A stretch of 64,000 nt of DNA. It comes from Seriola aureovittata. Taxonomy: Eukaryota > Chordata > Actinopteri > Carangiformes > Carangidae. The translations under genes were made by a program, and so were the position numbers. The notes beneath the pieces are model-generated. The model saw only the letters and a program-made list of their open reading frames with translations. It was not told where the DNA came from and ran no database searches. Of this stretch, positions 1 through 64,000 are shown in pieces; position 1 is the first letter of the stretch, and every line of letters begins with the position of its first letter. The stretch is taken from positions 14,635,856 to 14,699,855 of the forward strand of contig NC_079368.1 of assembly GCF_021018895.1 (NCBI RefSeq), written 5' to 3'.

Positions 1-179
1 ATAGGGAGTCAGCTGTTAGGTCTCCACAACCTTCAAAGGCCACTGGTCCAGATGTCTTTTGATCTTACCCTGAGCTTTCCCTCATATCTTGGTCTACTAC
101 AGCCCATTGATCTCTGTATGATTTAAATGGACAACAATTATTTGATTGAAATGACTAAATGTTAAACCAGAGCGACACT

Positions 180-390
180 CAGTAGAGGGCTCCACCCAGG
201 CCAAGAAAAAAGCCCTATCTACCCTACCCTAACATGCAATGTTAAGGAAAGTGGTGGATGGATCTGCCCCTTTTAACCAGATCTGCACCCACATTTAATG
301 CATTCTTCCTTGGCCCATGCCCCATCCCTCCACCAAATTTTAGTACTTTTTGCCTAATCCTGCAGACAAACAAACAAACAAACAAACAGA
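180..390. repeat. Degenerate interspersed repeat with (CAAA)n end
   Basis: The minus strand reads GGAGGGATGGGGCATGGGCC followed by AAGGAAGAATGCATTAAATG, a phrase I associate with a dispersed repeat found in many fish genomes; it ends in (CAAA)n at 366-388. The 81-aa open frame across it is a by-product. Positions 1-180 show nothing I can assign. Family identification is from memory and tentative. Confidence 0.4.
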
Positions 391-557
391 CACGAGTGAA
401 AACATAACTTCCTTGTCGGAGGTAAATCCTCCCAGTGTGTGAAACTGAAACAAATCGTATGGTTTTTGTGTAACGTAAGAAAACCACAGAATAGTAGACA
501 TTCAGATGTAAGATGTGTATTTACTGTAAATGTAGGTCAGAATATTTCATCTCTTAC

Positions 558-3500
558 CGCCAGAAATGCTGGACTGATGGCGACCCAGCACACCTTCCAG
601 AACAAACCTGGAGCTTTTCCCAACATGGACTGAACGTCGCTGCTAAATCTTTTGATGCCTGAAAGAAGCAAAAGTAACACGAGACAGAGTCACTAACAGT
701 ATTTTTTTTGGTCACATGCAGACAAGATAATCAATTTACGTTACGGATAAAAGACTAAATCAATAATAATCTGTTGTTTACCATAGAACCAAGAAACTGC
801 AATGGCCTCAAGGAAACCCACAGCAATAATGGAGCATCCAACTCCAAATTCCTCCAGCAGCTTCACCACATAGGCACCACCCTGTCAATAACATTTCACA
901 TTGACTAATAACATGATCAATCACTCATTTTCCTCCATTTGAGCAACAGACAGAGTTTTAATTTACTGTAACTGTATCCAGAACTACCTAAAAACCTTTG
1001 GGTAAATGTGCTTGATGATAAGCATTTCAAGTAGTGAGGGGTTGAATTTTGTTCTCTTTGGTTCAGTAATTTAAATTATGGGGGAAAAAAACAAACTTAC
1101 ATTTGTAAGGGTGCTTAGAGAGCCCAAAAAGCAGACAACTACCAAGCACAGAACAAAAAGTTCACGTCTGTGAGAGAAATGATCTGGGTATTCATCCAAC
1201 ACAGCAGTGATGATCGCCTCCAGCCCACCAAACTGAAACACACACACAGTTATTACCACAGGTTGACTTATACTGCATGTGTATCACAGCATATACATAT
1301 TTAAAGCTGCCATCAAATTGATTTGGAGACTTTATGTTCAGTAAAAAGTAGCTCTACATATTTGCATTTTTTAACTAATTGAAGATATGAGAATAAAATT
1401 ATTTTGTAGATGAATAAAAGACTTCTTGTATTGTTGAAGAGCATCACATGTAGTGATAACAAACATTTACAGTAATACTATGAAGCATAATTTGATATGC
1501 AACTTATGAAAACTGACAATTAAAGCACCAAAATTAATGGTATCTAATAAAATAAAATATGTTGTTGCATAGTTTTCCTTTATACATAACGTGAAAGCCA
1601 TCATGTTCACAAAGCATCCAGATTTCAGGGTTCGTACAGTGCTATCCAGCCCCAGCGTGATCATCATCACGAAAAAGATGATTGCAAAAAAGATCGAGCC
1701 CGGCATGTTTGCAATGGCCTCTGGGTACGTGATGAAGAGTAAACTTGGCCCTGGAAACCATGAAGAGATCAGGGTGAGTATTCAATTTTATAATTCAGTT
1801 TTTCCTTTTCATGATTTTATAGATTTCATTCACAGACCTTTATCCCTGGCTACATCCTCAACCTCCACCTGCCTCATCTCTGCCATGTAGCCCAGCACCG
1901 TGAAGATGACGAAACCCGACACAAAGCTGGTCAGACAATTCACCAAACTTGTCACAATGGCGTCACTGTTGAGGAAGAAATTAAACCCTGTTCAGGGACA
2001 TGCAGCACAATATGGCTTGTACTAATAAAATGTTTCATTTCTGACAGAGATACCGTCGTATTCCAGTGTATTGTTTTCTGTGTTGAAAGCCATTCAGCAC
2101 TTGGCTGACCTTCTTTGACCTTTGTTTAATGGGTTCCTTTATACACTCTCTTCAGCTTTGTTATGTTTCTGAGATGTGAAGATAGTCCTGGCTAGCAACC
2201 ACAGACATCCTGCAACAATACTAATGAGAGATGCTCAACTGAAGGATCTATGATGTTTGTTTATTAGAGATATAAAATGATCTCACCAAACATCTATTAG
2301 AGGTGAACAGTCTTGGACTAATTACCAAGTGTCTATCTCCAGGAAGGCTCCACAGAATTAGTCATTATATTAATGGCTTTATAACAATTTGTGAATAAAT
2401 AAACATCTGTGTGAAAGACTCACACACATCTTCAGTATCTCCTGCCAGTGCTGACTCTAAACAACTGTAACTGTGAACTGTTGCTCCCAAAAAACTCAAC
2501 ATTGAGAAATAAAATCGTTTGTCAGGTATGTTGCAGTTGAAATGTTTTACTTTTCTAATGTAAGAAAGAAGAAATCATCATCACCGGCCTCTACTTATGG
2601 AGCTACTACCATTCATTTCCATGACTTTGTGTGTCATAGATCCATGGACAGGAGGAACAGCTCTTACCGATAGCAGTTATTTGTAAAAGGGTTGTAGCTG
2701 GAGAGAGCCAGGAGGACCCCGAACCCCGGCCCCAGAGAGAAGAAAATCTGAGCTGCAGCATCCACCCACACCTAGACAAGACAAAAACATAGAGTCATTA
2801 CACTACCTGGAACTGTACAACTTAGATTGTCATTGATTTGAAACAGCGCAAAAATACAGCATTTAGTACACAGATTAGACCATTTCTGCCTCTCGTTTCT
2901 GTGATTTAACACCAACAAATGATCATTTTCCTTATTTTCCTTCTCAGTGCTCTGAACCATCAGTATAATTCACCAAGCAGAGAGGTGTTGTGTCAGCCGT
3001 ATAGAAATCTAGCTGATGCCCAGCTGTACGCAGGGAGATCTGAAGAGCAGCACGCATTCGGCATTAAAAAGACGAGGACAGCATTGGATATTGGTGAGTG
3101 AGACAGAAAGGGAGGCCTTTGTTAATGGGCAGAAAATCTAAACCAATTATGCATCTTATTATCCTGCTCTGTGGCTTATTTATGCATCTCATTTCATCTC
3201 ATCCATATTCCCTTCCAACCAAAGCACTCACACATGTTTAGCAAACAACCACAGCGAGCTGGAGAGGAAGGAGAGGATGTTTCGCAAATCTAAAAAAAAA
3301 AAAAAAAAAAACCATGGGCAGTTTATGAGGGGAGTAATGGGTAGAAGTGAATGAAGGTTTATATTAAACTACTGACTCTGATCCAAATGTGCTATTTCAT
3401 TACACCGGACCAGCAGGTTTATACTCATCAGGACTCCTAAATGCTGGTGGGACAGTGGAGAGAAACTTATTGCCGTTTTAGTAACAGCCTCTGGTCGTGC

Positions 3501-6092
3501 CCAGATTTCTTCCTTTCGGCAAATCATACACACTGAAATAGATCAACTTATTGGATTTCATTTTGTATCAACCATCAATTTGTACTCTTCTTTCCGTTTT
3601 CCCTTTTCTTCATTCGATCTACATGTTAGAGAACTTTTCACCAACTGAAAAACGATTCTGTTACTACACAGTTGCTTTTAAAAATGAGTATGAAATACGA
3701 TTCTCAAGGGACCAAACATTTGGGTCATGATCATGTTTTTCTTGTTAGAAATAAGCAAATCTGGTCATTTCCTGTCGGACCGACTTTGCACAACTCACAC
3801 TGGTCTCCAGCAGCTTCTCCCACTGCGGTTTTAGGTAAAATACCACACCTCTCCAGGCTCCTGGCAGGGTGGCGCCTCGAATTAGGAGGATGAAAAGCAC
3901 AATGTAGGGTAAGGTGGCGGTGACCCACACTACCTGGTGTGGAAGAAAGAGGTTAATCAGGAAGAGCTCATAGACATGGTTAAAGCAAGAATAATCTTCT
4001 TTATTATTACGGTCGTAAAGCAACTGCAATTTGTTACCTTCCCTGATGTCTTCACTCCCTTCCACAGACTGAAGTATACTATAGTGAAGATGAGAAAAAG
4101 GCAGAGCATCAACTGCCAGCGAACACCCCCGACGTTTCTCAGCCCTGATGACTTGTGGATCTCAAGAACATTCCTCCTGTTGGGATAAAACACATAAATC
4201 ATCAGGTCTTCAGCAGAGAAAACAACATGTGCTGTACAAATTCACCAGCTGGAAATATATGTGTGGAGTATCACTTTAAAGCTATTTACATATGTGGTTT
4301 CTGTTACTCACACTTACATGCACTTACGTGTAAAATTCCTCTGCCGGAGACCTGGAGGAATTCGTCCAGGTGACGTTGTTTGCGTCAAAATAATTAGTGC
4401 AGTCGGGGGTATTCCACACATTTTCACAGTTTGTCCAAGGCAGGATGCTGGTGAAAGAGGAGTAGAAGTAGAAGAGGGCCCAGGCGATGATGGTGTTGTA
4501 GTAGAAGGACACATACAGAGCGATGATACAAATGGCATATCCTATACCTGCAACAGAACAGAGAGAAGTCACCTGTGAAATGTCACTGTAAGGACTCACC
4601 GGCTCGAACATACATTTACACTGATCACATTACTTCTGGACAAGAACGGGACAGAAGTTATAAACATATCACTGTAAAGAGTTGATTTTAAGTCACAGAT
4701 TTGCCAAGGTAACTGGGTTTCTGGATATGGATATCTGCTGTGGAGCAGCGGAGTGCGAGGCCTTACCTTTGAAAATGGGACAGATGTGTTTCCATATAGA
4801 TATGGCACCGGTTCTGTGGAACTGTCCCAGTGCCAGCTCCATGTAAAAGAGCGGCACACCGCCAAAGATGGCCATCAAAATGTAGGGAATAAGGAAAGCA
4901 CCTGCACAGAGATGCATGAGGTTACATAGGGGTTTTTTTCATGAAGGTCATCATGACTTAGTACTGTCACAAATGCAATGACAAACTGAGGACATTCAGA
5001 AACTCAAGAATTAGGACTTAATGGTGCTTGAATCTGAATTTAAATAAGAAAATTGTATGAAAATGATGAAATGAGACTCTCACTGGCCTCATTTTTACAT
5101 TTGTTAATAAAGTTACTGTATAAACTGTGGTTTATATAATATTTCATCTCAAAGAGGGGATTTACAAGAATATAAATCTTTATTTCAACAAACCATGGAC
5201 AAGAACATATCATTGATTCCTGTAAAAAATAAAACAATTACTGTATATTCCTACATGAAGTGATGATTAAATGCCCTTAGTTTCTTTTTAATCTTGCCTT
5301 AATTTATGTGCAGCACTTTGAATTGCTCTGCCTCACAACCCGATTGGCTGCTGCAATCTAACGACCTTCAGTTGCTGATGTAAAAGTACTGAGTAAAGTA
5401 CAACCTATCCCCAACACAATGCATAATGACTTCCAATAATGACCAATCTGTGCAGAATATCTTTTTTTAAGTATAGATATTCAATGTAAATATATATATT
5501 TTCTGCCATAAAATGCCTGTCCTCATATGAATTTGTCAAGGTTTCTACTGAATAAAATCATTGATAAAAAGTGACCAAAGAAAAATAGATAGAGGCTGTG
5601 TCAAAGGAAAAGTGTAAAAACTTTTGAACTTTGAAGGCTACAGATGCGCACTTCAGCACCATGGACAGGTTCTGCTGACAAATGCGTCAGTCTGTTTTTC
5701 TGAATCATTTAAAGCCATTTTGAGCAGAAAATCTGAGATTTAATCGAGTTAAAAACTGTCAAAATAAACTACAATATTTGCAAGGTGGATCCACACATGA
5801 AGTTACACAAATCCTAACTTGTAAAATTGATCTGAAAGGCCAGATTAAAAACTCTAAGACACTTACCTCCACCGTTTTGATAACATATGTACGGAAACCT
5901 CCAAACATTTCCCAAGTCCACCGCAAACCCAATGACAGACAAGAGAAAATCCATCTTTTTGCTCCATTTGTCCCTGGAGTCCGTCTGTGTGATGACCGGC
6001 ACGGGGACAGCGTTGTTGGAGCTGTAGCCGGGGTTCGGGGAGCCTTGGTGGGTCAGACTGCCGGCCATGACCGCTGAGTCCTGTCGGGGCAT
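558..6092 (-). CDS. slc6a4b: Serotonin transporter (SLC6A4 family, probably slc6a4b), partial at 3' end
   Basis: Na+/Cl- dependent plasma-membrane transporter that clears serotonin from the extracellular space. Eleven exons read on the minus strand (5' to 3'): 6092-5867, 4901-4767, 4547-4328, 4176-4038, 3933-3799, 2771-2668, 1965-1838, 1750-1638, 1232-1101, 881-782, 658-558. All have GT-AG borders and matching phases (511 codons from the Met at 6092). Seen: TM1 [15 protein letters not shown] with the amine-binding Asp; a large second extracellular loop with two N-glycosylation sequons (NVT, NSS); [34 protein letters not shown]. The loop and TM sequences fit SERT better than the noradrenaline or dopamine transporters. 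The exon(s) for the end of TM11, TM12 and the C-tail must lie left of position 1; I did not find them in 1-557. Paralogue b is inferred from the 12q24-like neighbourhood and is less sure than the family. Confidence 0.93.
5652..5672 (+). promoter_or_regulatory. RE1/NRSE-like REST binding site in a serotonin transporter intron
   Basis: The 21-mer TTCAGCACCATGGACAGGTTC matches the classical RE1 consensus (TTCAGCACCACGGACAGCGCC) at 17 of 21 positions and at 16 of the first 17. It lies about 200 bp inside the intron following the exon that encodes TM1. REST/NRSF silences neuronal genes outside neurons, so a site here is functionally sensible. Motif match only; occupancy is not shown. Confidence 0.6.
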
Positions 6093-6779
6093 CGGACTGT
6101 GAAAAGTCAGTCAGAGGACCAGCTCCACGGAGAGGAGGCTGCTTCTCCTATAACGATGACAGGGCCGAGTGGGAGGAGTTGGTGGAGCTGCAGCAGACAC
6201 TTGGGGACACCACCTGTTAGTGGAGACACACTTAGAGAGGTTGTTTGGTTTTTACTAACTGCAGCTTCTAACACTTTCAACTAAAGAGTTCAATTTGAAG
6301 CAATATCGATTGTGTTATTACTGATCAATACTATGGATCTCTTTGTAACACCTTTGTAGTTTTTGCAGCATGAACTAATTGAATTTTTCACTTGAAGACC
6401 AGCGAGTTAAGCAGCAGCTGGGACTCACTTCATCCGTTAAAATATAAGCAGCAGGTTGCTGTTAGTGTCTGTAAGGATTTATCTCTGCTGTAATAATAAC
6501 GTGAGATGCAGACCACATGCTTTATTTTTGCTGTAATCAGCTTTATTGCTAGAAGTCACATTTACATGATCACAGTATGCGGCCTACCCAGATCACCCAT
6601 TTTGACTTTCCATGATTCAGAGGTATTAAGTAAAGCACAGCTTTGAAGTATTTACTTTACTTGAGAATTGCCATTATATGCTGCTTTACAATGTGCCCTG
6701 TTATATCATAAAGGGACATGTTGTGTTTTTTTCACAGATATAGTGACTAGTTAGTTTTCAGATCAAGGAAAAGCCGATA

Positions 6780-7060
6780 GTTTTATATTAAACCAGTGGA
6801 TTCCAACCTTTTTGGCTTTTAAAACCAAAACTAGTATCTAGTGGGGCCCTTGAATTGTTAGCAGTAAATTTAAATAACAAAGAAGGGAAAATGCTTCAAT
6901 ATTTCAAAAAAGCAAAGATTAGCGAATGTCCAAAAATAAATACAGATTTGTTTGGCAGAACTTTTTTTTTCTACCCCATTAATCATTTCATGACCCTTCA
7001 GATTTACGTTGTGACACTCCAGCGGGGCCTCCACCTCTGGGTTGGGAACCACCGGCCTAA
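6780..7060. repeat. Fish interspersed repeat fragment
   Basis: The segment begins with AACCAGTGGATTCCAACCTT and ends with GGTTGGGAACCACCGG, the two recognisable ends of a common vertebrate dispersed repeat pattern (ACCAGTGGTTCCCAACC). It sits between the two proposed 5' exons of the serotonin transporter. No coding signal. Confidence 0.5.
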
Positions 7061-7919
7061 ACTAGCTAATTGTGTAAATATATTTAAAACTAACTCCACC
7101 TGATATATGATATGATATGATATAATATATAATGTATCAGATCTTATATATGATGTAATGTGTGATAATATATCAATTATAGGGGCAGTACTTCTGTACT
7201 TTTACTTCTGTAGGATTGAATGCAAGGCTTGGATTATTTTTGCTTTGTTGTATTTAGTTCCAGAGGATTTAAACACTTCCTTACACTGACAGAATTTAAT
7301 AAGAGGCCACGAATATGTAATTTTTAAACAAGGTTTCTGGCCTCCGTCAGTAGGAAATCATATTCTGAGATCTTTAAGGATCAGTTTGAGTTCTTACACC
7401 ACTCTAACACCGCCTCTAATCATAAAATTATGAGCTCATGAAAAATGTAATCTAATTCTGTTTAAGCAACAGGTTGCCCAACAAGATAAATACTGCTGTC
7501 ACAGTTATGGCTATCAAGATTTATGTCTGCTGTTCATCATCCTTCATTAACAATTACATGACATGTGGAGCTCATTATTCACACATTCACAGCATGTGCT
7601 AAATTATTGATTTATGGTCCATCAGAACATAATATAAGGCTTTGAATATATGAGCACCACACAATGGCTTACCTGCAAAAGCCTGTAACTTACTCAAAAT
7701 CTTTAGTTTATCTCTCAAAAGTAAATATCAATGTCAATGTCAATGTCAGTGCCATCACAATGACAAGTTCTTGTGTCATTGTTTACAAACACAATAGTCA
7801 AAATGCACAGCCATGTTGTCAATATAACAGTAAAATATATAAATCAGTGTAACACTCAGTAAGCATTTTCTGATGTAAACTATGAGTAAGGTTTTGATGA
7901 AAATGAAAATGCACAAGGT

Positions 7920-7940
7920 TACACACACACATATATTTAA

Positions 7941-7971
<31 letters not shown>

Positions 7972-7990
7972 TGTGTATCTCTGTGTGTAT
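7920..7990. repeat. (CA)n/(TG)n microsatellite
   Basis: An (AC)n run, a short ATATATTTAA spacer and a (GT)n run form a CA-to-TG inverted dinucleotide tract just downstream of the candidate serotonin transporter first exon. Open frames here only reflect the repeat. Confidence 0.9.
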
Positions 7991-8093
7991 ATCTGTATTA
8001 AAGTATCTTTACTGTACACTGTAAAATGCGAGATGACTACTGTAATATAAAGCATTACAGTATGTACACAGTTTTACCGTATGGTGTACTTAC

Positions 8094-8230
8094 CTCTTGT
8101 GTTTACAAAACATCTGAATGATTGATGACGTGGCTGCTCTCCCAACATTGAGGTGCACCCTTCGACCAGCCTCGGTCATTGTAACATCCTCGGCCTCATC
8201 CCCCTCTTCCTCTGTTTTGACTCCCACCAT
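8094..8230 (-). CDS. slc6a4b: Candidate first coding exon of the serotonin transporter
   Basis: On the minus strand an ATG at 8230 in a good start context (CTCCATGG) opens 45 codons plus 2 nt and ends at a consensus donor, AG|GTAAGTAC (exon bottom 8094). The downstream SERT exon has a good acceptor (TTTTCACAG) at 6097-6105, four bases before the Met at 6092. Joining them gives AG|T CCG ATG, exactly in frame. The added peptide is acidic then basic (begins MVGVKTEEEGDEAED). With it, about 92 residues precede the conserved KKMDF start of TM1, close to the N-tail length of known SERTs; without it the tail is unusually short. The peptide is not one I recognise, so this could instead be a chance open stretch in a 5' UTR exon. 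Confidence 0.6.
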
Positions 8231-9548
8231 GGAGCCTTGCTCGAGGCTACTTTACTTGAGGGTTCATGAGATGCACCTGTGAGCTGAAACTGAAAACTGG
8301 TTGATCATCATTGGTTGGTGTAACATTCCTCTTCATTAGTGAAAGTCAAGATTCACCTGAGAGCAATTCATCAATTCGGGACACATTTATAAAAAGGTCT
8401 AACAGAAATGTGTTGAAAATATGCTTGACAGACTATGATAACTGGTTCAACCGCTCATGCAATGAACTCATACCTAGATGTTTTAGGGGGGGGGGGGGAT
8501 TTAACAGAGAACCAGTATAATACATTTTGGTCAACGTGACAAAAGCAATTGATAATGTAAGAAACAGCAGACAGTTGCTGCGCCAAAGCATTTTTCAATT
8601 AGTTCAAAAGAATGAGAAATTGCTTTTATGATGTGAACAAGTGACAAGAAGATCTGATGAACAAATAGTTTTGATAAATTCAAATTCTGATCTGGGAAAT
8701 GTACCAATGTGAGAAAAACTGTAAGAGATTTCTTACCCTCGATATTCTGAGATATCTAACAATCAATCTGAGCTCTGATACCAATCCAATAATATAAACA
8801 CAGAGATTACAGATGAGAAAGCATTGTGTGTCTTAAGTGCTTCACAGTAAATTATAAAAGTAAGTTATAAAATTTTGTCACGATATAAAAGTAATAAAAA
8901 TACAATAAATAAAGCAATGTAAGGGCAATGAACAAGTGGGGCAAAAGTCAAAATGGTATGAAAAAAAAAAAAGGTCGAGACCCTGTTCAATCAATGAGTA
9001 GACAGTCCATTTGAACGTCCAGAGGTTTGATACAGAAAGTTATAAATAGCACCTTGAGTCATCTTGACTTCCTGATCCTATGTTAATATAGTTTGGTGAA
9101 GACAGCAGAACAGAATCACAGCAGCTTAACTGCACTCATTGGGAAAACCTAATAAAAAGACTTTGTAATCAAATCCACCGCTTTTAGCATGGAGCAGGTT
9201 GAGAAGGCTGCTAACTGGATATTCAGAGAGCAGCAGTCACGCAGGTCTGCGAGTGGAGAGAGTGCATCAAATGAAGTTACTTTGGGAAATGGATATGACA
9301 CAGAGATAGGACAAGAGACGTCCAGCGCCATCATAAAATTGTCACTTAAAAGCCAGAGTGGCTGCCAAACTGTCTGGCGTGGTGTCACGTGACTTGTTGT
9401 CAAGCTGAAGCTGGGAAATGGTGAAATGTAGATGGTTTGTTTGATCATTGTTACTCATGGAGGTCTTACACTGTCATTCATCCACGCGGGTACTTCAGTA
9501 ATTTTCTGTTATTGTTTGCTTCATACAATGCATATTATTTTGCATGGA

Positions 9549-9661
<113 letters not shown>

Positions 9662-9664
9662 CTT

Positions 9665-10760
9665 CGACCCGCAGACATCGACTGGAGCCTCCTTCAGCTC
9701 TTGCTTGTTGCGGGTCCACTCTGACTTTAATCTTAAAATCAGGTGACTGACTGGGCCAATCGAGGATCCTCCTCCTCTTCAGCCTGAAGAGCTCTTTGGT
9801 TTCTTTGGCCATATGTTAAAGATCACTGTTCTGCTGAATGATGAAATGCCGTCCAATGATCTGACAGAATGCTCCTCGTACACCTCTGCATTCATCCTGC
9901 TGCTTCCATCCGCAGTGAAATCATCAATACATGCCAGTGTTTCAGCTCCACTGGCAGCCATACATGCGGAAGTCATGACAGAACCACCATGTTTGACAGA
10001 TGAGGTGGAGGCTTTGAGTCATGAGCTGTTCCTTTTCTTCTCCACAGTTTCCTCTCCAGCTCCACTGGTTTTTGTGAACTGCAGCCTGGCCTCTCTGTTT
10101 TTGAAGCTTACCAGGGATTTGTATCTTATGGTGAATCCTCAGAGATTGTGGTCGTGAAGTTTTCTCTTGATCGTTGACAAGGAAACATGTCCGCCATCAT
10201 TCTGGAGAGCTGTGCAGTCATAAAGAAGTTCTTCTTCACCATGCAAATGATTTTTTACTCATCAAGACGTGTGCTCCTCAGTGCTCGTCTGACATTTTCT
10301 AGTTTTCCAGTAAACACCTGCTTTTTTTTTTAAGAAAGTACCCAATTGCTGATTGATTGATTGATTTTTTTATTTTTAAGCCTCATTATTATTGTCTTCA
10401 CTTGCATGGTCACCTCTAAACAACCACACCTCAAGCTAAATGACATCTCTCAACTCTCAGTCAGCTCTGAGTCATGTGTGAGCTTTAGTTGTGCAGGAAC
10501 TAACACTGAAACAACACGAAGCTGCCCAAGAAACATTTAGTGGCCAGTTGTCCAATAACTTTTGCAATTTGGGCATGATGTGTTAAAATGGCTATGTCTC
10601 ACTCACATTTCATATATTGATGTAAACCTACTCAAAGCTGAGACTTGGCACTTTCATGTAGTATCCATTATTAGATTTCAAAATGAGTGTGCTGAAACTA
10701 AGTCTGAAGAACAAAGAATGTGCTTCTGTCCAAATACTTGCAGTCTGGACTCTAGATACT
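9665..10760 (-). mobile_element. Decayed Tc1/mariner-type transposon remnant
   Basis: Minus-strand translation gives fragments of a Tc1-like DDE transposase in the expected order but with frame breaks and stops: an ACMAASG block, then IDDFTADGSSRMNAEVY, then RRILDWPSQSPD (compare the WPSQSPDLNPIE signature of the family, which carries the second catalytic Asp). Plus-strand phrases such as GGCCAGTTGTCCAATAACTT near 10540 look like the ends of such elements. The region is too mutated to encode an active enzyme. The ends are approximate because I could not align the terminal inverted repeats. Confidence 0.8.
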
Positions 10761-12742
10761 CTTTCTTTCATATTTCTGATTCCTTCAGATTCAACATGCC
10801 TTCTCATTGCTGGAGCTGATGAGGAGTAAACAATCGGCCGGGGGAAAGAGGCTGTGATTGCTCAGCTGAGGTGCGGCGGGGTCCCCGAAGGGCCAACAGC
10901 ATAACAACATAACAACAAACCATATAGCACTGGCCTTCTCTAACATACAATCCTGTCAATCTGCATTGGCACACATGGGCAGAAGAACATCAGACTGACA
11001 GGAGCCTCTATCACATGCCCTGGTGCCTGTTAGAGCACGTCGACTCTAATCACACATGGACATGTGCATGTTGGCCCTGCCCACAGCCTCTGCTGGCAGG
11101 CAAACAGACATGGATATTACACTGCATTGTTATTTCTTACATGGTGGCTGGTTTCATTTGAAATACCTTTGAAAATGTAGATAGATTTAAGTCGATTGTG
11201 TCTTCTTCCCAGTATAAAAAAGGACATGTATTTAGCTATGATATAATACATAATCACTGATGCACCACTGTGTGATTCTCATGAATGATCAGGGAGTGAC
11301 TTTCCTGATTTGGGATATTTCACTCCCCTGCTGACATCACTTCTCACAGTCATGTTTTTCTGCTGAATATTGATTTGTCTCATGGCTGTAAGTAAATGTT
11401 GTTGCTTGTGAGCACTGAACAGACAAACACACACACACAGACACACAAATTATATTGGTTTGCTTTTAAGCAAAGGCGAACTGGTGAGGAGCTCTGGTGT
11501 GCTGCTTACTCAGGCAGAAGTCCTGATATGGCATTTAACAAGGCATGCTATTACCTCGTATTATCTAAAGCCACTGCAAGGTGTGAGTCATGCCAGTGAG
11601 GGAATCCTTGGTTGAAGAGGATGTTTGTGTGGAAAATAGAGTAAAAAAAGGGACCAATGAAGCCATTGCAGGAAGAGGACTCATAAATAAACTGCTGCTT
11701 CATTTTTTGATATCACATTAAGAAATGATGACATCTCCAAATCCAAACTGAACCCCTGAATAGTGTATTAAGTGTTGTGTGGTCTGGTATTATCCTGTAA
11801 AATTATAAGCTTACAGGTCTCAACGCGTGATTAGGACAGGCTTTAGGACTCATATGTTGACATGTTCTTCCACAGAGGGAGCCCAAGGATTGCTCTGGTA
11901 CTGAAAGTATGGAGGGAGGTTTCACAGGGCCCTGCTCGTCTCAGTCTGTCATCTTGTGTTATCACTCCATCCTTTAACCACCTGATCTACCTGACAGCTC
12001 AGTCCTCCAGGCAGAACTGGACTTGCGGCCCCAAGACTCTGGTGTACTGAAGCCAACCAACTATTCTGACTCAGATGGTGTTTTTCCTGAACATGATTGC
12101 ACTCATATGCTTCACGTAAGTATGCAAACTTTTGCCATATTTCAATAAAAGCTGAAAAATTATAATCCTTATGGACTTACTGTTTTTTTGGGGGAGTGTC
12201 TGGGGCATCAAAAATGACACAGTCGCCATCTTCAGGACGGTATGAGTTACACCTATTTGTAACTTATTGATGTGCATTAGAGGAATTATTAGAATCATGC
12301 AGGTCATAAAAAAGATTATAAACATCATTCTGTAACAAAAGTACTGAACTCAAGCTGCCAGATGGCTGTAGTGTTAGCATCCATGTTTACTATATCGTAA
12401 TTTGTGGAAGTATAATAACTTATATTTACAGTTTTTTGTTTGTTTGTTTGTTTGTTTGTTTTTTGTTAACCCAACATTTGTCCTGATATGTCTCATGTTT
12501 TGAACTCCAGATGTTTTTTGTTTCTTTCCTGAAGCAGGTGCTCTGAAAACAGACTGACAGGTCCTGTATGGTTTGAAATACAGCAGAGTTCTTCCAAGTT
12601 CTTCTGGGTCAGAATATATGCTGAACCACATTTTAATTAGCCTAAAAAAAGAAAAAAAAGAAGAAGAAATCAGTGTGATTTGCAGATACAGGATCCGGTG
12701 AGCCATAAGAATGATCTCCCTAACAGTCTTTCTATATCTTGA

Positions 12743-12755
12743 CCACCAGATGGCA
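12743..12755 (+). promoter_or_regulatory. CTCF-core-like site between slc6a4b and sgsm1
   Basis: CCACCAGATGGCA fits the CTCF core CCASYAGRKGGC at all twelve positions. It lies in the intergenic region about 500 bp before the sgsm1 start codon, a plausible place for a domain boundary between two divergently expressed genes. Motif only. Confidence 0.4.
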
Positions 12756-13049
12756 TGAAGACAAAACATTTCTATGTCAGAGAAATTTACAAGGTAAACT
12801 CAGACCTCGATTTATCATATGCCCCTGTTTGTTTCAGCTCAGGGTTTTTATTTTTTGTATGTATTTGCAGTGAATGGCTGGAGATAACAGCATTGCTCTA
12901 GAGGTCAAGTTATTATTGTCTACTTCTCAGTAAAATCTATCCTGAAGTCTCATCTGAGTTATTTACAGCATATTTGTGAGGCAATGTTCTTGTTGTAGGA
13001 GGCTATAATTAATGGTCAATATACTTAGATTTTAGTGCTTGGAAGCCCC

Positions 13050-13073
13050 CTCCCCCCCAACACACACACACAC

Positions 13074-13118
<45 letters not shown>
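13050..13118. repeat. (CA)n microsatellite in the sgsm1 5' region
   Basis: A run of CA, interrupted once, about 130 bp upstream of the sgsm1 start codon, so it may lie in the promoter or 5' UTR. The poly-CV and poly-HT open frames over it are artefacts. Confidence 0.9.
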
Positions 13119-13119
<1 letters not shown>

Positions 13120-13245
13120 GACAGCTGTGCATGTGTCTTTAAGAGGCGTGTGTTTAAGGGAGGTGGAGTCGTGAGGCACTTCGCAGTGTTCAAGCGGCAC
13201 ACAGCTGATGGGAGGGGTGCTGCTTGCAGACAGGAGACAGGATCT

Positions 13246-13862
13246 ATGGCAACAATCATGGCAGGTGGGAGCAAAAAAAAAAAAAGGAAGCTAAATATTT
13301 CTAAATTCTATTTGTGCTCTTTTGAGAATCCAAAATAAGTTAAGTTGTGAGAAATTGTAAAAATAAAATGTCTTGTATTGGACTGTTTGTGCTGTGTTTT
13401 AGAGGCAGAGACCCGTCAGAGGCTGCTGCGCACCGTCAAGAAGGAGGTGGGTGTTATCGAGTTATCGAGTTGGAAAAACAAAACACGTTGGTTTGTATTA
13501 ACCTGTGTAATGCAGCCTGTACACGGGGAGGATACTCTCAGATGATCCCTATCGCAGATATGGCGTGGATGCTCATCTGTACCACAACCTCTTAGAAAAG
13601 ATTAGAAAACAAGTGTATATTAAATACAAAAATACCTCTAGCAACAATTTAAGCACAATTGAATGGGTTTTTTTTCTTCTTAAAACATATATTGTTTGTT
13701 AATTGTTCCCTTTGTGAGTGCTCGTGCTTCAGCTGAGTAATTATTCGGTGGAGAAGCATCATGAAGGAAACAGATTGTCTGTAGTCAGTGTTTGTGGTGT
13801 TTATGGCAGAGCAAACCATCAGCCTTCTGCCAAGCCATTTGGTGGTTTCAGTTGGATACAAA

Positions 13863-13944
<82 letters not shown>

Positions 13945-16900
13945 TGCATGTAATGAGTTATATGGTGTTGAGTGGACGCAAATATGGAAGCAGTTCTGGT
14001 GGTTTGTTCAGCTGGTTTTTCAACACTTCATAACATTAATCATCATTTGAAGTTACTGCAGTAACACAGATGACTTGGGTTCAGCAGAGATCAAATGTCA
14101 CTACCATTTAGTCTGTCTGACGGTTAAACCTTGAATGAGGAGCTCTTCACCCACCAGGAGCTTTTTGCGGGATGATTTTGGGGTCTCAATTTGCACAGAA
14201 TGACATGGAATATGTGGCCGCTCTCATTAAGGCCTCTCACTGTGTAACTGACTAAATATCACATAAAGTCTGTCATCATTTTACATGAAGGAAAATGGTG
14301 CTGATGCTGAAATGAGATGCAAAACTCAAAATAGCATGAGCATCCATTTGGAGGAAGGAGAATGAAATGATTCTGAGCGTTTAAAGCAGAGTCTTACCAA
14401 CTCAATAACCCGCTCACCGAAGCTGCTTATTATGGCTTGATATTATCACATTTTTAGGGCCTGCTCAGTCCCACTCAGTCTTATTCTGGTGAAACTGCCC
14501 AACAGTGTTCATCAGGATATGAAGGGTTGAAGTCCAGTACTTTTAGACTGTAGCTGTTAAAAATTCAAAACTTAGACAAGTATTCAGGAGATTTTATTCT
14601 TGCTAAACCTCTGAAACTGCATTGAGCTCACAGGATGCTGTTGCACCTGATATTCGTAGAAGTTTGTGTGTAAAGTCGTCCATAAGTTCCTACAGTTAGC
14701 TGTTTTCACACTAAATTGGATGGTGCCATTCAAATTTAAGAATTACCTTAGCTAGTAATGCTGCGTTCAGGTGATGTCATTTAAACTGTAATTACAAGCA
14801 CATATACATCAGTCTCTACCTTCTAATTCTAAATTAGAGATATTGGTCATTTCTGACACTGATGATAAATCCCCCTTGGTAAAAAGAACAAGCTGTTGGA
14901 AGACTGGTTGCAAATGCTGTTCTTCCCACTCTGCCGACAGTGCGTGAATGCACTGTTAAATAATGTGTCACTTGGTTGCTAAGAAATCAATCAAAAGCAA
15001 TCAATTAGGCAAACAACAAGTCTATGTAGCACCACCAGCTGAAAGATAACCTAAAGAAAAAGTTTTAACTGGGCCAAGAAATATATTAAACTTACCAGAC
15101 AATCCTATGTAAATGCAGATGAACCTGTTTTGCTTAAATGTAAATACATGGAAATCCGTCAGTGTTATGAAGTAGTGCAGGTTTTCTAATTAACGTTATT
15201 TAAATATTATCTGTATAATGTTTTTTTAATTTGAGTTACATTGCGTTATACGCTTTCATAAATATTAACTTCATAATTTAACAGCATTTACGCAAGGTAA
15301 AATGGGTGAGATACATTGACCCCACTTATTTTACTCTGTTTATATTAGCAAGCCAACATTAGCCTTGTCAGTTGGTTCAGGTTGCTAACTTAAACAGTAC
15401 CTGACAGTTACTGCGTGTAAATAATAGGCTAATTATTCTATTATTCTATGTAGGACCTTGTGTGGTAAAACCCATTTTAATTTGTGATCCATAAATCCAT
15501 ATTACATACAGTATATATGTATGTACTGTATGTCTATGCATAAATCACCCTTAGTAAACACTTTTGTCATGTAGCTAACAAGCTAGGCTAAGCTAACAAA
15601 AGCATTCAAGTGTTCACAGTGGTTAAAAATATTAAATACTTAAAGTTGAACCAATTCAGCTTTAAACAAACTGTCTATAATATATCACTGTATTGAAGAT
15701 AGATGATAGTAGATTGATTGTTTAATGAAAGCTGAATATCAGCTTGACCTATCAGCAAACTGTTGTGTGTGTCAATCCTTTGTGTCTCCATTGTCCTACA
15801 GCGGTGTGTACTTTGTGGTCACTACTGTTGAGGTTTTTGTTTCCCTCTGTTTGTTCAGGGAATGTTTTCTCAATATCACCAACAGCTCACTTAACATTTA
15901 CACATTTACAGCAAAAACCTTCAGCCCTTGTATCTTTCCAGTATAACCTAACGTCGTCTACTGTTGCTGGTTTCGGTCACGAAAAAGCTCAACTGAAGCA
16001 GATGGACATTGATAGTTTATTCATCCCTTTTCCTGGCCAGATTCCTCTCAGTCCAGACCACTTTTCTATCCTCCTTCTGTTAACAACTGATGTATTATTA
16101 TTTTTTTTTTATTAGTTTCATCTCAGATTGCCTCATAAATTACAAGACTTTATTTCTGCCAAACAAACAAAGATAACAATCACATCCTGGATCTTGTGAA
16201 AGGAGGAATGTAGAGACTTTGGTCTGATTTGCTTTTCTCTGAGTCCTGTTTGCAGTGTTATCAGCCAAGACCAGACCCTTTCCATGATTAAACCTGCTTC
16301 CTGTGTGCTGATACAGCCTCGCCGAGAATCATTCACCGTGGCTACTTCACTGTTTACCACAGATGCAGCCCAATGGAGTCTGTAGATGAACCAGCAGCAT
16401 AGTTTGTTAGAATGACAGCTCACTTTATTCACAGATAGCACTTCATGAAAATCAACATTAACCTATAGGGGATTTAACAAAGAATTTTCATTTACTTAGA
16501 GGAGGGTTTTCAGATATATCTATTCCCCTAAGAGGAAATATAAATGTTGTTTTTGTTTGTACTGTTTTCCCATTAGTTTATGATTATTATTACTCTGTGT
16601 GGGTTATACCATATGGTGTTTCTGTTGCTGTGTGTTCTCACGCTCTCCTCGTCCAGCTGGTTATGTGCCACCAGTCTGCTCAAATGTACCTGGATGTGGG
16701 CCATTATCCAGCGAGCGCAGGATGTCTGTAGCAGCAGAATTACCTTCTGGCTCAAAATTGGTTTGAATGAGATCTCTTATTTGCCTTAGCTTTGATACAG
16801 AACCCGTCTCTCTCTCTGTCTCTGCTTTCTCCGACGCTTTATCTCGCTCTGACCGTGCTCCTCCCTCTGTCTTTTTGTATATCACTCGTGTGCACACAAA

Positions 16901-17773
16901 CACAAATACACATCTGTGTTTGCTAAAGGAGAGAGCGAGAGGGGGAGAGACTGTTGGAAAACACACAGGCCACAGGGATTTGCACCATTTACTTTCCTGT
17001 CTCACTTTTTTTTTTCTTTAAAGCTGAGTGCTTACTTGGGATAAGGTTTCAGCTAGAGGAGCATGAGATAATCCCCCAGTCTTGTTCTATGTTTTATACT
17101 TCTCTGATTCCTTGTAGCATGTTGATAGAAAACAATAATACAGGGTTGGTTCATGCTCCACGAAAAAAGCAGCAGGGAAATCATCAATTATTGTTGTCAT
17201 AGATGACTACAGATGACTATTATGCACCTTATGACCTTTCAAGATGAATGTATTCATGATCAGGTTTTGGTATGGATGGCTTATGCTAGTTTAGACACCA
17301 CTTGATCATCAAATGAATTACAAGGTGCTGTTGGCATGACAGCTAAAGTAATATTTAATGTGCTGGACGACCTTGTGTGAGTGAAGTGTGGGGCCTCTCC
17401 TCTCTCTTTTCCTCAGCCTGAAATGATAGTGTGTGTGCATCATGTAAATTTATTTAAGATTAAAAGTTCACTCTTGACTGTGGAGGTTGAGTCAGCATGA
17501 GCAAGAAGTCTTCGAACATCTACATTTTCATGACAAGCTTCATCTGCTGAAGAAGATCATGTGATATGATCAAAAGCACCAGGACAGTTACTAAATGGAC
17601 CCTGTGCTGCCTTGTCAGCACTTTCAGGTTGCGTTGTGGTTGCATTGATTTTCGCGTCGGAATCAGGTTCCCTGCCTTTTAATAGTTGCTCACTCTGCTC
17701 ATTCATTATTAAAATATAATTCAAATAATGGAATCATAATTTAAATACACAGCTTTACATCAGAACTGTGCGC

Positions 17774-17844
<71 letters not shown>

Positions 17845-18631
17845 CATGGATTACCATGAATAACAGTGAGGATTTTTCATCCCCCCCCCGGTTGCTCCCT
17901 TCATTCATCAGCGGCCACTGAGATGATGAATAATGAAGGGTGGATGTTAATGGGTGGGGCTTTCTATCTGGCTCTTATTTCTTGGCTCTGCTGTTGCAGG
18001 AGTTAATTGGAATACTCTGAAGATCTTTTATCACTCTGGCTGATGCCTCCGGGCTACAGTGGTGAGTTAGAGCAGATTCATCAGGCTCTGCTGCTGCCAC
18101 AGATATTAAATGACCCTTGTCACGTCATGCACATAGTTTTATCTATAAATTCCAGTGAAAATGTATTTTGTGGTGGTATTTTTGTAGATATGACTATTAT
18201 ACATGTTTTTTTTTGGGGGGGGGGGGTTTTGCATTGATTATACCAAATTAAGGCATTAGGTCTCTGTGAGGTTGGACGATGTTTGAATTGCTTTGAAATT
18301 ACTAATGCACAGTACAACTAGATATTATTAGTGACTGTAGGTGGGGAGCTGCAGCTTTTTTGTTTATTTCAGAGATGAATGACTGTTGTTGACGCATCTT
18401 CTTAGGCAGAAGTGATCCACTGTGCGACACGTGCTGTCTCCATAGAAACCCGCCGGTTGTCTGTGTTTCGACACTTCGCCATATAAATTCCTCAGAGGCC
18501 TGATCCATAGCCCAGATGAGAGAGATGAGAAAACACAAGGAGGAGTCTGCTTCCTCAAGTTGGCAAATCAATCAGCTTCCCGTATGTCAGGTGCACTCAG
18601 AGAGAAAACTGGTGCAAGTCCCCTGCGTTTT

Positions 18632-18725
<94 letters not shown>

Positions 18726-20138
18726 ACAGGCTTTCTATATAGGTCTGATCATGAGCAGAGCGGGTGTGCATCATCACATCAGAGTGCCACCGTCTCTGTT
18801 GTGTTGGCAGCATGAATCATTTCTGTTGATGCTGAGGATAACAATGCTACTGATGCGAACAGGCAACATTTGCATAATGACTGCTGTCTAATTAGTGAAT
18901 GTTTTTATTTATTTAAATGTTTACGGTGGTGGTGGGGGGTGCAGGGTTTTGGGCGCATCTGTTTTAGTTTTTTCATGAGTCACTTTTAGGGGCTCGTCTT
19001 GCATTGATAGTGACTGTGCAATCAGTGCTCGGTGGGCAAATCATGGAAAAACAAGTTGTTTTGTGTCTCTCGGTTAAATCTGTTTTTGTTGTTTTCCCTT
19101 GATTCAGGAAAAAAAGAACTCCATATGGACTGATGGGTGTGAATGCATTTACATATGTGTGTTTAGTCTCTTAATATACCAGTATTATACCAATTATACC
19201 AAGACGCAGTATCTTGTAACACAGATTACAGATAGATGCAAGCATAGTTATTTTCTTGTTTTTTATTCTTCTTTCAGGTATTTTTAATTTCATAAAAACA
19301 TATACATCATGATATATCGATAACACAATGTAAAGTTTCCAGTGGCAGAAAATACCTTTACTCAAGTACAATTTCGAGGTACTTGTACTTTTTAATGCTA
19401 CTTTATACTTATCTACATTTCAGAGAGAATCTAGTCCTTTCTGCTCAGCTACATTTATTTGACAGACTACTAATTATTTTCAAGTAATTAGTTAAACTCT
19501 TTACAAACAAAACACATGATCATCTTTTGAAAGATGATGCACTGTCTTAGATTTAACTACCCAACAGTATATACAGGAAAGTAGGTAAAATTAGCTCCAT
19601 GTTGACCAGCTACAACATTAAAGTGCAGCATAGCAATGCATCCGTAATAACTATCTAATAATAACAGAACAGTCTGAGAGGGTGTGTTTCTTCTGACTAA
19701 TATTTACTTTTACATTTCAAATACATTTAAACAGTAATACTTCTGTTATTAATGCTTTAACTCGTAATACATTTAGTTATTACTACTTTTACTGACGTAA
19801 AAGGTCATCATACATCTTCCACCACTGAACATTGCAGGTATTATAATCCATCTGTGAACAGCAAGTAAAAAAGATATAAAAATCACTGGTCCATAAAACT
19901 GAGCCGTAGTGGAAAATCTAACATGAAGACAGAACTTTATCTGCCGGAAAATTTTATGATGAAGCTGTAAATATCAGACCATGAAAACTAATATTGTTTG
20001 ACAGCTGGCTGCTTCATGACCACTGAACTGCCTCACAGGGAAAAGATCTGCTCACACCACCGAAGGATTTAATCAATGTGTAGGTTAGAAAAAAAAAAGT
20101 TTAAAACCAAGCAGAGGGAACCTCAACCACTGGAGCGA

Positions 20139-20185
<47 letters not shown>

Positions 20186-23100
20186 TGTGTGTGCCTGCGT
20201 GCGAACTCGATAGTGTAGTATGGTCACTGTGGACAGACTCATTTCAACAGGAAATTACAGCTGTCTGTGTCCGGAGGTTGATATTCCCCATGCAGATTGC
20301 AGATTGGTGCCCACACAGGGGGACGTCTCCATAGCCACTGAAGGGATTGATTTATCAGTCATCTTAACTATTGGTTTGTAGCTGCTGTCAGGTCAGTGGG
20401 AAGAGAAGGGCACATTGCTGTGACAACAGCTGGTGACTCATCCACCAACTTAGCATGCACTCTCCCCACACCATGTTTTTCTACCTCTTAACTTTTCAAA
20501 GCCCCCCAAACTGACTATGTATGCGCTAGTTGTGGCATATTAATGAATGAGTCATCCAGCATCTGCTGTGTCATTGACAGGTGAAGCAGATTATGGAGGA
20601 AGCCGTCACCAGGAAATTTGTTCACGAAGACAGCAGCCATATAGTGTCCTTTTGTGGTAAGTAACCAAACAAACAAATGAATCTCACAGCTTTGGATTGA
20701 ACAACTCTGCAACACTGAAAAGGGTCTGAGTGATTGTTTTTTTTTTTAATTGACATCATTCCTGATGTTGTCTCTTTTATTTCATTAAAGTTGCTGTGAA
20801 ATTTGCTTTATCTCCGCCTCAGACTGTCTAACCTTACAATGTGCTACTGTTTGTAGGTACGATATGAGGCAATATGTTTTTCTGATTTACTTTAGGTCAT
20901 TAATCCATGTAACCTTGGTCTCAAATTGCCTCAATCTAGCATGAAAAAAACATGAATTACACAGTGAAGCAGAATAATATGTACATAGGAGGAAAAATTA
21001 GCATGACAGAACTATAGTGATAAATTTAAATTTCTGATTAAGCCACCTCATTGCCACTTTAGTTCGTCTCTAGTCTTGACACATCGCTACTTTCTACAGC
21101 TCTTCTATGCGTCCATCTCAGGAAGAGAGGGTTTCTCACAAACACACTCAGAGACAAATGTAAAACTTTGAGTTCAACGTTAACATTCAGGGCAATAATT
21201 CTTTGTAGTTCTTTGTAGTTCTGTGTGGGAAAGCAAAAACTTACTGTAATAGAACCAAACTAGAGTAAATAAAATGGCCAAAAAGTCTTCATCAAGCCAA
21301 ACTATGAGCAGAAAAACCTTCCTCCCTTCACTGACCAGAGACTAACAAGCTTTTTACATCTCACCCTACATCAGTGTGCCAGGAGGTGATAATTTTGTTA
21401 AACACAGTAGAATATTTCAACATTAACAACAACAAAAACAAATTATTCACAATTACTAAACAATCATTCACATATAGCTTTATAGCATTTGCTTGATAAA
21501 ACCTCCTTAATAGGGTAGGAAGTTAAGATTTTAGCCACTACATGAAAGACAGGCAGTTTTCTACAGTGATGTGAAGATCCCCATGTGTATAATAAGTGTG
21601 AAATCAAAATAAATGACTTTCAAAGTTCAATATTTCACCAAATGTTATTGTTCTTGCCTCCAATAGAGTGCAGCACGATTGCTGTGAGAAACACACTGCC
21701 CACATGCAGGTGCTCACACTCGTCAGATGTCTGGCTCAGTCCAGAGCTGTAATCAGCAACACAGTATATTTGGGGAATTTCAGTGTGTGAATAAAATGAC
21801 TCTCAGCTTGCAGAAAATGTGATATTTTTTTATCAGATGGAGGCCATGTGTGCAGACAAAGATGGTTCTCAACTCGTATGATGAGCCATTAAATGTACGA
21901 AAATGTATTTATGGAATAAACAAGTGAGCAGCCATAGAGACCTTGCCTTGATACAGACCCCTTATTACCGTGTAGAAAAATAGTGTGAATAAATGAGTTC
22001 ATGATACTATCAGGTAAATACTGTATGTGTGAAGAAAACAAAAATACGGAGAAATCGTTGGGTCTCTATAGACCTGTCTGCTCTACCGTGTTGAGACAAT
22101 GTAACTTCACACTAACATTACACAGACTTCGACTGCGTCAGCATGAGCCACGGTCTCACCAACTACTGTGAGGATAACAGTAAAGATGGTCACGCACAGT
22201 AACATTGAACCATAGCTTAATATCATCCTTTCATATTCGTCTGAACCAAATAAAGTCAAAAGAAAACAAAATGGTGTGAAGGGAGAAAAGGATGTCCCAC
22301 ATTTCTTACTGCTGTCGAGATAATGTACAATACACAGCGTCTGATGCCCTTAGAGGTAAGATTGCTGCGTCATGAGATCCAAGTACAGCTAATTTGGTTT
22401 TCATAGTGTGAAGAGAATTTTCAGCGCAGCTTGAAAACCCATTAAACCAGCATAAGTGAATGATTATGAACATTCACTCCAGCAAATAATCAGCGTTCCC
22501 CAAATCTCTTTTTTAGAGTTTCATTTCTCTCTTGGAGGATTATGATAGTAATTTGCCAAAGAACACAGTTTTTATTACACTGTGATGGAAAGTCTTTTTT
22601 TAACTCATGTCAGTGTCGTTGGCATTGTATGTGCTTGATTTCCACGTGTCGTCAGATTTCTTGGCCTGCGGTTTGATCATCTAAAGGCCTGTTTTAATAG
22701 CTGCTGCTCAGGCTGGGTTTCTCTCCTCTGCTACTATCATACGTCCCAGTGGACGCATCGCAGCTCAGGATGACCCTCTGATCTCTTTGTTTTGTTGTCA
22801 GCCGACTTCCTCCTCCACCTGACTCCTCCTATGATCCTTATAGTGGCTCTTGTTACTACACGTCCTCTTTCAGCTGTGGTCTGTTTAGAGATGAGAGTGA
22901 GTGGAGGATGGGAGAGGAGCACGACCAGCTCACCAGGGAGCAATTAGCCTCCGCCATCATGGCTGCTTTGATAAGCTGCCCAGGCAGAGGCAGCCAGAGT
23001 CTAAAGTGTAGACGCTGTGGAAGGAATGTGTGTCAAATTGCCACTGGTGACAGTAGATAGTTTAATTGATAGATTAGAAACTGTTAATTACCTTAACTGA

Positions 23101-26100
23101 ATTTTTAGTCCTTGCTCTACCCACTCTTTCTCCCCTCCTCCGATCCTGTGCGTTAAAGTCTTCGCTCATTACAGTGAATCAGTCAAAACAGTTCTTCTAA
23201 ATGGCCTAGTCTCCCTGACTTGTGACCAGATTTCAATCGCTTCATTTGATTTTTGCCTTTAGAAATCCACCCTGACCTTATCAAAAAGTCACCTCCGCTT
23301 TTGCCTGCTGGCGACATGAGAGGAATTGATGTACATTTGTAAACAGTTGTTTTGAAAACTTTTAGTAGCTACCAAATCAAAAAAAACAATCATTTGTATG
23401 TTGCAGCAGAATGACTTAAAACATATTTATGTCAGCAGCTAATGGCTGTTGATTAATTACTGATTAATTTCGCGGTTAAGCACTTTAGCAATAGCAACAG
23501 CGATTATGTAATATCTTCTATAAAATGTTAGATATTAGCGCAGCACACTATTTCACAGGATACTAGAGTAAACGATAAAAAATGGTGCTTATGTAATTAT
23601 ATGAAACAAAAGAAAATGCTCACATATTAGAAGCTATAATCAGCAAACATATGTTTTTATCAAAGCTGATAAATAACACAAATGATAAACTGATCAGAAG
23701 ATTATTGACTTACTGACTAATCATTTCAGAACTGTCCATGTTAAGAGGTTGAGTTGTTGCCTTTTGCTGCTCTGAGTGAATGTTTGGTCAGCTTTGTGTG
23801 ACTGTCCAAGACTCTCTTAATGCACTCAGTTGCCACAGATACAGGATGATTAGAGGCAATTTACTGTGTTAGCTGTTTTTAACGGGAGGGGCTGCACAAA
23901 GGACGGATCCTACTGACATGATGAGCATTTTCTTCTTGGCACATATAACTGCTGTTTGTGATAGATAAAACATTTCATCTAACTAAATACGTTGATGGGC
24001 TCGCATGTGTATGCCCCCACACTGTGTCTCATTCTTTCATTTATATGTACTCTACGGCGATAAACAAATTTCCCAAGTGTGCGATAAGCAAAGTATTGTT
24101 TGTAGATTACCACTGACGCTGTTGCTCATTTCCTATGAAGATTGTCACTGCAGGGACTGTGGTACAATGACTGGAGACAGTAGCTGTCAAAAAGTGTAAA
24201 GGTTTGGGAGTCGGGTTCTTTGCATCTTTCTTGGCCGTCTGAGACTAGTTAGTGGAAATGATGAGAAAATAAGAAGGATGAACTATGTCTGGAGACCTTT
24301 TAATGTTACGTTTTGTTCTGACATTTAGCGGCTTGCTCTTATAATGATGTGAGGGAAAAACAGAGAGATAAGGAGTAGAAACTGCAGGAAGAGAGGAAGA
24401 AGAAAAGATAACATAAGATGAGAGAAAAGATGATGAGGATATATTTTAATAAAAAAAACAATACCTGAAAGTTGGTGGCTCTGATGATACTTTTATTGAC
24501 TAGTTTGAAGTAAAAGCTTGTTAACAGTGATGGTAGTAACAGCAGTGACAGGTTTACAGAACGACAGGATGGAGGAAGGAGAGAACCCGTGTTTGAAGGA
24601 GTGAGGGTGATGGGAAGAGAGAGAGATCGTGATGCTGATGAGCCGCCAGCGCCCCTCCCTCCGCTCGTCTCTCCCAGAGCTCGATCGCTCCATCAACAGG
24701 GGTTGCCATGGCAACCCCAGCCTTCCCCCTGACCCCATGTGAGCAGAGCCACAGGATTAGTCCTGAAAGGGAACTCAAATGTCAACACAGCTCCAGGCAC
24801 TGCCACGTAGGCCCGAGAGAGAACAAGCGTGTCTGTTTTTCTGCACAGTCGAGTGATTGTGCAAGTGTGTCATCATGTCATCGACTTGTGTGTCCAATAC
24901 AGCTTATTTGATAAACTTATCTTATGTGAAGATGATTATGTGAATTAAAAAAGCTATTAGAGAAACCACTTAGGAAATGATCAGTCTTCAAAAAAAAAAA
25001 ACAAAACACTCAAAAACATATGGTTTGAATGTTTTGGTTACAGCTGAAACATGTAACATGCAATATTCATATACACAGTACATGCACTGTGTGTCATTAT
25101 AGCCTATGTATGTAAATATACACACATAAAATACCTGTTTAGATATGCACATAGTAAAGTTTAGGATGGTAATGAAACACTGTAGCCATCTGGTGTGTTG
25201 TGTACAAATGCATTGTCACTATTGTTTGTTTTTAATATATGTAACCAAGACTCCCTGGAAATCACTATTGTCTCAAGAGGATTATTCTGGTGAAATGACT
25301 GAGTTGAAGTGGATCTATGACATGGAGGATATATGATATGCAAATATTTTGTGCAAGAAATCATTTTTGTATTTTATTGCATTTCTTGGTGCAAAATGTT
25401 TATCTCAAGTGTTACAAATTAATGTTGCACTTTCTGCAATTTATATTTTTGAGTTGGGTGAAATGACTGCGTTAGTGTGTTAGGTGAGAGCTCTGTGGAG
25501 CTTTGGATTGGATTGTTTTGGTTCTGCAGCCTGCAAAATTTATTGTGTTAAATACCTGACATTTTCCCTGGGAGTTGGTGGAGACCAAAACAGAGCTAAA
25601 GGGAGCGAGAACATTGGACTTGAGTTCATTAGGTGCTCAAAAACACAACTCCAAATTAATGCTAATGTTGTACTGTTTGCACTATGTAAATAGGCAGTTT
25701 CTTTGCTAATACATATGCAATGGCATTATAGGCCAGTTTTGTATTGCTACTTTAAATTGCAATGATATGGTAATTACATTATAATTACACCAAGGTTTTA
25801 TGGCTTTTTTGTGGCCTTTTTTGCAACAAAAAACACTGGTGTTTGGTTTGTTTTCTGTTCTCCAACCATGTGTGCTTGTGTCCACACAGCTGCAGTGGAG
25901 GCATGTGTTCTGCATGGGCTGAAGCGACGGGCAGCTGGCTTTCTGCGTAGCAACAAGATAGCAGCCCTCTTCATGAAGGTGGGGAAAAGCTTTGCCCCGG
26001 CTGAGGAGCTGTGTAGGAAGGCCCAGGAGCTCGAGCAGATCATCGAGACAAAGTGAGAGGCGCACACATCACAGCTGACTTCAAAGCTCACATCAAAGCC

Positions 26101-29100
26101 TGTTTGATCGTACCAGCGAAAGCACTGAAAACAAATGGCTGCCTGCTTACTTGAAGGGCCATTTTTTAATATGACAAACTTCTAAATAATTCATGTTATA
26201 ACCTTTTATGAATCATGAATCACTCCTGTCATTAGCCTCATGCAGATGCACTTAATGGAATTTTAAAAAATATGTTATACTTGTTTTCTTCAAATTAAAA
26301 CTCGGGCCTCTCTCCTTCTCCAGGCGAAGTCAAAGCTTGCAAAGTCAAGACAGCCTTCGTAAGATGCCCCGACTGCCCAGCCTCACCCCACAGGGAGTCA
26401 AGAACTTGTGGATCCGGACGGCTCTGTTCGAGAAGGTGCTGGACAAGATTGTTCTCTACCTGGTGGAGAACAGCAGGTATGTTGAGAAGGACCAATGGCA
26501 CGCTGTTCAGCCATTTGTGTTACAAGAACTCTATGTCCCCTCAAAATTCCCCTTTCACGTTTGTCTTCCAGTAAATACTACGAGAAAGAGGCTGTTCTAA
26601 TGGACCCCGTAGATGGACCTATCCTTGCCTCTTTGTTAGGTAATTATGTGTATTATAATTTCATGTAATCATCTAACACCATGTGCCACACCCTTGTTTG
26701 AGTTTTTGGATCTTAGATCAAATCTTGCTGCTGGTCCAGTACCCTGTACAAGGACATTAAAGTACTCTGCACTTTCTTTGAAGTCAGTTTTAGTACCCCT
26801 ACTATTTATCCAATCAAGAGCAAAATGATGCCCCCAAAAATATATATCTTTTAAAATGATATACTCAACTTCAGGTCTTGATCAGAGGGGGTTGTAGACT
26901 GAAGGAAACTGAAGGAAAGACTGTAGAGTAGCAAAGAGGACATGGTCCCTCACTGGCTTCCCACCACTGAGCAATGACAATTGTTTTCAATGGAGCCAAG
27001 CCAGAAGCACTGCTGCTCAGGACTGAATCTGGGTCTCAGCAGACGCCTTGAGAAACATGCCAGAACCTGTACCTTTAGATTAGACTGTCTTGATATAATT
27101 CTTTTCCCTAAAAAACAGCCAGACAGAACAGGTTGGGAACCGCAGCCCTGAACTATCATACACGTCACCTTTACAGTGGCTCAATAGGTAGATCACCTGA
27201 AGCCTATTATTGTACATCTCTGAAAAATTCTCTCTCTATTTTTGATTGTGATGCTTTAAGGAGATCAGGTGCTGATCATCGGTTAACAAAGCCATACAGC
27301 TGTTGTCTGCAGTATCTAACTGTGCTCCTTCATTCTGGCAGTTGGACCTTGTGCTTTGGAGTACACGAAGATGAAGACAGCTGACCACTTCTGGACGGAC
27401 CCGTCTGCTGACGAGCTGGTGCAAAGACATCGCATCCATGGTGGCCACTGCAGGCAGGATTCTCCCACCAAGAGGCCTGCGCTGTGTGTAAGTGATAGTC
27501 TAGTAATACACTACTGTACCATGCAGAATTAGTTTAGTTTTATCCCATGTATGTGTAGTGCGTGTTTATTCTGATATATTAGCAGACATGCAGAGTTTTA
27601 GTCGTGCATATTATCAGTTATATTCCCTCCTGATATGCTATTCTGTGTCTGGTTAAAGAGGAGCTGCTAAGATTACTGCATTAAGTGAAGCACAGTGTGT
27701 CCCAGGAGAAAGAACAGAGTGTTTCTGAGACCTTCACACTTGTTCAGTCCTCAAGTTATCAGTGAAACAGGTCAACTTGGCCTGTTTTACAACACCACAG
27801 CTCTTACAGTCACGTGGTCCTGGGTATTTACATTTGTGTATTCCACGTAGAAGTAGACCGGTCTCTGGGGTCAAATATAAGGCCAGATGCATTGGTGCAC
27901 ATGAATGAATGCCATATTAATCTTATCTTAAGTCGTTTAAGAAAGAGGTTTTATTCATGGAAAATTGCTGTGCTGTGACAGGCCGGCTGTAATTAATTCT
28001 GCAAAGATAGTCATCAGTTTAGCACTGGTTTACAATGTTTGTTATCTGATTTGATATATTTTGTGTCTGTGTCTGAGCAGATTCAGAAGCGGCACTCCAG
28101 CAGCAGCATGGATGAGCGCCCTTCCCCCTCGCCATCAGCTCGCGAATATGTGGAGTCACTGCATCAAAACAGCAGGGCGACCCTGCTGTTTGGCAAAAAC
28201 AATGTGCTTGTACAACCGGTAACTGACTGATTCCTCTTAATCACTCATACATGTAGAGCACTCCCTTGAAATAATATCTCAATTGAAATGTTTCACAGAA
28301 GATAAAAAAAAAGATTGCTCCAAAGACTGCAGGGAGAATATTATATTAACAGACTGAGAACATTTCTGTTTCATAGTAATATCTCACAGCCAAATAGTAT
28401 CATTAAAAGAGGAGCAAGAGAATATTTCAAGTTAAAGCCCTGAACAAAATGATAGTTTGTATATTACTGTATGTTGTCATCCCATACGTCTCAGAACAAC
28501 ATATAAGAGCCTAATCTGCTCTCTGGTTGATGAGACCAAAATCCTACCAGACCGAATATTTTCTGAACTACAAGATTCATTAGTATGCTGCAGCAGAGTG
28601 TTTACGTTCTATATACTATACTGTCTTAATGCAGTCCTGCACAGTATACTGTAAAACTTATTGTGTATGTGCAAGCAACCAGATTTTAACTCATGTAAAC
28701 TGCCTCACACCTCTCTTAAACTAACTGTAACACATGTCCAAAAGCCTAAAAGAAATACTTTGGGCTTTACGTATCCCAAACTTCTCCTGCCCGCTCGAAA
28801 ATAGGACGTGTGATGAATGCATACAACCTGAAAATCTTCTTTTCTTACATGCAAAACAAGCTATTTGTTCATGTGTGTTGTCTGTATAAGTAAGTAGAAG
28901 GATAAGACTGCCCCACTCTGCATTTTCTTCTCCACCATCACCGCAGTCTGCCTCAGGCTTACACATACTGACCTATGCTATTCATGCTCATACTGTTCTT
29001 GCACCAAATGAAAAGCATCCATCCTTGTGGTTGTTTCAGAGGGATGACATGGAGGCTATCCCAGGTTACCTCTCTCTTCACCAGACTGCTGACATCATGA

Positions 29101-32100
29101 CACTGAAGTGGACACCCAATCAGCTCATGAATGGCTCTGTTGGAGACTTGGACTATGAACGCAGGTGCAAAATGATTCAGCTGCGGATGGATTATAATTA
29201 TGGTGATTGTGTCTGCCTGCAAAGCCCGCGTTTGATAATATTAGTAATCCTCCTCATACCAAGAATATCTAACATGTACTGTAGACATGGAAACACTCTG
29301 TACACACTGTATCATTTCTTTCCTGTTCTGTTTGTGTAACACTCGGGCGTTACTGAATAATGCAGTGTGTTTGTGTGTGGCTCATGGGCTCAGTATAGAG
29401 ATTAAATGCTGCTGATCTGATGAGGCTTATTTTCAGCACACCAGCAGCCAGCAGATGGTTTATTGACCGAGACACTGTCAGACATCTCTCAACCAAGCAA
29501 ACCATGTTATGTTCCTGTGCCTGTGCATGGTTTCTCTCACCAAAAAAATTGATTATTGCATTAGGCCACTCTGCACCTGCTCAGCTGTGTGCGCACTCTC
29601 GACTACTGTCTTTATTACCTGCAAAATGAATGTTCCTTGAGATTTTAATTCATACAGATAATACAAAGACTTTCCCTGTGGATTTGTTTCTCACAAATTA
29701 GCTGTTAGCACTGTTAGCTGGTGATCTTACGTCCAGTCTGGGTTGTCTGACTTTTACTGACTTTGTTTTTGATTTTATGTCTTTCAGTGTATACTGGGAC
29801 TATGCCATGACAATCCCTCTAGAGGAGATAGTTTACTTGCATTGTCATCAACAAGGTGGGTCCACACCAACCTTTACTCTTAACACTACCGTTATCCACA
29901 CAACTTTGATTACTGATTGTGTATTTTTCCTATCTTTTCTGGCATCATGACTCTGCAATTAAACACAGCTGTCCCACAAAATGTCATCATGAGTGATTTG
30001 ATAAAGAAATCTTCTGTACATCTCCTGCAGTGGACAGCGGGGGGACGGTGGTGCTGGTCAGTCAGGATGGGATCCAAAGACCTCCACTTCGCTTCCCCAG
30101 AGGAGGCCATCTGCTCCAGTTCCTCTCCTGCCTGGAGAACGGCCTTCTTCCCCACGGCCAGCTGGACCCTCCACTCTGGTCCCAGAGGGGAAAGGTCAGA
30201 ACAGGATGTATTTCTTAGGGGTCACTCTCTGGCTTCAGATCCAGAGCACAAATAACACAAATTAGGCATTCGTCCGGAAATCAGCACTAAAATGCAAAAT
30301 CAGCCTAAATCTGATCAGTAAGTCAATAAAAAAAAGAAAGAAATGGTGCACTGCCTCGTTGCAGTATTGGTTGGAGTGATACTGATGAATGTGGGGCTTA
30401 ATATACTCTCTGCACCACCACACAAAAAGTGTCTACTTAAATGAATGGATGTTTTTGTTACACTGTTAATAGCTGAATATCTGCAGCGAAACTGAATAAT
30501 GAAAACCACCCACACATGTTCAGCCACTATTAATAGGCTTAAGCTTACAGACACTTATCATCTTTAATTCACATGGATGGATTAGCTGGGCTCTAATGGC
30601 TGAACAATTTTTCTTGTTGGCATTAGTTTAATAGCAGTTATTTTCTCATTGCAGGGAAAGGTGTTTCCTAAGCTGCGGAAGAGGGTTCCTCAGGGATCTG
30701 GATCCTCAGACTCTGTCTCGGATAAGGAGGAGGACGAGGCCACAGACTATGTCTTCCGCATCCTCTTTCCAAACAGCCAGTCAGAGTTTGGTGAGTTTCG
30801 CTCCAGAGAAGAAAATTAACACGAGTAGTATCCATGGGCCTCTCCAGATTGTTATATGTTCATGAAACTGTTACTCGTTTGTTACAGTGACTGTAACTCA
30901 TCCTCCTCGTCTGACTTCTTCCCTCTCCCTTCAAATGAGTGGACAGTCCCTCTCCAAAAAAGGGACCCTGGTAGTCCCCAAGAGGTCTTGCAGCTGTCCT
31001 GAAGAATCCCCCTCACTCACAGGAAGCAGCTGTAACACTGTCACACCTCGACTCGTCTGTCCATCTGTCAGCTTGCCTTGCTTTAATTCCCTGCATCTAA
31101 TATCCTCCTGGCCTGTCCTGTGCCTCTGGCAAAGTTTATTGATTTGTCCCGTTATTAAAGCCCCTCCCACTCCCTGCCACCTTGTGTCACACCTATTTTA
31201 CTGCAGTACGGCGCAGTAACCTTTTAACAGACAGTGGGTGGACAACTGATTGATCGAATATGGCTCCTGAACGGAGAAAGGCTCTTGCTTACTTGATCTT
31301 TCTCTCTGTAATAGTGTAATTGATGATGTCTTCATGCTTTCAAACTTTGCATTAATTCCAGTTTGCATAAATGTTTTTGTTTAAATGCTTTATCTTTGCT
31401 CTAACAGGAATCATGCACAAACAAATTGAACTCTGAAGCACTTTTAGCAGATCACAATTGATCAGCATAATTCTGCTCATGCAAAAGTGTTTCCAGCTGT
31501 TTTTCAATCATCTAAGTGCAAATGTAATTGTTCTTAAAAGCCTGAGCAGCATAATGATTTAATGTGACAATGCTGGCGTGTGTTTTTGTGTGTGTGTGGG
31601 TGTTGCAGTGACTCCTCCAGACTTGATGGATCAAGGAGCTACAATGTGGCATCCCACTCTCAGGAAGTCGTCGTGTTCCTCTTGTTCTCAGGGGAGCTTC
31701 TCTGATGGGGCGACACCCAAGGGGTGCAACCATGAGAGGTAAGAGACAAACACACTTCAAGCTAGACTAAGTTGTGTTGGATTGTGACAGGGAAACTGCT
31801 AAAGGCTGCAGAGACACACCCGCTCACTCGATATCCCTTAGCGCCAACAAGAAATCCTCAATAATACAGAGGAAACTGAGGGAGGAGCGAAGATGCAAGA
31901 ACCTACTAATCAACCCAGAAGACAATTATGTGATATTGACCGCACTAACATGAGAATGTGTTGGAAAAATGAGGTGATAAGTAAGGCCGGTAGCATGGTT
32001 GAAGGCTATGAAAGAAGGCAAACCACTGCGCCAATTTGCTCTATATGGCAGCCCAACAGGTTAACATTTGAATGATAAAAGGTTGGCCTCAACACGGTGA

Positions 32101-35100
32101 TAAACTGTACATTAGATGCAGTATTTCATACATTCTGGACAATATGAATAACTTCTTAACGATTGTTTATTGATATTCTTTTAAGGAAAAGAATAGTTGC
32201 ATAATGTCAAAGTGTTTCCTCTGCTTAAGTAAAACAATCTGTGCTATATCTTCCTACAGGACTCCTCTGAAGCTGCTGTGTGACAACATGAAGTATCAGA
32301 TCATCTCTCGGGCATTTTATGGCTGTATGTGATTACTTATTATGTAGATGGAGAGGCCTTAAATATTCATACCTATTTAATTACCACTACCTTCTACAGA
32401 GGCATTAATTAATTAACTGTATTGTGAACTAGGGTTGGCATACTGCCGTCACCTGTCCACTGTGCGTACACACCTCTCTGCCCTCGTCAATCACGCCATT
32501 GTGGCGCCCGATGTGCCGCGCGATGCCTACAAAGGGCTCACCACAGAGGTGTGGCAGACGTTCCTCCAGGACTGCACAGTAAGAATGGCTGTTGTCACTG
32601 CACTGCAACACAAACATCTCTCTTTCACTCCGTCACTCTTCTGTCTCATCCATATTCATCCTCTGCTAATCATGCGGCTCACTCCATTAGTCTCACAACG
32701 GTGTGCATGAAACGTAACTAATGTCCCCATCAGTCCACATCCACAGTTTATTTGGACATTAGTACCTGGAGTCGCGGAGAGTTTGACTCAAGAATGAAAA
32801 ATGTTTAATAAACAAATATTTTTTGTAAAAGTGATTTTGTTCTTTGTAAATAATACGAGTGCAGTATTTGATGAATACTGTGGTAGTCACCTACAGAGAA
32901 TGTGATAAATTACTCGACCTAAAAGGTCCACTTAACAGAGCTTTCAACCCTATCCCACAGATGAGGTATGCTCAGTTGGAGATGGATCAATTGTCATCAC
33001 ATGAACTAGAGCATAAAAACATAAGTTAAATGGGATTACTTTATTTATTATTTGTGTAATAATTATACTTATTAATTTATTTTTAGTTACCTTATGAAAC
33101 CTATACATATCTCTATCAATCATATATGGAGACACAAATAAACCTTTAAATGCTTAATAACAGGATAGATTTCTGTTGACAACAGCTGTGGACAGATGTT
33201 TCTGATCTGGATCTTCCTGTAAAGCAAATTCAAAATACTGAGCAGGTACAGCACATAGTGCACCATGACAGTTGGGAGATGTACCAGTGCCTGAAGCTTT
33301 GCTCACCTACCACCCACTGACAGAGTGAAAGACGCCATGGTGCCTCCCTCTACAGGCTGCCATGTTGTTAATGCTGTTGTTTTGAAGCTTTTAACACACA
33401 GTGAAAGATAATTGTCTTTTTAAATGAAGAAGTAAAAATAATAGTAAAAATACTGACCAGAAAGCAAGTACTGAGGTGACTGATGTCTTGTGTCTTCAGG
33501 CCTATGAGGAGCAGGAGCTGCTTCGTCTGGTCTACTTTGGTGGAGTGGACCCCTCTCTGCGTAAAGAGGTGTGGCCTTTCCTGCTGGGTCATTACCAGTT
33601 CCAGATGTCAGAAGCCGAGAGGAAGGAGGTTTGTCGTTTCCACTATATTGGCTTTGCTTCCAAAGCATATTGCACCTGGACCGCTTGCACCACTTGATTC
33701 TTCACCTTCACCCCAGGTGGATGAACAGGTCAGAGTGTGCTACCAACAGACCATGCGTGAGTGGCTCGGCTGTGAGGAGATTGTCCGCCAGCGGGAGAAG
33801 GAGCAGCATGCTGCAGCTTTAGCAAAGTGCTCCTCTGGGGCGAGCATGGACAGTTCCAATCAGAAGATGATCCACCATGACTCCACTGTGAGCAATGAGG
33901 TTAGTGGGAAAGTGTGCACACACACATTTATTCACAGTGTAGCTTGACACTCTGAAAATGTGGGCTGTTTATGTTGTCATGTTGTGAGCCTGTACTAGTC
34001 AAATGACTGAAGCATATAGATTAAATAAATAATTTTACAGGCAAAAGGTCCATTTACAAAAAATGCAATACTATATCACCATAGTATCCCTTGAATGTGA
34101 ACACAGCACATGAGGCAACACACAGTAGGACTGTATAACAATCGTATCTTGGACTGAATGTCTTTTATTATCCAGTCCCAGTCCTCCCAGGGCTCAGACA
34201 GGCAGAGTCTGGCTCGCCTGCAGAGTGACTCCAGCAGCAGCACACAGGTATCAAATCCTCACCATAATACACCTCACAAAGAGTTCGTCTTTGTTCATAC
34301 AAAATTCAGTTACTAAATGTTTTGAGAGAAGCATTCTCACTTTTGAAATCCCGATCTTTTATGTCACAACGCACGTGATCTCAACATTTTGAACCAGTTT
34401 TCCTCCTCATCCCTGCATTCTCTCTCCTGCTAGTACTTCACATCCTCCCATCCCTTCCCCTGGAGTAGCCTGCTTCCCTTTGGCTTGTTCTTTCAGGTGT
34501 TTGAGTCCGTAGAGGAGGTGGACCAGATCGAGGCGGAGCCTAGGACCGACAAACAGGTGCCAAAGATGCCCAATGGAGCTCTGCAGAACGGGACAAGCTC
34601 TCCTGATTCTGGACACCCCTCCTCCCGCAACTTCTCTGTCACCTCCGGCCTGTCGGACGGCTCGCTCAGCACAGAGGACAGTGCTGCACCCGATACAACC
34701 TTGAGATCTGCAGCTGTCACTCAGGCATCACAGAGCACTGTCAAAGCTGCAGGCATAGAGGGAGAAGGTCTGACCAAGGGAATGAACAGCCAAGAGAAAG
34801 TTGAAGTGAAGGAGGACGAGGAGGAGGAGAAAGCACCCAATGTGACCAAAACTGCAGAAAGCACTAAGACTGAGGTGATAGATGATAACAGGATTCAACC
34901 ACTGGAAGAGGGGCAGGTGATGACCAACAAAGAGACAAGTTTGCAACCTAAAACACAGGAGAATGTTGAGGAACCAGAAGCTACTAGAAGAGAGGGAACC
35001 AAGTTTGAAGATAAAGGCCTGGATACAGACATTAAAGGAATTAAATCTTTAGAGTCAGGAGTAACAGGAATAGGAGTGTCCGATGAGGGTACTACGATGG

Positions 35101-38100
35101 TATCAGCAGCTGCTACACAATCCAAAGGAGAACTCGTTGAACAAAGTCTCAAAAAAGAAGCAGAGGGGAGAATTGAGGAAACATCAAAGCTGGAAGAAAG
35201 GAATGTGGAAAAGATGAAGGGAATGGACGAATCAAAGACGAGTAAACCACAGGAGGTTTTGTTCTTGGAGGGAAAAGAAAAAATATTCAAAGATCCCATG
35301 GCTCCTGAAGTGGAGAAGATCCTCCTTTTCTCAGAAGACTCCAGGGTCTCGAGAGCAAGAGAAGCCTACTGCGCCTCTCAGAAAGAGGAGACTCAGGTCA
35401 TGATTGAATCTGACGAGTCTCCCTCAGCCATAGAGATGGAGGAGATCCCCAAAGCCAAAGTTTCCATGGTGCCTTGGAGTAGGAAGGGATGTTGTGAACC
35501 CTTGTCTTCCTCTGAGGACTCAGCCCCTTATGTGGAGCTCAGGCAGGAGGAGGAGCTGGAAAAGCCCAGTCCTGAGGGCACCGAGTCCATCCTGTCTGAG
35601 GAGCCGGAGATGGAGAGCATGTACCCTCACTTTGATCCTCTGGCCAGATCTGGAGACACCAAGAATGAGGCGATCTCTCGGGAATCTGCTGGGAGCACCT
35701 TCTCTGTAAGCTCACATTTTTTAAGAGATCAAATTAATTTATGCTCATGCCAATCAACTCTGTTACGAGCTTGTTTTATTCATTGTCATCATTTTGTTTG
35801 TTCTAGCAAGAGCTTTTGGACTTGTATACATTAAATCTGCACCGCATTGAAAAGGACGTCCAGCGCTGTGACAGGAACTACTGGTACTTCACTCCTGCCA
35901 ACCTGGAGAAACTGCGCAACATTATGTGCAGGTAAAACACTGACAGCAGCAGGGATTTAATAAAGGGTAGAAGAGGGCCAAAAACACACATCTTTTTATC
36001 GACAGAAGATTGTTCATTTACCTTTTTGAGGCCGAGGCTTATTGGTGTGAAACTGATGAGATGAGAATGTGTTGGAGAAAAAAGTCCAGGTCTGGGCCTG
36101 AAAGTCACTGGAGATGGTCAGAGTCCAATGCAATAGAATTTATTCTTTTACAAGAATAGAAGCAAAATCAGACCCGGGTCTGAACTGAAGACAGAGTGCC
36201 TGTGCACCATCATATATAGTTAGTAATCCCTCCTGGGCTCTCCACCTATTTTCTAAAGTGAACCTATCATCGCCATGGGAACAATGGTGTCCAGCCCTGC
36301 GTGGAATTTCCCCAAACCAGACATGGCATAGTAGTGGTGCCAGATGTCCAGAAATCCCATAACTTTCCCCAACCAGGGCCTTGCCAGTACATACTCTGCT
36401 GACACCAGTGTTTCCAGGGCCCTGCACACCCTTTTTTTTTTTTTTTTTACTTTATTCCCTTCAGGTTTCATTCTATAACAAACTTAAATCAAAGGCTGTT
36501 TCACATACAAATCTAACCTCAGTTGAGAATATGGCTGTTACATTGAGTTGATAAGGTTCACATTCAATATGTTTATAATGCATAGTATATGTTAGTGAAA
36601 ATTTACTACAACAAACGCACAAATTCATGTTTTTGGAAACGGGTCGATGCTTGTATTATAATGACGTTTCCACCCCCATCTTAATACCCCACTTCATTAC
36701 TTTTCACTGCTTAATTTGTCCAAATAAATGAAATGAATTAATGAAATTTTAATAGTAATCTCTTTTTTTCCTGGATGGCAGTGGTAGGGAAATTATACTA
36801 AACGAGGTGATTTCATTCCTAGCACACCTTCAAATAAGCACAACTGATGGACAATGCATAAAAAGAAAAACAAGTCCCCCAATTCCCCTACCTAAGGCAA
36901 AAAAGGTATTATAGTTACACCCTAGAGAAACCTAGTCATGTAAACGTGAATTGTAATAAGCATTGAAGAGCAATGTGGAAATACCTCTAAATCAGGACAG
37001 TAGCGTATGAATCAGATTGGCAGATACAAACAGCCGAGCGCAGTCAAGTTCACCTCTGTTTGTTGTATTTTTACAGCTATATCTGGAGGCACCTTGACAT
37101 CGGTTACGTACAGGGCATGTGTGATCTGCTGGCTCCACTTCTAGTCATACTGGACGATGGTGAGTCAACACACTGATTCACTTCTTATTTTCCCTCTTCT
37201 CTGACATTTGGTGTATTTTTGCAGCTATTGATGGAACAACAAAGGAGAGTTTTCCCACTCACTTCCTCACTCAAGCTTCCTCTTTCTGCTTCCTCTTTGC
37301 AGAGGCCATGGCCTTCAGCTGTTTCACTGAACTCATGAAGAGAATGAATCAAAACTTTCCACATGGAGGAGCTATGGATACTCACTTTGCCAACATGCGC
37401 TCTTTAATCCAGGTGACACAGTAACAGTAAAGTCTTTGCATATACTGTAGCACGCCACTAAATCTATTCATTACTTTCAAAAACCACTTCTTTTTCGCAC
37501 CTTTCTCCCACAACCAGTCTCGTTATTTATTTTCCTGCGCCTCCTCTGATCCCCTGTCTGTATAGATCCTGGACTCTGAGCTGTTTGAGCTAATGCACCA
37601 AAACGGAGACTACACCCACTTCTACTTCTGCTACCGCTGGTTTCTCCTAGACTTCAAGCGAGGTAAATTGGCGTCATAGTGCAAAACACTTTGTGCCAAT
37701 TAGAGGAAGAGGAGATTCACTCCTGTTTAAGTTGTGTTTGTGGATAAAATGCCAAACCATTTGGCAGCTTGTTAAAAACACCCGCAGTTATTTTATCTTG
37801 GAAAGGATTTGGAAGTTAGTTATATCTTTGAAAAAAATAATTCTTGGGAGTTGCCAGTGAAATAATTGGCATGAACTGTGGCTGCATAATTTAGTTTATT
37901 ATTCACTTGGCTTTATACTAAAGGTTTAACCAGGGGTTGTCATAGTGTACCCCTGTTTTCTTCCTCACTTGCCTTTCTCAATGTATTTGCTTCGTTTTCG
38001 TGCTTTGCCCTCCAGAGCTGGTGTATGAGGATGTGTTTGCAGTCTGGGAAACCATCTGGGCAGCCAAGTATGTCTCCTCTAGTCACTTTGTCCTCTTCAT

Positions 38101-38858
38101 TGCCCTGGCTCTGGTGGAGATCTACAGGGACATCATCCTGGAGAACAACATGGACTTCACTGACATCATTAAGTTCTTCAATGGTAAAACATAGTACTTT
38201 ACATCTGACGTTCTTCACATACATATCCTGTAATAATAAAGGTTTTAATGGAAAGATTAGGTATTTTCTTAAGAGACGCTCTTGAGCTGCTTTATGGGAA
38301 TAGTAGAATCCAGCTAAAACCTTGATATAAGCCTTTCCTTCGCTGTAGGAAATCATTGGTACCAGGGCGTTTTTGCATGAAGAACATTCTATACTTATTC
38401 AGGGGTTGTGGCCTGCAGAGTCTAGTTTTCATTTAAACAGCTTTGAATTGGATTTTGTGGTAGGAAAATGTCCTGTACAATTATTTACTTGGACTCATTG
38501 ATTTTATTTGTTTTCAAATACGACTTTACAAACTCCCAGGATGTATCATAACCTCACAAACTTTTAGTTAGAACATGATTTGCTTTATTTAAATTGGCTA
38601 AAATGAAATATGCATCTCTATATGCATAAATGATAATATTGCAGGACTTTTTTTCCATATAGATACATTCATGTAAAGTCCATCAGCTGAGTTATCAGAC
38701 ACGTCTGTTCAGATGTTCTTTAAACATTTAAGGAAATATATTCTGCTTCACTATTCTTTTGTCTTTCAGAAATGGCTGAGCATCACAACATCAAGCAGAT
38801 TTTGACCCTGGCCAGAGATCTCGTGTGCAAGGTGCAGATGCTGATCGAGAACAAGTGA
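13246..38858 (+). CDS. sgsm1: Small G protein signalling modulator 1 (RUN + TBC Rab regulator), complete
   Basis: Binds small GTPases of the Rab/Rap class through its RUN-side region and carries a TBC-type Rab-GAP domain. Twenty-five coding exons: 13246-13264, 13403-13446, 20581-20656, 25890-26052, 26324-26476, 26572-26639, 27342-27487, 28081-28218, 29040-29164, 29788-29855, 30031-30194, 30655-30790, 31609-31738, 32260-32324, 32433-32578, 33500-33628, 33717-33899, 34176-34247, 34497-35705, 35807-35931, 37077-37159, 37303-37412, 37566-37662, 38016-38183, 38770-38858. They sum to 3906 nt (1301 aa plus stop) with all phases matching. RUN domain about residues 37-195 ([20 protein letters not shown]). 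The TBC domain begins near residue 568 ([12 protein letters not shown]) and resumes after a 403-aa acidic insert (676-1078). Both catalytic fingers are intact: I1092-xx-D1095-xx-R1098 and Y1130-V-Q1132. Start chosen because MATIMA + [15 protein letters not shown] aligns with the SGSM1 N-terminus; SGSM1 fits better than SGSM2. Confidence 0.95.
13864..13942. repeat. (GT)n microsatellite in sgsm1 intron 2
   Basis: A nearly pure GT run of about 78 bp inside the 7.1-kb second intron. Open frames of poly-CV over it are artefacts. Confidence 0.95.
17768..17842. repeat. (GT)n/(GC)n microsatellite in sgsm1 intron 2
   Basis: GT repeat with CG-containing interruptions (GCGCGC at the start, GCGTGCG inside). 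Alternating purine-pyrimidine sequence of this kind can adopt Z-DNA. Confidence 0.9.
18636..18722. repeat. (TG)n microsatellite in sgsm1 intron 2
   Basis: Pure TG run of about 80 bp ending in GCGCGC. One of several long dinucleotide tracts in the same intron. Confidence 0.95.
19335..19830. repeat. Fish-type interspersed repeat (TTTACTCAAGTAC family)
   Basis: Contains CTTTACTCAAGTACAATTTC, GAGGTACTTGTACTTTTTAA, CATTTATTTGACAG and an ending near CTTCCACCACTG, phrases I recognise from a very common teleost dispersed repeat. It lies in sgsm1 intron 2 and has no coding capacity. Class of element uncertain. Confidence 0.55.
20141..20200. repeat. (GTGC)n tetranucleotide microsatellite
   Basis: About ten GTGC/GCGT units flanked by GT runs, near the end of sgsm1 intron 2. 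The CVRA repeat peptide over it is an artefact. Confidence 0.9.
20657..25889. other. sgsm1 intron 3
   Basis: A 5.2-kb intron with no exon or RNA gene that I can support on either strand. Its one striking element is the 20-bp palindrome at 24699-24718, listed separately. Short open frames lack homology and splice context. Confidence 0.7.
24699..24718. promoter_or_regulatory. Palindromic RFX X-box in sgsm1 intron 3
   Basis: GGGGTTGCCATGGCAACCCC is a perfect 20-bp palindrome whose core GTTGCCATGGCAAC (24702-24715) is the ideal double half-site bound by RFX factors. RFX proteins drive ciliary and neuronal genes. It lies amid a locally GC-rich stretch, which may mark an internal promoter or enhancer. 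Motif only. Confidence 0.6.
26700..27180. repeat. Possible degenerate interspersed repeats in sgsm1 intron 6
   Basis: Contains GTTGGGAACCGCAGCCCTGA and a GGCTCAATAGGTAGATCACC stretch resembling the A-box side of tRNA-derived SINEs. The mosaic is too eroded to name. No coding signal. Confidence 0.3.
36060..36470. other. Unassigned stretch in sgsm1 intron 20, possibly repeat-derived
   Basis: This part of the 1.15-kb intron is richer in GC than the rest and ends in a long poly-T run (36431-36449), the usual tail of an inserted minus-strand retroelement. The overlapping 95-aa and 72-aa minus frames have no recognisable family. I cannot identify it further. Confidence 0.3.
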
Positions 38859-40434
38859 TGGTGCTGTTTGTCTTCTTTTCCCTCCAAGTAAAACGTGTGA
38901 ACAGCTGTAGCGGCACAGGAGTAAAATACATATGAGCACACACGCTCTGACACACACACACATACACACTACACAAAGCCTTTACAACCACAGTTTGCTG
39001 CTATGAGCCTTATTGACTGTATCCACTATGTTATTTGTGTTGTCAACAGGTGTATGAGATTATTACGCTTAATATTTGTCAGTATGTTCAAGTGAAAGCA
39101 AACAAAACTGAAAATTTGTTTAATTCCAACATATTTTTGTCAGAAATCCCTTAAGTGTTGATCTTAGTCCGAGTGCACTTAATATTTTGAGATAAAGAAG
39201 GAAATTTTAGTTGTACATTTCAAACCAAAATGCAGAGCTGAATTCAAGCAGAGACTATATTTATGAGAAAAATACATTGTGATAATAGTTTATATTAATT
39301 ATTTTAATAGCCAAAGTCTACAGGGTTCAATTTTAGATGTGTCAGCAAGTTATACCCCAGGAACCTATCCATGAATGAGGAAAGAATGTAAGCAGACTTT
39401 TAATTTTATTTAAGTAGTAGTAACAACCCAAAATCAAATTAAGTTTCACTGATGACCCAAACTCCAGTTATGTTTCACACACAACGTTAAGAATAATTTA
39501 GCTGTCAGCGCCATGCCAGTGATTTAGCATCCAACAGTGTTTTCAATGTTCTTGAACTGCCTTGAACTGCCAAATAGTATGTCTTTATTTGTTATGTGTG
39601 AATTGTACTGTACTGAGATAAAACTGTGTTTAAATTATGAGGATTATATGTTAACACTTATTGAATCATAACCTGATATCTAAGTGACTTATGGATGTCT
39701 GGGCAGAGATTTATATAAAGAAACAAGCCTGATTTGATAGTCCTCCTAAGTTATTTTATCCAGTGAACCACTGTATATTTTGTACATTGTGCAGTTTACC
39801 CACCTTGATTTTTGTATTGTCTCGTATTGTCTGGCACCACTTTGTTGAATCAAATGTTAATTTAATCTTATATTTGACTATGAATAGGAAAGATCAGATG
39901 AGGCAATGATAATATTTAGTCATGGAGACCAAGTGAAAAGTCTTGTTCCACATGTTATTAACAGTCTTTAGTGTGAGAGTGACTTCAACAGAGAGATGAA
40001 AATGAAAGGTAATGTATGACAGATTTTCAAAATTAATTGCAAATGACCCGATGTTATGAGGGCACTGTTTCAATGTTTTGGCAGATCTGAGGATTGTGAG
40101 GACATACAAAATATACCAACATTCATGCTTGTCATTCATTGCCTAAAACTTCACTCAGTTGTTCTTCAAGTGTTGTTTCATGAATGTGGTAAGGTGAATT
40201 GCATTTAATATTGGTGTTTCTTTGAGAACGCTAACTGCTGTCAGAAAAAAAAAAACTATTTTAATTCATTGTAAAATTTATTTGCCAAAGTATGTATTTA
40301 TTTATTTATTTATTTATTCATTAATTTTCTCATTCAGATGCTGCTTTGTTTGTAAAGCTAATATTTTTTATTTTCTGGCCAGTTCTACGTGTGTATTGTA
40401 CAACAATCAAATTCTATACTAAGAGTTCATTATA

Positions 40435-40440
40435 AATAAA
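40435..40440 (+). terminator. Likely sgsm1 polyadenylation signal
   Basis: AATAAA about 1.6 kb after the sgsm1 stop codon, with further AATAAA-like hexamers up to 40470. The stretch between stop and signal is AT-rich with many ATTTA motifs and no other gene, fitting a long 3' UTR. Confidence 0.5.
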
Positions 40441-40929
40441 TGGTATATGTTCTTATAATAAAAATAAAAATGGAATTATCATTATTTTTCCAAAACTTTT
40501 TGCATTGTGCATTTTACTTTGCATTTTCATGGTCCCCAGAGGATTAAACCTACTGATTCTGGTGACCATTGACTTTTCCTCTACCGCCACCATGAGGGTT
40601 CACATTTTGGATTTTGAGTGAAATGTGTCTGGACTTTGATTGTCCAGTAAATTTGGTTCACAAATAATGTCAAGAAAAACTTGAATAACTTTGGTGACAA
40701 AATACCTGCAAAACTAATGACATCCAACAACATTAATGAAATTGCCTCACGTAAACTTGTGTTCAATTACCAAATCTTAGCATCCTAAAGATGGTTAATA
40801 TTGTAACTTTTATATCTACTTAGCATGTGTACATTGTTGTTGTGAATATATTAGCTTTCTGATGTTAGCATCGAGTTCAGTGCCTGTGTTTTTACATGTA
40901 TCTGGACACACACATTTAAAAATCAGTAT

Positions 40930-41002
40930 CGCCCGAACAGGGACTTGAACCCTGGACCCTCAGATTAAAAGTCTGATGCTCTACCGACTGAGCTATCCGG
41001 GC
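40930..41002 (-). tRNA. tRNA-Lys (anticodon TTT)
   Basis: The minus strand folds as a full cloverleaf: acceptor GCCCGGA pairs with TTCGGGC, D arm GCTC...GAGC, anticodon arm TCAGA-CTTTTAA-TCTGA with anticodon TTT, five-base variable loop, T arm CAGGG-TTCAAGT-CCCTG, and discriminator G. B-box GGTTCAAGTCC is intact. A TTTTT pol III terminator follows a few bases downstream (plus positions 40918-40922). It sits alone between sgsm1 and gatc. Confidence 0.97.
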
Positions 41003-41566
41003 GCTCGAAAGCGATTGTGGCTGGTTGTCAAATATAAAAAAAAAAAAAACCAATAGGACTGTAATTTATTTGAACGTTTATAGCTCTTTGATTTGTCGAA
41101 TACTCTTTCAACTAATTTGCAGGACGACCGTTATCACTTATAACAACCGCGCGCCTGAGCTAACGACGGCGTTTGATACATGAAACACCAGTTTCATAAT
41201 GCTATCAATGTCTTTCAAATACGTTTCAAATAGTATGTGTATGTTATACTTTTCTGAATTTTGCTAAGGAAAGTATTAAATATATAATAGAGCAGTACTA
41301 CCCAGTATTTAAGAAAAACACTCATTGTATTCAAACCTAAACGAATCAGTCTTATCTGGGACAACTGCGAAGAAGGAAGCTAGCGGAAGTTAAACCTCTC
41401 GCTTCCCCTGGGCTTCCGTAGATTCGTTACTTAGCTAGTCATGTGAAGCCAGTTTACATCCGAGCGCTGACCTTTCTGGTGAGTAAGTAAACATTAAGAC
41501 AATGTGACAGTGACACCAACCTTGTTCTACATCTCGGACATATCTGGCTAGCTAATTGCTCTGAAA

Positions 41567-43232
41567 ATGTCAGTGTTTAGCCTAACTGCAACGCGCACAT
41601 GCTGTGGCGTGTCGCTGAAAATCATAAGACCTTCATTTAACCTGTTAACGAACAATGTACACTCGCTAACAAACGTGGTAAGCATCAACAGAAGAAGCGG
41701 CACCTGCACGCGGAGCAACATCACTAATGTAAGGCGTGTGTTCAGCTCTCAACCACACAACCCAAAGGTAAATTAAACGTCAGTGATTGTTATTTGTATT
41801 GCAGTCAGTTTATCAGCTGCCAGTGCTGAACACTGACTTAGCATTCTTGTTTCCTGGTTGTCTCCGCTGCAGGTACCAGAGGCTGCAACATGGGAGCCAG
41901 TGCCAGACGACCGACTCCCCCCGGTAATGTCCTCAAGACTGGGTGAATATGATTGGGGTTAAGTAGGCTAATGCCCGGCCTTGAAATTCATGTCAGACTT
42001 TAGATAATTAGTTTAAAGCACATCCTGGAAATGCCTGACCTCTGTATTAAACAACAGTTAGGTGCTCATTTGTACATTGAAACAGGTTTTGCTTTCTCTA
42101 ATGATTCCTCATGTTCATGCTGGCCATTAAAATTTCTCTTATGTGCTTTCATTGTAAGTGATGGGGGACAAACACTCAAAATGTATTCAGAGGTTTATCT
42201 GTCACTAATATGAGGCTTCAACATGAGTTAGACAAATCAAGTGGATATCTGCCAGTTACAGACAGCGTTTTGTTGTTGTGCTGTGGCAGAAGATTAGAAA
42301 CACGAATACATATATATATATATATATATATCAATCACACAGGGCTGTCAACACACTTAATTGCATATATTCAAACAGCACAAATAATTAAAAGTCAGAC
42401 ATGGTGGGGTATGAGTCATTACAGGTTTTGGTGATTAGATGTTATTTATGGATTCAATGACTATTTGCAATGGTTCCTTTATAGTTAAAGGCATTTTAAG
42501 TGATAGTGGAAGTGGAAGGACACTGTTACACATAATACTTCTCACCAATACCTCGTATTTTACAGCCTGCACAAATCCCTGCTGACCTGGTGGACAAACT
42601 TGAGCGACTGGCCTTGGTTGATTTCCGAACTAAACAGGGACTGGCCTGTTTGGAGAAAGCCATACGATTTGCAGATCAGCTTCATGTTGTTGACACATCT
42701 GGGACTGAACCAATGGATTCAGTTCTGGAGGACAGGTATGGTCCATACAATTACGGACGGTCTTTTTCATCACAGTTATACCCAAATAGCATAAAACATG
42801 AACAAAAACCACAGTTCAGTTTTAAACCCCTGTGAATCCCATTTTATAAATGTGGTTTTGTTTTATCCATGCTCATTCAGGGCCTTATACCTGAGAGGTG
42901 ATGCAGTGATGGAAGGGGACTGTGCTGAAGAACTGCTTCAGCTCTCCAAAAACACAGTTGAAGAATATTTTGTGGCACCACCAGGTGGGAAAAAATTCTG
43001 AATACAACATTAGTATAGATCTAATGATTGCTTGTACATTATTGAGATGATGGTAAAATAAAGTATTAAAGATACATTTTCATCATGCTTTGTTTGTAAC
43101 TATGAGGATTCTTAACTAATATATATATTTATTTTATTTTGTTTTTCTTTTCATCATTCAGGAAATATTCCTCTACCAAAGAGGGAGGAGAGGACTGCTA
43201 TACTGAAACACTCAGAGCTCTCAGATTTATGA
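41567..43232 (+). CDS. gatc: Glutamyl-tRNA(Gln) amidotransferase subunit C, mitochondrial
   Basis: Small subunit of the GatCAB complex, which converts Glu-tRNA(Gln) to Gln-tRNA(Gln) in mitochondria; subunit C stabilises A and B. Five exons: 41567-41767, 41873-41923, 42566-42735, 42881-42984, 43162-43232, giving 198 aa with matching phases. The N-terminus is basic and Ser/Thr-rich, fitting a mitochondrial targeting peptide. The core has the family signatures [46 protein letters not shown] and [11 protein letters not shown]. The C-tail is longer than in bacteria. The first Met lies in a GC-richer stretch beginning the gene; no in-frame Met lies just upstream. Confidence 0.95.
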
Positions 43233-43289
43233 ATTTGTCCTAAGTAATTTTTTCAGGCTTTTTATATACCTTACTATATCCGTGGTGAG

Positions 43290-43400
43290 AGAGAGAGACA
43301 TGAAAGTTGGGGAGAGAGAGAGAGGGGGGATGACGTGCAGCAAAGGGCCATGGGTCAGACTCAAACCCTCTTCTAGGTGAGTCACTGAGGTGCGCCAATA
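43290..43400. repeat. (GA)n plus tRNA-type SINE fragment in the gatc 3' region
   Basis: A GAGAGA run is followed by GATGACGTGCAGCAAAGGGC and CATGGGTCAGACTCAAACCC, which resembles a B-box-bearing SINE commonly seen in fish (ATGACATGCAGCAAAGGGCC). It lies in the putative gatc 3' UTR. Identification from pattern memory. Confidence 0.45.
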
Positions 43401-43724
43401 TTATTTTTCAATTTGTAAGTATGTGTCAGATATGTCGGCTGGGGACAACACTTGGTCGTTTCACTGCTTATCTGCAGCCATAAACATCTGTCACAGAGCT
43501 TTGTCAGGTATACAGCAGGACCCACATGTTCTGGAACAGGAAAAGGATGTTTATTTTTTTCAGTTTCATGTGACGCCTGTGGTTTGTTTCAGTGTCAGTT
43601 TATAAAAATGCTGAGTCAACAGTGTGTTGGAGCAGAAGGTGTAATGAGGATATTCAATGCAATGGACGTACATACCTTTGATTTGTGATTTCATGTGTCT
43701 TGTTTTCTTCTTTCTTTCTTTTTT

Positions 43725-43730
43725 AATAAA
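43725..43730 (+). terminator. Likely gatc polyadenylation signal
   Basis: AATAAA, repeated a few bases on, about 0.5 kb after the gatc stop codon. The matching place in the duplicated block also carries an AATAAA-like hexamer. Confidence 0.5.
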
Positions 43731-43894
43731 AATAAAAACTTAATATTTTGTCTCTGTATTGTTTCCATAAGTAACAAATGTTTTTAGAAAAGTAAGTGTA
43801 GTTATAATTCATATTATGAAATTGTTATCATTGCACCGTTAAATGTGCCAAAGGTTTGGTGAACCTTAAATATGGGAGCTCAGTATTTATGTTA

Positions 43895-43945
43895 ACCCTT
43901 AGATAGATAGATACTTTATTTATCCCCTAGGGTACTGTTGATATT
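43895..43945. repeat. Short GATAGATACTTTATTTATCC repeat fragment
   Basis: GATAGATACTTTATTTATCCC is the recognisable 3' end of a widespread fish retroelement family. Only a short piece is present, between gatc and the first isg15. Confidence 0.5.
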
Positions 43946-44405
43946 TCTTGCCTTCACAGTATGGTCCAGGTCAATTTTGACCAATTTTGAACTACAGATC
44001 TATTTAGAATGTATAAATAGCCCATCTGACATTAATAAATGGATGATTAATCCTTAATTATTGTTTCAGAGAGAAGGGAGAGTGTATGTTTTAGGTTTTA
44101 CACATCTTTTTTGGAGAAAAACTTCTACTGCACAGTGTGTCTTGCTGCCATAACCTCAGTCACTGAATAAAACTCAGAATAAACAGATTCTAATTTGTTT
44201 ATTTTTAGATATTTTTTTCTACATTGCCGGTGCAGAAGACGCACTGCCTCTGTATGACTTCCGTTCATCATGTGCACCATATATAATCACTCCTACGCTG
44301 TTTTACTCTCACTGTTTTGAGATTCCCCCATGATCCTTCAAGGACCAGCAGGTGCCTGTCTCTGTAGGAACCTGGGCAAATGTGGTGGGAACACAGAAAG
44401 TTCTT

Positions 44406-44441
44406 GTGACAGAGTTCAAGGTCCCCCTTGAACTCTGTCAC
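44406..44441. repeat. Perfect 16-bp inverted repeat with 4-nt loop
   Basis: GTGACAGAGTTCAAGG (44406-44421), loop TCCC, then its exact reverse complement (44426-44441). It lies between gatc and isg15 copy 1 and is not present in the matching part of the second duplicated block. The stem is too short for a typical microRNA precursor; it may come from a small transposable element. Confidence 0.85.
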
Positions 44442-44921
44442 CACTGTCCCATAAAAAATACACACAGATCTGGCATGTACAGTTTCAAGATTCCCTAAAA
44501 CCACCATTTTCCTTGATTTGACCCACAGTGGTGGATCTGAAATCCATTTCAATAGATATGGGTCAAATTCGACCCGGAACAGCCTCAATGTAAAAACATT
44601 TGTAGCACCTGTACAAAAGTATACAATTTTAAAATATTTACATTCTTGTGTATTTTGAGTCACTTTAGGAAAAGTCGTCAAATTTCAGGCTAAAAGAATG
44701 ACATTTAGGGGAACAATCATATAGTCTTGTGTGGGTATCAGGCCGTTTATAGCCTTTCCTTATTAGAAATAGGCTATAGCCATGATTTGTTACATCTGTT
44801 TGTTAAAACTGTATTTATGAGGTAATAAACTCATAGGCTTGCCCTGGGGCAGTATCAATAATGATCATAACATTACAAGCCCTCGTTCCAGCTGACTGAT
44901 GTTAGGAGAATGGAAACCGAA

Positions 44922-44933
44922 AGTTATTACGGC
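44922..44933 (+). promoter_or_regulatory. ISRE of isg15 copy 1
   Basis: GGAAACCGAAAG matches the interferon-stimulated response element core GAAANNGAAA. It lies about 60 bp upstream of a TATA box, the standard layout for genes switched on by ISGF3 or IRF factors. Confidence 0.85.
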
Positions 44934-44992
44934 ATCGAAGGAAAAACGAATCTTACATGAGGGGGCGGGTGTTGATCAGCTGAGGCAGCCTC

Positions 44993-45000
44993 TATATAAA
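44993..45000 (+). promoter_or_regulatory. TATA box of isg15 copy 1
   Basis: TATATAAA, about 115 bp before the end of the untranslated first exon (donor at 45114). The spacing implies transcription starting near 45025. Confidence 0.8.
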
Positions 45001-45229
45001 CTGTGCTGAATTCAGACCTCAGGCACAACTACTGATCACCGCTTATTTAACAGTCGACGACTGAAGACTTGAAGTTTTCCGGAGGAGTTTCTTTTTATGA
45101 TTAGTGTCAAAAGGTAGGAGGCTCTCTTTAATGACGCTGTAGTGAAATATACTGTGATGATTTCAAATTGTTTTTCTACAGTAAACTTATTTTAAAATGT
45201 TTTGAATTGTCTTTCAGACAACTTTCAAC

Positions 45230-45694
45230 ATGGATATAATCATCACAATGCTGAGTGAGACCTACACCCTGACGGTGCAGCCGGGGGACACAGTTGGCTA
45301 CTTGAAAACAGTCATCCAACAGAGACTCGGAGTTCCCCCTTATAAGCAGAGGCTGGTGTTTGTCAACGGCCAGAGGATCGACCTCAGCGAGGACGCACAG
45401 ACAGTCAGCTACTACGGCCTGCAGTCTGGCTCCAGGGTGATGCTGCTGGTGACCGAGCCGGCCACCATCCAGGTGTTCCTGAGGAACGAGAAAGGGAAGT
45501 TGAGCACCTATGATATCAAACCTGACTTGACCGTTGACGAATTCAAGCGCAAGGTCGAGTGCAGAGAGTCGGTGCCGGTGAGCCAGCAGAGGCTGGTTTT
45601 CCAAGGCCGGGAGATGTCCGGCGGTAAACTGTCCGACTACAAAGTCGAAGCTCTGGGCACCATCGACCTGTGTCTCCGTCTGAGAGGAGGCTGA
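45230..45694 (+). CDS. isg15: ISG15 ubiquitin-like modifier, copy 1
   Basis: Interferon-induced ubiquitin-like protein that is conjugated to targets or released from cells in antiviral defence. Single coding exon, 154 aa, with two ubiquitin folds (about residues 1-76 and 79-154) joined by a short TEPAT linker, and a C-terminal LRLRGG conjugation motif. The stop codon follows GG directly, so no tail needs removing. A 5' UTR exon ends at 45113 (AAAAG|GTAGG), followed by a 104-bp intron (45114-45217); the ATG lies 12 nt into exon 2. This UTR-intron plus single-coding-exon plan is typical of ISG15. The coding sequence is identical to copy 2, while promoter, UTR and intron differ. Confidence 0.96.
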   Translation: MDIIITMLSETYTLTVQPGDTVGYLKTVIQQRLGVPPYKQRLVFVNGQRIDLSEDAQTVSYYGLQSGSRVMLLVTEPATIQVFLRNEKGKLSTYDIKPDLTVDEFKRKVECRESVPVSQQRLVFQGREMSGGKLSDYKVEALGTIDLCLRLRGG

Positions 45695-45984
45695 GGACAC
45701 TTTGACACTGTTAATACATTAGAAAGAAATGTGAATTATTTTATTTAATATAAACGGAGACATTTACATTTATTTTTAGAGATAACTATTTTTTTTAAAA
45801 AGCCCAAGCATTCCAATTGATGTTTATATCGTTATTATTTCCAAAACTTATGGTGTTTTATTTGGTCTTAATTCAGTATTTTTTGTAATACAAATATGTC
45901 ACAGCACTGAATGCACTATAATTTTATTGTGATAAATACATGTTGTTATTATGTTAACTGGGTATTGTTATGAATTAATTAATT

Positions 45985-45990
45985 AATAAA
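45985..45990 (+). terminator. Polyadenylation signal of isg15 copy 1
   Basis: AATAAA followed by GTCCCAAATG, about 290 bp after the stop. The same AATAAAGTCCCAAATG phrase follows copy 2. The 3' UTR between is AT-rich with several ATTTA motifs, as in unstable cytokine-type messages. Confidence 0.75.
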
Positions 45991-47246
45991 GTCCCAAATG
46001 TAAATTTACTTCATGTTTCCTGTGCCCTTCTTCAGCTCAGGGGTGGAGCTGTACACATCAGACTGAAACCACTAGGCTGAACAAAAATAAGGCTTACTTT
46101 AAGATTTCATATTTAAAAGTGGCATTGTTTTCAATATTTTACAGACACTTTCTCAATTATGTATTTCAAGGTTTATTACATCATTCAAGATTCTAACAGT
46201 GTTTATAAAACAATGCATTTAATACAAACTACATTTTAATAATGTTCTGTTATTACAAACAGTCATGTTTCCAATATAGAAGCATGTTAAAATGGCTTAA
46301 ACGCATCATACAGGTTTGTTAGGAGTTAATCAGAAGAGCTTGTCTGAAAGATACTCTGTTGTATTATCTCAGTTCTCACTGTTGTGCATTCACAAGCACC
46401 AGTGGACACTTGGTCAGTGCATCATTAAGTCAAGTAAACATGACTTTACTTTTTCTTTTGAATTTGTGTGAAAGAAAAAATAAATGCAGACACTGTTGTG
46501 ACAAAATTACCTCGAGATGTTTCACACAGGGCTTGAAAACAAGGATTTTCCATTGAGGCTCCTGCCAAAACAACTGTGAAACACTAACAACTTGAATTAG
46601 TTAGTCAAATGCAGTAAGAAAACATTTAAGAACAAGTCAGCACGAACTGCAGGCTGTACATATTGTGTAAAGCCTGTTTAATGAGACACTCAAGGAGACA
46701 AAACAGTAGTAATTAATAGTAATGGACATTTTTATTGGGAAAACTCACTCAAAATCCACTGAAAAAAAAAAACCTGCACACATCTGTCACATATGAAGCC
46801 AGAAGCCAGGATGTAAATTCTGACTCATTTCCTGCACCTCCCCTTGTGTTTGTATAAGACAATCAAGAAATAAAAACAACAAAGACATACTCCTCTTCAG
46901 GGGATGCAACAGAGGGCAATTTAATGTCAAATACAAATTATGTTTTAAATGATGTACCTGGGAGCTTTCCTGAGGTTTTCTATATGTATCCGACATCTTA
47001 GCATTTTGGTTGACTTAACTTAGACTGAAGGACAACATAGGGCTAGGTTCTTTCTTTTTTTGATGGAGAGCCAAAATAAAGTGTCGTGTACTGTCCACTC
47101 TCTCTCTTTTTTCAATATGCACAATGCACACGTGCACACACACATACACATACAGTATAAAGAGCCAGACTGGATGAGTGTTTCCCCATTGGCCGTAGTG
47201 CTTTCAAAACAGCCAACAGTTTCTGTCATCAGGGGGAATTTACAGG

Positions 47247-48050
47247 CAGTGTTGCCAACAGTGTTTGGCATGTTACCACCTTTGTCACTTGATTTACCGA
47301 CTTTTCAGACCCATTTAGTGGTTTTCTTTTCTCAACAAAATAAATAAATAAATAAATTAGCGACATATCTAGACTTTTTGGACATACTTACTTTCCGTAG
47401 AAGAGAGCAACCAGGTCTGGAATTGCTCATTAACATGTTGCCTCGTCTTAATGGGCTGCGTTTCAGTCACTATTTCATACTTCTCCCGTTGTCTGAGAAC
47501 AGAAACAGAAAAACATGTAAAAGATAACAGCTTTATTGGAAATGTAGCTTTATTGAAATGTATTATGTGCGAGCACAGAGAGTAGGACAGAAACAGACAA
47601 ACTAAGGGCTGAAACCAGCTGACACTCTGCAGGAAGCAAATAATGACTCATACAATTGTCGTATTACATCATCCAACAACATTCAGGGACCTTAAAAGCA
47701 GACTAGCGACTTTGCATAGATTGTTGTTGTTAAAGCAGTTGCACAAGAGTTTTCAACTTCATCCTCAATTTCACATATTGGCCATACATGGTCAAGCCAT
47801 ATAATTTTCAACCTGTGATTTTCATTCACCTCCTGAATTTATGGCAATAGCTTTCACTATGACATCAGAGCTCACCTGAGGGCCTGCCGCTCACCTGTCC
47901 TGTCCCTGTAACTCAGGCTGCGGCTGACAGGATTTTCAGAATAAAACGACGCATTAACAAACAAAGCTTGACAAGCTGTGGCTAATTTTCCTTATAAATA
48001 ATGTTCACATATTAACGCTTTTGATCCATTCATGGAAAGGAGGAGGGATG
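47247..48050 (-). mobile_element. Probable unclassified transposable element carrying a coding-like exon pair
   Basis: Minus-strand exon A ends at about 47876 (GCCCTCAG|GTGAGCT) and exon B spans 47492-47392 (acceptor TTCTGTTCTCAG, donor AAA|GTAAGT). Their phases join (AG|A) to give an open peptide including SLSYRDRTGERQALRQREK and TRQHVNEQFQTWLLSSTE. I do not recognise the family. The left edge carries CAGTGTTGCCAACAGTG and nearby AGCGACATATCTAG, phrases typical of a dispersed fish repeat, so I take this as transposon-derived. A host gene remnant is the alternative. Exon A start is unclear. Confidence 0.35.
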
Positions 48051-48455
48051 GCATTAAATTGTAAATATTTAGCCCACTAATTTGAAAGAAGATATGTCTT
48101 CTGTAGCCTTGGATTTTATGTATTTGCAGAGGAAGAGGAGTAAAAATCATTTGGTGCAAGGTAAGACAGCAGTCTGACTGTTTTCATATTTATACTGGTT
48201 TGTTATATAATTGGCAGGCTACGCAATAAATGGATGATACATTATCACTATAACAGATTTTAGTGTGGTGATTGGTAGCTGTCAGTCATAACTGATACAG
48301 CTCAAAAAGCAGCAGCTGGATGGATGGCTGGATCACTGGTGTTTACCTGTTGTTGAGTCTGATTTGTTTTCCCCATGAGTGAAAAAATGCCTAATTTCAT
48401 TGTCAGTCCTGCCCTGATTCAGTGTTGTATATTGCAGTCCTACAATTTATGTGCA

Positions 48456-49127
48456 CAGGGCCGCAGGAAGATGTTTTAAGTGGGGGGCGCTATAGTGGGA
48501 GGAGCATTTTACCCCGAACCCATACAAATACAACATAGGCCTACAACAATACTACTACACACACACACACACCAAAAACACAGCAGCAGTAACAACAACA
48601 GCAGCCAGGTCTACAAAAAAGGACTCAGTAATCCTATTGCACAATAATGGGTCAGTCCCAGCCTGACACAGCAGACTCCTCAATGGTGGTGGTGCTAACG
48701 CTGATACTCCAGCGGATGCCTGCGAAAATTTACAACCAAACGAAAATGATGGTGGTGGAGCTGCTCTCCTGCGAAGGCTGGACTTCATTTGTGCTTTCTT
48801 TAGCTGGTGGTTTGCCAAACAAATCTGCAATAATCTTTTCCTCCATTGTGATTTTATCCTTCAATTAGCTATCAAGGCTACAGCAGCCATATGTAAACTT
48901 ACGAACCCTACCTTAGAGATGACATGACTCACCCTACACTGCATCTGATTGGCCAATGATCGTTGCCTTGGTTGGTTGGATTGGTTAGGTTAAGGCATGA
49001 GGAGTGAGAACAGTTAGGGTCAAGGTAAGAAATCATTCTGAGGAGGAGCACACCGGGCCATGTCAACACTTTAAGAACATTATGCTCTCGCCACAAGGGG
49101 CACCTGCAGCACCCCTAGTTCCCGCTG
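48456..49127. mobile_element. Possible non-autonomous hAT-like element
   Basis: Starts CAGGGCCGCAGGAAG... with GGGGGGCGCTATAG, and ends ...GCACCCCTAGTTCCCGCTG, whose reverse complement starts CAGCGGGAACTAGGGGTG, resembling the CAG...GGGG termini of hAT-type elements in fish. The ends are only partly complementary and I see no clear 8-bp target duplication. It lies between the two duplicated units, just before the broken gatc exon. No intact transposase frame. Confidence 0.35.
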
Positions 49128-49418
49128 ATTTCACTGCAAAACAGCAGGAGTTTGGTGAAGCTGCAGGTATTAAGGCCTGGGGGAGTTGGTTTGTTGTCTT
49201 CTTAATGCACTCCTGTTTCTTTGCTTCATGGTATGAATAGTTAACCCTGTAGTCATCAGCAATGATTGACATGAGAATTTGGGCAGTAGAAATTGGTTTA
49301 GCAAGAAAATAATTTTGAATCAATTCTGTGAATCTCGCATAAGGATCATGATCCAACAGGTGCAACAGCTCCTCACAAAATTAGAAGCCCACTGTATGTT
49401 TTCTCCTTGCACATTCAG

Positions 49419-49500
49419 AGCTTTATACGAGAGGGGCAATGCAGTGATGTCTTCGAGGCAAAACCTTGGTCACTTCACTTCACTTGCTTATCTGCAGTGA
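49419..49500 (+). pseudogene. Broken copy of gatc exon 4
   Basis: After an intact-looking acceptor (CACATTCAG), the sequence encodes RALYERGNAVM, matching [11 protein letters not shown] of the functional gatc exon 4 (42881 onward). The match stops at about codon 11, and the sequence then jumps to a counterpart of 43445-43475, deleting the rest of exon 4, intron 4 and exon 5. No exon 1-3 copy is present upstream. It is therefore a non-functional by-product of the tandem duplication that created the second isg15. Confidence 0.85.
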
Positions 49501-50015
49501 AAAATAGATATAATAAACAAGAAAAATAAACAGCAGCTGGTAATTTATATTCATTTTTCATTTTCATTTGACAATCATGGTTCATTTTCCTTTTCAGTTT
49601 CAGTTTCAGTTCATAAAAATGGTGAGTGAGCAGTGTGTTGGGGTGTAGTGAGGATATTCAATGCAATGACAGTAGGTTACATTGTTTTGATATGTTTTGG
49701 CATTATGTTTTCCATATGCCCTGTTTTCATTCTTGTGTTAGCTTTTCTCCCTTTCTGTTTTGTTTCCATAATAAACTAAAAATAGACATCTGATGAAATG
49801 ATTAAGTATTTTCTTATAAGAACGAGACATTCCTGATTTGATCTTACATAACGGTGTCTACTGCTGCTTGTAGTCCAAACTAACATCTATTCATTCTCTG
49901 CCCCACCTGTTTGTTAAAGCTGTATAATGAGTAATAAACCCATAGGCTTGCCCAGTATCAATAATGATCATAACAAAACAAGCCCTCGTTTCAGCTGACT
50001 AATGTTAGGAGAATA

Positions 50016-50026
50016 GAAACCGAAAG
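50016..50026 (+). promoter_or_regulatory. ISRE of isg15 copy 2
   Basis: GAAACCGAAAG, the same ISRE core as copy 1, in the same position relative to the TATA box; only the base before it differs (TAGAAAC against TGGAAAC). The second copy thus keeps its interferon-response element. Confidence 0.85.
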
Positions 50027-50095
50027 TTATTACGGCACCGAAGGAAAAACGAATCTTACATGAGGGGGCGGGTGTTGATCAGCTGAGGCAGCCTG

Positions 50096-50103
50096 TATAT
50101 AAA
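50096..50103 (+). promoter_or_regulatory. TATA box of isg15 copy 2
   Basis: TATATAAA in a conserved position. The following 5' UTR lacks a stretch of roughly 25 bp found in copy 1 (CCGGAGGAGTTTCTTTTTAT region), so the two mRNAs can be told apart by their leaders. Confidence 0.8.
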
Positions 50104-50309
50104 CTGTGCTGAATTCAGACCTTAAGCACAACTACTGATCATCACTTGTTTAACAGTTCCCGACTGAAGACTTGAAGTTTCCTGTGTCAAAAGGTAGGAG
50201 GCTCTCTTTAATGACGCTGTAGTGAAATACACTGTGATGATTGTAAATTGTCTTCCTACAGTAAACTTATTTTAAATTGTTTTGAATTGTCTTTCAGACA
50301 ACTTTCAAC

Positions 50310-50774
50310 ATGGATATAATCATCACAATGCTGAGTGAGACCTACACCCTGACGGTGCAGCCGGGGGACACAGTTGGCTACTTGAAAACAGTCATCCAAC
50401 AGAGACTCGGAGTTCCCCCTTATAAGCAGAGGCTGGTGTTTGTCAACGGCCAGAGGATCGACCTCAGCGAGGACGCACAGACAGTCAGCTACTACGGCCT
50501 GCAGTCTGGCTCCAGGGTGATGCTGCTGGTGACCGAGCCGGCCACCATCCAGGTGTTCCTGAGGAACGAGAAAGGGAAGTTGAGCACCTATGATATCAAA
50601 CCTGACTTGACCGTTGACGAATTCAAGCGCAAGGTCGAGTGCAGAGAGTCGGTGCCGGTGAGCCAGCAGAGGCTGGTTTTCCAAGGCCGGGAGATGTCCG
50701 GCGGTAAACTGTCCGACTACAAAGTCGAAGCTCTGGGCACCATCGACCTGTGTCTCCGTCTGAGAGGAGGCTGA
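50310..50774 (+). CDS. isg15: ISG15 ubiquitin-like modifier, copy 2
   Basis: Second complete isg15, 154 aa, protein and coding DNA identical to copy 1 over 465 nt as far as I can read. Two ubiquitin-like domains and a terminal LRLRGG with no extension. The 5' UTR exon ends at 50193; a 104-bp intron (50194-50297) precedes the coding exon, with several substitutions relative to the copy 1 intron. Its own ISRE and TATA box indicate it is transcribed. It lies tail to tail with pxmp2, about 0.9 kb away. Identity restricted to the coding exon and its immediate edges points to recent gene conversion rather than simple recent duplication. An assembly error is less likely because the flanks differ. 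Confidence 0.96.
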   Translation: MDIIITMLSETYTLTVQPGDTVGYLKTVIQQRLGVPPYKQRLVFVNGQRIDLSEDAQTVSYYGLQSGSRVMLLVTEPATIQVFLRNEKGKLSTYDIKPDLTVDEFKRKVECRESVPVSQQRLVFQGREMSGGKLSDYKVEALGTIDLCLRLRGG

Positions 50775-51115
50775 GGACACTTTGACACTGTTAATACATT
50801 AGGCTGAGGACACTTTCATTCATGGAAAAGATACCATAAAGTTAATATAAATTATTTTATTGTAATTGTGTGAAAACAAAGCAACATGCTTGTTTATTTT
50901 TATTATTTTGAAAAATGTATAATGTATAAGGATTATAATGATAATGTTAAATCAGGACCAATGTCATGTAATTCTTTTAATTTTATTTAAAACGTTTTAT
51001 TTATTTTTTTACTATGTAATTCTGTATTCTGGTAATACAGTTATGATCGTTACAGAGTTTTAAATTGACAAATACAACATGGTGTAAATGTGTTAACTGG
51101 ACACTTTAAAACCAC

Positions 51116-51121
51116 AATAAA
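51116..51121 (+). terminator. Polyadenylation signal of isg15 copy 2
   Basis: AATAAA followed by GTCCCAAATG, as in copy 1, about 340 bp after the stop. The intervening 3' UTR is largely different from that of copy 1 beyond the first 30 bp. Confidence 0.75.
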
Positions 51122-51634
51122 GTCCCAAATGTGATTTTACATTTCTCATTTCCATTACCTTTCTTGGGCTCAGGGGTGGAGCTGTACCCATATAGACCAC
51201 AAGACAATACAGGCACACTTTAACATTGCATCATTAAAACTGACATTATTTCAATGTTTAAAAGAGCCTATCAGTCATATAATTTAAGAATTACTATAAC
51301 ATCTTATGAGATTTTGGCATTGCTCTGTAAAAGAATAAATTTATTACAAACTACATTTAATCATGTTCAGTTATTACAAACAGTCACGTTTCCAAAATAT
51401 CATAGCAGCATGTTATAATGGCTTAAACTCATTTTATAGGTTTGTTAGGAATTAATCAGAAGAGCTACTGTATGTGAAAACTGCTGTCCAGATTAGGAAC
51501 AGGTTTACAGTCATACACTAAACAGCCTGTTTGTATTATCTCAGTTCTCTGGCATTCACAAGCATTGCCACAATGCCACAGTGAAGAAGTAGTTTCCTCC
51601 AGATTTGTTTTCTGTGAAGACATCTTCATAAGAA

Positions 51635-53034
51635 TCATTTCCTCACTGATGCCAGGTAGGCATACCAGAATAAGGCAATCGAGTTGGCAAACAGCACTCT
51701 GAACTGAAAGCAAGAACACACACAGAAGAGGAGAAAAAACATTACAAGTGGTGTCAGTGTGTGACTCATTGTTTGTTCAACAAGCTGCTGGTGAAATGCA
51801 TACCTGAACAGGCACAAAGTTGACATTAATGAACTGGAAAGGAGTCCAAACTTTCCAGTTCATCTTCAAAGCGGTCCAGTAACTTTTTCTCATCTTATTT
51901 TCAAAGTCCTCCCACCCTTTAGCCTGAAAACACAGTAGAAAGGTTATAGTTGTGTCTACTTTGCAATTTTACACTTCATCCTTTCTCCACTGTATATATA
52001 AAAAAAAGGACTTCATAGCATGTGTTTAATAAACATGAAGACAGTGGACTAAATATTATGGTCATATTCAGGTTGAAATATTACATGAATGGCATTGTAG
52101 GAATTGTAGGATTCAGCATATATTGAGGGTTTGTCCTAATATCCACACTTGGGGTCTAATCCAAGTTCACACATCGAAACTTCCACACACTTAAAGTCTT
52201 AACATGCACTGTAGCAATTACTGGAAATACATTAAACACAAGTTGGGATTAAGTACTCGCAAATACTGTAAGTGAGGGTATCGGGACGGACCCAGAGCCT
52301 GACCCATACAAGGTGCTGAGGGTCAGGATATCTTGGCTTCTGCTGCAGAAACTCTGGCCACTCTTTTTCCTAATCTGTCTCTTGTATGTCTCCCAACTTT
52401 ACGGAAGTGAAACATCAAATCGCTGGGATGCATCTTTAATGAGATGATTAGGGGAGACTGTTTCTGAGATGACCCACCTCCAGGATGTTCATAACAAAGT
52501 AGAAAAGGAGTAGAAAGCCGGGGGCAAAAACAAGCCGATCCAGCAGCAGCCGTTTGATTATACAGTACGGGTCTGTGGTGGGCATCCACACCTCCATCAG
52601 CTGGTAAAAGTAATGGCTCACTGGTCCTGTAATAAACAACCTGCAACGAGCAACAAGGTATAATATAACAAGAAATATATAATAAGAAATTGAAAATGGA
52701 TGTAAGAGGGGGAGGCAATTTTAAGAAAAAAATATTTTAACAGTGAATAGTTCTCTGCAGATACTTTGCTATCAATGACAGTAACTATGTTGCACCATGG
52801 TTGACATGTTTCACACTGTCACACACTCTGAAGTGTAACTTGAATGCACCATTACATTAATTTACTTGCCTTAAAAACATGTCTGTATAAAGTCTCACCC
52901 ATAAATGGCATATCGTGCAGCTCCAGCTGTGTCAATCTCACTGATCGGGGCTCCATATTTGGCCTTTTTTCTTGCCTCCAAAATCTGAGACAGAAGATTT
53001 CCTAAAGCTGAGAGTATGCCACTGAAAATATCAA

Positions 53035-53124
<90 letters not shown>

Positions 53125-53615
53125 TCAATATGTAACAAGTGCATTCATAACAAGGCACCCTGATGAAATAGAAAGTGTTTTAAACTTTATAATGTTACAT
53201 GGTCAGTTGTTAGGGGAGGACCTCCAGGCAGATGCTGATTGGCTAAAGCCAGTGCTGAGACAAAAGGCCAGTCTGTGGTCAGCGCAAACAGACACTGTTC
53301 ACTGTGTGGTCAAAAGGATCCACGCTGACAAATGAATAAGTGATTAATAAGTGTTAGCATTAACCAAATAAACTTAACTACAATGCTTCGATTTTATCAG
53401 CCCAACAGTAAATGAGAACTTGTCATTTCTGACTCTCAAACTGAGGAAACGCGACAGAAAACAAGCAGCAGACTGCAGAGTCAGTGAACAAACAAAGCTA
53501 CTGACCTCGTGACAGACTTGGTGAGGATGGGGTATTTCTTCAGAAGAACCAGGTACTGCTGGAGTAAACGGAAATGTATGGGCGCATCCCGGACTGGCAG
53601 ACTCTCCACAGGCAT
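51635..53615 (-). CDS. pxmp2: Peroxisomal membrane protein 2 (Mpv17/PMP22 family)
   Basis: Forms a non-selective channel in the peroxisomal membrane for small metabolites. Five minus-strand exons: 53615-53506, 53021-52899, 52640-52478, 51923-51804, 51703-51635; 585 nt, 194 aa, phases matching, against about 195 aa for the mammalian protein. Seen: LLQQYLVLLKKYPILTKSVTSGILSALGN, then GLFITGPVSHYFYQLMEVW, LLLDRLVFAPGFLLLFY, WKVWTPFQFINVNFVPVQFRVLFAN and the end FWYAYLASVRK, i.e. four predicted membrane helices in Mpv17 order (parts quoted separately). The Met at 53615 was chosen because the next residues align with the family start; an upstream in-frame Met would add a long extension with no family match. 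Confidence 0.95.
53037..53122. repeat. (CA)n microsatellite in pxmp2 intron 1
   Basis: CA run of about 80 bp with one AACA interruption. It starts only about 15 bp before the pxmp2 exon 2 acceptor on the minus strand, so repeat length could affect the branch-point region of this intron. Confidence 0.95.
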
Positions 53616-53879
53616 TGTCACTTCTGTGACGGTGGTACTGACATTACCATTACACACTAAAGTGACAGGGGCGAAGTTGAAAAGGAACTCCTCCACAGTC
53701 TTCCTGTGAACGTCATTGCGTCTCTGATGGAGCCACGCCTTCTCGTCGACGTCCGAAACAGCCAACAAAGAAACGTTTATAGAATGCGCTTGTTTACAAA
53801 AAAATGGTTGTTGGGTAGCAAATTTAATTTGCAAAAAATAAATAAATAAATAAATCTCCATGGTCATAGAAAGAAAAAC

Positions 53880-55490
53880 ATTTACTATTATTGTAAGAAA
53901 GTAAAGAAATTTCCTTTTATCAGTTCAAACTGTACAATGGCCCAAATACTATTGGGTAAATACAAAATTATAACAGCGACATGACAACCGCTGAACTACT
54001 TTAATCACTTATTTGTATTTTCTTCTTCAATGTGATTACTTTGCTTCATTTAGATGTGTCATCAGGTTGACATGCATGATTTCTGAACCCTAGCGACCAC
54101 ATAGCGTGCAGCAATTATTACTGTCATCACATCTTTGCTCGACGAGTAAAAATGACAAGTAATAATTAAACGGCATGTTGAATACAGTGGGTCATATGAT
54201 GTCTAAAGTGATCATCACATGATCTAATAACAATTGTGTCAAACACTCTGAGGAAAAGAGGAATGCATCTTGCTCAGAAGCAAAAAGGTCATTGATTTTC
54301 AGTAGAGGAAAGAATTCCCGTCTATTTTGGCAGATAAAAGTCCTGCACATTAAAGCTGACAGTTCTGTGAGGAGGATGCTGTTATACTCAAGAATGAGTA
54401 AGATAAAACTATTTTTTGTATAAAGGCTGTAGTGGAAAATGTTAGTGCAATAGTATTTGTCCTTGTCTTCTTACTGTAACAGGACTATCTAATCCATCAT
54501 GTGTTCTCATGCAACCTCATTCAACCCTCTTTGTAGCTGATAAACTGTTCCAATCAGAGCTGAACTGTCTTTGACTGAGGTAAAGGAGTATTTCTGTCTG
54601 CATTCTTTCCCCCCACATCGGCTTTTGACTGCAGGAGATCTTACAGCTACCTGCTTGTGCATCCTGAAACCAGCAGCTGCCAGCCAGAGGAGGATACTTC
54701 CACATCCTTATTTGCTGTTGAATAAAAACCAAAGACAGGCCTGAGTCTTAATCTTTTTAAAGATTTCCACAATAATGGCTTTCTGAGGTTATGCACTTAT
54801 TGGTCTGCAACAAAGATTAAAAACTCAACAAGCAGAGAGGATGTTAATAATTATGAGAAGCTAGATGGTTTTTGTTTCATGTTTAATTTTACTTCAACAG
54901 TACCTTTCCTCTTGACTTCTTTGCCTTATCTTTAACCTTTTATCACAGTCTATTTTATCTTTGCTGACACTGTTCGGTGTACTCAAATTCACAAAACTGA
55001 TGACAAAATGAACCTGAAATTCTGTATTAGAGTGTGGACAGCACAGGCTGAATTATGGGTGCCTGAGGAAGTTAGTATATTTTACATTAGACCTTGCTGA
55101 GCAAATGTAGAGACAGTAAAATACCACATCCACCTTTAGGAACCACTTTTAATGGAACCAACATTTCAGTAAAAAAAAAAAGTTAAAAAAAAAAAACAAA
55201 ACAAAACAAAAAAACCCAAAAAGGGCAAACTTTAATGTGAAAAATAAAAGGACCAATTGTGTACACAAACATATTTACAACAAAACTGACAAGTGCGGAA
55301 GATACAAATATGCACCTCAACAGTAAGGCTTTTCAGAAAATTCAGTGTATAGAACAAAATGCCAACATGAATTCTTTTACTACAAAAACTACTGCACATA
55401 TTGCTGAGACAGGAAACTGAGAAAGCTTATAGGTGGGTTTTGGTCTGTAGTTAATTGTCACACACGGTAGAAAAGCTGACATGACATAAC
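53880..55490. other. Intergenic / ung 3' flank
   Basis: AT-rich sequence between the pxmp2 start and the ung stop. It includes an A-rich low-complexity stretch at 55171-55225. The part nearest 55493 is probably the ung 3' UTR. I see no exon or RNA gene that can be supported. Confidence 0.6.
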
Positions 55491-55493
55491 AAC

Positions 55494-57775
55494 TTAAAGT
55501 GCCTTCCAGTCAATGGGAGACTTTCCAGATTTCTCTAGCAGCTCGTTGGCCTTTGAAAAATGCCTGCACCCAAAGAATCCACGATGAGCAGACAAGGGAG
55601 AGGGATGCACAGCCTGCAGCACATGGTGGCGTTTCTATAAACGGAGTGAGTGAACATTTAGATATGTGAACGCAATAAAAAGCTTCTGTAAAGTGTGAAA
55701 GTGTTTGCATGAAATAAAATGACAGTGCAAACCCACCCTGTTGATAGCAGCTCCTTTCTTCTGAGCATATGACCCCCACAGCATGAAGACGAGGCCCTCC
55801 AGGTTGTTGCTGAGCCACTGCACCACGGCGTCAGTGAAGGTCTCCCAGCCTTTGTCTTTGTGCGAGTTGGCCTGGTGCGCTCGGACGGTCAACACAGCGT
55901 TGAGCAACAACACCCCTGATGAACGAGGTCACAGATGGAGAGGATGGCAGGTCTGTTAATGACCAACAGCTCTTTTGTTGTGTAACTGTGTGTAAACATT
56001 CAACAGACTGCTTTTTAAAAAGTACCTTGTTTGGCCCATTCAGTCAGATCTCCATGTCCAGGGTGCTGGAAGCCTTCAATATCTGACGCCAGTTCTTTAT
56101 ACATGTTCTCCAAACTGGAAATGAACAGAAGCAAGGCTGTGATAAATATGTCAACAGAATGATTCATGAGCACTATCTGATTTTTGAGTTTTTAAGAGAA
56201 ATAACTAGGTCACAAACAAGAGTTGAAAAAGAGAGACTGAAAAGGCTTTGAACCTGGGTGGAGGATGTACTGGTCTTTTGACACTGAAGCACAGGCCATG
56301 GGCTTGGTTAGGGCCATGATACGGATCCTGGCCAAGGATCACCACTTTGACCTGGAGGTAGAGACAGATCTTAAAGTGAGGCGACTGAGACAGTTCATAC
56401 TACTCTCGTGAAAAAGTCAGCTAATGCACCAAAACCTATTTTATAAAGAAAGGTAATACCCACACAACAGACAATTCTGTGCCACTAAACCCTAAATTTG
56501 CTCATGGTAACTCAAATAAAAACAGAAAGAAGGTCGAAACATTTTTCCCAGTCCCAAGCAGCCACTGGTTTCTGGTCATTTGGCACACATTTAAAACTTG
56601 CTTGAGGACTATAATCCACCACAGAGAACATAAAAGTCTGCTTTAATTTTTTGTCAATATTGGTATGATGTATTTCAGTGGCCCGCCTTACTTAATAACA
56701 ATAATGTGACTTTTACCATAAAGGCAGATTGTAATTTTATTTTTTTTTAAGGTTTCTGTTAATACATTTTCACCTAACCATATAGAAATTAATATAAACC
56801 CTGCAATTGGTATTTAGTGGTTATGATCTGATTGGTCTCCTGGCTGATCTCTTATTACTTCTGCTGTTGTTGTCACTGCCACATTTTGCAGGGCAAGGTG
56901 TGATACAGTGTTTGCAGCCTTGGAAGTTGTGTCATATGTCACAGTGTCAGAGCTATTTCACTTACATCTCTGATGTCACACGTCTGTGTCCAGGTGAAGA
57001 CATGTTCAGCAGGTGGGTACACAGTGTGGCGTTTCCTCTCTTCAGAAACAAAATTCATCAACTGTGACAGAAATATGAAGTTATTACAAAAGGTTCAAAA
57101 CCATAAAGAGACACCACGTGCTGTGATGAATTGTCTTCTCACTTGTTTAAAATAAGCCTTCCCAAACTCTGCAGACAGCCCTTTCCTCCAGCTCTCCCCG
57201 AAACCTGGAGGTGTATGAGCGGAAGCGAGTTTCTCAAGCGCTGCTCTCTTGTTGCGGGCGATCTTGTCCAGCTGCTCCGGGGACAGAGGGTTAGGAGGAG
57301 GACCGGACGGCTTCGACTCCACCGCTGAGGGCTTCGGCTTCTTCTGCACAATTTTAGTGTATTGAGCAAAGTACAGAGCAGGTGAGAAGCGGGCAGCTAG
57401 AGGTGCAACAGGCGTCAGAAACCGTCCACAGTGGCGTGCAAACATTCTCGTGCAGTGGAAACTCGGAGAACCACTTTCAATAACAAGCAAAAACACAGTG
57501 GTGATTGTGAACGCAGCCTGGATTACGCTGCGCGTGTCGCGGGAAATGATAAATCCGTTTGAAATACTACTGCAAGTACACTGTAAGTGGAGTTTAAATT
57601 AAAATAACGTTGTGTTTTAACATTACAAGCTAAGCATGTTGTTAATGTTAGCTACATGAGGCAAAGGGGCACTCACCGGGTCTTTAGCATCCTCCTCGGT
57701 TTCATTTAACTCCTTAGAAATCCTTTTTTTCGAGACGGGCGAAAAAAAAGAATGAATAGTTTTCTGTCCAATCAT
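55494..57775 (-). CDS. ung: Uracil-DNA glycosylase (nuclear isoform; mitochondrial start included)
   Basis: Cuts uracil from DNA to begin base-excision repair. Minus-strand exons: 57775-57677, 57343-57143, 57061-56966, 56351-56254, 56114-56026, 55915-55737, 55634-55494; 903 nt, 300 aa. The nuclear form starts [11 protein letters not shown], a PCNA-binding PIP box (Q-x-x-I-x-x-F-F). Catalytic water-activating motif GQDPYHG with D141 and Y143; HPSPLS with catalytic H264; uracil-pocket and minor-groove regions [10 protein letters not shown] and AQKKG intact. The second exon can also be read from a Met at 57445 without splicing at 57343, adding 34 basic, mitochondrial-type residues ([20 protein letters not shown]...). 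This reproduces the human UNG1/UNG2 arrangement, where the nuclear exon splices into the body of the mitochondrial first exon. Divergent from alkbh2. Confidence 0.96.
57344..57445 (-). CDS. ung: Mitochondrial-specific first-exon segment of ung
   Basis: Thirty-four codons from the Met at 57445 run straight into the shared exon, whose acceptor (TTGTGCAG) lies at the end of this segment. Composition (Arg, Ala, Ser, Phe, almost no acidic residue) fits an import presequence. An in-frame upstream Met at 57496 could add 17 residues. The splice-into-exon design means promoter choice decides the compartment. Inferred from structure; no transcript seen. Confidence 0.75.
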
Positions 57776-57900
57776 TTTCTTGAAAAACACTTGAGCAGTA
57801 AGTTGCAGAAAAGTGATAAAATTCACCAAATACCTAATAAAAAAGCAAACCAGTGGCGGGCTTCTCGGAAAACTAAAACTCCCCGACTGGGATAAAACTA

Positions 57901-57911
57901 TTTGGCGCCAA
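57901..57911. promoter_or_regulatory. Palindromic E2F site in the ung/alkbh2 divergent promoter
   Basis: TTTGGCGCCAA is the double E2F consensus (TTTSGCGC on both strands). It sits 126 bp upstream of the nuclear ung start codon and 577 bp before the alkbh2 start codon. UNG2 is known to be S-phase induced, so the site fits that role and may serve both genes. Confidence 0.7.
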
Positions 57912-58487
57912 CACAAAGTGACGAAAGCAGAGTCATGATAATGAGCTGAGGGCTGTTCGAGACAAAGTGCTGCTGACTGTTCTCTACTGTTTGTGGTACG
58001 TACTGCACCTAGCATTCATCTGAGAGAAAGGTACAGTATACTTGGTGGTTTTTACAGCCATAGACGTATTATTGTCATTATTTCGAAGTCTTTGCTGGTG
58101 TTAACACAGTTTAGTAGAGACTGGTCGTTAAATTGAGGAGTCAATTGACAGAAATTAATCGTCATTTATTTTGGTAATCAAGTAATCGTTTGAGTATTTT
58201 TTCAAGAAAAAAGCTCATTTTTTTGTCACAGGATCTTAATTGTGAGAATCTGCTGCTCAAGGAAACTGATTTCACTAGTTTTCACTATTCCCTAACATTT
58301 TATAAACAAAATAATTAAATGATTATTTAAAGGTCCTTAATTTAACTCAAAAAATTAAAATATTGGAAGAAATACAGTGCAGTAAACAAGTCCACTTCAG
58401 GAAGACCCACAAGATGCTTTTTTCACATGTTTTTTCTCCCTAAATATGTGTTACACCCCTCAGAGTGCAACAGAGGATAGGACTGCA

Positions 58488-59457
58488 ATGGAAAGCTTCT
58501 TGATTCCGGGACAGAAGAAACGCTCCTGTACCAGTGATGCCCTCACAAGAAGTCCAAGGAAGAAGATTAAACTGGAGAAAGATGAGAGGATGAAGGAAGA
58601 GAAGGATGAAGTAGATGAAGATTCAGCTTTAGCAGAGTTCTCTCTTCCTGTTCCCTGGCAAAAAATAGAGGCAGAGGGACTAGACTGTGATTATGCCTTA
58701 CTCTTCGCCAAAGAAGAAGCAGACCGACTCTTTAAACAGTTGGAGAATGAGGTGGTGTACTCAACAGGTACAGCATCAACCCCTTTTAATTTTTAATTAA
58801 TTTTTTTCAAAGTTATGACCAGAAGTTGCAGTGCTGCTGAGCAATTGTGGCTGTTTCTGTTCCAGGAGAAGAAGCAAAGGTCCAGGTGTTTGGAAAGGTG
58901 TACAGTATACCAAGAAAGCAGGCGACATACGGAGATGCAGGTCTAACCTACACTTATTCTGGGGTGACACGTTCAGCCTGCCCGTGGACTCCAACCTTGG
59001 AATCCATTCGAGATGCTGTCACAAAAACCACAGGACAGACGTTCAACTTTGTCTTGGTCAACAGGTGAGAAATTACCGAGTACAAGCTTGTAAAGGTCAC
59101 AGCTTGATGAATCTCCCTGCTGAAAGTGTTCTTCGATCATGCACCAGGTACAAAGATGGGCAGGATCACATGGGTGAGCATCGTGATGATGAAAAGGAGC
59201 TAGATCCCCTCTGTCCCATCGCTTCTGTCTCTCTGGGAGCAGCACGAGACTTCATCTTCAGGCACAGAGATGCTCGGGGAAAACAGAGCTGCAGACAGAT
59301 TGAACCTGTGAAACTGGAACTCGCTCATGGGAGCCTGCTCCTCATGAACCCACCGACCAACACTTTTTGGTACCACAGCCTTCCTGTGCGCAAGAAAGTC
59401 CTACTGCCTCGCATCAACCTCACTTTTAGACGCATCGTACTGGCCAGCAAGAAATGA
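58488..59457 (+). CDS. alkbh2: DNA oxidative demethylase ALKBH2
   Basis: Fe(II)/2-oxoglutarate dioxygenase that reverses 1-methyladenine and 3-methylcytosine in double-stranded DNA. Three coding exons: 58488-58767, 58866-59064, 59148-59457; 789 nt, 262 aa. Iron ligands H171, D173 (EHRDDEKE) and H236 (WYHSLPVRK) and the 2-oxoglutarate arginines R248 and R254 (RINLTFR) fall at the same numbers as in the human enzyme. The base-flipping finger V101-F102-G103 is intact. A 5' UTR splice acceptor at 58462-58463 (CCCCTCAG) precedes the start. The N-terminal PCNA-contact motif is altered (FLI kept, flanking basic residues lost). The N-terminal region is Lys-rich (SPRKKIKLEK), suiting nuclear import. 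Divergent from ung. Confidence 0.96.
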
Positions 59458-61490
59458 GAGGTAGCCACGGCCAAGCATGGATTATCCACAGGGGTAAAAA
59501 GTCCCTGAGCACATGGACAAGAATCACAAATCTGAAATGTGTTTCTTAATGTAGCAGCTGGATCTGAGCGACTAAATGGCAGAACAGGGTGAAATAAGTG
59601 AGGACCAGCAACTCTAGAGAATGAATCCGTGGTTTAACATGAGATAGGCCCAAAGCTCTGACTGACTCAGCTCTAACTTTATCAGGTTATGTTCTGTATG
59701 GCAGCTCAGGTGAACAATAAAATAAACTATTATGAACAATTCGATCGTCTTGAAAAAAATTACAGGCTCTCAATGAGTGCAGATCATATAGGCTACATTG
59801 AGCCAGAATGCAATGTTGCATGTACTTTGATGGAGCAAAGAAGCAATGGGGCACTGAGTCCTGATTGCAGATGAGGCCTTTAACAGTGTTCATGTGTTGG
59901 AAGGAAAGACGTGTACTGTTGTAAAAATGTTACTTGTTTGAATTACAGCCAATGGATTATGTGATTAGCTGAACTGCAGCTTGATATTCGTCAGTCTCAG
60001 CTGTGGATTACTATAATTACTATTTAACTCGAGGTCAATTTAACCCCGTCTCAGGGTCTTTACAAGCCGATGGGGTTTGTAAACTCCATCTAAATAAACT
60101 TTGTCAGTCTCTGCCTTTGGCACCAAAGACCATTTATCCTTTTAAATGATGTATTTTATTTATTGTTTTTATTATTTATTGTTTATCTCTACAGAGAAAA
60201 TCTTTGGTTTCTTCTGTGAGGACCTCATGCCTGGTCATCTTACAGAAAATTATTATATTTGGTAGAGATTCAGTGTTTTGGTTGTGAACGCCTCAGAAAA
60301 GTGGGTGTTGGATCTTAGTCATGTCTAAATCTAGCAAATAATCATCTTGCTTTAAAAAAATTCAACTCTAAAGTACACAATAGTTTTATATTTTTAATAT
60401 CTGAAAACAACCACCTTAACAGATTGCACACAAATACACACAATCTCACATAAATATACATTAGTGCAAATCGCAAACATTAACGAGGGGATTTCCACCA
60501 GGCCATTTCTCAAAATGTGACTTTAGTTGGTTTGGTCAGAGTGAAATGGCAGTCATCAGTTACAGAGTTAAAAATATTCAGGATAACTTGCTCAAAAAAC
60601 CTGCAGTCACACCCTGGCTTTGTTAACTGAGAGCACATCTTCACTAATCTGTCACCATGCCAAGCGGCTCTGAAGCATCTCTTCTACAATAAGAAGAGGT
60701 CTTATTGTATGTTCACATCAGTTGCAGCAGACGTGGTTCAACGTGTTAAAAATCTCTTCAAGACAACATGGCACTTTAACCTCAACTGTGCAGCTCTGCA
60801 AATCATGACAGTTTCAGGATTATTGGAAACATAGAAAAATATCAAATTCAATTGAAACATTATTTCCATCACAGTTAACGTACACTGCTGGGAATGATTA
60901 GGCAAATTAGATTAGATTAGACAACAGTGAACCAGAGTTAAGGAATTACCTATTTGACTTTTCATAATACGTAACAAGTAACATCTCCATGAAGTCCTAA
61001 TCAGCTACTTCTGTTGAGCTGAGTCAACACCTCTGACAGGCTCAACAACAAAAACACTATAAACGTCACACATGAACAATGTATTGCAGAGTTGGAATCC
61101 ACTACATTGTCATGTGTTCCTGTTTTTTTTTTGCCCTGTAGAAGCTAAAATGTTACATGACAGAAACTGTTAAACGTGTGAAAGATATCCGACTAAGAAT
61201 CCTGCAGGTCCGTAATCTTTGGGATAAAGAGCGTCCTACTCTGAATCAGAGCAGCAGGCCAAGTGTCCACTCATGGAATTAAACATTATACAATGATCTT
61301 CAACATATTGCTGTGATCCATGATGCAAAATTAGCACTAAAATAACTCTAGGATGGCTTTCCCGTCTGGCCTCATTGTCACAAAGTCAGAATCCGCCTGA
61401 TGGTATTCATGTTGTAACTTGCACATACAGCTGTGACAGTTTGACTGGAAAGCCAGAAGTCCGTCCGGCTTTGAGGTCGTACGCTTCCGG
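59458..61490. other. alkbh2 3' UTR and alkbh2-usp30 intergenic sequence
   Basis: alkbh2 and usp30 converge here. AATAAA-type hexamers near 59718 and 60094 could end the alkbh2 mRNA. The part from about 60400 to 61490 may be the usp30 3' UTR on the minus strand. No further gene seen. Confidence 0.6.
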
Positions 61491-64000
61491 TTACTCCTCT
61501 GAACGCAAAGGGAGGTTCAGTCTTCGGACTCTCTCGTAGAACAGCATGTAAGCGTTGGAAGACAGCACCTCGTGCAGGTTGGCTTTTCGCACCGAGTCAT
61601 CCGAGACCCAGAGCCACTGGGAGCTGAAGGGTGAAGGGCTGCGAGGTGAGGAAGGGCTGCGGCGGTATGTGACGAAATGTCCTGAGTGCATGTCACCGTG
61701 ATGAACCAGCACAGCTGTGAGCTGGAAAAGGTACTCTGTAGAACTGTAAGGAAAGACACTATGATCAAAAACATATACATATAGGTGTCAAATTAAAGAA
61801 AAAACAACACAACTTTCTAGTAAACATAACATAAACCAGCTGTGACAGCCATCCTGCTGTTTCAGGATGCGCCAGAACCAGTGTTGTGTGTTCTGTTAAA
61901 AAAAGATCAAATGAAGCCACGACGAACATTAAAAAAAGCCATCACTTTAACAGACAGGTGAAAGCCACAACATTGAATAACTTGATATGCATGAATTCCT
62001 TGTATTGTTGCACGGTCATAAACTGCTTTTGTTAAGTTTACCTGTAGTCATATGTGAGGCCGAGCTGTGTGTTCACAACAGGAGAGTGAAGAAATAAAGA
62101 TGAACAGGTTCCATTAGAAAAAGGGTTGTTGTTGTTGTTGTGATGCTCTGCATCTGGAAAACAAAACCCAACAAATGTATGATGCATGACAAAAAAAAAA
62201 TGCAACGTGAAGCAGCATGATATTACAGAGTTGACAAATCCAACATACCAGTGCCATTGGCAGTGGGCTTTTCAATGGCATCTTCTGAATTTTCTGCCTT
62301 CATGACCTTTGGAGCACACATGGTCCGCTGATTTCTCTGCGTGGAAACATTGTGTTTGTAGCGGTCCATTGATAGATACTCTGTGAACTGCACATGCTCC
62401 TGTCTTTTGATGGGTGTTCCTTCACTGGACCACGTCAGTCTTTGTAAATGGATGCAGAGACACTGGGGGAGCTAGAAGAGGGAGGAAAACATCATACACA
62501 GAAAGGTTTGGTGAAAAGACAACACAGTACATAAAACGTTAGAAGTTTTGATCTACCTAACAATGTTATCATAAATCATAAATACAAATGACTGTTACCT
62601 TTCCCAGTTTAAGCTGTTTAACAAATGTTGTCCTCTGACTTTCCAGAACTTGCCCGTTCACTGTGGTCACTTGTTGAAGCTGAGGAGAAATGATCCAAAA
62701 CAGAAATTAAACAAAATCAACAAAATTTATCTTTTTAAAGAAACATATGGACAAATTACATTTTTGACAAATATGATTAGCAGAATTTGGCAAGACACTG
62801 TTACTGTAGTGAGCGTACCTTTGTGCAGTTTTCACACTCCACTTCTTTGATGGTTTCTGAGGAGATAAAATGCTGAAGACACTGATCAAGAGAGATAGGT
62901 CGACCCTGAGGACAAATACAGATCAAATTAGGGCAAACAGAACAACAAAGAGGCATATTAAGTAGTGATAGTACAACAACTTTTAACATGCATGCGTTCC
63001 TGATACTGTATTTTGCTTACCCACTGAGGTAAAGGTATGGACAGGGAGAGGCTCTCGAATGAGTCATACCGCACCGGACTCTATAAAAAAGTAAAGCAGT
63101 GGTATAAATCACCTCACAAGTCAAGTAACACAAATTAACTCCTTTTTCACTTCACTGGCTGGAAAAAAAACCCAAAAAACTCACTTGCTGTTCGCAGCGC
63201 TTGCATGACATGTTGCTCGTTAAACGACCATGAAAAGGATGCTGAAACTTCCAAGGGCTTGGTATTGGATGAAGAGGGGCTGCAAAACAAGAAATGAATA
63301 CAGTTGGAATATATAATTTTTGTGGTTTGATAATCTATTCTACATAACTCCTTTGTATTCTTACCTCGACTTCTGCAGGTCATAGTTTTCTCATCTTGAT
63401 CAGGGAGACTCTGGTATAAAATAAACACATATACAAAGAATAACTGGGAGTGCAGTACCAGATTTGTTATTTTTGCCACCTCTACATACAATACTGGCTA
63501 TGGTTCACAAGCTGGAACAGACACGTGTGCTCTGGAGGGAAGTATTTAGACTATTTTAACCTAAACTCTGCCTCCTACACCTTTTTAAAATCTCATGCAA
63601 CATGCAAGAGAGATTTTTGTGAAGTTTTAGGGACGATGCAAGTCAGGAGATGATAACTTGCCTCGAGGGACTGCATGTCAAACAAGTGAGTGACTTTAGG
63701 TTGACGATCCCGTTCCTCCTCCAGGGAAGATGTAAGGACATGAAAAAGTTCATGTGCATCCTAGATGGGATAAAGCAACACAAACAGACAACTGTTAAGA
63801 CTTAAATAAAACACAGCACCATATATTATATATAGGAATATAGAAAAATGCCACTCAACAGCATGATGACCAACCTGCTCTTCAAACGAACTGATGTGCC
63901 ACCGGTAAAGTCTGAGAACATCCAGGAGGCATCCAGCATCAAGTACATCCTCCTCCCCAGGCTCATCACTGGACAGAGCTGCCGGTGTACAAACAGCCTC
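61491..64000 (-). CDS. usp30: Ubiquitin-specific protease 30, partial at 5' end
   Basis: Outer-mitochondrial-membrane deubiquitinase that opposes Parkin-driven mitophagy. Minus-strand exons in the window: 64000-63875 (continues right), 63760-63662, 63410-63365, 63279-63185, 63080-63021, 62905-62819, 62679-62599, 62471-62249, 62153-62042, 61743-61491. Seen: WHISSFEEQDAHELFHVLTS, zinc-ribbon cysteines C-x-x-C in SCKRCEQQ and in CENCTK, LPQCLCIHLQRL, and the His box HHGDMHSGHFVTYRR with the catalytic His, then WLWVSDDSVRKA. The exons carrying the membrane anchor and the catalytic Cys box lie right of 64000. The intron after 63662 uses a GC donor. Exon 62153-62042 encodes a poly-Asn run. Ends RSEE-stop at 61491. 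Confidence 0.96.
62121..62142. repeat. Coding (GTT)n repeat in usp30
   Basis: A GTT trinucleotide run read on the minus strand as AAC codons gives about six consecutive Asn after EHH. It lies in the variable region between the zinc ribbon/substrate region and the His box, where USP30 orthologues differ in length, so variation is probably tolerated. Confidence 0.85.

Follow-up and report, generated by a model that had tools for sequence, protein, structure and literature searches.

The genome of Seriola aureovittata carries two isg15 genes in tandem (copies 1 and 2) whose 465-nt coding sequences, stop codon included, are the same base for base, and copy 1 most likely overwrote the coding DNA of copy 2 recently by interlocus gene conversion of the ordinary kind, acting here on an interferon-induced modifier. 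ISG15 is a key effector of the interferon response, and studies often handle its fish paralogues as if they were independent of each other. The encoded protein contains two stretches matching Pfam PF00240 (E 8.9e-30), arranged as tandem ubiquitin-like domains (UBL1 and UBL2), and in both copies it terminates in the conjugation sequence LRLRGG; fish ISG15 were the nearest named proteins among those found, and we predict that both genes encode ISG15, the interferon-stimulated ubiquitin-like modifier, and function in protein conjugation (ISGylation). No isg15 copy beyond these two, and hence no alternative donor, was found in the species' own genome, where the other matches were ubiquitin repeats; using the copy 2 3' flank as query returned no extra copy either. 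Coordinates (Table 1) refer to the window, the whole 64-kb stretch of DNA that was analyzed.

Table 1. Features of the two isg15 units, in window coordinates
Feature	Position	Strand	Details and basis
Copy 1 5' flank and promoter	44793..45013	+	homologous block begins at 44793; ISRE-type GAAACCGAAAGTT at 44913, GC box at 44962, TATA box at 44993; alignment and motif scan
Copy 1 exon 1, untranslated	45014..45113	+	predicted; 5' end approximate
Copy 1 intron, GT..AG, 104 bp	45114..45217	+	last 20 bp within identical tract
Identical tract, copy 1 (putative donor)	45198..45722	+	sequence match
Copy 1 isg15 CDS	45230..45694	+	154 aa, two ubiquitin-like domains, C-terminal LRLRGG
Copy 1 diverged 3' UTR and 3' flank	45723..46345	+	AATAAA at 45985; alignment
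TTTCCTTTTCAGTTTCAGTTTC upstream of copy 2	49586..49607	+	overlapping inverted ISRE-like repeats; motif scan
Copy 2 5' flank and promoter	49904..50116	+	ISRE-type GAAACCGAAAGTT at 50016, TATA box at 50096
Copy 2 exon 1	50117..50193	+	predicted; 5' end approximate; 23 bp shorter than that of copy 1; without upstream ATG
Copy 2 intron, 104 bp	50194..50297	+	sequence
Identical tract, copy 2 (putative recipient)	50278..50802	+	sequence match
Copy 2 isg15 CDS	50310..50774	+	same as copy 1
GCTGAGGACACTTT, repeated stop-codon context, probably left from the original stop region of copy 2	50803..50816	+	sequence and alignment
Copy 2's own 3' UTR and 3' flank	50817..51466	+	AATAAA at 51116; alignment

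Base-by-base alignment of the two units, which a first-pass annotation had proposed, gave a stepwise profile of identity with the flanks well below the coding exon. The longest identical tract spans 525 bp, from the final 20 bp of the intron through 28 bp past the stop codon, much as that annotation had placed it, and contains the coding exons that it had read as identical. Upstream of the tract, the copies differ at 14 of 213 aligned sites in the 5' flank and promoter (93.4% identical), at 10 of 77 in exon 1 (87.0%, together with one length difference), and at 6 of 105 in the intron (94.3%, a count that takes in one unchanged base past the intron end at 45217). Past the tract, there are 111 mismatches at 277 sites in the 3' UTR (59.9% identical) and 74 at 319 in the 3' flank (76.8%), and the 3' flanks are homologous and colinear for approximately 600 bp beyond both copies, at 60 to 77% identity. 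The substitutions reported in the intron and the early divergence of the 3' UTRs were therefore borne out, and the leader of copy 2, said to be about 25 bp shorter, is indeed shorter, the exact difference being 23 bp. K80 distances are 0.06 to 0.07 for promoter and intron vs 0.28 to 0.58 for the 3' flanks, and the intron is much more alike between the copies than the 3' UTR (p = 1.7e-12), a contrast that the annotation had missed. Intron and promoter match much too closely for a pair with 3' flanks this old, so homogenization appears to be layered; the annotation had used the introns as a yardstick of age, and although synonymous sites have changed less than the intron, as it supposed, the intron was apparently homogenized earlier itself and thus does not cleanly date the pair.

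Both promoters contain motifs that we take to be an ISRE-type element and a TATA box, and in copy 1 there is a putative GC box. By motif match in the sequence scan, GAAACCGAAAGTT sits 317 bp before the ATG in copy 1 and 294 bp before it in copy 2. In exon 1 of copy 1, an upstream ATG (45097) begins a short frame of 12 codons that overlaps with the main start codon. The TTTCCTTTTCAGTTTCAGTTTC cluster upstream of copy 2 has no counterpart at the corresponding position of copy 1; one single TTTCAGTTTC is present at 43558.

The tract itself is unchanged at all of its approximately 158 putatively neutral sites, compared with 30 changes at 374 sites from promoter to intron (Fisher p = 3.6e-5) and 6 at 84 in the intron alone (Fisher p = 1.6e-3). 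The probability of observing zero change at these sites is approximately 8e-5 if they evolve like the intron and 2e-5 if they evolve like the promoter, or approximately 7e-4 at the intron rate when the count is limited to four-fold sites and noncoding bases. There are 0 synonymous changes at 109.3 synonymous sites. The GC3 of the isg15 coding sequence is 0.76, and neutrality at synonymous positions may be incomplete. The tract significantly exceeds the length that the divergence around it would permit, and its putatively neutral sites are as identical as its selected ones. The encoded protein differs from the nearest protein found, that of Seriola dumerili, at 11 of 154 residues (93% identity), and the recent conversion over the coding exon put forward in the first-pass annotation is supported.

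The 3' edge of the tract carries a second kind of evidence, also overlooked at first pass. GCTGAGGACACTTT, which occurs three times in the window, is found at both stop codons and once more at 50803, immediately past the tract in copy 2, where it forms a 14-nt repeat. Copy 2 sequence from 50803 aligns to the stop region of copy 1 with a score of 59 over 60 nt, vs a score of 30 for the same stretch against copy 1 sequence past the tract (shuffles, 23.9 ± 4.4). The GCTGAGGACACTTT at 50803 is probably a leftover of the original stop region of copy 2, which suggests that copy 1 was the donor and copy 2 the recipient and that the 3' join was nonhomologous; we infer this direction from one junction. 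The edge looks like a join that left a 14-nt repeat rather than a smooth homologous boundary. A 12-mer just past the remnant, CATTCATGGAAA, is also present at 48027, a hint that the join may include a templated insertion. We considered a simple tandem duplication of 33 bp within copy 2 and dropped it because, in the alignment, the second unit runs on as copy 2's own diverged 3' UTR. A remnant stop codon at the join would reveal which way a conversion event ran, something that can rarely be seen, and if the donor reading is true, copy 2 of a nonconverted relative would carry GCTGAGGACACTTT followed by CATTCATGG-like sequence right after its stop codon.

We consider it probable that interlocus gene conversion has homogenized an old tandem isg15 pair on at least two occasions, most recently from copy 1 to copy 2. 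An earlier round would have left the approximately 6 to 7% divergence over promoter and intron, inside a pair whose 3' flanks stand at 0.28 to 0.58 substitutions per site. In the later event, whose repair path and age we reconstruct from the present sequence, at least 45198 to 45722 would have been copied: a break in copy 2 may have led to invasion of copy 1 via the well-matched 5' half, with repair synthesis proceeding across the coding exon and then 28 bp into copy 1's own 3' UTR. The new end would have been joined, not annealed, to old copy 2 sequence at the former stop codon (a 2-nt AG match), leaving the GCTGAGGACACTTT remnant. The outcome would be one identical modifier under two separately regulated promoters and leaders.

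Comparison with other fish suggests what copy 2 may have been. These protein data provide an indirect form of the sister-species comparison proposed at first pass, and the domain-wise exchange between paralogues that they suggest in related fish speaks for conversion. In a tree-type comparison of the ubiquitin-like domains from 34 hand-chosen rows, UBL1 of paralogues in some other percomorphs groups by species and a distinct UBL2 class, B, groups by paralogue; two-class A/B pairs of this kind occur in Trachinotus and scombrids. Class B was defined after the sequences had been seen, its mark being QFRL or a close variant (present in 7 of 171 proteins), and the tree tests are post hoc. A test for a break between the domains covered 23 hand-chosen pairs, 19 of them within one species (the Labrus bergylta pairs, present in the 93-sequence set described below, were left out); the UBL1/UBL2 break was significant in 12 of the 19 but not in the other 7, and among those 12 the direction was opposite in 5, with UBL2 more alike than UBL1. 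The members of the Trachinotus pair belong to different species, some of the scombrid entries are named as predicted isoforms, and the models that databases give for tandem genes can be chimeras. In the S. aureovittata genome, no B-class UBL2 was found, and a Trachinotus B query retrieved only the two A-class isg15 copies and ubiquitin repeats; copy 2 may therefore be an overwritten B gene, a step that is reconstructed. We advance tentatively, as a possibility that we do not favor, that percomorph ISG15 consists of two cassettes, with UBL1 (plus promoter and leader) repeatedly homogenized between tandem paralogues and UBL2 classes A and B kept apart by selection, exchange stopping at the start of UBL2. 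Here that barrier would have been breached and the B UBL2 of copy 2 overwritten to the stop, the doubling of GCTGAGGACACTTT marking the end of the lost gene and two modifiers having been exchanged for one under two promoters. Among viral contigs, 10 pattern matches were obtained, none of them a relative.

Several other explanations would leave some of the same traces. Conversion in the reverse direction, from copy 2 to copy 1, is unlikely; no outgroup fixes the direction, but this reading needs the doubled stop context to have been in copy 2 already and the tract to end exactly at the repeat boundary by coincidence, and the post-stop read-on of copy 1 (GHFDTVNTL) resembles the Solea A-type extension RGDTVDTAGI, a short match, as if native. 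It would be incompatible with a sister species that has GACACTGTTAATACATTAG after the stop of copy 1 but not of copy 2. An assembly artefact, in which truly different coding exons were masked when collapse or gap filling put copy 1 sequence into copy 2, seems to us quite unlikely. A bad gap fill could leave exact identity and an abrupt repeated join, and the S. dumerili protein comes from a 746-base contig, possibly a sign that assemblies of that species break at identical copies; the window, however, is without N, each copy lies in separate, well-resolved flanks, neither a third fragment nor another haplotype of the gene turned up in the search of the species' own genome, and the 647-Mb genome is in 31 contigs, which suggests, without proving, long reads.

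Recent duplication of an A gene, with copy 2 young and its flanks from elsewhere, would account for the identical coding DNA and agrees with the lack of a B class in the genome, but promoter and intron at 93 to 94% beside an identical exon do not amount to one event and the 3' flank is homologous and colinear on both sides; we regard it as very unlikely. Purifying selection acting without conversion is extremely improbable. The coding sequence is conserved in relatives, with UBL2 more conserved than UBL1 (over 4278 pairs, N-terminal minus C-terminal identity averaged −8.1 points) in a set of 93 sequences made up of the window protein and 92 database proteins hand-picked for species names. Selection alone is nevertheless inadequate because the putatively neutral sites, synonymous positions and the intron-end and 3' UTR bases within the tract among them, are unchanged while the protein, evidently not frozen, differs from that of S. 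dumerili; the sharp 3' edge with its repeated stop context also speaks against it. Unequal crossing-over was rejected by reasoning, since it alters copy number and puts no identical exon between diverged flanks.

The tract resembles published cases of interlocus (ectopic) gene conversion and concerted evolution of tandem duplicates, as described in those sources, in being a bounded identical stretch of one genome's paralogues within diverged flanks (PMC3924832, PMC3966223), whereas here it covers the whole body of an interferon-induced modifier gene and its 3' edge is like a nonhomologous join. Aborted synthesis-dependent strand annealing ended by end joining, as presented for Drosophila gap repair, likewise has a homologous start and a nonhomologous finish, but the break was induced in an assay, whereas ours is deduced from a single junction (PMC3962482). 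The closest arrangement is that of ISG15A and ISG15B of Asian seabass (Lates calcarifer), a pair cloned as cDNA and described as two close genes, each with one short 5' UTR intron and with an ISRE that precedes the start codon; their UBL1 domains are identical, their UBL2 domains are 62% identical, and B has a 10-residue extension, whereas in S. aureovittata both domains are identical and neither protein is extended (PMC9680060). Atlantic salmon is likewise recorded as having clustered multiple copies, two on chromosome 20 and four on chromosome 24 (PMC13030082). The term "conversion" is absent from the main text on the Lates pair (PMC9680060) and from that on the salmon clusters (PMC13030082).

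If conversion shifts whole domains between paralogues, then gene trees, dN/dS tests, primers, and knockouts of fish isg15 would all be affected. Should UBL1 prove to be shared and the UBL2 classes to be kept separate, these genes would constitute a natural experiment showing in which half of the modifier the paralogue-specific function lies.

The two tandem isg15 genes each consist of an untranslated exon 1, a 104-bp intron and a single coding exon, and both encode the same protein of 154 residues, with two ubiquitin-like domains and an LRLRGG end; its nearest match in a public collection clustered at 90% was the Seriola dumerili protein (93% identical). Aligning both units base by base, as the first-pass annotation had proposed, reproduced its description of identical coding exons within less identical flanks: a 525-bp identical tract extends from the last 20 bp of the intron to 28 bp past the stop codon, the intron carries several substitutions, the copy 2 leader is shorter (by 23 bp, estimated earlier as about 25 bp), and the 3' UTRs soon diverge. 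The 31 contigs of the assembly total 647 Mb, and no N occurs in the window. Opposite each coding exon lies an antisense open frame of 180 residues, which probably arises as a side effect of codon usage (GC3 0.76). Among the neighboring features, we take the oxygenase-domain frame to be ALKBH2-like; a minus-strand frame without a Pfam match presumably resembles the start of a uracil-DNA glycosylase.

Positions of the isg15 genes, the shared tract and neighboring features in the window
Feature	Position	Strand	Remark
tRNA-Lys gene, anticodon TTT	40929-41003	-	ARAGORN and Rfam
Upstream ATG, copy 1	45097-45099		
Antisense frame, copy 1	45176-45718	-	
Identical tract, copy 1	45198-45722		longest identical stretch
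isg15 copy 1 CDS	45230-45694	+	
TTTCNNTTTC repeat cluster, copy 2	49586-49607		
Antisense frame, copy 2	50256-50798	-	
Identical tract, copy 2	50278-50802		longest identical stretch
isg15 copy 2 CDS	50310-50774	+	
GCTGAGGACACTTT repeated after tract	50803-50816		
Frame resembling uracil-DNA glycosylase start (presumed)	57095-57598	-	
Frame with 2OG-Fe(II) oxygenase domain	58819-59457	+	Pfam PF13532

Divergence between the two isg15 copies by segment
Segment	Mismatches/aligned sites	K80
5' flank and promoter	14/213	0.069
Exon 1	10/77	0.146
Intron	6/105	0.060
CDS	0/465	0
3' UTR after tract	111/277	0.58
3' flank	74/319	0.28

Recent conversion over the coding exon, as first suggested, is upheld by a tract that is too clean for its 5' neighbors: 30 of 374 neighboring sites had changed, against 0 of 158 putatively neutral tract sites (Fisher p = 3.6e-5), and the probability of zero change in the tract was 8e-5 at the intron rate and 7e-4 when only four-fold sites and noncoding bases were counted. 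Selection is not the whole cause, since synonymous positions and stretches of intron and 3' UTR also lie within the tract, and 11 of the 154 residues differ from those of the S. dumerili protein. The intron is itself cleaner than the 3' UTR (p = 1.7e-12) and the 3' flank (p = 2.3e-5). Because intron and promoter are too clean for the 3' flanks, we infer that the pair is old and was homogenized more than once, the earlier round having covered the promoter and intron too.

Directly after the tract, copy 2 repeats GCTGAGGACACTTT, a 14-mer with three occurrences in the window, at both stop codons and at this join. From 50803 onward, copy 2 aligns to the copy 1 stop region with a score of 59 over 60 nt, and to the copy 1 post-tract sequence with a score of 30 (shuffles, 23.9 +- 4.4). 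On the simplest reading, 50803 would be the start of the old stop region of copy 2, and everything from about the end of the intron to that point, including 28 bp of copy 1 3' UTR, would have passed from copy 1 to copy 2. Repair may have opened with homologous invasion on the left, where the copies match well, and closed with end joining on the right, where the 3' UTRs reach only 60% identity; if so, the 2-nt AG match between the join and the inferred old sequence is as expected. In a study of Drosophila break repair, aborted strand annealing completed by end joining is called common in gap repair (PMC3962482). A templated insertion at the join is also conceivable, as CATTCATGGAAA, which lies just past the remnant, is present also at 48027.

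Among relatives, exchange between isg15 paralogues looks recurrent and domain-wise in percomorphs, a view that draws on pair identities, trees, break points and a Lates calcarifer pair, with several database entries being predicted gene models. Over 4278 pairs from 93 named sequences, the N-terminal domain (UBL1) was usually less conserved than the C-terminal domain (UBL2; mean difference, -8.1 points), and a reversal by at least 20 points occurred in only 9 pairs, 6 within species, 2 within genus and 1 within family. Among these reversed pairs, Trachinotus ovatus and T. anak share 100% of UBL1 and 67% of UBL2, and two Scomber scombrus proteins share 100% and 57%, respectively. In trees of 34 chosen rows, seven UBL2 domains of a class delimited post hoc (B; T. 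anak, two Scomber, two Thunnus and two unnamed) grouped with support of 99/95, a grouping rejected on the UBL1 tree (p-AU 0.0004), where three of the seven stood firmly beside class A proteins from their own species or genus (through identity in two cases and starred support in the third), one was weakly placed with class A, and three were without resolution; a Trachinotus A-plus-B group was rejected on UBL2 (p-AU 0.0225). Break-point scans were significant in 12 of 19 within-species pairs, many near the UBL2 start (left part more alike in 7, right part in 5), and found no significant break in the other 7. As described in the Lates calcarifer paper, cloned cDNAs from two nearby isg15 genes have identical UBL1 and 62% identical UBL2 (PMC9680060), matching the picture of shared UBL1 and distinct UBL2 in other percomorph proteins. 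Several fish ISG15 proteins (P0008, P0081, P0114 and P0022) extend past LRLRGG, for example with GHF in Sciaenops and with WGHFDLADISDG in Scomber scombrus, and the window 3' UTR directly after the stop, translated on, also reads GHF; these extensions appear to reflect the gain or loss of stop codons along a single old tail.

A search of the S. aureovittata genome with the T. anak B protein found no B-class UBL2; its listed matches were the two isg15 copies (64%) and, at 45 to 46%, ubiquitin repeats. Such a genome, together with the old 3' flanks, allows copy 2 to have been a B gene that was later overwritten; a B gene may have been lost by another route, or the pair in this lineage may never have included one.

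A motif scan shows GAAACCGAAAGTT, a GC box and a TATA box retained in the promoters of both copies. The 23 bp of copy 1 leader missing from copy 2 contain an upstream ATG that opens a 12-codon frame (MISVKRQLSTWI) overlapping the main start in a different frame; by the Kozak rule, the context of this ATG is weak and that of the main start strong. Copy 2 carries a cluster of overlapping, inverted, ISRE-like TTTCNNTTTC repeats about 0.7 kb before its start codon, and no such cluster was found at the matching place upstream of copy 1. These putative regulatory differences are at the level of sequence.

Among the titles listed for isg15, gene conversion and concerted evolution in the open-licence literature, none concerned conversion of isg15, and the word "conversion" is absent from the main text of the Lates calcarifer paper (PMC9680060); in a lumpfish paper, the phrase "gene conversion" is present as a reference title. 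The first-pass finding holds up, and its reading was sound. Conversion between tandem duplicates is a known kind of event; what merits pursuit here is the history in layers, the probable stop-codon remnant, which lends the event a direction, and the exchange of single domains in related fishes.
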